Source: a virus
Virus record (IMG/VR): IMGVR_UViG_3300023115_000051
Span: 1-38,380 of that record
Strand: one strand, 5' to 3'
DNA: 38,380 nt
Positions within the stretch are counted from its first letter, which is position 1; every line of letters starts with the position of its first letter. Under the pieces are notes generated by a model. It had not been told where the DNA came from. It saw only the letters and a program-made list of their open reading frames with translations, and searched no databases. The position numbers and the translations under genes were made by a program. Positions 1-38,380 of the stretch are shown here, piece by piece.

Positions 1-842
1 TGTATAGATCGTCCTAAGCTCCTAAGACCTGTCTGTGTCAAAAACAACAAGTCTGTTCCTATGTTCTGTACACTCTTTCTGTCTACACAGCCAACACCGG
101 GAATGGTGTCCTGTATAGCCATATTTGCTGGACTCTCTGCACCACCGTACACCAGCGTATTGTTTTCACCAAACACCACGAGAAACCCGTTGTGTGCCGC
201 TATAGCTACAACTTTGTCAAACCCGTTAGGCCACGCCTTAGACACATCAATAGATCCGCTAGATCCACCAGAAAAATCGTGTCCTATTAACAAGTCAGAC
301 CAATAGATCGTGTTGTCGTTAGTAGCGTTACCTACACACCACACTCGTCCGTAAGCACCTATAGCTTCGTTGGCGTACTGTGCAGAAGTTACAGACGCAC
401 CAGCAACACTGGACATCTTAGTAACTGCACCTAGACTGTTGCTGTACACAAGAGGCTCGTAGCCACGTTGGAAGAAGTAAGCGTGATCGTTAAAGTTAAA
501 TATCTTCCAATCGTTAGCTGTAATTGTGTACGACCCCGGCGTAGCGTCAACCAGTGTAGTCGTACCTGTCATAATCTTGTTGTTACCAGTACTAAAGATT
601 ACTTCGTTACCAGCACCGTCGTAAAACTCGTGGATGTTAGAGAGGTAATCAGTACCCAGCACAGTTTTGTCTGTAGTTACAACAGCGTTACCCTTACGTG
701 AAGCCAATCGTCCTCGTCTGTCAATAATAGCGTTGTCTGCAATCTCCGCAAAAGACGTATCCTGTGCAAGCGGAGAATCCTCTGTGTTGATCCCTTTAAA
801 CGCAGGAGCAACTAAGTTAATGCTTTGTAGTGGCTGGGCCAT
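1..842 (-). CDS. Tail tube protein B-like, N-terminal part (continues at 38380)
   Basis: The first 280 codons of a gene cut by the window edge; the rest is at 37540-38380. Joined across the 38,221-bp circle it is 507 residues with no frameshift. It starts ATG at 842 (MAQPLQSINLVAPAF) behind an AGGAG ribosome site, 10 bases after the adaptor gene stops. It is rich in beta-strand-forming residues (ASRKGNAVVTTD, VYSNSLGAVTKM, FLVVFGENNTLVYGG), as in propeller-like tail nozzle proteins. Position directly after the adaptor gene and before the ejection proteins matches T7 gp11-gp12 order. The role as tail nozzle (T7 gp12-like) is inferred from context and size; the family was not confirmed by a search. 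Confidence 0.75.
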   Translation of the reverse strand, partial: MAQPLQSINLVAPAFKGINTEDSPLAQDTSFAEIADNAIIDRRGRLASRKGNAVVTTDKTVLGTDYLSNIHEFYDGAGNEVIFSTGNNKIMTGTTTLVDATPGSYTITANDWKIFNFNDHAYFFQRGYEPLVYSNSLGAVTKMSSVAGASVTSAQYANEAIGAYGRVWCVGNATNDNTIYWSDLLIGHDFSGGSSGSIDVSKAWPNGFDKVVAIAAHNGFLVVFGENNTLVYGGAESPANMAIQDTIPGVGCVDRKSVQNIGTDLLFLTQTGLRSLGRSI

Positions 843-852
843 CTAGCGTCTC

Positions 853-1500
853 CTACGGTGTAAACCAAATAGTTTCTTCAGGGTGCTTCTGGGCGTCCAG
901 AGCAATAGCGTCAGACAGGTACTTGTCAGCAATAGCAAAGTACTCTGATGTTGACGTACCGCCTGTCTCCCCACGTTCACGAGCTAACAGCGATACCGCC
1001 ATGTGAATCACAGGCTGACTAGGAATAGCCAACGTGTCAGAGTCAGAACTCAAGGCTACGTTTCTGATGACGCTCTTGACCTTCAAAGAGTAAACACCGT
1101 CAGGCTTAGGGTACACATCAATCTGGGCGTCACCAGAGCCATCTATGCCACTAAACGTGTAGTACTGTGGTGCACCAGAGGCAGGAGTGTTTACAAAGAA
1201 CTTATCGTCAAACCATTCTTGAGGTCTGTACTCCATCACAATGTTAGATGTATCGTTAATAATGTTCAGGATTTTCCCTTGGTCTTGGTATCCCGTTAGC
1301 GAGTACGTGTAGTCATCAGCCGCCGTGGTGATCGTAAGAGTAGACCTAAGATTAGACCAATCCCAAGCGTTTTCCACGATTTGTTTAGCGTCGTTAATAA
1401 AGTCACCAACCATAGCACTGTACGTGTTCGCACTTACGGTTGTTACTGTGTCTTCTCGTAAACGTCTAAGGACGTTGTTTACTAAGTCTAAGTACGTCAT
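853..1500 (-). CDS. Head-tail adaptor / tail tube protein A-like
   Basis: 215 residues. The start, [17 protein letters not shown], followed by [29 protein letters not shown], is typical of the mostly helical adaptor that sits under the portal (T7 gp11, P22 gp4-like families). The middle is beta-rich ([23 protein letters not shown]) and the C-terminal helix contains [25 protein letters not shown]. Its ATG overlaps the TGA of the preceding giant repeat gene (ATGA), suggesting coupled translation. It is followed after 9 bases by the tail tube B-like gene. Assignment is by sequence pattern and gene order; good but not certain. Confidence 0.8.
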
Positions 1501-4500
1501 CCCATGTTTCCTGTAAACATACCTTGTGAAAGGCGAGCTATCATTTCGTTAAGTTCTCTGTCGTAATCTTTTTGGGGCAACGGTGTATCAATTATTTGTG
1601 GAGTTTGGTACGAAAGCCCTGTCATAAAAGGAGTAAACCCAAGGGGAGAAGGACCTGTTAACATACCCGTTCCAATGTCTTCGCCTTCACCTTCTCCGTC
1701 ACCATCGCCATCTCCAGTACCGTCTCCGTCACCGCTACCATCTCCAGTGCCTGTGCCCGTTCCAGTACCATCGCCACTTCCAGTACCATCGCCACTTCCA
1801 GTACCATCGCCACTTCCAGTACCATCGCCACTTCCAGTACCTTCGCCACTTCCAGTACCTTCGCCACTTCCAGTACCTTCGCCACTTCCAGTACCTTCGC
1901 CACTTCCAGTACCATCGCCACCTCCAGTGCCTTCGCCACCTCCAGTGCCTTCGCCAGTAGTTCCAGTAGTACCTGTAGTTCCTGTGGTTCCTGTAGTACC
2001 TGTAGTTCCAGTAGTACCTGTAGTTCCTGTGGTTCCTGTAGTACCTGTAGTTCCAGTAGTACCTGTAGTTCCAGTAGTACCTGTAGTTCCAGTGGTTCCT
2101 GTAGTACCTGTAGTTCCAGTAGTACCTGTAGTTCCAGTAGTTCCAGTAGTTCCAGTGGTTCCTGTAGTACCTGTAGTTCCTGTGGTTCCTGTAGTACCTG
2201 TAGTTCCAGTGGTTCCTGTAGTACCAGTAGTTCCTGTAGTTCCAGTAGTACCTGTGGTTCCTGTAGTACCAGTAGTTCCTGTAGTTCCAGTAGTTCCAGT
2301 GGTTCCTGTAGTACCTGTAGTTCCAGTGGTTCCTGTAGTACCAGTAGTTCCTGTAGTTCCAGTAGTACCTGTGGTTCCTGTAGTTCCTGTGGTTCCTGTA
2401 GTACCTGTGGTTCCTGTGGTTCCTGTAGTTCCTGTAGTACCAGTAGTTCCTGTAGTTCCAGTAGTACCTGTGGTTCCTGTAGTTCCTGTGGTTCCTGTAG
2501 TACCTGTGGTTCCTGTGGTTCCTGTAGTTCCTGTAGTACCAGTAGTACCAGTAGTACCAGTAGTTCCAGTGGTTCCAGTAGTTCCAGTAGTACCTGTAGT
2601 ACCAGTAGCGCCTGTATCTACTCCTGTAGCTCCAGTACCAGCAAGATCTTGAGCGCCTGTAAGAAGATTTGTAACAACGTCATAAGTATCTGTTGCTGTA
2701 CCACTACCGTTGGAGGTGGATGTTAATGTCTCAGCGTCACTTGTCCCTGTAGTGGTGCCGCTTACTCCAGCGCCTGTATCTACTCCTGTAGCTCCAGTAC
2801 CAGCAAGATCTAGAGCGCCTGTAAGAAGACCAGTAATTGTTTGGTTGTATTGTGTTGTAGTACCGCCACCGCCTAAGTCTAAAGATACAGCACCGTCAGA
2901 ATCCACAGCCGTAATGCCAGAGTCTGCCGTATCTCCAAGACCTGCTTGGCCTTCTGTTTCAGCAGCAGCAGCCGCTGTTGATGCAGCCGCTGTTGATGCA
3001 GCTGTTGATGCAGCCGCTGTTGATGCAGCTGTTGATGCAGCCGCTGTTGATGCAGCTGTTGATGCAGCTGTTGATGCAGCCGCTGCCGCCGCTGCCGTCG
3101 CTGCCGCCGCCGTTGATGCAGCCGCCGCAGATTCCGCGCTCATAGTACCAGAAGCCGCTGCCGCATTAACGGCACTTGTAATCTGCTCCACGGTCGCCTG
3201 ATTACTTGACACAGCAGAAGCCGCCGCAGATGCGGCATCTGTAGCTGACGCGCTTGACGTAATGTTTTGCACTGCGCTAGTAGAGGCGTCAGAGGATGTA
3301 GCTCCACCACCGCCGCTACTCGCGCCACCGCCGCTACCACCGCCACCGCCAGAACTTGTTTCTGTTTGCTTTACTACTTCTTCTGTTTTTGTTTCATCAG
3401 TAAGTGACGTAAAGTCTACTTGAACAGCAGAAGAGGCATTAGACCCTGCCTCCAAAGTAAGCCAATCATTAATACCTGAAGGATCTTCTAAAGTAGCTGC
3501 TCCAGTAAACGGGTTTACTCCTGTAAAAACGTTACCACCAGTAAGTATTCCTTTATCTGATAAATAACCTTCAATGGCTCCTTCTGTTGCTCCTTCGCTA
3601 ACAAGACCACCTAACGCTTCAAAATCATCTTCACCAATAAATTTAATTCTAGTACCACCAATTTCGTCACTATCAATAATGTAGTGATTTCCGTTTTCGT
3701 CTGTACCTAACGTGTACTTTTGAGATTTATCAACAACAACGCCGTTACCGTAATCAACAAAATTTACTTCTTGAAAGTTTTGAGCGTTTCTTTGTGTTAT
3801 GTAGTCTAAAACTGCTTTGTTATCAGAAGTAATATCTCCTTCTAAATACAACTCCCCTGTATCTGAATCTACTCTAACGTCAAATCCAGCTTGTTGAAGT
3901 TGATCAACTACTTGAGAATCTTTCCAATTATCCATTTGAGAAAGATATTCAGGGTTTGTGTAATCAAAAGCTATTCCACCACTCCTCGGAAGTTCAAAGC
4001 TGACATCGCCATACACGTTTGGATTTGCAACAACTTCCTGTAAATCTCCAGACGTTATTTGACCATCACCGTTTGTATCTATGTCGTAACTGTACGAATT
4101 ACCAGACTCAATATTTATGTAACCAGATCCAGTGTCAACAAACCCGTTGCCTGCATCCTGACCAACAATGCCTTGATCATTAATTACAGTGCCTGTTTCT
4201 AAGAGGTAGTTACCGTTGCCTAAATCCTGGCCTACCTTTTTAGCTTCAACAGTTACCTCTTGTAATACGTCAGATTCAGAAGCTCCGAGACTAGCAGTTA
4301 GTGTGTTAAAGGCTTCTGTACCGCCTGCTACCAAAGCCGCAAGTCCTGCTTGTCCTAAGTCTACTTCTCCCGTAGTAACAAGCTGGGTAAGCATAGACAC
4401 GCCACCAGCACGTATTGCTGCTGAAGCAATGTCGTTACCGCCACTTATTAACTCTTCAAATTTATTTAACTGGTTGGTTACTTGACTAAGCACACCGTTA

Positions 4501-5537
4501 ACTTCAGAACTAGCTGCAATAGCCCCTTGTAAAGCAGAGCCTCCGTAGTTCAGTGCAGTAGATAAAAGAGCTTGTTTAAAATCTATTTGTCCAGTTGAAG
4601 CAAGTTGTGTTGCTGCGTTGACAATACCAGAAGCTGCTGCTGTGTGTGCTGCTGTTACTGTAGCCGCTCCTGTTGCATTAGCAAGTGCTCCAGCCAGAGG
4701 GCCAGCCAAACCAGCAGATAATACTATTGCTGGAAGACCTTTAAAAACTGCTCCTACAACATCAAAACCAAAGGCCTCTTGGGTTAAAACAAACGATGAA
4801 CCGTTCCATTCATATCTAGCACCGTTGTCTAAGTACTTAACAACAGATTCACCTGTGTACTTCTCGTACAACCTTTCAAATACATCTTTTTGTTCGTTGT
4901 ACCCTATTTCGCCCTGTCTAGCGCCTTCTTGCATGATGCCTTTTTCTAAAGCCCAATCATCCATGCCGCCTTCACGACCTAAGCCTTCAACATCTACCAG
5001 AGCAACCCCTGTGTCCCACCAATCCGCTTTGTAATCACCTGAATCAATAAGGTCTTGACGCTCATCCATGTAAGCCAGATAGTTATCAAAAGTACCAAAA
5101 GACTCTCTAATCCTGGCATTGTCTGGTGCGTTGTAAAGGTCTCTTAACTCGTCTAAAGTAACTTTTCTATCGTAGTTGTTCCAGTACAGGTTTTGTGAAC
5201 CGCCTTCTTCACGCTGATTTACGTAATCGTACAGGCGTTCACCTGTGTCTAACGAATCTGTAGTGACAGTATCATCAACAGTAGTATCATCAGCAGTAGT
5301 GTCTTCTAGTATGTCTAGTTCTTGACTTTCTGCGTAATTTTGAGCGTTTGTAGAATTAGCAATGTCCTGCTCTATTTGCTCGCTGGTTTGCCCTGTTGCA
5401 AGCCCTGCATCAACACCCTGCGTTTCTAGTTGATTCTGGAGTTCACCTTGACCACTTAATAACCCCGGTGTAATGCTTTTAAGATTTTCAAGCGTTATGG
5501 TAGGAAGCGCAGGTTCGTTGTAATATTCTCTAGGCAT
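1497..5537 (-). CDS. Giant virion protein with collagen-like Gly-Thr-Thr tract
   Basis: 1346 residues, start ATG at 5537. Order seen: N-terminal region 1-260 with no recognised domain; an Ala/Gly-rich hydrophobic part at about 265-420; one dockerin/EF-hand-like loop ([13 protein letters not shown], about 485-497); Gly/Ser linkers at about 725-745; an Ala/Ser/Thr repeat at about 802-859; about 72 consecutive Gly-Thr-Thr triplets at about 977-1194; an acidic Gly-rich repeat of [12 protein letters not shown] units at about 1195-1285; and a short C-terminal segment with [14 protein letters not shown] and [10 protein letters not shown]. Gly at every third residue is the collagen pattern, so a trimeric stalk or fibre is likely. 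Lies between the holin and adaptor genes in the late operon. Its exact virion role is unknown. Confidence 0.85.
1675..1950 (-). repeat. Repeat encoding Gly-Thr-Gly-Ser-Glu/Asp units
   Basis: Tandem 18-base units (CTTCCAGTACCWTCGCCA type in plus orientation) encode acidic Gly-rich GTGSGE or GTGSGD hexapeptides, then shorter Gly-Asp/Glu runs. Probably a flexible, acidic linker between the collagen-like stalk and the C-terminal tip of the giant protein. Confidence 0.85.
1956..2607 (-). repeat. 9-bp unit repeat encoding (Gly-Thr-Thr)n
   Basis: About 72 tandem 9-base units of the type CCWGTRGTW (plus-strand reading), all keeping the Gly-Thr-Thr reading frame on the minus strand. Variation is confined to the wobble bases, so the protein repeat is invariant. 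A higher-order copy is exact: 2341-2439 is identical to 2440-2538 (99 bp, 11 units), a sign of recent expansion or recombination. Confidence 0.95.
2960..3130 (-). repeat. Repeat encoding Ala/Ser/Thr-rich segment
   Basis: GCTGTTGATGCAGC-type units repeat about ten times (plus-strand reading) and encode alternating STAA and STAAA peptides on the minus strand. Low-complexity segment of the giant virion protein, upstream of the Gly-Thr-Thr tract. Confidence 0.85.
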
Positions 5538-5540
5538 AGG

Positions 5541-5918
5541 TCACTTACCGCCCTTCATTTGCATAAGTTTGTCAGCACCACGTATGCCAAAGCTGGCAGT
5601 CACGGCTACGTAGAGCAAATACTGGTAGTAATCAGGTAGTTTGTCTAGTTCAACAAAAGCCATACCTACCCTCTGCATAATACTCAAGTCATCCATAGCA
5701 ACTCCGTAACACACAGCCAACAGGGGCATCGACAAAACTACAGTAAACCACTCGTCTTTCCACGAGGTTGCACTAGCCGCCGCCATCTCCTGTTCCCACG
5801 TAGCTGTGTTCTTTATGACTTCCATCTTAGCTACGTGTTTAGCTTGTGACTGCTCGTGCTTGTTGTTAATCCAAGTCTTAGCGAGTCCAGCGATAGGTCC
5901 GATCAGTGCTGTCCACAT
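5541..5918 (-). CDS. Putative holin, GTA_holin_3TM-like
   Basis: 125 residues. A hydrophobic N-terminus (MWTALIGPIAGLAKTWI) is followed by a charged helix (NKHEQSQAKHVAKMEVIK), the signature-like SWKDEWFTVVLSMPLL at about 51-66 beginning a membrane segment, and a second segment at about 97-115 (YYQYLLYVAVTASFGIRG), ending in a short basic tail. This pattern fits the three-segment holin family known from gene transfer agents and marine phages. It would permeabilise the inner membrane for lysis together with the M15 endolysin at 18186. It follows a second small membrane protein, so either could be holin or antiholin. Confidence 0.7.
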   Translation of the reverse strand: MWTALIGPIAGLAKTWINNKHEQSQAKHVAKMEVIKNTATWEQEMAAASATSWKDEWFTVVLSMPLLAVCYGVAMDDLSIMQRVGMAFVELDKLPDYYQYLLYVAVTASFGIRGADKLMQMKGGK

Positions 5919-5921
5919 ATC

Positions 5922-6125
5922 TTAGTCTTCCTTAACGAACCGACCTTTTTCGTCACGCTTGCGTTTCTTTTCAAACAAGCCTTGAACTGTGTCTGTTTCC
6001 CAGATACGTATTCCTGTCCAGATAATAGTAAACAAAGCGGCAACAGGCGGTAACAGTGACCCAAGTGCCCCTAGCATTGTGCCTACGCTCATTACATCAA
6101 CTACTTGCTTTGCGGACTCATCCAT
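5922..6125 (-). CDS. Small membrane protein, putative holin or antiholin
   Basis: 67 residues with one long hydrophobic segment (MLGALGSLLPPVAALFTIIW, about 17-36), then GIRIWETDTVQGLF and a strongly basic tail (KKRKRDEKGRF). A short N-terminus, one or two membrane passes and a charged cytoplasmic tail resemble class II holins, and the arrangement is common beside lysis genes in marine podoviruses. It stops 3 bases before the neighbouring three-segment holin candidate and starts 2 bases after the 155-residue gene, so all three are co-translated. Which of the two is the true holin cannot be told from sequence. Confidence 0.65.
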   Translation of the reverse strand: MDESAKQVVDVMSVGTMLGALGSLLPPVAALFTIIWTGIRIWETDTVQGLFEKKRKRDEKGRFVKED

Positions 6126-6127
6126 TA

Positions 6128-6595
6128 CTAAACCCCTTGTATAACGCTCACGGTAGTCCAGATAATCCCAGCAGACACAAGTAGTGCCATAATAATTGCT
6201 GATACATCTAGCATTATTCTTTGTCTTCGTCTTTGTTTGTAGATCAGTTTTTCTCGTTTGGCTCTTATGTCCCTACGCATCTGAATCATCTCAGAGTACG
6301 TTTCTTGACCATACGCCCACGTAATTAACTCTCTAATCTGCTTCTCTTGTTCTTCTATCTTTTTCTTTGCTATGACAGCGTTTAACGCCTGTTCTTCTAC
6401 TGACCCACCGTCAAACATCTTTTTAAACAGCGGTGGATTCTCTATCTCTCTTTCTGCTTCCTTGATGTCGCTAACCAGCGTGTACCACTGGCCTAACTTT
6501 TTAGCTACGTGTTCAATCTCTGACCCTCTACTGACAAGGGTTTGTACGCCCTTGAACGCAGTAGACGCCATAGCTACTAGAGATACAGGGTCCAT
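6128..6595 (-). CDS. Conserved phage protein with C-terminal membrane anchor
   Basis: 155 residues. A helical, charged body (EIEHVAKKLGQWYTLVSDIKEAEREIENPPLFKKMF, then long Lys/Glu-rich helices) ends in a basic patch (KQRRRQRIM) and one membrane segment (IIMALLVSAGIIWTTVSVI, about 132-150). The first residues, MDPVSLVAMASTAFKGVQ, are also mildly hydrophobic. Similar proteins occur in many marine podoviruses near the adhesin and lysis genes, but I know no assigned function. Its place before two holin candidates makes a lysis-linked or virion-membrane role possible. A spanin is less likely because the anchor is C-terminal. Confidence 0.7.
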   Translation of the reverse strand: MDPVSLVAMASTAFKGVQTLVSRGSEIEHVAKKLGQWYTLVSDIKEAEREIENPPLFKKMFDGGSVEEQALNAVIAKKKIEEQEKQIRELITWAYGQETYSEMIQMRRDIRAKREKLIYKQRRRQRIMLDVSAIIMALLVSAGIIWTTVSVIQGV

Positions 6596-7585
6596 TTAGA
6601 ATGTAATACTTCCAGAGCCTGTAAACTTATAAATATTGTAACTGCCGTCTGTAGAAGTGGTAGGCGAGCCTGTTGTCGCTACGGCTGTATCTAAAGTTCT
6701 AATAATTACAACTCCTGAACCTCCAGCACCCCCAACGTAACTTGTGTGAGACTCTGCACCACCTCCACCGCCTCCTAAATTAGCAGTTCCATTTCCACCG
6801 TTTGAGTTAGCACCACCAGCACCACCTCCACCAGAGCCTCCAGCGGCTCCGCTAGTTGAGTAAGCACCACCGCCTCCACCTCCAGCGTATGTAATAGAAG
6901 AACCTGTTATAGAATTAGCAGTACCGTTTCCTCCTGCCCCAGCCGCAGATGTTGTACCGTCTACTCCAACCGCTCCAGCACCACCTCCGCCGCCACCACC
7001 AAAAACGCCACCATTTGCACTACCGCCACCGCCATTATTACCTTCGGAGGGGCTATAGCCTCCAGCATTACCTGAGCCTGCGTCACCAGAACCAGCGCCA
7101 GAAGAACTACGACCTGCGCCACCACCTGACCCGCCATCTCTTCCGTTACCAGTGTTAGTGCTCGTGCTATTAGTGACGCTTTCTGAATAGTTAGCGCCGC
7201 CGCCTCCGCCAGATGACGTTACTGTAGTAATTCCTGTTCCAGAAATGGACGAATCACTACCATTTGCGCCTGCTTGGCTTGTAGCTGTAGCACTTGCTCC
7301 AGAACCTACAGTAATTGTGTAAACATTTCCTTTTATTAACTCAACACCAGAAGCAGTTCTGTATCCGCCAGCACCACCACCAGCCCCGTGATAAGTGCCG
7401 CCTCCGCCACCGCCACCGCCAGCAACAACTAAATACTCGATTTCAGCAGGAAGAAGAGGTCCGGGCCACGTTTGATCTTTTGTAAACTGCCTAGCCTCCT
7501 GAAGAGTCCAAACACCACTAGCCGCACTAGTCGTTGGCGTTACTTTAGTGCTTGAAATAATGTTGCCTTGATAACGCTTAGACAT
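6596..7585 (-). CDS. Glycine-rich tail adhesin (copy 2)
   Basis: 329 residues. The N-terminus has the short module SGVWTLQEARQF...WPGPLLPAEIEYLVVAGGGGG seen in marine phage glycine-rich fibre tips, followed by about 200 residues with many GGGGGG runs separated by short variable motifs. The C-terminus (SGVVIIRTLDTAVATTGSP, then TDGSYNIYKFTGSGSITF) nearly matches the paralogue at 7940-8875. Polyglycine runs of this sort form polyglycine II bundles in T-even gp38-type adhesins; by analogy the loops would contact the host receptor. Its start overlaps the end of the 120-residue gene. High confidence for a glycine-rich tail protein; receptor binding is inferred. Confidence 0.85.
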   Translation of the reverse strand: MSKRYQGNIISSTKVTPTTSAASGVWTLQEARQFTKDQTWPGPLLPAEIEYLVVAGGGGGGGGTYHGAGGGAGGYRTASGVELIKGNVYTITVGSGASATATSQAGANGSDSSISGTGITTVTSSGGGGGANYSESVTNSTSTNTGNGRDGGSGGGAGRSSSGAGSGDAGSGNAGGYSPSEGNNGGGGSANGGVFGGGGGGGAGAVGVDGTTSAAGAGGNGTANSITGSSITYAGGGGGGAYSTSGAAGGSGGGGAGGANSNGGNGTANLGGGGGGAESHTSYVGGAGGSGVVIIRTLDTAVATTGSPTTSTDGSYNIYKFTGSGSITF

Positions 7586-7940
7586 TCATTTGATCCCAGC
7601 TAGTAGTTTCTTCGTTCCATACATAAAAATTTTCATCTACAGGTAAAGGAACGGGCGGATCCCACTGACACGTTGCTTCAACTAACGTCCAGCTTGCATA
7701 AGGCTTCGGTGGTATAAAAGCGTCTCGTTCAGGATCGTATGTAAATCCTACCCCTGCAAAATTCTTTCGCATATTATTGTTGTAGCTGGTTTGCTTCCAT
7801 GTTCCGCCAAGTAACTCATTGCAAAAAGCCACACCTAACGATTCTTGCTCATCACCGTTTTCATCTAAAATTACCGGATTAGCCACAACAATGACGCGCA
7901 AAACCTCGTTGTTTTCATTTAATTCTGCAAAATGTGCCAT
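7578..7940 (-). CDS. Conserved marine-phage tail-associated protein
   Basis: 120 residues: MAHFAELNENNEVLRVIVV, then DENGDEQESLGVAFCNELLGG, WKQTSYNNNMRKNFAGVGFTYD and DAFIPPKPYASWTL. This pattern is familiar from many cyanophage and marine phage proteins encoded beside tail fibres. I know no proven function; a fibre accessory or cap role is plausible. It is sandwiched between two glycine-rich adhesin paralogues, overlapping the following one by 8 bases and sharing one base with the preceding stop (TAATG), so the three genes act as a translation-coupled cassette. Confidence 0.8.
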   Translation of the reverse strand: MAHFAELNENNEVLRVIVVANPVILDENGDEQESLGVAFCNELLGGTWKQTSYNNNMRKNFAGVGFTYDPERDAFIPPKPYASWTLVEATCQWDPPVPLPVDENFYVWNEETTSWDQMNV

Positions 7941-8875
7941 TAGAAAGTGATACTCCCTGATCCTGTAAATGTATAAATATTGTAACTGCCATCCGTAGTT
8001 GTAGTTGGCGATCCTGTTGTCGCTACGGCACCGTTTAGTGTTCTAATAATTACAACACCAGAGCCTCCTGCCGCGCCATTTTGATCGCCAGTCTCGAAGC
8101 CGCCGCCGCCACCCCCACCGCCGGTGTTTGCTGTGCCTGCGCCGGGACTAACGGTTCCATCGGATCCATCTCCTCCACCGCCAGCGCCTCCTGATCCAGC
8201 CGTATGGGTATTATAAGTAGGGCCAATACAGCCGCCACCGCCACCGCCTGCGCGAGTTACAGAGGAACCAGTTATAGATGATGCTGTGCCTGCTCCTCCA
8301 GCACCGCCAGTACCACTAGAACCGCCTGTCGCCGCCGCGCCTGTGCCCCCAGCACCACCACCGCCCCCAGCAGGAGAATTAGGGTTTAATCCTTGACCGC
8401 CATTATTACCTTCGGAGGGGCTATAGCTTCCTGCATTACCCGTTCCAGCAGAGCTTGTATCGCTACTGCCGCCACCAGAACCTCCACTATTGCCTGCTGT
8501 TTGGGTTTGGTATGAACCGCCAGCACCACCGCCAGTTGCTGAAAGTGAATTAAAAGTGCTGGTTCCTCCATTAGAACCTCTGGCAGTTCTGCTACCGCCA
8601 GAGCCTCCTGCGCCTACTGTAACGGTATAAGTAGTTCCCTCTACTAGCGTTTGGCTTGTAAATGAGCGATAACCGCCTGCACCACCGCCTCCCGCAATAG
8701 TTCCACCACCACCGCCGCCGCCTGCAATAATTAAGTAATCAAAAGAGTGAAATACTGGCGAAGGCCAATCACCCGCATTTTGCATTTGGGTATCTAAAGC
8801 CCAAACACCACTAAAAACTTTTGGGTCTTCTTCTAGGCCGTTAAAGCCAATAAACCCGCCTTTATCTTTAGCCAC
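7940..8875 (-). CDS. Glycine-rich tail adhesin (copy 1)
   Basis: 311 residues, with the same plan as the paralogue at 6596-7585: an N-terminal module (FSGVWALDTQMQNAGDWPSP, FDYLIIAGGGGGGG), a central part of repeated glycine runs with short variable spacers, and a C-terminus with SGVVIIRTLNGAVATTGSP and TDGSYNIYTFTGSGSITF. The two copies differ most in the spacers between glycine runs, the parts expected to face the receptor. Role as host-recognition tip is inferred from the family of polyglycine phage adhesins. The start at 8875 is preceded by TAGGAG. Confidence 0.85.
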   Translation of the reverse strand: MAKDKGGFIGFNGLEEDPKVFSGVWALDTQMQNAGDWPSPVFHSFDYLIIAGGGGGGGTIAGGGGAGGYRSFTSQTLVEGTTYTVTVGAGGSGGSRTARGSNGGTSTFNSLSATGGGAGGSYQTQTAGNSGGSGGGSSDTSSAGTGNAGSYSPSEGNNGGQGLNPNSPAGGGGGAGGTGAAATGGSSGTGGAGGAGTASSITGSSVTRAGGGGGGCIGPTYNTHTAGSGGAGGGGDGSDGTVSPGAGTANTGGGGGGGGFETGDQNGAAGGSGVVIIRTLNGAVATTGSPTTTTDGSYNIYTFTGSGSITF

Positions 8876-8887
8876 GACTAGCTCCTA

Positions 8888-9262
8888 TTAGCTAATTTCT
8901 TCGTAACTTACGATAACTTCTAGGTCGTTAGCGGTTCCTGCCGTAACTGAAATAGACCGGTCTTCTTCAAGGTAAAGCGCTGTGTTTTTGTCGATAACAA
9001 TCAAAGACGCATCTGCTGGTACTGACACAGTAGACACAAGCGAATACGCTGTACCGCCAATGTCATCTTGAGAGTGGTAATCAACAGTTACGTCGCAGTT
9101 ATTTGTTCCGTCTACGTTGGAAACCTGAATCATGTTTATCTTAAACACTTTACCGCTAGATGCGGCATTACTAACAAGCTGTGTTGCACTTGTGGTAGAT
9201 AAAGCAACAGAAGCTGTTTTACCCGTTATTGTAGATACGTTTACGATATTTGGTGCCGCCAT
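8888..9262 (-). CDS. Beta-rich virion protein (fibre-associated or decoration type)
   Basis: 124 residues, almost entirely beta-strand in character (VNVSTITGKTASVALSTT, VFKINMIQVSNVDGTNNCDVTVDYHS, LVSTVSVPADASLIVID, YLEEDRSISVTAG). Similar small proteins sit next to tail fibre genes in marine myo- and podoviruses and are usually listed as virion structural proteins. A second protein of the same style is encoded at 17839-18186. It lies between the repeat fibre and the glycine-rich adhesins, so a fibre junction or cap role is likely, but not shown by sequence alone. Confidence 0.7.
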   Translation of the reverse strand: MAAPNIVNVSTITGKTASVALSTTSATQLVSNAASSGKVFKINMIQVSNVDGTNNCDVTVDYHSQDDIGGTAYSLVSTVSVPADASLIVIDKNTALYLEEDRSISVTAGTANDLEVIVSYEEIS

Positions 9263-9272
9263 AATTTAGCTC

Positions 9273-10514
9273 CTATCCAAAGACAATAGCCATAGCAATG
9301 GCTTTACCTGTTCCAGCTTTTGAATCTAGCTGGGTTTGAATGTTAGATGTTACCCCGTCAACATAATTTAACTCTGCTGTTGTAGCTGTAACCCCGTCTA
9401 AAATATTAAGTTCTGCCGCAGTAGAAGTAACACCGTTTAATTTAGAAATATCAATCGCCGCGCTAGCGCTAATGTCCGCATTAACAATCACGCCAGAGCC
9501 AATAGCCGCTACGCCTGTATCAGCAATCGTAATGTCACCTGATACTACGTTGTCGATCCACATAGACGTAGCAGTGTCGTAGAACAACAAAGCTCCGTCA
9601 GCCGGGGTTGTTACATTAGTATCTGTTAAACCGCTTAATGTAGTTGACCCGCCAACTTGAGAATCAACATACGCCTTAATAGATTGCTGACTTGCCAATG
9701 CCGTAGCAGAATCGCTAGTCATATCATCTTCATCTAAAAACGCTGTTACACCGTCTAAAACATTTAACTCGCTTGTTGTAGATGTAACTCCGTCTAAGAT
9801 ATTTAATTCTGCAGTTGTGGCCGTAACCCCATCTAGGATGTTTAATTCAGCCGCTGTAGACGTAATTGCTGTGCCGCCAAGGGTTAGAGCGCCTGATACT
9901 GAAAGGCTCGACAAAGTTCCTACAGACGTAATTTGAGTCTGTGCCGCATCAACCGACAAGGTATTTGTCGTAAGGGTTAAACCCGTTCCTGCTGTCAAAG
10001 CAGTCTTTGAGACATCAATAGCCGCACTAGCATTAACATCTGCATTAACGATCACGCCAGAGCCAATAGCGGCTACGCCTGTGTCGGCAATAGTTATATC
10101 ACCGGATACTACGTTATCAATCCACTTAGACGTAGTAGTGTCGTAGAACAACAAAGCTCCGTCAGCCGGAGTTGTTATATTAGTATCTGTAAGCTCTGCG
10201 AGTGTGTCAACTAAAGCAATCTGCGAATCAACATAAGCCTTTACAGATTGTTGTGTAGGTATAAGGGTTGCGCTGTTAGAAGACATATTATCTTCGTCAA
10301 CAAACGCTGTAACTGTAATTGTGCCGTCAGACAAATTATCAAACGTAGCTGTGCCAGTAAAAATAGGACCAGCTAGATCTGCTTTGGTTTCTACAGCGGT
10401 TTGTATTGCGTCAAATTCTGTGTCAAACTCTGAGCCACGGATAACCTTGTTAGTGTCACCCGTAGGCAGAGAATCCTTAACAGTAAAATTAGTAGACTTT
10501 ACGTAATTAGTCAT
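9273..10514 (-). CDS. Tail fibre with TAAELNILDGVT repeats
   Basis: 413 residues. The N-terminus (KSTNFTVKDSLPTGDTNKVIRGSEFDTEFDAI) is the usual start of marine phage fibre proteins. The body holds several TAAELNILDGVT-type repeats and two near-identical segments of about 60 residues beginning LTDTN(I/V)TTPADGALLFYD and ending SAAID(V/I)SK, evidence of internal duplication. It ends with a short KAGTGKAIAMAIVFG without the S74 chaperone domain often found on such fibres. It is the first gene after the post-capsid terminator, so its expression depends on read-through or a separate start. Likely side or tail fibre carrying the adhesin genes that follow. Confidence 0.85.
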   Translation of the reverse strand: MTNYVKSTNFTVKDSLPTGDTNKVIRGSEFDTEFDAIQTAVETKADLAGPIFTGTATFDNLSDGTITVTAFVDEDNMSSNSATLIPTQQSVKAYVDSQIALVDTLAELTDTNITTPADGALLFYDTTTSKWIDNVVSGDITIADTGVAAIGSGVIVNADVNASAAIDVSKTALTAGTGLTLTTNTLSVDAAQTQITSVGTLSSLSVSGALTLGGTAITSTAAELNILDGVTATTAELNILDGVTSTTSELNVLDGVTAFLDEDDMTSDSATALASQQSIKAYVDSQVGGSTTLSGLTDTNVTTPADGALLFYDTATSMWIDNVVSGDITIADTGVAAIGSGVIVNADISASAAIDISKLNGVTSTAAELNILDGVTATTAELNYVDGVTSNIQTQLDSKAGTGKAIAMAIVFG

Positions 10515-10564
10515 AAGGTTATCCTATTAAACTTTTAGTTAAACACCCTGTCATCAAGACGTTT

Positions 10565-10591
10565 AAATAAAAGGGGGCCATTGCGACCCCC
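10565..10591 (-). terminator. Rho-independent terminator after capsid gene
   Basis: On the minus strand, seven-base arms GGGGGTC and GGCCCCC surround the loop GCAAT and are followed by TTTTATTT. It lies 13-39 bases past the major capsid stop, in the same place as the T7 terminator behind gene 10. It would lower expression of fibre and tail genes relative to capsid. Confidence 0.9.
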
Positions 10592-10603
10592 AGAGAGAGT
10601 AGC

Positions 10604-11596
10604 TTACTCGTCGCAAACAGCGAGGATGAATCCTGCTTCGGGACGGTAAGTTTCAACACCGTACAGCGTGTCAGACGTAAACAGCGTAGACAGGTATTCC
10701 TGCTTGTACTGTGTCTGAGAACGTACAGCCAGTTGCTCTGCCATTACCAAAGCATCCTTGTGGAAGAACAAGCAACCACGAGTATCAGCGGTAGAAGCAG
10801 TGTTCTGAGCGGCAACTTCGACAACCGGAGCGTTGCTAGACACGTAAATGTCTACACCGTACAGATTACCAATCAGACCTGACTCAACGCCACGGCCTCC
10901 AACAAAGTCAGAAGACACGTAACGATCAATACCCATGATTGACTTACGAACAGCAGGAGGAATTACGAGAACTCGTCCGTCCATAGGTACGTCAGCATCG
11001 TCCATCAGCTTGATAGCCTCACGGAAGCCAAGGTCAGTGAAGTTGTCACCAGAGGTTACAGTGTCAACAGCGTAAGCCGCAAGGCCAGAAGAGGCATTGA
11101 AGTAGTAGCTGTTGCTGTTTACCCAGTTAGCGCCCGTGTTGGCAGGAGAAGCAGTACGAGTACCGTCACCAAAGCCAGTAGCGGCGTTAATCAGGTCAGT
11201 GTCAACTTGCAGAGCCAGTTGGTAGCCAGCGTCTTCAGTGTAGAACTGTCGCAGAGAAGACAGAGCCTGTACTTCTACGATGTCCTCAATCAGACGAGAG
11301 TACTCAAAGTGACGGTCAACAGTGACAGTCAACTCTGACTCAAGGTTAGCCTGAATAGTTACCGCAACAGCTTCTGCCTTAGCGTTAGCTGATCCACGGA
11401 TGGGCTTAGGAATGTGAATAACGTCACCCTTCTTGCCAGTCATCGACAGACGCTTGACAAGGGGAGCCATCTTCAGGTTCTTTTGGTAAGCGGCGATGAT
11501 TTCATCGGACCAGATTTCGGGGATAAAAGTACCCGCCGCAGTTTTGTCTACTACAGCATTAGCTGTAAAATATGCACCAGAGGTTTCACCAGCCAT
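10604..11596 (-). CDS. Major capsid protein
   Basis: 330 residues, about the size of podovirus capsid proteins with the HK97 fold. Features seen: FIPEIWSDEIIAAYQKNLKMAPLVKRLSM near the N-terminus (about 22-50), a KGDVIHIPKPIRGSANAKAE strand-loop, VDRHFEYSRLIEDIVEVQAL, a long central helix (LRQFYTEDAGYQLALQVDTDL), VPMDGRVLVIPPAVRKSIMG, and a C-terminal GVETYRPEAGFILAVCDE. It follows the scaffold gene and precedes a strong terminator, as expected for the most abundant late protein. The start has a good ribosome site (AAGGAG, 7 bases upstream). Assignment is secure. Confidence 0.93.
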   Translation of the reverse strand: MAGETSGAYFTANAVVDKTAAGTFIPEIWSDEIIAAYQKNLKMAPLVKRLSMTGKKGDVIHIPKPIRGSANAKAEAVAVTIQANLESELTVTVDRHFEYSRLIEDIVEVQALSSLRQFYTEDAGYQLALQVDTDLINAATGFGDGTRTASPANTGANWVNSNSYYFNASSGLAAYAVDTVTSGDNFTDLGFREAIKLMDDADVPMDGRVLVIPPAVRKSIMGIDRYVSSDFVGGRGVESGLIGNLYGVDIYVSSNAPVVEVAAQNTASTADTRGCLFFHKDALVMAEQLAVRSQTQYKQEYLSTLFTSDTLYGVETYRPEAGFILAVCDE

Positions 11597-11619
11597 TTTA
11601 ATTCTCCTTAAATGTTAGG

Positions 11620-12414
11620 CTAGCGTACACGACCCTCTGCGTATGCTTTCAGTAATTCGTCTGAAAGACTTTGGTAACGCTCTGGGTCTGTTCGCATAAG
11701 TTTAATAATGTCAGCACGACGATAAACTTTCTTGCGTGATCCCTCCGCTGTTCCACGAGCGTTGCCTGTACTGGCTGACTTCAGGGTGTTCTTACGTGCC
11801 TGTTTTTCAACGTTGGCGGTCTGCTGTGCTACTGATGCCCTCTCTTTCCAGAGATTAAACAGTTCGTCAGCCGCATCGTAATCGTACCCTTGGTCTGCCT
11901 GAACAAACAACTGTGTTCGGACTTTTGACCCCTTGATCCAATCAGCAAACTTAGGATCTTGCAGTATACTCTCCATATCAGGGTGCTTGGATTTCAACTG
12001 TGAAAGAGTAGCCTGTTGTTTAGCCTGTTGTGTGTAAGCCTGTGCTTCTTTGATCTTAGGGTGGTTGTCTATAGCTCTGTTAACAGCGTTTTGTGGATCT
12101 ACAAAGAAATCTACGTCATCGTCTTCTTGTTGCTGTTGTTGAGGTGCTTGTTGGTTTGAGAGTTGTGTCTGAATGTAGTTGTCAACGACTTTCCGAAGTT
12201 CACCCACTTCCGTACTCTGTTTGCCTGAAAACTTCTCAAGCTCTTGGTGCATCTGTACAAGATCTTCGACAGACTTACCACGGTACTTTTCCGGTATTTC
12301 TGGTTCTTGAGGTTGTTCCTCTTCAGGAGTCTCAATAGAATTTGTGGCTAGTTCTTCAGTTGTTTCCGTTGGTTCCTCTTCAGGACGCTCATCAAGTAAT
12401 TGTGCTCGTGACAT
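11620..12414 (-). CDS. Capsid scaffolding protein
   Basis: 264 residues. Very acidic, Pro/Glu/Thr-rich N-terminus (about 1-55), a helical stretch with KYRGKSVEDLVQMHQELEKF, a Gln-rich coiled part (QTQLSNQQAPQQQQQ), and a basic C-terminus (SRKKVYRRADIIKLMRTDPERYQ) expected to bind the coat protein. This composition and its place immediately before the capsid gene are typical of podovirus scaffolds (T7 gp9-like in role). It would guide procapsid assembly and leave before or during packaging. Confidence 0.88.
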   Translation of the reverse strand: MSRAQLLDERPEEEPTETTEELATNSIETPEEEQPQEPEIPEKYRGKSVEDLVQMHQELEKFSGKQSTEVGELRKVVDNYIQTQLSNQQAPQQQQQEDDDVDFFVDPQNAVNRAIDNHPKIKEAQAYTQQAKQQATLSQLKSKHPDMESILQDPKFADWIKGSKVRTQLFVQADQGYDYDAADELFNLWKERASVAQQTANVEKQARKNTLKSASTGNARGTAEGSRKKVYRRADIIKLMRTDPERYQSLSDELLKAYAEGRVR

Positions 12415-12480
12415 AATGTAAACTTACCCCGCCTATTATTATTAAGGTTATGGAGGATTAAAATGGGAAGTGACCTAAAA

Positions 12481-12702
12481 CTAGGATTCCCGACTAGATC
12501 GCCCAGCTTGCTCGTGTTCACGTACCCACTTCATGTGTCTACCGGGAAAGTCCCCAGAAGCACCGTCGAGGATGTGTTGAGTAGCTGATACGATTTTTGT
12601 AGCGTTGGCTCCACATCCGCACCTACTGGACGTAGTACCGCTCTCTACAAATTCTTCAAAGGTATGTCCGTTTGTACAGCGAAAATCAAATACTTTAATC
12701 AT
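12481..12702 (-). CDS. Zinc-ribbon protein, FmdB-like
   Basis: 73 residues from ATG at 12702 (MIKVFDFRCTNGHTFEEFVE). The longer frame from 12744 is rejected because this ATG overlaps the TAA of the preceding gene (ATGATTAA), a typical coupling. It has a Cys/His pattern RCTNGH...SSRCGCGANATKI, resembling the small zinc ribbons of the FmdB family, and an Arg-rich tail (FPGRHMKWVREHEQAGR). Seen often just before scaffold or capsid genes in marine podoviruses. Function unknown; zinc binding is inferred from the cysteines. Confidence 0.75.
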   Translation of the reverse strand: MIKVFDFRCTNGHTFEEFVESGTTSSRCGCGANATKIVSATQHILDGASGDFPGRHMKWVREHEQAGRSSRES

Positions 12703-12931
12703 CGCTAGTAAACTCTTCGTAGTTGTTATTTGTAGCAGCTTCAAAGTTAATTAGATAAGCTAGTACGTTTAGTTGTCCTTTACGTACGTACAAATCGTTA
12801 CTATCTTTGGTTGCTTCTACACTGTTAATTACGAGAGCATTTTGTTTTAGTTCTTCGATTAACTGCTTCCAACCGGGGTTGTTAAACAGGTCAAAGTAAC
12901 ATTCGTAGTACTTTTGTGTATCTTGATCCAT
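12695..12931 (-). CDS. Conserved small phage protein
   Basis: 78 residues, acidic and helical (MDQDTQKYYECYFDLFNNPGWKQLIEELKQN, then YVRKGQLNVLAYLINFEAA). Proteins of this pattern occur upstream of the scaffold-capsid pair in marine podoviruses; I know no assigned function. It is the first gene behind the strong late promoter at 12968-12996, about 30 bases after the expected transcript start. It overlaps the zinc-ribbon gene by 8 bases. Confidence 0.75.
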   Translation of the reverse strand: MDQDTQKYYECYFDLFNNPGWKQLIEELKQNALVINSVEATKDSNDLYVRKGQLNVLAYLINFEAATNNNYEEFTSDD

Positions 12932-12967
12932 AAGAGGTCTCTTAGATTATCTCTCTATTTACTATAT

Positions 12968-12996
12968 ATTATACCATAAAAAAACTGAAATGTCAA
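12968..12996 (-). promoter_or_regulatory. Strong sigma-70 late promoter, extended -10
   Basis: Minus strand: perfect -35 TTGACA (12996-12991), 17-base spacer ending TGG, perfect -10 TATAAT (12973-12968), preceded by an A-rich stretch. It faces the capsid cluster. The segment AAAAAAGACTTGACATTT is shared with the promoter at 19126-19154. Confidence 0.9.
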
Positions 12997-13076
12997 GTCT
13001 TTTTTCTGGTGGTATTTTTACGTCTTTTGCCTGATGCTGTTACTGCGTGTTTAATCCTGGCTGGTCCTCTAGGCAT
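12993..13076 (-). CDS. Tiny basic protein, 27 residues
   Basis: MPRGPARIKHAVTASGKRRK followed by NTTRKKT; strongly basic. ATG at 13076, with an AAAGGG ribosome-like site in the end of the preceding mini-ORF. Its stop codon falls inside the -35 region of the late promoter. It belongs to a run of short Lys/Arg-rich reading frames (13572 down to 12993), all in the same direction and closely packed, which supports it being real. Possibly a nucleic-acid-binding or capsid-interior peptide; function unknown. Confidence 0.5.
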   Translation of the reverse strand: MPRGPARIKHAVTASGKRRKNTTRKKT

Positions 13077-13078
13077 TG

Positions 13079-13120
13079 TTATTTACCCTTTGGCTTTTTC
13101 TTTTTGCCTTTGTTATACAT
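13079..13120 (-). CDS. Possible 13-residue Lys-rich peptide
   Basis: MYNKGKKKKPKGK, start ATG at 13120 with a good AAGGAG site 7 bases upstream, overlapping the stop of the preceding 56-residue gene. It ends 2 bases before the 27-residue gene begins. Too short to judge by composition; the ribosome site and tight packing are the only support. Confidence 0.3.
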   Translation of the reverse strand: MYNKGKKKKPKGK

Positions 13121-13283
13121 TTGCTTTCTCCTTTGCTTTTTTGGACAAATCCTTGTAGTGGTACAGCTTTACAGAGGTTTTGCTGTGGGTTTTACCTGTG
13201 TGAAGTGAACCATCAGGCATCTTGTGCGTGTTCCCTGACCACAAAGTTCCGTCACGCTTGTAGTGTTTCATGTTTTTAGCCAT
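13113..13283 (-). CDS. Small conserved basic phage protein, 56 residues
   Basis: MAKNMKHYKRDGTLWSGNTH, then KMPDGSLHTGKTHSKTSVKL and a basic helical end. Start ATG at 13283, one base after the stop of the 95-residue gene. Proteins with this HYKRDGTLW...HKMPDG...HTGKTH pattern are familiar from marine phage genomes next to portal and capsid genes. No function is known to me; the basic charge suggests DNA or RNA contact, or packaging with the genome. Confidence 0.7.
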   Translation of the reverse strand: MAKNMKHYKRDGTLWSGNTHKMPDGSLHTGKTHSKTSVKLYHYKDLSKKAKEKANV

Positions 13284-13284
13284 G

Positions 13285-13572
13285 TTACCATTTAACCTTG
13301 TTTGCCCAATAAGCCGCAGAGCATTTGCCTTTGGCTATGTTTTTAGCGTGACGAGCCTTAAAGGACTTACGCCTCGCCTTTTCCTTAGCAGTCTTAGGAC
13401 TCTTTCCAGCACCGCTGACTCCTTGTTGTCCGAATCGAATAGTCTTAACTTTACCGTCTTCACATTTAGCCACAACTACGTGTGACTTCGTTGGGTGATT
13501 AGGCGTCCGCTTTGGCTTGTTGTACCCGCTTACCCCTGCTCGTGCTAGTCTTGGATCCTTTTCCTTGCTCAT
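13285..13572 (-). CDS. Conserved small basic phage protein, 95 residues
   Basis: Starts MSKEKDPRLARAGVSGYNKP, then KRTPNHPTKSHVVVAKCEDG, VKTIRFGQQGVSGAG, and a very basic C-terminal part (KTAKEKARRKSFKARHAKNI) ending SAAYWANKVKW. This family is common in cyanophage and other marine phage genomes; its function is not established as far as I know. It overlaps the portal stop (ATGA-type) and, in another frame, the coiled-coil gene at 13499-13693. The pI must be very high, so nucleic acid binding is plausible. Confidence 0.8.
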   Translation of the reverse strand: MSKEKDPRLARAGVSGYNKPKRTPNHPTKSHVVVAKCEDGKVKTIRFGQQGVSGAGKSPKTAKEKARRKSFKARHAKNIAKGKCSAAYWANKVKW

Positions 13573-13693
13573 TGATTAGCGCCTCCAGTTGGTCCACCTT
13601 GGCTTGCAGGACTTCCAATTTGTCGAACTGATCTTTGAACGCTTGGTTGATTTGGTCTAGGAACTTGGTCATTTCTACTTGTGTCATTAGCAT
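13499..13693 (-). CDS. Overlapping small coiled-coil protein
   Basis: 64 residues: MLMTQVEMTKFLDQINQAFK followed by DQFDKLEVLQAKVDQLEALI, a clear heptad pattern, then a basic tail (SRGKRVQQAKADA). It overlaps the portal C-terminus by 125 bases and the start of the 95-residue gene by 74 bases in a different frame. A GAGGG site lies 11 bases before the ATG at 13693; ATG at 13687 is an alternative. The regular amphipathic helix is not expected by chance, and similar short coiled coils follow portal genes in related phages. The overlapped portal tail is low-complexity (Pro, Gln, Ser, Gly), which would tolerate the double coding. Confidence 0.65.
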   Translation of the reverse strand: MLMTQVEMTKFLDQINQAFKDQFDKLEVLQAKVDQLEALINEQGKGSKTSTSRGKRVQQAKADA

Positions 13694-15596
13694 TGGTACG
13701 TTTACCCTCTATTTGTCGTTCTTTGAGAAGTCGGTCAGCTACTTGTATACGTCGCTCAAACTCTTTGTCTTCTTGATCTCCTTCTTTAAGATTTCTAGTA
13801 ATTGCGTTAATCTTGTCAATTTCTAGTTCTTCAGGAGCAAGTTGAGTTTCCATAGCGTACTTAGCCGCTCTAGCTTGCGACTCGGCAGCTTGTGCAGCCA
13901 AAGCAGCAGTTTGACTTTGCTGGAACTCAAGCTGTGCTTGTTGTGCCATCATAGCCATTTGTTGCGCTTGTGGGTTAGGCTGTGCTGCTTGTTGCATTGT
14001 AGCAATTAACTGTTCACGGTTGCTGAGATTCATGTTGTCAATAATACTTTGAATCAAAACACTGTACAAAGGACTGTCTTGTTGCATAGTCTGCAACAGT
14101 TGCACAAGTTGAGTAACCTCGTATTCACGAGCAATGATACCCAGAGTACTCGTAGCGTTGAACTTATAGTCAGCTACTGGGTAGTTTTCAGGGTCAAACT
14201 GCATGTATCTGTGTGCAGCTTTGGTTACAAAAGGAAGTAAAAAAGACTGTTGGAAGTTTATAAGAGTACGCTTATGACGCTTAATAATAGCACCAAGAGA
14301 CATACTAATACCAGCAGCGGTTGCTTCGCCATTGACTTGTCCCGCAATGCCAGCGGAATCCACGGCTCCAGTTGCTTGTTGCACCATTTGTTGAAGGCTA
14401 GCGGCTTGTGCAAAAGTGATTTGCCCCACTTGCCCAAAGTTGAAAGGTTGAAGTACTTCACGGGGATCTCCATTAGTAAGTATCATCTTGCCGGGGCGAA
14501 CTTCTGGTTTAGCGCCTCTAGGCAACCTAGTCGCATCAATCGCCAGCATCGGATGAATAGTAAGTGACAGTGCGTCAATGCGCGCGCGTAGTTCTGTATC
14601 TAGCGCCTTCTGGCTGTTGTAGCCTTTTTCGCATACTCCTCTGCCCCAGAAACGTCCGGGTACTATGTCCCAAGGAAACGCTACTACAGGTCTATCGTTC
14701 ATCATGTACGGGTTAGCTTCAGCTTTAAGCAGTGTACCGCCGTTAGCAATAACTACAATAGCTTCTACGTACATTGAAGTGTCTTCTACATCTACTCCTT
14801 CAGCCTCTAGCAACTCGCGTGGAACAAGACCGTAGTACTTTGTAAGACGTACTTTGTCGTCGTTGTAAATCGTAAGGTCTTGGTCAGGCTCTAGGTCGCT
14901 GTCGGGCGCAGCAGACTCGATGTAAGCGTCCCTGTAGATGTTTTGTTCTTGCAGTAGTTCTACACTGTGCTTGGACACAAACTCGTCTACAGCAACACCC
15001 ATAGCTTCCTCGATAGACGTAGCTACAGGGTCAATAAGAAAGTTTTGTGGTAACACTGGCTTAAGTTTAACTACAACTCTGTCGGTTACGTTTACGCCTA
15101 CCGCTTGTAGTTGTCCGTCCATAATTGGTTCAGTTGCAGGAGCCATCTCTTTTATTTCTTCGATAACAACTTCACCAATGCCCGTGCCAAAAACAGCAGC
15201 GTTAATCAAGCATTCTGCAACTGCTTTTCGCACTTTGCAAGATTCAAAGTCTTCTGTTAACTTGTTTCGGAGGTACGCAACATCTTGACTGTCTTGATCA
15301 CCAAAGTTATCTTTAATGTCAAACCATTTACCTCTACCGAACGTGGCTTCCTCTAACTCCGCTACGTTAGACTCTACAGCCTGCTGAAGCGCAGGAGAGA
15401 TAATTCTAGAACGTTCTGACGCTCTTTCGGAGTCAGCAGGATCCCATTGACCTCGCCATAGCCTATAGTATTCTTCGAACCGTTGTTCGTAGTTTGATTC
15501 ATAGTGATCTCTCCAGTTTTCACACTTGGTCATCACCCACTTTTCCAGAGACTCCTCAATCATCAAGGGGTCTGGGCTGTAAATTTCTTCTGCCAT
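13569..15596 (-). CDS. Portal protein
   Basis: 675 residues from ATG at 15596, chosen because AGGAG lies 7 bases before it; the longer ATG at 15620 has no ribosome site. Features: ESNYEQRFEEYYRLWRGQWD near residues 33-52, SERSRIISPALQQAVESNVAELEEATFG, NAAVFGTGIGEVVIEE (the usual wing segment), VLPQNFLIDPVA, PVVAFPWDIVPGRFWGRGVCE, and a Gln/Ala-rich C-terminal helix region. These are hallmarks of large podovirus portals, the dodecameric ring through which DNA enters and leaves. It sits downstream of the large terminase and upstream of scaffold and capsid. Confidence 0.92.
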   Translation of the reverse strand: MAEEIYSPDPLMIEESLEKWVMTKCENWRDHYESNYEQRFEEYYRLWRGQWDPADSERASERSRIISPALQQAVESNVAELEEATFGRGKWFDIKDNFGDQDSQDVAYLRNKLTEDFESCKVRKAVAECLINAAVFGTGIGEVVIEEIKEMAPATEPIMDGQLQAVGVNVTDRVVVKLKPVLPQNFLIDPVATSIEEAMGVAVDEFVSKHSVELLQEQNIYRDAYIESAAPDSDLEPDQDLTIYNDDKVRLTKYYGLVPRELLEAEGVDVEDTSMYVEAIVVIANGGTLLKAEANPYMMNDRPVVAFPWDIVPGRFWGRGVCEKGYNSQKALDTELRARIDALSLTIHPMLAIDATRLPRGAKPEVRPGKMILTNGDPREVLQPFNFGQVGQITFAQAASLQQMVQQATGAVDSAGIAGQVNGEATAAGISMSLGAIIKRHKRTLINFQQSFLLPFVTKAAHRYMQFDPENYPVADYKFNATSTLGIIAREYEVTQLVQLLQTMQQDSPLYSVLIQSIIDNMNLSNREQLIATMQQAAQPNPQAQQMAMMAQQAQLEFQQSQTAALAAQAAESQARAAKYAMETQLAPEELEIDKINAITRNLKEGDQEDKEFERRIQVADRLLKERQIEGKRTNANDTSRNDQVPRPNQPSVQRSVRQIGSPASQGGPTGGANQ

Positions 15597-15606
15597 TTTA
15601 GGCTCC

Positions 15607-15699
15607 TTAAAGTACGGCAACAGTGTACCCTAGTGTAAAAAACACTACAGCACTGATTGCGTATATTCCGTAGGTATTGAGCGGTCTGAAAACTTTCAT
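15607..15699 (-). CDS. Tiny membrane protein, 30 residues
   Basis: MKVFRPLNTYGIYAIS, then AVVFFTLGYTVAVL: one membrane segment with a short basic start. Start ATG at 15699. Its TAA stop overlaps the ribosome site of the portal gene (TAAGGAG), as in tightly packed phage operons. It occupies the whole gap between the AT-rich gene and portal. A ribosome site is weak (AAGGA 12 bases away). Function unknown. Confidence 0.5.
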   Translation of the reverse strand: MKVFRPLNTYGIYAISAVVFFTLGYTVAVL

Positions 15700-15721
15700 T
15701 ATCTGGAAGTATCCTTAATTA

Positions 15722-16063
15722 TTAATCGTTCCATACAGGCGATGTTTTGCCAATATCATCACCTAAATAATTGGGAGTTTCTTTGCTTGTCCAATCAGCT
15801 TTTGAACGACTATAAGCCCCAATATTAAAATCAGAACTTTTTTCAGAAGGAGTTGGTTTTTTTGTAAGCATTTTTTTGTTGTTAATGGTGCTTCCAGATC
15901 GTTGTCTTTGTGTTTCTTTTTTTAATGCGCTTTGAGCCGCAACTTCTTTTTCTGAAGCAACACGATTTCTTGCTGATTTTTTTCTGTATTCTTCTATAGT
16001 TTTTTTATCTTGTTGTTCTCTAGCTTTTCTTGCGTTTTCTCTGATTTTTTTTCGATCTGTCAT
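15722..16063 (-). CDS. Unrecognised basic, AT-rich protein
   Basis: 113 residues from ATG at 16063 (MTDRKKIRENARKAREQQDK); a TTG six bases earlier is possible. Highly charged, likely helical and disordered (KKTIEEYRKKSARNRVASEK, TINNKKMLTKKPTPSEK), ending with GAYSRSKADW and GDDIGKTSPVWND. Codon use is clearly more AT-rich than in the terminase and portal genes on either side, suggesting a late arrival. I recognise no domain. It overlaps no neighbour and starts just after the terminase stop. Confidence 0.65.
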   Translation of the reverse strand: MTDRKKIRENARKAREQQDKKTIEEYRKKSARNRVASEKEVAAQSALKKETQRQRSGSTINNKKMLTKKPTPSEKSSDFNIGAYSRSKADWTSKETPNYLGDDIGKTSPVWND

Positions 16064-16065
16064 AA

Positions 16066-17316
16066 TCAATATCCTGCTACTACGTCTAGTATTTTGTGGT
16101 CATCTATTTCAAAATCGTAGCTGTAAGCTACCTTAGCCAACTGGTCTATGTACGCTAGAGCGTCAACCAAGTCATCGTGGGTTAAAACATCAGGAAACTG
16201 GAACAACTGGTCCAAGAACCTAGCGTTCCACTCTCCTTTTTTCAAAGTTACGTATCCGTTCTCAAAACGCCCCTGTAAGGCCCACATAACCCTGTCAGTC
16301 TTCTTCTTGTTACCGTGGGTTAACTCTTCTACCCTAAAAAACTGCCCGTATCGCTTCATCAGGTCCATCAGAGGACTCATTACAGCTTGCTTGGCAATCC
16401 CTCGTTCAATACCAACGCTAACGGGTCTGTAGTCTCTAACGGCCTGAAATATCTTGGTGGCAGTCTCGTTAAGCTCCCACCGCCCATGTATAATGTTATC
16501 AACGTACCAACCATCAGTACCAACTTTAACGACAGCGATTGCGGTTTCATCTAGTTTAGTGTTTTTTGTCCGTTTTTTGTTTACGTCCTCAAAGCCAGCC
16601 AAGTCAACTGCGATGTAGTAGTCGCCTTCTTCTGGCTCTTCTCCGAACTTGACCCAATCTTCTCTGAACATTTCGGAGCCTCTGGCTTCAAACGAGGCCA
16701 TGAACTCTTGTCTAAAGGCGTAACTCGACATTGATTTCTTTGCCATGTCGATTTCAGTCGGGTCCAAGATTGGATTGTCGTAGCTGGTGAAATGCCAGCC
16801 CCTGTAAGTCTCATCGTCACCTAACTCTGCGTACTTGTACAATTCGTAGAAGTGGTTCCTGCCCATAGGCGTACCTATGAACAACGCTGATCCCTTCTGG
16901 TCAGCCAGTGCTGGACGAAGAATCTGTTCCCATACGTCAGGCTTCATGTCTGCGTACTCGTCCATCACGAGAAACTTCAAGGACACACCACGCATTGTCT
17001 CTGGCCTGTCGGCTCCCTTGAGACTAATCGTGGCCCCGTTGACCAGCCTGATCTGGAGGTTGTTGATGTGACTTCCAGATATAACAGGGTGTCCTAGCTC
17101 CAACAGGGTTTGCCACATGATGTCACGGGCTTGCCCTTGGGTGGGCGCAACGTAAAAAACGTGTCCTTTGTCGGACTGTAGAGCGTTAATAATTAACATC
17201 CAAGCAGCTAGGCGAGACTTCCCTGTCCTTCGCCCAGCGGCTACTACTTTGAACCTAGTAGGATCAGAGTAGACTTCCTGCTGCCACGGCAACAGTTGTA
17301 CGTTTAGGTCGGTCAA
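16066..17316 (-). CDS. terL: Terminase large subunit
   Basis: 416 residues. ATPase: Walker A AGRRTGKS at 27-34, Walker B FLVMDE at 115-120, and the coupling-type GTP motif (LFIGTPMGRNHFYELY). Nuclease: DYYIAVDLAGFED, DGWYVDNIIHG, and a C-terminal HDDLVDALAYIDQL, the acidic residues of the RNase H-like fold. The start codon is TTG at 17316, after AAAGG with about 7 bases spacing; no better in-frame ATG precedes the conserved N-terminus. This motor packages DNA into the procapsid and cuts concatemers. Small terminase and portal lie on either side, separated by lysis and small genes. Confidence 0.95.
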   Translation of the reverse strand: MTDLNVQLLPWQQEVYSDPTRFKVVAAGRRTGKSRLAAWMLIINALQSDKGHVFYVAPTQGQARDIMWQTLLELGHPVISGSHINNLQIRLVNGATISLKGADRPETMRGVSLKFLVMDEYADMKPDVWEQILRPALADQKGSALFIGTPMGRNHFYELYKYAELGDDETYRGWHFTSYDNPILDPTEIDMAKKSMSSYAFRQEFMASFEARGSEMFREDWVKFGEEPEEGDYYIAVDLAGFEDVNKKRTKNTKLDETAIAVVKVGTDGWYVDNIIHGRWELNETATKIFQAVRDYRPVSVGIERGIAKQAVMSPLMDLMKRYGQFFRVEELTHGNKKKTDRVMWALQGRFENGYVTLKKGEWNARFLDQLFQFPDVLTHDDLVDALAYIDQLAKVAYSYDFEIDDHKILDVVAGY

Positions 17317-17319
17317 ATA

Positions 17320-17457
17320 TTAACCTTTTAATGGTCGCTTTTTTGTTTTTGGTTTAGGTACTGCTGGTGGTGGCGTTAGCGGTCGTCCCGTCTCGCCCTG
17401 TGGACGATTACGCCCCCCTCGACCTATTTTTCCTCTTCCTGTTATCCTTCTTGGCAT
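17320..17457 (-). CDS. Small Arg/Pro-rich protein, 45 residues
   Basis: MPRRITGRGKIGRGGRNRPQ, then GETGRPLTPPPAVPKP and KTKKRPLKG. Start ATG at 17457 with an excellent GGAGGG site 6 bases upstream, formed by the end of the preceding gene. Fills the gap before the large terminase. Strongly basic and unstructured; a DNA-binding or packaging accessory role is possible. No family recognised. Confidence 0.65.
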   Translation of the reverse strand: MPRRITGRGKIGRGGRNRPQGETGRPLTPPPAVPKPKTKKRPLKG

Positions 17458-17459
17458 AA

Positions 17460-17834
17460 TTAACCCTCCCATCCTTCGTCGTTTTCGTTGTATTTGTCAT
17501 CACCATTAGTATCACACGAGCGTTGCCAAGAAATCATGTCAAAGGTTAATCCTTCGTGCCACGGTACGTATGCTAAACACCATTCGTGAGAACCTATAAC
17601 CATGTCATCAGTACCGTCTGGATCAGGTACGTAGTCACGTTTTTTGTTTTCGTTTACTGGTTTAAAATGAACACCTCCTCTTTTATAATTACTTTTAGAG
17701 TAAACTTTGTGTGTTGTTACAAAAATGTGTTCGTTGTTTTCTAACGTGTAAGTAGATCCGTCATCGTAGTTAATTACGGTTTGGCTAAAAGACAAAGACG
17801 AGAAAAGAAAAAGAAAGGCTGCAAGATATTTCAT
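17460..17834 (-). CDS. Exported protein with EF-hand-like loop
   Basis: 124 residues with a clear signal peptide (MKYLAAFLFLFSSLSFSQ, likely cut after about residue 17). The mature part reads TVINYDDGSTYTLENNEHIF, HKVYSKSNYKRGGVHF, RDYVPDPDGTDDM and HEWCLAYVPWHEGLTF, and ends with DTNGDDKYNENDEGWEG, an EF-hand-like calcium loop. Two cysteines (EWCLAY and RSCDTN) could form a disulfide outside the cytoplasm. It lies between endolysin-linked genes and the terminase in the late operon. Related short secreted proteins exist in marine phages without known function. An envelope or lysis-linked role is inferred from export and timing. Confidence 0.75.
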   Translation of the reverse strand: MKYLAAFLFLFSSLSFSQTVINYDDGSTYTLENNEHIFVTTHKVYSKSNYKRGGVHFKPVNENKKRDYVPDPDGTDDMVIGSHEWCLAYVPWHEGLTFDMISWQRSCDTNGDDKYNENDEGWEG

Positions 17835-17838
17835 TAAG

Positions 17839-18186
17839 TTACGCTCCGTTAAAGTTTACAAATACTGCTGGTTGTTCCAACAAGTCAAAGGTTACAACAA
17901 ACTCCATGTCTCCAGCGGCAGTCGTGTACGCTTTGATGGCGTCACCAGCCTGAAGAACAAACACACCGTCAGTTAACAATATGTACTCCTTAGATGACAC
18001 GTTACCACCACCTAAGATGTCGATGCGGGTTGTGTCTGCTTTAGATACGTAGATACCTGCACCGTTAGTAGAACCACCTAAGTTACTTACGAACAGCATG
18101 TTCCAGTGGGCTACGTAACCGCTAGGGATTGTAACAATAGTAGATTCGTCTGTGGTTGTTACGTTAGCGTTTTTAGTGTACAGCAT
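17839..18186 (-). CDS. Beta-rich virion-type protein
   Basis: 115 residues from ATG at 18186 (MLYTKNANVTTTDESTIVTI), chosen because it overlaps the endolysin stop (TGATG). Strands typical of small decoration or fibre proteins follow: VAHWNMLFVSNLGGSTNGAG, TTRIDILGGGNVSSKEYIL, FVLQAGDAIKAYTTAAGDME. It resembles in style the 124-residue protein at 8888-9262, which sits by the fibres. Likely a virion surface protein; the surrounding lysis genes do not help decide. Confidence 0.65.
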   Translation of the reverse strand: MLYTKNANVTTTDESTIVTIPSGYVAHWNMLFVSNLGGSTNGAGIYVSKADTTRIDILGGGNVSSKEYILLTDGVFVLQAGDAIKAYTTAAGDMEFVVTFDLLEQPAVFVNFNGA

Positions 18187-18527
18187 CAGTATACCCAAAT
18201 CACAGGAGCAGAACCCCGTGTGTCTACGTGAATAAAGTCACCAGCGACGCCTATACCCGTAAAACCCAACTGAAGCGCCTCTCTTATTATTGTGTACCGC
18301 TGAGCAGAGCTAGTTATTTTTATGTCTGCCGCTATTCCTTGCGAATGGGTTCCTGGTACATCTTTCTTGGCTTCTATGGGGTGGGCAGGGCTTCTAAAGC
18401 CACTGGTGATAACAAAAGGAAAACCACACCGATCCCTTAGTTCATCTACTAATTCCATGAACTCTGGTTCCATGTTGTTTTCGCTTGTGTGTTGGCAGTC
18501 GAACTCAGCTACGGTGAAGTGTCTCAA
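18186..18527 (-). CDS. Endolysin, M15 zinc peptidase
   Basis: 113 residues, a single-domain D-Ala-D-Ala or L-Ala-D-Glu peptidase of the M15 type. The start, MRHFTVAEFDCQHTSENNME, leads into FVITSGFRSPAHP; zinc ligands are H61 and D68 in THSQGIAADI and H100 in DFIHVDTRG. It cuts the peptide part of peptidoglycan. No signal peptide is seen, so a holin is needed; two candidates are encoded 12 kb further along the late transcript. Its start overlaps the end of the small gene at 18524-18688. Function of the family is well established. Confidence 0.9.
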   Translation of the reverse strand: MRHFTVAEFDCQHTSENNMEPEFMELVDELRDRCGFPFVITSGFRSPAHPIEAKKDVPGTHSQGIAADIKITSSAQRYTIIREALQLGFTGIGVAGDFIHVDTRGSAPVIWVY

Positions 18528-18688
18528 GAGGTTTTAGTCCTTAAGTACTCAAAGAACAGTTCAGATTGACCTTCAGCTTCGTCAATCAACGAGTTCACCT
18601 TCGATTGTGCTACTCTCTGGATAGCTAGAATCAACTGTTGCGCCTCCAACCCCAGTGATATTAATCTGGATCGCACTTCGTCCTCCAT
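18524..18688 (-). CDS. Overprinted small protein inside small terminase gene
   Basis: 54 residues from ATG at 18688: MEDEVRSRLISLGLEAQQLI, then LAIQRVAQSKVNSLIDEAEG and QSELFFEYLRTKTS. AAGGAGGT lies 8 bases upstream of this ATG, one of the best ribosome sites in the window. It shares 107 bases with the 3' end of the putative small terminase in another frame and overlaps the endolysin start by 4 bases. The helical, regularly amphipathic protein and the site make it a real gene in my view. Function unknown; possibly a regulator or second packaging subunit. Confidence 0.7.
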   Translation of the reverse strand: MEDEVRSRLISLGLEAQQLILAIQRVAQSKVNSLIDEAEGQSELFFEYLRTKTS

Positions 18689-19013
18689 CTTTGGTGACCT
18701 CCTTCTCAAATGCACCTACAGGTAGTATCCTGTCCATTACTAACTTCCAAGCCGCAGCCTGATTCTTGTGGTCGTGGTCTAAAGCAGCTTCAAATATAGT
18801 CTCCAAGACTTTAGCTGACTTAGGACTAGCTAACATTCTAGCTTTATATTCGTTAATTATCGCTGCGTCACCTTTAGGACGCCCACGAACCCCTCTACCG
18901 CCCTTAGATTTAGCTGATATTTCTTTCTTTTTTGGTCTACCCCTAGACCTTTTTCTTAAATTTATTTCTTTTCTTTCTTGTGCTTGGGCTTCTAGGGTGT
19001 CATTATTTGACAT
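18582..19013 (-). CDS. terS: Putative terminase small subunit with AT-hooks
   Basis: 143 residues. The N-terminal half is basic with two AT-hook-like motifs (SRGRPKKKE and VRGRPKGD), followed by a helical core (INEYKARMLASPKSAKVLET, AALDHDHKNQAAAWKLVMDR) and a hydrophilic C-terminus. It is the first gene after the leftward promoter at 19126-19154 and upstream of the large terminase, which fits a DNA-recognition subunit. There is no clear match to T7 gp18, so the name rests on position, DNA-binding motifs and size. Its last third is overprinted by the 54-residue gene. Confidence 0.65.
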   Translation of the reverse strand: MSNNDTLEAQAQERKEINLRKRSRGRPKKKEISAKSKGGRGVRGRPKGDAAIINEYKARMLASPKSAKVLETIFEAALDHDHKNQAAAWKLVMDRILPVGAFEKEVTKDGGRSAIQINITGVGGATVDSSYPESSTIEGELVD

Positions 19014-19125
19014 TCTCCTGTGTCCTTGTGTTTAACCGTGGTTCGCATGAGTCCCTTGCCTAAGATAACAGAAGAAGGGATCTATACGAACACTTCCTTA
19101 ATTATTATCTCAGTATCTACTCTAT

Positions 19126-19154
19126 ATTTTACCACATTTTTAACCAAATGTCAA
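19126..19154 (-). promoter_or_regulatory. Sigma-70 late promoter, extended -10
   Basis: Minus strand: TTGACA (19154-19149), 17-base spacer ending TGTGG, -10 TAAAAT (19131-19126). The sequence is a diverged copy of the promoter at 12968-12996, including the A-tract and a downstream GAGATAAT. It drives the small terminase to portal cluster. Confidence 0.85.
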
Positions 19155-19541
19155 GTCTTTTTTTAACTAATTTAACTCTGTATTCCCGCCCAGAAGAAAA
19201 CACAAGTGAAAACAGCAGTTTATCTTACGTAAAAACTACTTTCTTTTCTGGTATTTTTTCTTAAATTGCCCTCTTGCGAACTTGGGTGGCAACCACGCGC
19301 GACGACATCGGCCAACTCGGGGGGCGGGGGGTCTTCAAGGGGGCACCCGTGTCTCTAACTTCCTTAAATGCAGAAACGAGGAAGTCACGGGGCAACGCGA
19401 GGCGCTGGGTCGCATCGGGCAGCACGGGTTGCAACGCGAGAATCCGCGAGAGTGAGAGCCGAGGAAGTACCCTCTGGCAGACACACGACACACCAGACAC
19501 ATCCAGCAAAGTTGGCACGGTTTGTGCTTAAGTGCTCCCGA

Positions 19542-19594
19542 AGTGATCAAAATTTAACCAGTTGGTGCGATTAAGTGGTCAAAATTTAACCAGT
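19542..19594. promoter_or_regulatory. Paired palindromic boxes, candidate operator
   Basis: Two 21-base copies, 19542-19562 and 19574-19594, differ at one base and lie 32 bases apart (three helical turns). Each contains RTCAAAATTTAACC; the second forms a near-palindrome with arms GGT and ACC around AAAATTT. This suits binding of a dimer at two phased sites. No repressor gene is recognised, so a host protein or an early phage protein would be the partner. Confidence 0.55.
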
Positions 19595-19695
19595 GGATTT
19601 TGTAGTAATCTGATGCACGTTTACATTTTTCAAGGGTTCAAACCGTTTGTAAGTCACTGATTTACCGTGAGATTAAAAAAAAGTTAAAAAAAGTC

Positions 19696-19723
19696 TTGCA
19701 ATCTCTGAACCACTCGATATGGT
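19696..19723 (+). promoter_or_regulatory. Probable early rightward promoter
   Basis: TTGCAA (19696-19701) follows an A-tract; 16 bases on lies TATGGT (19718-19723). The -35 and the bases after it (TTGCAATC) match the promoter at 23891. The -10 is weak, so confidence is moderate; a promoter for the early arm is expected here. Confidence 0.45.
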
Positions 19724-19937
19724 GGCCCTGTCTCGGCGGATGTCGCTACCGGCTCACCGGAAAGCCCCAAAGAGACCCCTCGCAGAGGTTAGAGGGTTGT
19801 GGGTACTAGTACGGGACAGAGGCAATCCAAAGTCCCCGAACGCCAAAGTAAGCAACACGCGTCAGAGGTTGCAGAGGGTAATCCGCCTTCGACACTGGTA
19901 ACGGCTCACCGTAGCCTGTTAGACGTTCAACGGATCA

Positions 19938-19955
19938 ACTAGGGATTGCCCTAGT
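19938..19955. repeat. Perfect hairpin in early leader
   Basis: ACTAGGG and CCCTAGT (7 bp) enclose ATTG. One of several strong hairpins between the early promoter and the first early gene. Confidence 0.7.
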
Positions 19956-20016
19956 CCAGAGAGCCATCCGACAGAGGGTAAACCAGCGCTCAACGCGAGC
20001 GTCCAGTGAGATACTC

Positions 20017-20141
20017 CTACCGCTCCGCTTGAGCGCATCGGGAACCGCAACGGGCAGACAATCCACACGGTAACCACTCGCGCAACCCTACCGCAACGGG
20101 CAGACAATCCACGCAACTGGGAAGATAGCGGAGCGCGTAGG
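20017..20141 (+). ncRNA. Structured early leader with 22-base direct repeat
   Basis: A long-range stem pairs CCTAC + GCTCCGCT (20017-20030) with AGCGGAGC + GTAGG (20127-20141), 13 bp with one small internal loop. It encloses two exact 22-base copies starting CCGCAACGGGCAGACAAT at 20045 and 20091. Together with neighbouring hairpins this suggests a structured untranslated leader or an origin-like element. No known RNA family is recognised. Confidence 0.45.
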
Positions 20142-20207
20142 GTATCGCCAAAGGGCACAGACGATGTGTCTTTTGTTGATACTCTACAACAACACGGAGC
20201 ATTTAAA

Positions 20208-20609
20208 ATGCAACAGAAATACGACGGCACTATGCACCAAACGATCATGCAGTACCGCGAGAACGGTTGCTGTACAGTGGTTGCACTGGCTTGCACAATG
20301 GATTGGTCATTCGGCAAAGCGCATCGCCACATGGCAAAGCATGGCCGCAAGAATCGTTGCGGAATGCGGATGTCGGTCTGGTTGCCAGCACTGCGCGAAG
20401 CCGCAGAAAAAGAGGGCAAAACGATCTCGCACGTTGACTTTGCAACAGGCATGACAATCAATCGGTTTGCCAAGACTTACCGCAAGGGTACTTTCTACGT
20501 CAGAGTCAACAAACACGCGCTTGCGATTGTTGACGGAGTGATGCAAGATTGGACAGCAAATACGGCAGGACGCCGAAAAATCTTAAACTGCTTTAGAATC
20601 GAGGGATAA
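20208..20609 (+). CDS. Early protein with papain-like fold signature
   Basis: 133 residues from ATG at 20208, preceded by GGAG at 8 bases; a GTG at 20166 in frame has no ribosome site. The pattern YRENGCCTVVALACTMDW, NRCGM, FYVRVNKHALAIVDG and DWTANTAGRRK places a cysteine (C22) at the head of a helix, a histidine (H103) on a strand and an aspartate (D114) before Trp, the order of a papain-like or C39-like cysteine peptidase triad. Proteins of this kind are found among small early genes of T7-like marine phages. It is the first gene of the early arm, so a host-takeover role is likely. Proteolysis itself is unproven. Confidence 0.6.
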   Translation: MQQKYDGTMHQTIMQYRENGCCTVVALACTMDWSFGKAHRHMAKHGRKNRCGMRMSVWLPALREAAEKEGKTISHVDFATGMTINRFAKTYRKGTFYVRVNKHALAIVDGVMQDWTANTAGRRKILNCFRIEG

Positions 20610-20612
20610 ACA

Positions 20613-20837
20613 ATGGACGCAGAAACAAAGTTAAGACTAATCAACGAACAGATCGACCGATACCTGACGCAGATGCGAGCATTTGCTACGGGAGACAAAG
20701 AGGAGGCGAAACGATACAGGCAAAAAGACATGCACGAAATGGCAGAATGGAAAGAGGGTCGATACGCCGGTTACCAACACGCCGCGAACGCCCTTGTTAA
20801 CCGTCTTAAGATGATCGACGACAGTTTCCGACTTTAA
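20613..20837 (+). CDS. Small helical early protein
   Basis: 74 residues: MDAETKLRLINEQIDRYLTQ, MRAFATGDKEEAKRYRQKDM, EGRYAGYQHAANALVNRLKM. Predicted all-helical and highly charged. Start ATG at 20613 after GAGGGAT. I recognise no family. Its stop codon is one base before the hammerhead ribozyme, so self-cleavage would leave this message with a defined 3' end. Confidence 0.7.
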   Translation: MDAETKLRLINEQIDRYLTQMRAFATGDKEEAKRYRQKDMHEMAEWKEGRYAGYQHAANALVNRLKMIDDSFRL

Positions 20838-20838
20838 A

Positions 20839-20895
20839 ACCTACTGATGAGCATTGCGGGAGCAAGCGAAACGCGCCGGAGGTGCGCGTCTAGGT
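20839..20895 (+). ncRNA. Type I hammerhead ribozyme
   Basis: All conserved core bases are present. Stem I: ACCTA (20839-20843) with TAGGT (20891-20895). Core CTGATGA (20844-20850). Stem II (20851-20867): GC-A-TTGC and GCAAGC, with a single bulged A and a GGGA (GNRA) tetraloop. GAA (20868-20870). Stem III: ACGCGC (20871-20876) with GCGCGT (20884-20889) and a 7-base loop. C17 is C20890, so the predicted cut is between 20890 and 20891 (GUC site). Stem I is the open helix, defining type I. The cut would separate the upstream early gene from the next one, leaving a 30-base leader with GGGAGG before ATG 20921. Confidence 0.9.
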
Positions 20896-20920
20896 AACCA
20901 ACAATCTGGGAGGATTGACG

Positions 20921-21220
20921 ATGTGCAAACAAACAGGGCGCACAGTTGTAGCGCCAACCAAGAAAGGCGCACGGGTTTGGCTTCAGGGACTAGAGTCTCT
21001 GGGCTGGGCTGGTGGCACACGGTACAACGTACAGTTTCACGACGGCTTTGTCACACTGTCACGATGTGCAGACGGTAAGCGCAAAGTCACGCCAAGCAAA
21101 GGCGGAGTCATTGACCTTGAGTCAAAGAAAATTGCACAGGTGTTTGAAGGTTGCGGACAGGTTGCGTACCACGTAAACTGCGACACCATAAACGTATTCA
21201 AATTGACCTTGGAGGGCTAA
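20921..21220 (+). CDS. Early protein with SymE/AbrB-like segment
   Basis: 99 residues from ATG at 20921, preceded by GGGAGG at 7 bases; the in-frame TTG at 20915 is not favoured. The stretch ARVWLQGLESLGWAGGTRYN followed by VQFHDGFVTLS matches the pattern of swapped-hairpin proteins of the SymE/MazE/AbrB kind (W-L-x-x-x-G-W-x-x-G-x-x-x-x-V...G-x-V-x-L). The remainder contains KRKVTPSKGGVIDLESKKI and a beta-rich end. Such proteins bind DNA or RNA or act in toxin-antitoxin pairs. The assignment is by eye only. Its message begins at the hammerhead cut site. Confidence 0.55.
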   Translation: MCKQTGRTVVAPTKKGARVWLQGLESLGWAGGTRYNVQFHDGFVTLSRCADGKRKVTPSKGGVIDLESKKIAQVFEGCGQVAYHVNCDTINVFKLTLEG

Positions 21221-21223
21221 ACC

Positions 21224-21457
21224 ATGAAACTTAGAAACGTAGGCAGTAACATGACAGAGATCACAACCGAAAAGGGGCAGATCCTGTTTTCTTACGAGAC
21301 ACCCGTAGCGGCGCTGTTGGCTGATGCTGACAACGGCGACACAGTTGTAAAGACCAGCACCAAGTGGAGTCAAACCACGAGCCGACACATCAACAAGTGG
21401 CTCGACGGTTTAACAGCAGTTGAGCGCCCACAGGCGTTCTTTGATAACCTAGTGTAA
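21224..21457 (+). CDS. DUF8033-like small protein
   Basis: 77 residues: MKLRNVGSNMTEITTEKGQI, LFSYETPVAALLADADNGD, then WSQTTSRHINKWLDG. The NVGSN-x-TE, FSY-x-TPVAA and W-S-x-TTS-x-HI-x-x-WL motifs match a widespread short family in phages and plasmids that I know as DUF8033; its function is not known to me. Good ribosome site (TTGGAGG). It sits 3 bases after the SymE-like gene, so the two are co-translated. Confidence 0.7.
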   Translation: MKLRNVGSNMTEITTEKGQILFSYETPVAALLADADNGDTVVKTSTKWSQTTSRHINKWLDGLTAVERPQAFFDNLV

Positions 21458-21471
21458 ACGGAGAGTAAGTT

Positions 21472-21660
21472 ATGGAAAATGTAACACGCAAGAAAATCCT
21501 GGGCCGTTCGTTCATCATTCGTAAGCGTACGCGAGACAGCAAGCCGTTCAGTTACACCCGTGGACCTTGCTTCCACATCGTGAACGCTGGATACTGGTAC
21601 TTCAGCGTCAGCGTACGCAAGCCACAGCGAAAAGTAAACATTTCAATCAGCGACAAGTAA
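21472..21660 (+). CDS. Small basic early protein
   Basis: 62 residues, strongly basic: MENVTRKKILGRSFIIRKRT, RDSKPFSYTRGPCFHIVNAG, YWYFSVSVRKPQRKVNISIS. Start ATG at 21472 after CGGAGAG. Mostly beta-strand in character. No family recognised; compact basic early proteins of T7-like phages are often inhibitors of host enzymes, but nothing here shows a target. It is followed by the structured non-coding stretch 21661-21885. Confidence 0.65.
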   Translation: MENVTRKKILGRSFIIRKRTRDSKPFSYTRGPCFHIVNAGYWYFSVSVRKPQRKVNISISDK

Positions 21661-21885
21661 GGGGGTTGTCTTTCTGGTGGGCATCTGTTAAGGTGTCCAC
21701 TGGTAAGCCAACCGGAGTTTTTAAGTATGTCTCTCGTCTGGTAACGCTTGCTGTAGACTCCTCTGGGATTAAGCGAAGCCGGTAGCCTGTAAAACTACGT
21801 CAAAGGGTAGCAGGATTGATCCCCTGTTTATCTGGAGAGCGAGAGACATTCTTAAACACTTCAACCAACCAACAGAGGGTAAAAC
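21661..21885 (+). ncRNA. Candidate structured RNA between early genes
   Basis: 225 bases without a gene. Two nested units are seen. First, GGTTG (21664-21668) with CAACC (21709-21713) encloses GGTGGGCA (21676-21683) paired with TGTCCACT (21694-21701). Second, 21721-21736 (TTAAGTATGTCTCTCG) pairs with 21840-21855 (CGAGAGACATTCTTAA) at 15 of 16 positions, enclosing 103 bases that contain GGATTGATCC, CGCTT/AAGCG and CTAC/GTAG pairs. No known RNA class is recognised; it is not a tRNA. The ribosome site of the next gene lies just after the long stem. Confidence 0.55.
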
Positions 21886-22041
21886 ATGGAAACAGTGTTT
21901 GTAGTGCAGGGTTACGACTTTGGCGGCAACTCAAGAATCCTGGTTTTCAGGTATCTTGAGGACGCCAAGCGTGAGAAATTTGAGATGGAAAAAGAGTTCG
22001 AGTTTGTAGAGCTTGACGAGATGGAGGTACTCGACAGATGA
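21886..22041 (+). CDS. Small acidic early protein, 51 residues
   Basis: METVFVVQGYDFGGNSRILV, then FRYLEDAKREKFEMEKEFEF and VELDEMEVLDR. Start ATG at 21886 after CAGAGGGT. Ends in ATGA, overlapping the start of the methyltransferase-like gene by 4 bases, which supports it as a real coupled gene. It has a strand-helix-strand layout and no recognised family. Confidence 0.65.
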   Translation: METVFVVQGYDFGGNSRILVFRYLEDAKREKFEMEKEFEFVELDEMEVLDR

Positions 22042-22763
22042 AACCAACAGTGTTGTTTCTGTTTAATCATAGTCACTACGCCATGCTCCCGTGGTTGCAG
22101 AGCGAGCGCTACAACGTGGTGACTGTGGATTACGAAGACACCGACCACTCCGGTCACCACTTGATGCAGACGCACGGCTACGGTTTTTTTAGGTTTAACA
22201 TTGACCTAAGCAGGACTGACGCAAAGCAAGCAGTAGACAACAATCTGTCTGCGCTTGGCTTTCGTTCACCCAGCATCGTGATTTCGTTTGCCCCGTGTAC
22301 TGATCTGGCTGTGTCTGGTGCGGCACACTTTGAGCGTAAGCGACAGTCAGACCCAGAGTTTCAGACCAAGGCGGTACGCATGGCGAGACTTGCGGAGCAG
22401 TGGGGAGTGCCGTATGCAGTAGAGAACCCCGTGAGCGTGTTGTCTACACTGTGGCGTAAGCCCGACTTTACGTTCCACCCGTGCGACTTTGCGAACTACT
22501 GCCCTGACGGTCCACACCCAGAGTTTCCTGGTGTCATACCAGAGAAAGATAGGTACAACAAAAAGACTTGCCTTTGGACCGGCAACGGGTTTATACTACC
22601 GCAGAAATCAGGGTTACCAGCGTTGCAGCACGATAATCCTGGTCACGTTAAGCTAGGCGGTAAATCAGCACGTACCAAGTACATCAGAAGTTTAACACCA
22701 CGGGGGTTTGCGATGGCTGTGTACCTCCACAACTTTGATACAGTAGACAGAGGGATTGACTAA
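22038..22763 (+). CDS. DNA cytosine methyltransferase-like protein
   Basis: 241 residues. The N-terminal half looks like a nucleotide-binding fold (TVLFLFNHSHYAMLPWL, NVVTVDYEDTD), then VISFAPCTDLAVSGAAHF at about 82-99, equivalent to the catalytic PC loop (motif IV) of C5 methyltransferases, and VPYAVENPVSVL, the ENV/ENP motif VI. A later KKTCLWTGNGFILPQKSG completes the pattern of phage DNA methylase-like proteins. It may modify phage DNA against host restriction. It lacks an obvious canonical FxGxG motif I, so activity is uncertain. Coupled to the genes before (ATGA) and after (TAATG). Confidence 0.7.
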   Translation: MKPTVLFLFNHSHYAMLPWLQSERYNVVTVDYEDTDHSGHHLMQTHGYGFFRFNIDLSRTDAKQAVDNNLSALGFRSPSIVISFAPCTDLAVSGAAHFERKRQSDPEFQTKAVRMARLAEQWGVPYAVENPVSVLSTLWRKPDFTFHPCDFANYCPDGPHPEFPGVIPEKDRYNKKTCLWTGNGFILPQKSGLPALQHDNPGHVKLGGKSARTKYIRSLTPRGFAMAVYLHNFDTVDRGID

Positions 22764-22885
22764 TGGTAATATTTTACAAAACAGATGACGCTTTTTATGC
22801 TGGTATTTACAAACTAGTCGAGATGGGGTTAACATTCGAAGCAGACGATCAAGACTTAAGCATAAAACTGACCGGAGGGTACTAA
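22763..22885 (+). CDS. Tiny early protein, 40 residues
   Basis: MVIFYKTDDAFYAGIYKLVE followed by MGLTFEADDQDLSIKLTGGY. Its ATG overlaps the stop of the methyltransferase-like gene (TAATG), and the end of the frame carries the GGAGGG site for the next tiny gene. Alternating strand and helix pattern; no recognised family. Support comes from tight coupling and sensible composition. Confidence 0.55.
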   Translation: MVIFYKTDDAFYAGIYKLVEMGLTFEADDQDLSIKLTGGY

Positions 22886-22886
22886 A

Positions 22887-22970
22887 ATGTGCGAAAATGA
22901 GATAACGTGGTTATGGGGTTTCGGTTGCCTAGTGGTAACCGCATGGTTAATCTTTTCAGAGGAATACTAG
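22887..22970 (+). CDS. Tiny membrane protein, 27 residues
   Basis: MCENEITWLWGFGCLVVTAW then LIFSEEY: a single membrane-spanning segment with acidic ends. Start ATG at 22887 after GGAGGG with 7 bases spacing, one base after the preceding stop. Short early membrane peptides are known in T7-like phages; the target is unknown. Confidence 0.5.
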   Translation: MCENEITWLWGFGCLVVTAWLIFSEEY

Positions 22971-22983
22971 AGGAGCGCTAGAC

Positions 22984-23199
22984 ATGAACGAGGATGACGT
23001 TTACAGTGACTACAGCCACTACTGTGACGGCACTGGCCCGTACAAGCGAGTTGACTACCTAGAATACACCCATATTTGTGACGGGTGTTACGAGATCGTC
23101 GATAGTGTTGACACTGATACTGGCTTGTGCGAGAACTGCGAGTACGAACGCAATCAAGAGCAGTACTACAAACACGGGATAGGGGAAGAGCCGTGGTAG
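22984..23199 (+). CDS. Acidic zinc-binding-like early protein
   Basis: 71 residues, acidic and Tyr-rich: MNEDDVYSDYSHYCDGTGPY, THICDGCYEIVDSVDTDTGL, CENCEYERNQEQYYK. Paired CxxC motifs (CDGC and CENC) indicate a zinc ribbon. Ribosome site GAGGAG before ATG 22984. It overlaps the next gene by 7 bases (GTGGTAG). No family recognised; the zinc knuckle suggests contact with nucleic acid or a host protein. Confidence 0.7.
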   Translation: MNEDDVYSDYSHYCDGTGPYKRVDYLEYTHICDGCYEIVDSVDTDTGLCENCEYERNQEQYYKHGIGEEPW

Positions 23200-23387
23200 A
23201 AGTGGATCCACAGTACGAGATAATGGTGTCTGATATGGCAGAGTGGGCGCACTGGTCCGCTAGTGTTCACGAAGGCGACAACAGCAAGCTGGAGGACCAC
23301 TACGCTTACTACCGTAAGTGGTCTTACACCAAGCTGGAAAGTGAATGGGAAGGTTTCTTCGGGAGGGACTACAGCAATGCGATGTAA
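23193..23387 (+). CDS. Small acidic early protein, GTG start
   Basis: 64 residues starting at GTG 23193 (VVEVDPQYEIMVSDMAEWAH), chosen because it overlaps the preceding stop and follows AGGGGAAGAG; the first ATG in frame (23223) has no ribosome site. It continues with WSASVHEGDNSKLEDHYAYY and SEWEGFFGRDYSNAM. Trp- and Tyr-rich, helical. No family recognised. The end overlaps the next zinc-ribbon gene. Confidence 0.55.
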   Translation: MVEVDPQYEIMVSDMAEWAHWSASVHEGDNSKLEDHYAYYRKWSYTKLESEWEGFFGRDYSNAM

Positions 23388-23610
23388 AGCGTGTAACGTC
23401 ATACTAGATGACGCAGAGAGAGTAAAGAAAGACATCACCGGATCTTACTACGACCTATGTACAGACTGTTTGACAGTATCCATATCTACACATTGGGAAC
23501 TAGAAAACATGGAGTCAAGCGATTATCCTGGTTCTTTTACACAAGATGATGTCTTGCAATTACAAAGGGAGTATGATAATATATACTTAAGTATTACTAA
23601 TGAAGACTAA
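23377..23610 (+). CDS. Zinc-ribbon early protein
   Basis: 77 residues from ATG at 23377: MRCKACNVILDDAERVKKDI, SYYDLCTDCLTVSISTHWEL, DYPGSFTQDDVLQL. The CKAC and CTDC pairs, 23 residues apart, form a zinc ribbon. GGGAGGG lies 9 bases before the ATG, which overlaps the preceding gene. The zinc ribbon resembles those in many short phage and cyanophage proteins; its target is unknown. Confidence 0.7.
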   Translation: MRCKACNVILDDAERVKKDITGSYYDLCTDCLTVSISTHWELENMESSDYPGSFTQDDVLQLQREYDNIYLSITNED

Positions 23611-23639
23611 CTTAAGTATTAAACTAAAGGATTAAACTA

Positions 23640-23888
23640 ATGGATATTACTAAAGAAGAAACTAAAGTTGACCTCTTTGTGGTATCATCTGGACTGCTGG
23701 ACTGTGCAGTGGTAGGCGAGGAAGCCTCTAGATCGCTCTGTAAGCGCATTGAACTGCTTGACCCATGGCGAGGTATACCCTTTGTCAAACAGCTCTCCAT
23801 GAGCCATACAGAAGCTATCAGGACTATGCAGGAAATTGCAGTCAAGAGTACGTTAGATGCAGTCAAACGTGAATCAAACAAGAATTAG
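23640..23888 (+). CDS. Unrecognised early protein
   Basis: 82 residues: MDITKEETKVDLFVVSSGLL, DCAVVGEEASRSLCKRIELL, DPWRGIPFVKQLSMSHTEAI, then a helical basic end. Start ATG at 23640 after AAAGGA. Mixed strand-helix character, no recognised family. It ends 2 bases before the -35 box of the promoter for the replication genes, so it is the last gene of the first early block. Confidence 0.65.
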   Translation: MDITKEETKVDLFVVSSGLLDCAVVGEEASRSLCKRIELLDPWRGIPFVKQLSMSHTEAIRTMQEIAVKSTLDAVKRESNKN

Positions 23889-23890
23889 TG

Positions 23891-23919
23891 TTGCAATCGA
23901 AGAAAGATTGTGGTATACT
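23891..23919 (+). promoter_or_regulatory. Promoter for replication genes, extended -10
   Basis: TTGCAA (23891-23896), 17-base spacer ending TGTGG, -10 TATACT (23914-23919), then ATAG. Matches the window's shared extended -10 pattern. The expected start is near 23925, just at the UUCG hairpin. Confidence 0.8.
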
Positions 23920-23924
23920 ATAGG

Positions 23925-23940
23925 TGTACCTTCGGGTACA
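23925..23940 (+). promoter_or_regulatory. UUCG tetraloop hairpin at transcript 5' end
   Basis: TGTACC-TTCG-GGTACA: a 6-bp stem closed by C(UUCG)G, an exceptionally stable tetraloop, starting about at the first transcribed base. There is no T-run, so it is not a terminator. It likely protects the SSB-primase-polymerase mRNA from 5' decay. Confidence 0.75.
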
Positions 23941-23971
23941 AGTTAATGTTAACAACGGAGATTATTCCATT

Positions 23972-24346
23972 ATGTCAAGTCAAGTTATCGAAGGTGTAGT
24001 AAACTTTAGCAACGTCACTAAGCACGACGTATTCAACGGTCAGGACACTGGTACGTTCAGTATGACCATCACCATGTCAGAAGATGACGCAAACACACTG
24101 TCGGCACAGGGTGTTAAGATCAAGGACTACGAGGGCAACAAGCAACGTAAGTTTAAGTCCAAGTACTCCATCAGTATGTACACTGCTGACGGCGACAGGT
24201 TCGACGGGGAGGTTCCGTACAACTCCCGTGTCCGTCTGAAGTTTAAGACGGGTCCAGCGCACCCTGTTTACGGTACTCCTACGTACCTTGAAGCAGTCAA
24301 GGTGCTGGAGTTAGCAGAGGTTGAGGAAGACAACGTAGACTTCTGA
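23972..24346 (+). CDS. Single-stranded DNA binding protein, gp2.5-like
   Basis: 124 residues from ATG at 23972 (MSSQVIEGVVNFSNVTKHDV); upstream in-frame starts fall in the promoter leader. The OB-fold pattern reads TGTFSMTITMSEDDANTLSA, KFKSKYSISMYTADGD, EVPYNSRVRLKFKT and PTYLEAVKVLELAEVEEDNV, with an acidic tail ending in Phe as in T7 gp2.5, where the tail contacts the polymerase and helicase. It is the first gene behind the 23891 promoter and is followed directly by the primase-helicase, the usual T7-like order. A GGAG site lies about 11 bases upstream. It is shorter than T7 gp2.5 (232 residues). Confidence 0.8.
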   Translation: MSSQVIEGVVNFSNVTKHDVFNGQDTGTFSMTITMSEDDANTLSAQGVKIKDYEGNKQRKFKSKYSISMYTADGDRFDGEVPYNSRVRLKFKTGPAHPVYGTPTYLEAVKVLELAEVEEDNVDF

Positions 24347-24347
24347 T

Positions 24348-25952
24348 ATGACTGCATCATTCCTACACCACGAGGCGTGTCCTACGTGTGGGAGCAAAGA
24401 CAACGTGGCGGTTTACTCTGACGGTGGCCGCCACTGTTTTTCTCCTGGCTGTGGTTACCACGTTAACGGAGAGACAGGGGAGGAGACTAAGAAACTCTCT
24501 GCGCTCTCAATGGGTGGTGTTGTTGCCGACATTTCCAACCGGAGAATCTCAAAGCACACCGTGTCACACTACCAAGTGACGGTTCACTTTGCTCCTGACG
24601 GAACTATCGCTTCACACTACTACCCTTACTATGATCGCGACACAGGCGAACTGGTAGGTGCAAAACAAAGAGTGGTAAAGGGTAAGCAGTTTATCTGCTC
24701 CGGTAACATGACCAACGTAGGTCTGTTCGGACAGAAGCACTGTCGAGGTACGGGTAAGTACGTCACGATCACAGAGGGAGAGCTTGATGCGCTGTCTGTG
24801 TACGAGATGTTCGGACAGAAGTACGACGTAGTTAGTTTACGCAACGGTGCGTCCAGCGCTGCCAAGGAAATCAAGCAGAACCTAGAGTGGCTTGAAGGCT
24901 ACGACAACGTGGTCATCTGCTTCGATCAAGACAAGGCAGGCGAGATAGCACTAGAGCAAGTCAAGGATCTGTTCAGTCCTAACAAGCTGAAGATATGTAA
25001 GCTACCTCTGAAGGACGCCAGCGAAATGCTGATAGCCAACAGGGTGCAGGACTTTATTCAGTCTTGGTGGGACGCAAAGGTGTACCGACCTGACGGCATC
25101 GTAGCAGGGACGGATACGTGGGACGCACTGGTAAACAAGAGACAGGTACAGAGTGTACCGTACCCGTGGGATGGGCTAAATGAAATCACGAGAGGACACA
25201 GACCCTACGAACTGGTCACTATCACCAGTGGCAGTGGCATGGGAAAATCCCAATTTATCAGAGAACTTGAGTTCGATTTACTGCAACGGACTCAAGATAA
25301 CATTGGTGTACTTGCCCTTGAAGAGGATGTCGCAACAACTGCTCTTGGAATCATGTCGGTGGCGGCGTCTAGAAGGCTCCATTTGGAGGAGGACACGCCT
25401 GTCGATGCACTTAGACCGTATTGGGAATCAACGATGGGGTCTGGAAGATACTATCTGTTCGATCACTGGGGATCAACGTCAGCAGATGAGCTTCTCAGCA
25501 GAGTACGGCACATGGCAAAGGCTTGCGACTGCCGATATATCATCCTTGACCACCTATCAATCGTTGTTTCTTCTCAAGAGAACGGCGATGAGCGTAAGGC
25601 CATCGATGAAATAATGACCAAGCTACGCACACTGGTGGCAGAGACGGGGATTACACTTTTCCTGGTGTCTCACCTGAAGCGTACCTCTGGGACAGCACAC
25701 GAGGACGGAGGCAGGATCAGTCTACAGGACTTACGTGGTAGCCAGAGCATAGCACAGTTGTCAGACATCGTGATCGGCATGGAGCGTAACCAGCAACACG
25801 AGGACGAAGACGTAAGGAACACTACGTGCGTCAGGATTCTGAAGAACCGTTACGCAGGAGAGACAGGACCAGCGTGTTGGCTACGGTACGACAAGTTTAC
25901 CGGACGCATACACGAGTGTGCTAACCCTAACCCACCGGAGACAGAGTTTTGA
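24348..25952 (+). CDS. DNA primase-helicase, T7 gp4-like
   Basis: 534 residues. Zinc-binding domain: C11, C14, C30 and C35 in HEACPTCGS and RHCFSPGCGYH. TOPRIM domain: TITEGELDALSVYEMFG and NVVICFDQDKAGEIAL at about 140-200. RecA-like hexameric helicase: Walker A TSGSGMGKSQF at about 292-302, Walker B CRYIILDHLSIVV, and LRGSQSIAQLSDIVIGMERN. It unwinds the fork and makes primers with the phage polymerase. It starts 1 base after the SSB stop and overlaps the polymerase start by 4 bases, so the three are translated together. Confidence 0.95.
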   Translation: MTASFLHHEACPTCGSKDNVAVYSDGGRHCFSPGCGYHVNGETGEETKKLSALSMGGVVADISNRRISKHTVSHYQVTVHFAPDGTIASHYYPYYDRDTGELVGAKQRVVKGKQFICSGNMTNVGLFGQKHCRGTGKYVTITEGELDALSVYEMFGQKYDVVSLRNGASSAAKEIKQNLEWLEGYDNVVICFDQDKAGEIALEQVKDLFSPNKLKICKLPLKDASEMLIANRVQDFIQSWWDAKVYRPDGIVAGTDTWDALVNKRQVQSVPYPWDGLNEITRGHRPYELVTITSGSGMGKSQFIRELEFDLLQRTQDNIGVLALEEDVATTALGIMSVAASRRLHLEEDTPVDALRPYWESTMGSGRYYLFDHWGSTSADELLSRVRHMAKACDCRYIILDHLSIVVSSQENGDERKAIDEIMTKLRTLVAETGITLFLVSHLKRTSGTAHEDGGRISLQDLRGSQSIAQLSDIVIGMERNQQHEDEDVRNTTCVRILKNRYAGETGPACWLRYDKFTGRIHECANPNPPETEF

Positions 25953-27595
25953 ACCTAGTCTTTTGTGACATTGAAACTGACGGTCTGGACGCCAGTACCA
26001 TCTGGTGTGCAGTGTGCAGACACAACGGAGTATCGGAGGTAATATGTAATGAGAAAGACTTCAAAGCGTATGTATCGGATCGCCCGAACGCAAGTTGGGT
26101 TTTCCACAATGGAATCGGTTTCGACGTACCTGTTCTGGACCGCCTTTGGAACGTTAGTTTTGACCGTAGTAGGATCGTTGATACACTTGTCCTCTCTAGG
26201 TTAGCCGACCCAAGCCGGTCAGGTGGTCACTCTCTGCGGAACTGGGGCAACACGCTTGGGTTCGCAAAGGGAGATCACAACGACTGGTCCCAGCTTACTC
26301 CCGAGATGATCGACTACTGCTTGCGTGACGTAGAGTTAACCGAAGCTGTGTACAACAAACTCAAGGTGGAGCTAGACGGATTCAAGCAGGAGAGCGTTGA
26401 CCTTGAGCATCAAGTGCAGTGGCTAATGCAACAGCAAGAGGACAACGGATGGCTACTCGATCAGCGTCTGTGTCACTTGCTCGTTGCGAAGTTTAAGGAG
26501 CGCATGAATGAAATTGAAGCAGATCTTCAGGCGGTTTTCCCGCCGGTTGTTGAGGAGCGATACTCAGAGAAAACTGGTAAACGGCTCAAGGATAAGGTCA
26601 CTGTATTCAACGTTGGTTCAAGACAGCAAGTGGCCGACAGGCTTACAGCTAAGGGCGCAGTATGGTCGGCAGTCACTACGACGGGCAAACCTGTTGTTGA
26701 TGAGAAGACGCTTAAAGAGAATCATCATGTTCCCGAAGCGCAACAAGTACTGGAATACCTGTTACTCCAGAAGCGACACTCCCAAGTAAAATCCTGGCTA
26801 GAACACGTAAAGCCAGACGGAAGGGTACATGGGAGAGTCATCAGCAACGGTGCTGTTACTGGCAGAATGACACACCAGAACCCAAACATGGCACAAGTTC
26901 CTTCATCTAGTTCCCAGTACGGTGAAGAGTGTCGAAGGTGCTGGACTGTACCGGACGGTTACAAGTTAGTCGGTGCAGACGCCAGTGGATTGGAACTACG
27001 GATGCTCGCACACTACATGGGCGACGAGGAGTTTACAGATGTCTTACTTAGAGAAGACATTCACACCAGAAATCAACTGGCTGCTGGACTTGCAACAAGG
27101 GCTCAGGCAAAAACTTTCATCTATGCTTTCCTTTACGGAGCAGGAGATGCCAAGATCGGAAGCATCGTCGGAGGATCTGCTAAAGATGGCAACCAGCTTA
27201 GGACACGCTTTCTACGAAACACACCTACTCTTGAAACTTTACGAGACAGAGTTGGACAGGCTGCTAGGAAAGGTTACCTCGTCGGACTCGACGGAAGAAA
27301 GCTCTGGGTCCGATCAGAACACAGTGCATTAAACACGCTGCTTCAAGCGGCTGGTGCGGTTGTAATGAAGAAAGCTCTTGTTCTTCTGAACCTTCACGCG
27401 ACGGAGCACAACATCAACTTCAAGTTCATAGGCAATATACATGACGAGATACAATCGGAGGTGGTTACAAAACAAGCAGAGAAGTTCGGCTGGCTCGCAG
27501 TCGAGTGCATCAAGGCGGCTGGCATTTCATTTTCACTCCGCTGTCCACTCGACGGAGAATATCAAATCGGAAACACTTGGTCGGAGACACACTGA
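25949..27595 (+). CDS. DNA polymerase, family A, T7 gp5-like
   Basis: 548 residues, TTG start at 25949 inside the TTTTGA overlap with the helicase gene, GGAG about 8 bases upstream. Exonuclease: FCDIETDG (D7, E9), FHNGIGFDVP and YCLRDVELTEAVY. Polymerase: motif A VGADASGLELRMLAHYMGD, motif B RAQAKTFIYAFLYGAGDAKI, motif C IGNIHDEIQSEV. Motif B has Tyr at the position equivalent to E. coli Pol I 762, as in T7, a state linked in published viral surveys with virulent phages. It is shorter than T7 gp5 (704), mainly in the exonuclease and thumb; a thioredoxin loop cannot be assigned. Confidence 0.95.
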   Translation: MNLVFCDIETDGLDASTIWCAVCRHNGVSEVICNEKDFKAYVSDRPNASWVFHNGIGFDVPVLDRLWNVSFDRSRIVDTLVLSRLADPSRSGGHSLRNWGNTLGFAKGDHNDWSQLTPEMIDYCLRDVELTEAVYNKLKVELDGFKQESVDLEHQVQWLMQQQEDNGWLLDQRLCHLLVAKFKERMNEIEADLQAVFPPVVEERYSEKTGKRLKDKVTVFNVGSRQQVADRLTAKGAVWSAVTTTGKPVVDEKTLKENHHVPEAQQVLEYLLLQKRHSQVKSWLEHVKPDGRVHGRVISNGAVTGRMTHQNPNMAQVPSSSSQYGEECRRCWTVPDGYKLVGADASGLELRMLAHYMGDEEFTDVLLREDIHTRNQLAAGLATRAQAKTFIYAFLYGAGDAKIGSIVGGSAKDGNQLRTRFLRNTPTLETLRDRVGQAARKGYLVGLDGRKLWVRSEHSALNTLLQAAGAVVMKKALVLLNLHATEHNINFKFIGNIHDEIQSEVVTKQAEKFGWLAVECIKAAGISFSLRCPLDGEYQIGNTWSETH

Positions 27596-27596
27596 T

Positions 27597-27947
27597 ATGG
27601 ATAACTACGAAATGTTTGACAACGAAGTTGAAACAGATAACACTGTAGAGATGAACAGGTCACGCAAGGGAGACTTAGCTGAACACAAAGCAGTCACTTG
27701 GCTGTGGGAGCAAGGGTACGAGGTGTTCCTTAACTGTGGCTGTAGTGGTCCCATTGACATAGTGGCGTACAAAGACGGAGAGTGTACTTTAATCGACGTT
27801 AAAACTACACAGAGAGAGTACCGACCAAACAAAGGAGATTGGCGAATAGGAATAAAAAGAACAGACGAACAAAAAGAAAACAACATCGTGTTCTTGTCCT
27901 ACAACCCAGAGTCAGGCGACTTCTACTGGATCAACCATAGGGATTAA
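27597..27947 (+). CDS. PD-(D/E)XK endonuclease-like protein
   Basis: 116 residues from ATG at 27597, one base past the polymerase stop. After an acidic start (MDNYEMFDNEVETDNTVEMN) comes RKGDLAEHKAVTWLWEQGYE, then GPIDIVAYKDGECTLIDVKT, the D-x9-14-D/E-x-K core of PD-(D/E)XK nucleases, and NIVFLSYNPESGDFYWI. The layout resembles archaeal-type Holliday junction resolvase or Mrr-like small nucleases. It stands in front of an exonuclease and an endonuclease I, forming a nuclease cluster for host DNA breakdown and recombination. Confidence 0.75.
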   Translation: MDNYEMFDNEVETDNTVEMNRSRKGDLAEHKAVTWLWEQGYEVFLNCGCSGPIDIVAYKDGECTLIDVKTTQREYRPNKGDWRIGIKRTDEQKENNIVFLSYNPESGDFYWINHRD

Positions 27948-27948
27948 C

Positions 27949-28809
27949 ATGGAAATTTACTCGCTAGTAAACGACATCTACAAAACTGTTTCAACTAAAG
28001 AACCAGCAGAGGGTGTCGATCTGTACGACGAGATTGATCGCTTTGGTGAGAACTGTAAGCGGCTCATGGCAAACTTGTTCACAGAGAAACGTGACGGACG
28101 TACGATTAGAATGTCAAACATCGGGCGTGATGACCGTTACTTGTGGAACGTGGTTAATAATCCTGAAGTCGCAGAAGAACTGACGCCCAACACACACGTT
28201 AAGTTTATGTACGGACATCTGATAGAAGAACTGCTGTTGTTCTTGACTAGACTAGCAGGACACGAGGTTACTGATGAACAGAAGAAGTGCGAAGTCAACG
28301 GTGTTACGGGCAGCATGGACTGCAAAATTGACGGTGTTGTCACTGATGTTAAGAGTGTGTCCACTTTTGGGTTTAAGAAATTCAAGGACGGAAGTCTGGC
28401 TTATGATGATCCGTTTGGATACGTTGCTCAGATTAAAGGGTACGGATATTCCGAAGGTGAAACTAAGTTCGGATGGCTTGCGATGGACAAGCAGAACGGA
28501 CACTTAACTTACCTGATGTACGACTCTTCCGACACGCAAGCCCCTGTTCACGAGAAGATAGGGTACGACGTAGGCGAAAGGATTGACCGTATCAAAGAGG
28601 TTGTTCAACAAGAGGAGCCGCCGAAGCACTGCTACGAACCAGTAGCTGACGGCAAAAGCGGTAACATGAAACTGGCAGTCGGTTGCTCTTACTGCCCTTA
28701 CAAGAAAGTTTGTTGGCCTGACGTTCGAGGATTTGCTTACGCTAACGGCCCACGTTACTTAGTGGAGGTGGCTAATGAACCGCAAGTCCCAGAAATCGAA
28801 ATTAGGTAA
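27949..28809 (+). CDS. PD-(D/E)XK exonuclease, RecB/Cas4-like
   Basis: 286 residues. The nuclease core is GHLIEELLLFLTRLAGHEVT, then TGSMDCKIDGVVTDVKSVST at about 120-140 (D-x-x-x-D...D-V-K) and the helix AYDDPFGYVAQIKGYGY with the usual Q-x-x-x-Y. The C-terminal part has CSYCPYKKVCWPD, a Cas4/AddB-like cysteine group that could bind an iron-sulfur cluster or zinc. Takes the place of the T7 gp6 exonuclease in gene order. It overlaps the endonuclease I gene by 35 bases. Likely degrades host DNA and processes recombination ends. Confidence 0.8.
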   Translation: MEIYSLVNDIYKTVSTKEPAEGVDLYDEIDRFGENCKRLMANLFTEKRDGRTIRMSNIGRDDRYLWNVVNNPEVAEELTPNTHVKFMYGHLIEELLLFLTRLAGHEVTDEQKKCEVNGVTGSMDCKIDGVVTDVKSVSTFGFKKFKDGSLAYDDPFGYVAQIKGYGYSEGETKFGWLAMDKQNGHLTYLMYDSSDTQAPVHEKIGYDVGERIDRIKEVVQQEEPPKHCYEPVADGKSGNMKLAVGCSYCPYKKVCWPDVRGFAYANGPRYLVEVANEPQVPEIEIR

Positions 28810-29185
28810 GTACAGATCAGGGTTTGAAAAAGATGTCGGGCAACAGCTACAACCATTTGGTTTTAAGTACGAGCCGTGCCAAGTTCCGTACAGGATTGAA
28901 CGAAAGTACACACCAGATTTCGTGTACGAACAAGGAGGAGTCACGTACTACATTGAGTGCAAAGGGTACTTCAGGGCAGGAGATACACAAAAATACCGAT
29001 CAGTTAAAAACTGCTTGGGCGAAAACCAGGAGTTAATCTTTGTGTTGATGAACGAAAACCAGAGAGTAAACAGAGGGAGTAAACTTACTATGGCTGGTTG
29101 GTGTGACAAACACGAGATTTTGTGGTACAATATAGATACGTTACAGGAGTTAGTCAGTTATGTCTCTGACACTAGAAGAAATTAA
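28775..29185 (+). CDS. Endonuclease I, Holliday junction resolvase, T7 gp3-like
   Basis: 136 residues. Motifs of T7 endonuclease I: YRSGFEKDVGQQLQPFGFKY with the first active-site Glu, YTPDFVYE with Asp, and TYYIECKGYFRAGDTQKYRS with E-x-K. The end (SKLTMAGWCDKHEILWYN) is also as in gp3. It cuts branched DNA during packaging and recombination. It starts 35 bases inside the exonuclease gene, with GGAGG before ATG 28775. The last part contains the promoter at 29103-29131. Confidence 0.93.
   Translation: MNRKSQKSKLGKYRSGFEKDVGQQLQPFGFKYEPCQVPYRIERKYTPDFVYEQGGVTYYIECKGYFRAGDTQKYRSVKNCLGENQELIFVLMNENQRVNRGSKLTMAGWCDKHEILWYNIDTLQELVSYVSDTRRN
29103..29131 (+). promoter_or_regulatory. Internal promoter within endonuclease I gene
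   Basis: GTGACA (29103-29108), 17-base spacer ending TGTGG, -10 TACAAT (29126-29131), then ATAG. It fits the shared extended -10 pattern and would start a transcript just before the 57-residue gene at 29160, raising expression of the nucleotide-metabolism end of the arm. Confidence 0.65.
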
Positions 29186-29333
29186 AGAACGGCTGCTTCA
29201 TCTTTACGACCCAGATGATTTGATAGAGGCGTTACAGATTTCAGCAGAGGATATACTTGACAGGTTTGAGGATAAACTCCTACGAAAGCTAGACAATTTT
29301 CAAGAAGAGTTGGAGGAAATGAATGAGTATTGA
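29160..29333 (+). CDS. Small acidic conserved protein, 57 residues
   Basis: MSLTLEEIKERLLHLYDPDD, LIEALQISAEDILDRFEDKL, then LRKLDNFQEELEEMNEY. Start ATG at 29160 after GGAG, overlapping the endonuclease I end by 26 bases and the DUF3310 start by 11. The L-Y-D-P-D-D...L-Q-I-S-A-E-D-I-L-D-R-F pattern is familiar from short proteins of marine podoviruses; no function is known to me. It is the first gene after the internal promoter. Confidence 0.7.
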   Translation: MSLTLEEIKERLLHLYDPDDLIEALQISAEDILDRFEDKLLRKLDNFQEELEEMNEY

Positions 29334-29616
29334 TGACGCTACGCCTGAAGAGTGGGACAGAGTTAGAACTGTCAGCGGAAAACTGTACCACCCACAGGAT
29401 AAACACAACTCTGTGACACAGCCCGATCACTACAACAAGGGATCAATAGAAGCCATCGAAGCAATCAAGGCGTCCATGCACCCGCAGGAATACAAGGGGT
29501 ATCTCAAGGGCAACTGCCTGAAGTACCTTTGGAGGTACGAGTACAAGAACGGCGTAGAGGATCTCAAGAAAGCACAGGTCTACTTAGGCTGGTTAATCAA
29601 GGAGGTAGGCCCGTGA
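29323..29616 (+). CDS. DUF3310 protein
   Basis: 97 residues: PDHYNKGSIEAIEAIKASMH and GYLKGNCLKYLWRYEYKNG, followed by EDLKKAQVYLGWLIKEV. These are the hallmarks of DUF3310 (Pfam PF11753), often named phage nucleotide kinase although the activity is not well proven. It sits among nucleotide-metabolism genes just upstream of the ribonucleotide reductase. Start ATG at 29323; the gene end GTGA overlaps the next start. Confidence 0.88.
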   Translation: MSIDDATPEEWDRVRTVSGKLYHPQDKHNSVTQPDHYNKGSIEAIEAIKASMHPQEYKGYLKGNCLKYLWRYEYKNGVEDLKKAQVYLGWLIKEVGP

Positions 29617-29873
29617 AAGTAGTAGAAGGTAAGTTTGGTAACAAAGATCAAGAGAAGGACGAAATCACAACATCAGAGTTTCTGTCTGCGTTTGTAGTCA
29701 AAGCACTAAAACACGAGGAAGAGGGGCGGAAGGTAAAGGTAGCTGTCATTATGTACGAAGACGGTGAGATGTTTGAAGTAGCGTCCAACGAGCAGTACCC
29801 TGACGGAGTATACATGTTACTTCAGATGGCGGCACAAGCAATCATTAACGAAACGCTAGGAGTAACTGAATGA
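29613..29873 (+). CDS. Small conserved protein, GTG start
   Basis: 86 residues starting at GTG 29613, which overlaps the preceding TGA (GTGA) and follows AGGAGG. Sequence VKVVEGKFGNKDQEKDEITT, then FLSAFVVKALKHEEEGRKVK and VAVIMYEDGEMFEVASNEQY. An alpha-beta small protein without a family I can name. Coupled on both sides (its TGA overlaps the next ATG), so it belongs to the DUF3310-to-RNR translation unit. Confidence 0.65.
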   Translation: MKVVEGKFGNKDQEKDEITTSEFLSAFVVKALKHEEEGRKVKVAVIMYEDGEMFEVASNEQYPDGVYMLLQMAAQAIINETLGVTE

Positions 29874-30010
29874 AAGCAACAGACGCTACAATTAAAAGAG
29901 CATCTAACGGATACATAGTAGAGTGGTACGAAAACGACAGCTTTGTAACCATACACGCTACCTTTGAAGAAGCAGTAGCACAACTACAGAAAATCTTTGG
30001 GGAGGCATGA
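29870..30010 (+). CDS. Small protein, 46 residues
   Basis: MKATDATIKRASNGYIVEWY followed by ENDSFVTIHATFEEAVAQLQ and KIFGEA. ATGA overlaps with both neighbours (29870-29873 and 30007-30010) and a GGGGAGG site for the RNR gene in its end show it is part of the unit. The strand-strand-helix pattern with Y-x-V-x-W is common in short phage proteins. Function unknown. Confidence 0.65.
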   Translation: MKATDATIKRASNGYIVEWYENDSFVTIHATFEEAVAQLQKIFGEA

Positions 30011-31932
30011 TGGACGCATACCAACAGTACATACACAAGTCACGGTACGCTAGGTACTTACCAGATGAGAAGCGTAGGGAGACTTGGGAAGAAACAGTCA
30101 GCCGGTACGTAAATTTCTGGGGTGACGATCTGCCAGAGACTGCACGTAAGGAAGTGTACGAGGCTATCCACAGCCTAGACGTAATGCCTTCCATGCGAGC
30201 ACTGATGACCGCAGGAGAGGCACTGGAGCGCGACAACGTAGCAGGGTTTAACTGTAGTTACCTACCGATAGATCACCCGAAAGCGTTTGACGAACTGATG
30301 TACGTCTTGCTTTGTGGTACAGGCGTAGGTTTTAGTGTTGAACGGCAGTACGTACAGAAATTACCAGAAGTAGCAGAGGAGTTCCATGAAACCGATACAG
30401 TTATTAATGTGGCGGATTCGAAGATCGGATGGGCGAAATCGTTTAGGGAGTTGGTATCACTGCTCTATTCAGGTCAGGTTCCCAGATGGGACGTTAGCAG
30501 AGTACGACCTTCAGGTTCCCCGCTCAGGGTTTTTGGAGGTAGAGCATCGGGTCCAGAGCCTTTGCTCGAACTGTTCCGATTCACAGTTGACCTCTTTCGG
30601 GGAGCGGCTGGACGAAAACTTAGCTCCATTGAATGCCACGATCTTTGCTGCAAGATTGCTCAAATCGTCGTCGTTGGAGGAGTCAGACGATCAGCACTTA
30701 TCAGTCTCTCCAATCTCACAGATGACAGACTCCGACGATGTAAGCACGGGCAGTGGTGGGTAGATAACCCTCAACGTGGGCTGGCTAACAACTCTGCCTG
30801 TTACACAGAGAAGCCAGACTTTGAGGCTTTCTTAAATGAATGGACCAGTTTATATGAATCACGATCCGGTGAGCGAGGTGTCTTTTCTCGAGTGGCTAGT
30901 CAAAAGCAAGCTGCAAGAAACGAGCGACGAGATGCTACCTACGATTTTGGAACTAATCCATGTAGTGAGATCATCCTCCGACCCTACCAATTCTGTAATC
31001 TATCGGAGGTTGTTGTCAGGTCAACCGATACGCTCGCAAACCTCAAACGAAAAGTACGGATTGCGACTATCCTTGGAACTTTACAGGCTACCTTGACTAA
31101 CTTCCGTTACCTACGAAACATCTGGAAAACAAACACAGAAGAGGAAGCACTGCTTGGTGTGTCGCTGACAGGTATCATGGATCACCCCATGCTGTCAGGA
31201 AGAGGAGACAAGAATGAACTTAAGAAGTGGCTCAGAGCTATGCGACAGGAAGCCATCAAGACTAACAAGGAGTGGGCTAACCGATTGGGTATCAACGTGT
31301 CTACTGCTATTACCGCTGTTAAGCCTTCGGGTACTGTTAGTCAGTTGGTCGATAGCGCTTCTGGTATCCATCCTCGTTATTCTGCACAATACATTCGGCG
31401 TGTACGTGCAGATGCTCGTGACCCACTTTGCGCTGTCTTAGAAGAAGCGTTTGGTGAGAACCCTGAAATCATCTTAGACTACGACTCAAACGACAACCCA
31501 ATTAAGTTTAAGTTTGTAGAGCAAGATATAACTAGCCCAACCACAAAAGTATTCTCGTTTCCTATTGCCTCGCCTAAAGATGCAGTAACGGCTAATGAGA
31601 TGGGAGCTATGGAACAGCTAGAACTGTGGGAGATTTACCAGGATGAATGGTGTGAACACAAGCCGTCGATGACTTGTTACTATCGTGACGATGAGTTCTT
31701 GGAGGTAGGACAGTGGTTGTACAACAAGTTTGACAAGGTATCTGGTATTAGCTTCCTGCCGTATTCGGATCACACGTACCAGCAAGCACCGTACGAGCCT
31801 GTTGATAAGAAGACGTACAACCAGTTGGCTAAAGACTTCCCAAAGGAAATATCGTGGGATATAGAAGAGGCCAGCGACATGACCGAAGGATCACAACAAC
31901 TGGCCTGTACAGGGAACAACTGCGAGTTATGA
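30007..31932 (+). CDS. Adenosylcobalamin-dependent ribonucleotide reductase (class II, monomeric type)
   Basis: 641 residues. It matches the Lactobacillus-type ribonucleoside triphosphate reductase: PSMRALMTAGEALERDNVAG, FNCSYLPIDHPKAF (first redox Cys), LLCGTGVGFSVERQYV, VGGVRRSALISLS, NPCSEIILRPYQFCNLSEVV (active-site Cys and Glu), AVKPSGTVSQLVDSASGIHP, and the C-terminal swinging pair in LACTGNNCEL. No separate radical subunit is encoded, as expected for a B12-dependent enzyme. It supplies deoxynucleotides for phage DNA synthesis without needing oxygen or iron, but needs cobalamin from the host. It is the last gene of the rightward arm; its stop overlaps the end of the converging small gene. 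Confidence 0.93.
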   Translation: MMDAYQQYIHKSRYARYLPDEKRRETWEETVSRYVNFWGDDLPETARKEVYEAIHSLDVMPSMRALMTAGEALERDNVAGFNCSYLPIDHPKAFDELMYVLLCGTGVGFSVERQYVQKLPEVAEEFHETDTVINVADSKIGWAKSFRELVSLLYSGQVPRWDVSRVRPSGSPLRVFGGRASGPEPLLELFRFTVDLFRGAAGRKLSSIECHDLCCKIAQIVVVGGVRRSALISLSNLTDDRLRRCKHGQWWVDNPQRGLANNSACYTEKPDFEAFLNEWTSLYESRSGERGVFSRVASQKQAARNERRDATYDFGTNPCSEIILRPYQFCNLSEVVVRSTDTLANLKRKVRIATILGTLQATLTNFRYLRNIWKTNTEEEALLGVSLTGIMDHPMLSGRGDKNELKKWLRAMRQEAIKTNKEWANRLGINVSTAITAVKPSGTVSQLVDSASGIHPRYSAQYIRRVRADARDPLCAVLEEAFGENPEIILDYDSNDNPIKFKFVEQDITSPTTKVFSFPIASPKDAVTANEMGAMEQLELWEIYQDEWCEHKPSMTCYYRDDEFLEVGQWLYNKFDKVSGISFLPYSDHTYQQAPYEPVDKKTYNQLAKDFPKEISWDIEEASDMTEGSQQLACTGNNCEL

Positions 31933-32106
31933 CATAAACAGTATGGAGTAACCCTCGTGTTTGCCTACGTCCTCTGGCTTGTCTTTCGGGTCATGGGACG
32001 TAGGTATTCCTTCCTTCTGCATTTTCTTGATGCGATCTTTGGAACGCTGACACATAGAGTGGTAGTCAATAGATGTGTAACTTACTGTGTGGTCTTTGTC
32101 TTTCAT
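31927..32106 (-). CDS. Last late-arm small protein, 59 residues
   Basis: MKDKDHTVSYTSIDYHSMCQ, RSKDRIKKMQKEGIPTSHDP, KDKPEDVGKHEGYSILFMS. Start ATG at 32106, with AAGGA 7 bases upstream and the ejection protein stop 10 bases before it. Its end overlaps the end of RNR by 6 bases on the opposite strand. Charged and soluble; the opposite-strand frame from 31957 is unlikely. Carries a 9-bp inverted repeat. Function unknown. Confidence 0.6.
   Translation of the reverse strand: MKDKDHTVSYTSIDYHSMCQRSKDRIKKMQKEGIPTSHDPKDKPEDVGKHEGYSILFMS
31964..32004. repeat. Inverted repeat at convergent junction
   Basis: CCTACGTCC (31964-31972) and GGACGTAGG (31996-32004), perfect 9-bp arms with 23 bases between. 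It lies where the two arms meet, inside the small minus-strand gene. It could end or stabilise either transcript; there is no T-run. Confidence 0.5.
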
Positions 32107-32116
32107 TGGTTAGTCC

Positions 32117-34816
32117 TTAGTCAATGTAATCTTCAAACAAACGCTCGCCAGTAGTCATTCTACTGATCCTGTCAATATTAGCCAAGCCGGGAGCGTATGT
32201 TCTTAAAGCCCTAAGCGCAGGCAAAGCTGCGTCTTCTTCTCCTGTTGCTAATCTTTCAGCAGAAGAAATAAATCCACTTCCAAGAGTAGCTGCCGCTTCC
32301 ATTGGAGCAGGAACTAAACTTACTGGCTTACCTCCGTACTGCTCTGATCTAATGTTTACAAAACCGCTAGATAAGTTAGAAGCTAGTTGATTCATTGTTG
32401 CGCTAGTAATTCCTTCTGGTGTTAGCACATCTTCTACGTCTTTATTCTTGGATAAATCCAAAGTTTTTCTGGCGTCATCCCAAACACCGGCAACAACACC
32501 AAACAAACCAACGTACTTTGCTGAGTTAAGCATTGCGTTCTTAGCTGCTTGCGAACCTTCTGCTGTATTTAAACCAAGCCTTTGCGCCTTCAATAAATTT
32601 AATCCAATGTCTTCTCTTATGCTGTTCATTTGACGATTCATGTACGTCAACATGCTGTAAAACATACGAGCATTAGGATTATCGTGAAACGCTTTAGGTA
32701 AAGAACTAGCACTAACTGGTTGCCATTTGTTTAGTGAAGCACCAGCAAAGTTAATCAACCATTCGCTGTTTAAATCCCCTTTCTTTAAAGCGTTTACAGT
32801 CGCTAAAAACTCGCTGTCTGTAAGCCCCCGCATCCCGTCGTGTTTACGTAGCTCTTCTAAATCTTTTGCTTTGCCACTCTTGGCTAGATTCATGCCACGT
32901 TTAATTGCACTATTAGTAAGTATCTCTTGTCCCATACGGTTAACAGTAGACACGCCGCTAATTTTGTACAGCGCCTGTCCTGTTACGTCTACTGCTTGAG
33001 CAAACCTCGGTAGTCTAATAAAATTAAACTTGTCGGCTGAATCAGACACAGCACGTTTACCTGTGTTTGCTAGTTCTCCCATAAAGTTTTGATCTAGTCC
33101 TAACTTCTCGTTCCCTAACCAACGGTTTGTATCCATGTTAACTTTCGGAATAACTTTACCAAGAACAGGCGTTGTTCCTAGTTCGTCTAACGCAACTTTG
33201 ATAGTTCTTAAAGTAGCAGGACCAACTGTTTGCGCCCATGCTTTGATACCGTTTTGATAAATAGGGGCAGTAATTCCTTCAATAAGGTTTAGCGCAGCGT
33301 TCAAAGGATTAGCAAGCAAAGCAGAAGAAGTCAAACGTCTAGCAATAGCACCAGCAGCATCACCTCCTTTTTTAGAAGCAATAATTTGTGAACGTAATCC
33401 GTTTCCTAAATTACTAGACACCGCCTTGGCTCTTTCCATTGCGTCAGTCTTAGACATACCTTTCGCTAAATACTGTTGACGCGCTTCTTTCCTTGCTTTT
33501 AACTCAATCATTTTAATAACGTAATTTACACGACCTTGAGTTTTTTGCGCGTCCGGTAACTTAAGAGCTTTGCCCCCTTGTTCAAGAACTAATTGTCCTG
33601 TCTTCTCGTCTATTAAACCAAACCGACGAGCTAACACACGGGCTGTCATAACATCTTCAGCCATTTCTTTAATTGCATCAATAGGATTGACGTAATCAGA
33701 AGGTGTCATAACTACTGCGTCTTTGCCACCAATAACGCCTTTGGTTGGAAAGTAATCAGGTGAACCTTTAACAACATCCATTGCTTGAAGTGTTTTAATT
33801 TGTTCTTCAACTTGTTTTACAATAGCTTGTTCTTCAGGTGTTTTAGCAGCAGAATTAAATGTGTCCCAAGTAACCCTTTGGTTCTTAGCAATACTTCTGT
33901 TCATTCGTGTACTAAGAAGTTTTAACTGTGCGTTGTCTTCAAATAGCTTGTAAGCGTCAGCAAACGTGTTTTCAAAAACATTGTCTAACTCTCGACGCTC
34001 GTGACGAATCATTGTCTCTGCGTCTTCGGCAAGTTTTGCTGCTCTTTCTCCTACGTTTTTAACAAGCCACTGACGAGTGCCTAGCAATACGTTACCAATA
34101 ATGCCACTAGCTTTTTCTGGTTCAACAGTTTCTTTAAGCATTCTCTGGTCATCAGGATCGACGCGCCGTGTTGTACGCCTTTGTGTACTCGTGTCTACTT
34201 CAAAACCGGGTTTAGATTTTTCAGTAGCTTTAGTTACTTCAACAAAGCCCTCGTCACCTCCGATAAAAGACGTTGGTTGTTCTACTACTTTACCGTCTTT
34301 AACCGTTACTCGTGGTTTATCTGGAACGCCTTTTGTAAGATAAGCTCCAGCAGCGCCTCCAATACCAGCGCCTAAGCCGCCACCAAGTAAAGCCCCTGTT
34401 ACTCTGCCTTCGTCTTCTCCAGACAAAAACCCGTAAACAGCACCTTCAACAGCACCCAACGCTGCCGCTTTTTGTGCACGTTGAACAGCCGTTCCTGCTT
34501 GAGCTATCTTAGCTACGCCCATGCCCGGAATAAATAAACCAGCCGTTATACCAGCGCCTGTAATAAACTTAGATGCTCCAGGATTTTTACGCTCAAAGTA
34601 CCGCAGTTCTCGTCGTGAACCTTCTATAGCTTTAGACCAGCTATCAGATTCACCAGAAGCAAGACGCGCAACAGCATCAAGTTCGTCGCCAATACCAGCA
34701 GCAGACTCTAAAAAATCAATAGCCCCTGCTCGTAAAGAACTGTACTCTGCTTTTGGTTTTCCAAACTTACTACGCCGTGAACGTCTACGTCTGCGTCGTT
34801 CTCTTTCTTCGCTCAT
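32117..34816 (-). CDS. Large ejection-type internal virion protein
   Basis: 899 residues. Very basic start (MSEERERRRRRRSRRSKFGK), then glycine-zipper hydrophobic stretches (FITGAGITAGLFIPGMGVAK, VTGALLGGGLGAGIGGAAGA at about 145-165) able to enter membranes, followed by a long helical body (for example AERAAKLAEDAETMIRHERR, KARKEARQQYLAKGMSKTDA). Place in the genome (end of the tail/internal protein set) and features agree with T7 gp16-like or other ejection proteins that line a channel for DNA entry. There is no transglycosylase signature. Its ATG overlaps the preceding gene by 4 bases. Confidence 0.75.
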   Translation of the reverse strand: MSEERERRRRRRSRRSKFGKPKAEYSSLRAGAIDFLESAAGIGDELDAVARLASGESDSWSKAIEGSRRELRYFERKNPGASKFITGAGITAGLFIPGMGVAKIAQAGTAVQRAQKAAALGAVEGAVYGFLSGEDEGRVTGALLGGGLGAGIGGAAGAYLTKGVPDKPRVTVKDGKVVEQPTSFIGGDEGFVEVTKATEKSKPGFEVDTSTQRRTTRRVDPDDQRMLKETVEPEKASGIIGNVLLGTRQWLVKNVGERAAKLAEDAETMIRHERRELDNVFENTFADAYKLFEDNAQLKLLSTRMNRSIAKNQRVTWDTFNSAAKTPEEQAIVKQVEEQIKTLQAMDVVKGSPDYFPTKGVIGGKDAVVMTPSDYVNPIDAIKEMAEDVMTARVLARRFGLIDEKTGQLVLEQGGKALKLPDAQKTQGRVNYVIKMIELKARKEARQQYLAKGMSKTDAMERAKAVSSNLGNGLRSQIIASKKGGDAAGAIARRLTSSALLANPLNAALNLIEGITAPIYQNGIKAWAQTVGPATLRTIKVALDELGTTPVLGKVIPKVNMDTNRWLGNEKLGLDQNFMGELANTGKRAVSDSADKFNFIRLPRFAQAVDVTGQALYKISGVSTVNRMGQEILTNSAIKRGMNLAKSGKAKDLEELRKHDGMRGLTDSEFLATVNALKKGDLNSEWLINFAGASLNKWQPVSASSLPKAFHDNPNARMFYSMLTYMNRQMNSIREDIGLNLLKAQRLGLNTAEGSQAAKNAMLNSAKYVGLFGVVAGVWDDARKTLDLSKNKDVEDVLTPEGITSATMNQLASNLSSGFVNIRSEQYGGKPVSLVPAPMEAAATLGSGFISSAERLATGEEDAALPALRALRTYAPGLANIDRISRMTTGERLFEDYID

Positions 34817-36360
34817 TCTGCTGTTCCTGCCCGACGCGCTGCCATAGCCTGCACATTCCTTTTATATCTTTCTTCTAAAGGCTTCATAAACGGAAAACCT
34901 TTTTCTTTCCGGTACAAAACAGGCTTGTTAGAAGGCTCTTCGTCCGTTACAGGAATCTCAATAAACCCGTCTTCTTCAAGTTCATCCATAATTTGAGTAA
35001 GAGACATTTGGCCTTTTTGAAATTCGCCGTACTCTTCCATAATTAATTCTTGTTCTTCTGAAGTGTACATTGACAAACGAATATTTTCTTCGTCTGTAAT
35101 AGCTTGAGCAGGAGCTTGCGTTACGTCAACACCAGCAATTACAGCTTGCTGTCTTCGCTTATGCTCTTCAACTAGAGTATCTCTCGCCATCCGTCTGTAC
35201 TCTTGCTTCTCTTCGGGATCTAACTTGTCGTAATCTTCTTGATCTTCTGCAGCAAGTTGTTCGGCTAAATCTTTTTCGTCGTTTCTGTCAGGAACAAACG
35301 TGTCAATCCTAATTCTAGCCTCTTCAATTACTCTTTCGTCAGCTAACTTTTTATCTTCAGCAGCTTCCCAATCGTTAAGAGTAGCTCTTTCGTTTCTATT
35401 TGATATTAAACGATTTAGATTCTCTTCCATTTTAGAAGCTGTTGTTTTAGCTCCGGTTCCTCCAACCCATTCTTTATTTTCAGCATCCCAGTGCTTTTCA
35501 ATGTACTCAACGTACTGTTGGTTCATTGCCTTTAGCTCGTCGTCTTGTAAACCTTCTGGTAAATTTTCAATACGAGAAGTAAAGTCCTTGTTTAAAGGCT
35601 CTTGGTTTTTAAGGATGCTGTTGTCTCGGAAGTCTTGCATTTCTTGTTGAAAACGCAACTCTGAAGAAACAAAATCTTGCACTTGTTCTGCGTACAACGA
35701 AGGAACAGTTTCTAGTACAGCATCTAAGTTTTCTTGTTTGCCGCTTTTAATTGCAGCTACAATTTTTGCTCTGTTGTTTCCAATCCACTCCGCAGACTCA
35801 AGTTTTTTTAAATCAAGTGCTTGGCGCGCTGCTTCAATTTTTCTGTTGGTGTACTCTGTGTTAACGTCAGAATCTTGTTGCAAACGAGTTTGTTGTGTTT
35901 TTAACGAGTTAACCATTCTGTCAAAATCTTGTTGACTAATAGGAGCTAACCCTCTTTGAGCGTAACTTTGGTTAATCCTGTCTCTTAAAGCATTAGTGTC
36001 TTGTAATTCGTTGTCTATACGTAAAAGAGCATCTACAGAGCGAGTCTGCTTGATGCCTTGTGCATTAGGTATCTGCGCTTGTAAATCATAAACTTGATTC
36101 AAGTAAAACATTTTTTCTTTCATTGTTGTAGCAGACTGTGCTTGAGCTTGTAGTTGATTTATTTGTCTAGTTAGAGCAGACACATCACCCTGTTGAGCAG
36201 CAGCATTAGCTTGACGCATAGTAGTCATGGACTCATCTAAACGCGCCATTTGTTCCCGCTCTCGTCTACGTTCAGCAATCTGTCCACCAAGATCAAACAA
36301 ACCTTGCCCAAAAGAAGGCTGGGTTAAACCTTGAATAAGTCCTTGTCCAAATCTAGCCAT
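34813..36360 (-). CDS. Coiled-coil internal virion protein
   Basis: 515 residues, nearly all helical and rich in Gln, Glu and Asp: MARFGQGLIQGLTQPSFGQG, FDLGGQIAERRREREQMARL, INQLQAQAQSATTMKEKMFY, many further heptad-like stretches, and a basic C-terminal end (RYKRNVQAMAARRAGTAE). The glycine-rich start followed by long coiled coils fits podovirus internal proteins of the gp15 type. It lies between two other ejection candidates. Start ATG at 36360 after GGAG, about 8 bases. The assignment is from order, size and composition only. Confidence 0.7.
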   Translation of the reverse strand: MARFGQGLIQGLTQPSFGQGLFDLGGQIAERRREREQMARLDESMTTMRQANAAAQQGDVSALTRQINQLQAQAQSATTMKEKMFYLNQVYDLQAQIPNAQGIKQTRSVDALLRIDNELQDTNALRDRINQSYAQRGLAPISQQDFDRMVNSLKTQQTRLQQDSDVNTEYTNRKIEAARQALDLKKLESAEWIGNNRAKIVAAIKSGKQENLDAVLETVPSLYAEQVQDFVSSELRFQQEMQDFRDNSILKNQEPLNKDFTSRIENLPEGLQDDELKAMNQQYVEYIEKHWDAENKEWVGGTGAKTTASKMEENLNRLISNRNERATLNDWEAAEDKKLADERVIEEARIRIDTFVPDRNDEKDLAEQLAAEDQEDYDKLDPEEKQEYRRMARDTLVEEHKRRQQAVIAGVDVTQAPAQAITDEENIRLSMYTSEEQELIMEEYGEFQKGQMSLTQIMDELEEDGFIEIPVTDEEPSNKPVLYRKEKGFPFMKPLEERYKRNVQAMAARRAGTAE

Positions 36361-36374
36361 TGTTTTTCTCCAGT

Positions 36375-37508
36375 TTAACCCATAGCCCCAGACAACAATC
36401 CTGTACCAGCCTGTCCAATCAAGTTAGCTTGACCAAGACCTGCACCCAACAGTGCTTCAAGACCTGTCATCTTAGCTTCACCAAACAAACCAGCGCCGTA
36501 CAACTGACCACGCTGTTGCAAACCAGCAGCCGCCAGACCTTGCTGTAGCGCGTTCAACGCCTGTGCCTGCGGTATGTACGCCCCTGTCAAAGCACCAAGA
36601 CCCATACGTTGCTGTGCTTCTTGTAGGCCCATACGACTTGTCATCAAACCTTCGCCTGTCTCTAGCGCCTGTAGTGCTGACAGTTGCTGTGCAGCTTCTA
36701 GAGCTTGTCGCTGAGTCGCAATGTTAGAACCTAACTGTCCGTAAGTAGCACCGATGTCAGCCGCTTGTAGTTGCTCTTGTTGCGCTTGAGTTATAGCCAT
36801 AAGAGCCGCTTGATTTTGAGCTTCCTCTTGCGCTTTAGCCATTGCTAGTTGCTCTGGAGTACCTCCGTACATCGCTGTCTGTACACCACCACGACCTTGG
36901 GCAAACAGACGCTCTTCTAGTTCAAGCCGCTGTCTCTCTTCTTCACCAAGCTGTGTAGCCCTAATACGGTTGTACACATCTTGTTCTCTAGCACCCATAG
37001 GCATACCGACTTGACCCATGAACTGACCGCCAAGACCAAACGCCTGTTGTGCTGCTTGTTGTTGACCAGCGAGGCCAAAAGGTGTAGCGCCTAGACCAGC
37101 ACGACCAGCAGCTAAAGCGTCTTGTGCAGACTGCCCAAGTACTTCGCTTCCGTACGGACCACTAGAAAAACGCTGTCCTGCTACGTTTAACAACTGATTA
37201 GCAACAGCACTTTCTTGACCGCCTAAACCTATGTCAACGTTGCCACTCTCGTCTACGTTAAGTCTACCGCCCATACCAGTAGTTACAGTAAACGGTCTAA
37301 AGGCAGACTGCGTAAGAGCAGCTTCAGCTATTGGATCAACAGCAGTGTAAGCCTGTTGTCCCACATCGCCTAACCTGTCGTAAGCGTTCTTAACCAACAA
37401 TAATCCAGCGCCACCCATAGCTGCACGGCCTGCGTTATTAACGGCTTGAGTAGCGGCATTGGTTAATAAGCCAGTTCCAAAGTTTATAATAGGATCATAC
37501 CAAGCCAT
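36375..37508 (-). CDS. Ala/Gln-rich internal virion protein
   Basis: 377 residues: MAWYDPIINFGTGLLTNAAT, AAMGGAGLLLVKNAYDRLGD at the start, a short beta part (FRPFTVTTGMGGRLNVDESG), then Gln/Ala/Gly-rich helices (GLAGQQQAAQQAFGLGGQFM, ATYGQLGSNIATQRQAL) ending LIGQAGTGLLSGAMG. The hydrophobic N-terminus and Gln/Ala-rich helices resemble gp14-type internal proteins and related proteins of marine podoviruses. It follows the tail tube B gene, as in T7 (gp12 to gp14). The AGAGG site lies 7-8 bases upstream. Confidence 0.7.
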   Translation of the reverse strand: MAWYDPIINFGTGLLTNAATQAVNNAGRAAMGGAGLLLVKNAYDRLGDVGQQAYTAVDPIAEAALTQSAFRPFTVTTGMGGRLNVDESGNVDIGLGGQESAVANQLLNVAGQRFSSGPYGSEVLGQSAQDALAAGRAGLGATPFGLAGQQQAAQQAFGLGGQFMGQVGMPMGAREQDVYNRIRATQLGEEERQRLELEERLFAQGRGGVQTAMYGGTPEQLAMAKAQEEAQNQAALMAITQAQQEQLQAADIGATYGQLGSNIATQRQALEAAQQLSALQALETGEGLMTSRMGLQEAQQRMGLGALTGAYIPQAQALNALQQGLAAAGLQQRGQLYGAGLFGEAKMTGLEALLGAGLGQANLIGQAGTGLLSGAMG

Positions 37509-37539
37509 TAGTAAGTACCTCTTTTTTTATTATAATTCA

Positions 37540-38380
37540 TCATAGCGTTTTACCTATCAGTGCTAGTACATTCATTTCCTGTATGGACAGCGCGTAACCG
37601 TTGATGTCTGTTTCAAGACCAACGCTGATTACTGAGCCGTAGCCTGTTGTGTTAATAGAAGAACGGCTAATAATTGTACTTTCTTCAGAAAACTCTGCTA
37701 CGTTGTACTCAGACTGTCCGTAGAATCCGGGTGTAGCACTGCTAGTTCTAAACGTGCTAGTGCTGGTTGCTGTTGAAAAGTCGTAAGACCACTTGAGAAA
37801 AATGTCTGCGTTGTTACCACCAATAATTGTTGGTCTAATTTTCTTCAGCATCTTAATACGCGACGGATCACCAAAGCTCAATCCGGGACTGTAGTAACGG
37901 AAACGATAGACACTACCGTTGTCAAAGTAGTTGTTGTACGTTCCTATACCCGCTGTTGTGCCTATGTATATGTCACCGTTTCTGTCCCTGTGGAAACATT
38001 TGAAGTCCACACTAGGCCATCGTGTTACCCTGTACGCACCGTTCTCCAGTGTGCCTCGTACATCAAAGCAGTACACAAGGTTAAGATCAGGAAAGCACAG
38101 AAGATAGAAGTAGTTTTCAGGACTGTACACTGTACTAACTGGCTCTGCTTTGCCCAGCGTGTTAGCAATCAGTTCCTGCTTGATGTTTCTGCTCAAGTCG
38201 GTAATAGGCAAAGACTTCTCTTGTATAGATCGCCCTAAACTCCTAAGACCTGTAGGTGAAAGAAACAACAAGTCTGTTCCTATGTTCTGTACACTCTTTC
38301 TGTCTACACAGCCAACACCCGGAATGGTGTCCTGTATAGCCATATTTGCTGGACTCTCTGCACCACCGTACACCAGCGTA
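37540..38380 (-). CDS. Tail tube protein B-like, C-terminal part (joins 842-1)
   Basis: Residues from about 228 to 507 of the gene that begins at 842; the first 159 bases of this part (38222-38380) duplicate window bases 1-159. The sequence continues with YFYLLCFPDLNLVYCFDVRG, VTRWPSVDFKCFHRDRNGDI, YIGTTAGIGTYNNYFDNGSV and IKMLKKIRPTIIGGNNADIF, a strongly beta-rich pattern of repeated strands like tail nozzle propellers. It ends IQEMNVLALIGKTL. The true start is not at 38373: that GTG is an internal Val codon. The call as tail nozzle comes from gene order. Confidence 0.75.
   Translation of the reverse strand, partial: TLVYGGAESPANMAIQDTIPGVGCVDRKSVQNIGTDLLFLSPTGLRSLGRSIQEKSLPITDLSRNIKQELIANTLGKAEPVSTVYSPENYFYLLCFPDLNLVYCFDVRGTLENGAYRVTRWPSVDFKCFHRDRNGDIYIGTTAGIGTYNNYFDNGSVYRFRYYSPGLSFGDPSRIKMLKKIRPTIIGGNNADIFLKWSYDFSTATSTSTFRTSSATPGFYGQSEYNVAEFSEESTIISRSSINTTGYGSVISVGLETDINGYALSIQEMNVLALIGKTL
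38222..38380. repeat. End repeat of bases 1-159, 95% identical
   Basis: 151 of 159 bases match. Differences are at window positions 12, 18, 33, 34, 38, 39, 41 and 99 of the first copy. Both copies read in the same frame (LLFLTQTGL versus LLFLSPTGL). This is the overlap expected from a circularly closing assembly, but with two sequence variants. Confidence 0.95.

Follow-up and report, generated by a model that had tools for sequence, protein, structure and literature searches.

By its bases and its stems, the element at positions 20839-20895 (plus strand) of the 38,380-base viral record analysed here, the whole of which we refer to as the window, is a genuine type I hammerhead ribozyme. It probably works as such and, with no host enzyme involved, cuts the polycistronic early message of the phage at the junction between two genes. 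The coordinates of the ribozyme, its flanking genes and a further repeated element are given in Table 1.

The ribozyme is complete, and reads ACCUA CUGAUGA GC(a)UUGC GGGA GCAAGC GAA A CGCGC CGGAGGU GCGCG U C UAGGU, in which all the core bases and three stems are present. This is the hammerhead pattern CUGANGA...GAA(A)...UH, with the A15.1-U16.1 pair in place and an H17 that is not G, and the three helices meet at the core with every adjacent pair intact. Stem I is open and loops close stems II and III, as in the type I topology. A sequence-only reading of the window had named a type I hammerhead at these coordinates, and the bases and stems read directly bear it out. Since C17 is position 20890, the cut is predicted between C20890 and U20891.

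Table 1. Features of the ribozyme and its surroundings (window positions unless a locus is named)
Feature	Position	Strand	Remarks
147-aa ORF (phrog_3754)	20166..20609	+	first early-operon gene; shared anchor of hammerhead-bearing relatives
74-aa ORF	20613..20837	+	TAA 20835-20837; ends 1 nt before stem I
Stem I, 5' strand ACCTA	20839..20843	+	pairs with 20891-20895
Catalytic core CUGAUGA (C3-A9)	20844..20850	+	from sequence; invariant in orthologues
Stem II, GC(a)TTGC/GCAAGC, 6 bp	20851..20867	+	bulged A20853; GGGA loop 20858-20861; three two-sided compensated pairs
Core GAA (G12-A14)	20868..20870	+	from sequence; invariant in orthologues
Stem III and A15.1-U16.1	20871..20889	+	A15.1 = 20871, paired with U16.1 = 20889; 5 further G-C/C-G pairs, arms CGCGC/GCGCG (20872-20876 with 20884-20888); 7-nt loop 20877-20883; stem invariant in orthologues
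C17	20890..20890	+	predicted cut 20890/20891; position from hammerhead fold
Stem I, 3' strand TAGGT	20891..20895	+	predicted 5' end (5'-OH) of downstream message
Leader on downstream product	20891..20920	+	30 nt; phage hammerhead median 26 nt
Shine-Dalgarno-like GGGAGG	20908..20913	+	ends 7 nt before ATG 20921; 18 nt after cut
99-aa ORF (earlier called 'SymE-like'; MCKQ start)	20921..21220	+	ATG 20921 backed by MCK start of relatives
GGTTG..GTGGGCATCnnnTAnGGTGTCCAC..CCAAC hairpin sites	21664-21713; L254 1058, 1356; L298 3332; L309 4664

No strand among the 7,092 obtained from 3,546 dinucleotide-preserving shuffles of the window (both strands) carried at least 5, 6 and 5 bp in stems I, II and III, respectively; the loosest descriptor gave 15 matches in the same set. 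A covariance model (R1) built from 25 other phage hammerheads, with the family of the window excluded, scores positions 20838-20896 at 32.6 bits (E = 6.8e-9); no other match in the window is significant, the next having E = 0.47. Of 34 loci from this phage group, three score: the window and the loci L037 and L249.

A search of the window against Rfam gave no model at its gathering threshold. Below threshold, the best curated model by correct register is RAGATH-1-hammerhead (RF03152; 21 bits vs. a gathering threshold of 56.3), with which the core, stem I and stem III align; at the model's stem II loop and at two of its upstream-helix positions, the fit fails. Hammerhead_II scored 26 bits, partly on unrelated downstream bases, and was rejected because its third part is the coding start of the next gene, without which the score is 17 bits. 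Nine other loci with clear phage hammerheads likewise gave no Rfam gathering match. Thus, the Rfam miss is a gap in model coverage and not counter-evidence, and current Rfam thresholds overlook this hammerhead group. The sequence-only reading had counted the lack of a bit-score hit, together with a lack of cleavage in Mg2+, as evidence against a ribozyme; such a lack is found only for the curated Rfam thresholds, which miss the whole group, while R1 finds the element.

Two diverged orthologues, in L037 (on the same contig as L250) and L249, keep every pair of the structure. They lie in the same operon, where a homologue of the 147-aa first gene is on one side and a homologue of the MENVTR gene on the other. 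Across the three orthologues, the outer pair of stem I is A-U, G-U and G-C, and three pairs of stem II have changes on both sides. This brings the pairs with two-sided compensatory changes to four, with all 51 cells paired (100%); it should be noted that the counts are small, as they rest on three sequences, and that 16 of 500 shuffles match the observed hammerhead score. When the partner strand is slid as a control, the compensation signal is abolished and none is seen. A stem that is maintained would be expected to show this pattern, which indicates that the hammerhead fold is under selection. Stem covariation in relatives, which the sequence-only reading had proposed to look for, is therefore present in L037 and L249, and the changed core and unconserved stems that it had set against its own proposal are not what the orthologues have: the core is invariant and the stems are kept. 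The 25 phage hammerheads of R1 share the same structure, although covariation in that set is partly by construction, since the sequences were chosen by stem.

Along the message, the order is stop codon, ribozyme, cut, Shine-Dalgarno (SD) sequence and start. The ribozyme was rightly placed by the earlier reading directly after the stop of a small gene and 30 nt before ATG 20921, with the SD intact on the 3' product. The 74-aa ORF upstream has no family match in Pfam or PHROGs, and is found only in the near-identical loci L002 and L009. The 'SymE-like' label given to the 99-aa ORF downstream found no support: neither Pfam nor PHROGs gave any match at E 0.1, to the SymE toxin family or otherwise, and a profile search against solved structures returned noise only.

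The genes next to the ribozyme change between relatives. In the orthologues, the upstream gene encodes a MYLSK protein with no similarity to the 74-aa protein of the window, and the downstream gene differs in all three (99-aa MCKQ in the window, 73-aa MFDYINAY and 118-aa MSAYSEAV). Since the adjacent genes differ while the ribozyme stays, it belongs to the junction and not to one gene. A special role in controlling the 'SymE-like' gene, as had been suggested, is unlikely because the ribozymes of L037 and L249 precede different genes. In other phages, relatives of the 99-aa gene have neither the ribozyme nor the 74-aa gene, and in most of those with upstream sequence the gene is instead directly preceded by an imperfect hairpin that is conserved (GTGGGCA...TGTCCAC). 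The ribozyme is also missing from close relatives of the phage, and is thus not essential to this phage group.

The replication genes of the window are on the plus strand and include those for a primase/helicase, a DNA polymerase, a Cas4-type exonuclease and a ribonucleotide reductase. By helicase, the closest named phages are Pelagibacter and Roseobacter phages (~45-47% identity), and a DNA-level search of isolated phages gave no match to the window. No RNA polymerase was found among the large ORFs scanned, which is compatible with transcription driven by the host RNA polymerase but is not proof of it. Sigma-70 promoters and terminators near the ribozyme were no more frequent than in shuffles.

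Viral contigs were then searched with a core-only pattern (TACTGATGAG...CGAAAC...GTCTA), which biases the collection towards this variant of the core. All three stems were found in 114 of 127 core-pattern matches in viral contigs, among the matches listed, and the same pattern gave 28 matches, 12 of them with stems, in 257 Gb of bacterial and archaeal genomes. At least 146 distinct phage hammerheads were collected from viral loci, of which 140 were testable for layout. Among the matches listed, a same-strand stop lies within -20 to +14 nt of stem I in 114/140, with the end of the stop at most 1 nt from stem I in 63/140, and a start follows 8-70 nt after the cut in 132/140 (median 26 nt). Both the same-strand stop and the start are present in 107/140 of these matches, compared to 12/138 in antisense and 5.7% at random positions. 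The presence of more than 100 phage hammerheads at like gene boundaries suggests that phages use them to split multi-gene messages. A scan of all viral contigs with a hairpin core pattern was discarded, the pattern being too short and its matches mostly due to chance. In one 22,483-base record (L096), 15 hammerhead matches (weakest E = 7e-4) are found on one strand within 6.3 kb (8352-14667), apparently at nearly every gene junction, and most have an AGGAGG-like ribosome site soon after the cut.

We propose that, once the upstream ribosome and RNA polymerase have moved past the ribozyme, the RNA would soon cut itself. The upstream message would then end in the stem II and stem III hairpins with a 2',3'-cyclic phosphate, and the downstream message would start with a 5'-OH and a 30-nt leader that holds an intact ribosome site. 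These ends would be expected to resist 3' exonucleases and the 5'-monophosphate-sensing RNase E, so that the adjacent genes would get separately stable messages. It has been reported that 5'-hydroxylated RNA is a poor RNase E substrate (PMC4191395), and E. coli seems to be without a kinase for hammerhead-made 5'-OH ends, which is cited as unpublished data (PMC4191395). As the upstream stop is close, a ribosome terminating there would sit over stem I and some of the core; cutting would therefore probably wait for ribosome release.

Message processing is the best-supported inference, given that about three quarters of the 140 phage hammerheads have the same layout, although the layout alone is no proof of it because any non-coding element has to lie between genes. 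An active hammerhead could also have no regulatory role and be carried along as a passenger, neutral or weakly harmful, by gene cassettes that entered the early region. That the ribozyme is patchy and absent from most relatives of the phage, that the genes around it change and that mobile elements are rich in self-cleaving ribozymes (PMC6155905, PMC7761336) all agree with a passenger. We nevertheless consider this unlikely: the compensatory changes in stems I and II show that the fold is maintained, and the tight stop-ribozyme-SD-start layout recurs in more than 100 phage cases among the matches listed, where a single contig can have as many as 15 hammerheads on one strand.

Less probable still is that another fold is the one used. 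For the window as for L037 and L249, energy models favour a long hairpin by 3-5 kcal/mol over the hammerhead; it extends stem I by GAUG/CGUC and GCAUU/GGUGC pairs and is the fold of minimum energy. Perhaps as an RNase III site or the off state of a switch, it would leave the hammerhead inactive or conditional, and relatives that lack the ribozyme do have a conserved hairpin immediately ahead of the gene that follows it in the window. However, the energy models ignore the core and the tertiary contacts, and stem II forms first during transcription. Moreover, the long hairpin has no covariation beyond the shared stem I pair (340/500 shuffles are as good), in contrast to the three compensated stem II pairs of the hammerhead; a switch using the lower-energy hairpin was rejected for want of such backing. 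Most other phage hammerheads folded here are without a minimum-energy rival hairpin of this kind, unlike this subfamily. Finally, the ribozyme might mainly serve the downstream gene, as a leader that sets its translation or timing, and the length left after the cut is indeed short and uniform (median 26 nt, among the matches listed). We regard this as highly improbable, since the downstream gene is a different one in each of the three orthologues and the SD lies outside the ribozyme, where it is accessible both before and after cutting.

Cleavage of the window ribozyme may nonetheless be modest in rate, as its family has little of a tertiary contact found elsewhere. In 11 phage hammerheads whose stem I is short and whose loop II is long, that loop can form 4 bp with the tail that directly follows stem I. 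This UGGN/NCCA pairing has matching changes (UGAU/AUCA, UGGC/GCCA) and is reached by 0 of 5,000 shuffles, a figure that is indicative, the cases having been picked by eye from short-stem I classes. The covarying 4-bp pseudoknot between loop II and the start of the downstream message marks a type I subclass that includes L117, L105, L090, L033, L014, L079 and L082. It agrees with the loop II pseudoknot described in 2011 for phage hammerheads (PMC3088659). In the family of the window, the pairing is reduced to at most GG/CC.

The proposed cut can be compared with known systems. In T7 early mRNA, RNase III cuts between small genes just before ribosome sites and leaves structured 3' ends. The cut proposed here would likewise fall before ribosome sites in an early polycistronic phage message; however, a host protein acts on hairpins in T7, whereas in the window the RNA itself would act, with predicted 5'-OH and 2',3'-cyclic phosphate ends. 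Hammerheads that flank single phage genes, often several of them, were described in 2011 together with the proposal that they cut long phage transcripts (PMC3088659), and activity was shown for clustered cases (Perreault et al. 2011, PMC3088659). The window ribozyme shares the core, the topology and the location at phage gene junctions with these bacterial and phage type I hammerheads. Its subfamily departs from the 2011 set in its stem I of 5 bp and its stem II of 6 bp, which has a bulged A and is capped by GGGA; it also has no clear pseudoknot at loop II, and the phage whose early operon contains it is an uncultured marine one. What prokaryotic and phage hammerheads do is still listed as an open question in reviews (PMC6155905, PMC10085705). 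The stop-ribozyme-SD-start layout in more than 100 phage cases makes the 2011 processing idea a quantitative, testable rule. Within the open-licence literature, our sequence comparisons would add to the 2011 work this quantified placement rule, clade-level covariation, independence from particular genes and the 15-fold array.

More tentatively, tailed phages might make widespread use of host-independent dicing, in which a stop abuts stem I and the cut falls ~26 nt before the next start, yielding single-gene messages from up to 15 ribozymes in a row; here, the hammerhead would have replaced the conserved and maybe protein-processed hairpin of the relatives. We consider this broader picture possible, and less secure than message processing at the junction in the window.

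Several other elements were observed. A conserved hairpin of 45-50 nt (GGTTG..GTGGGCATCnnnTAnGGTGTCCAC..CCAAC) is repeated at gene junctions of this phage group, and also reads as a -35, a 17-nt spacer and an extended -10; it could serve as a promoter, as an RNase III site or in both ways. Between divergent gene blocks, positions 19270-20160 of the window are GC-rich and non-coding-looking, with the short direct repeat CGCAACGGGCAGACAATCCAC present twice, and are a possible origin or control region. Type I hammerhead-like elements are also found in Legionella (L330, L333, L345 and L347), in several species and with a similar downstream tail ending in TGGACG, where they apparently form a repeated element.
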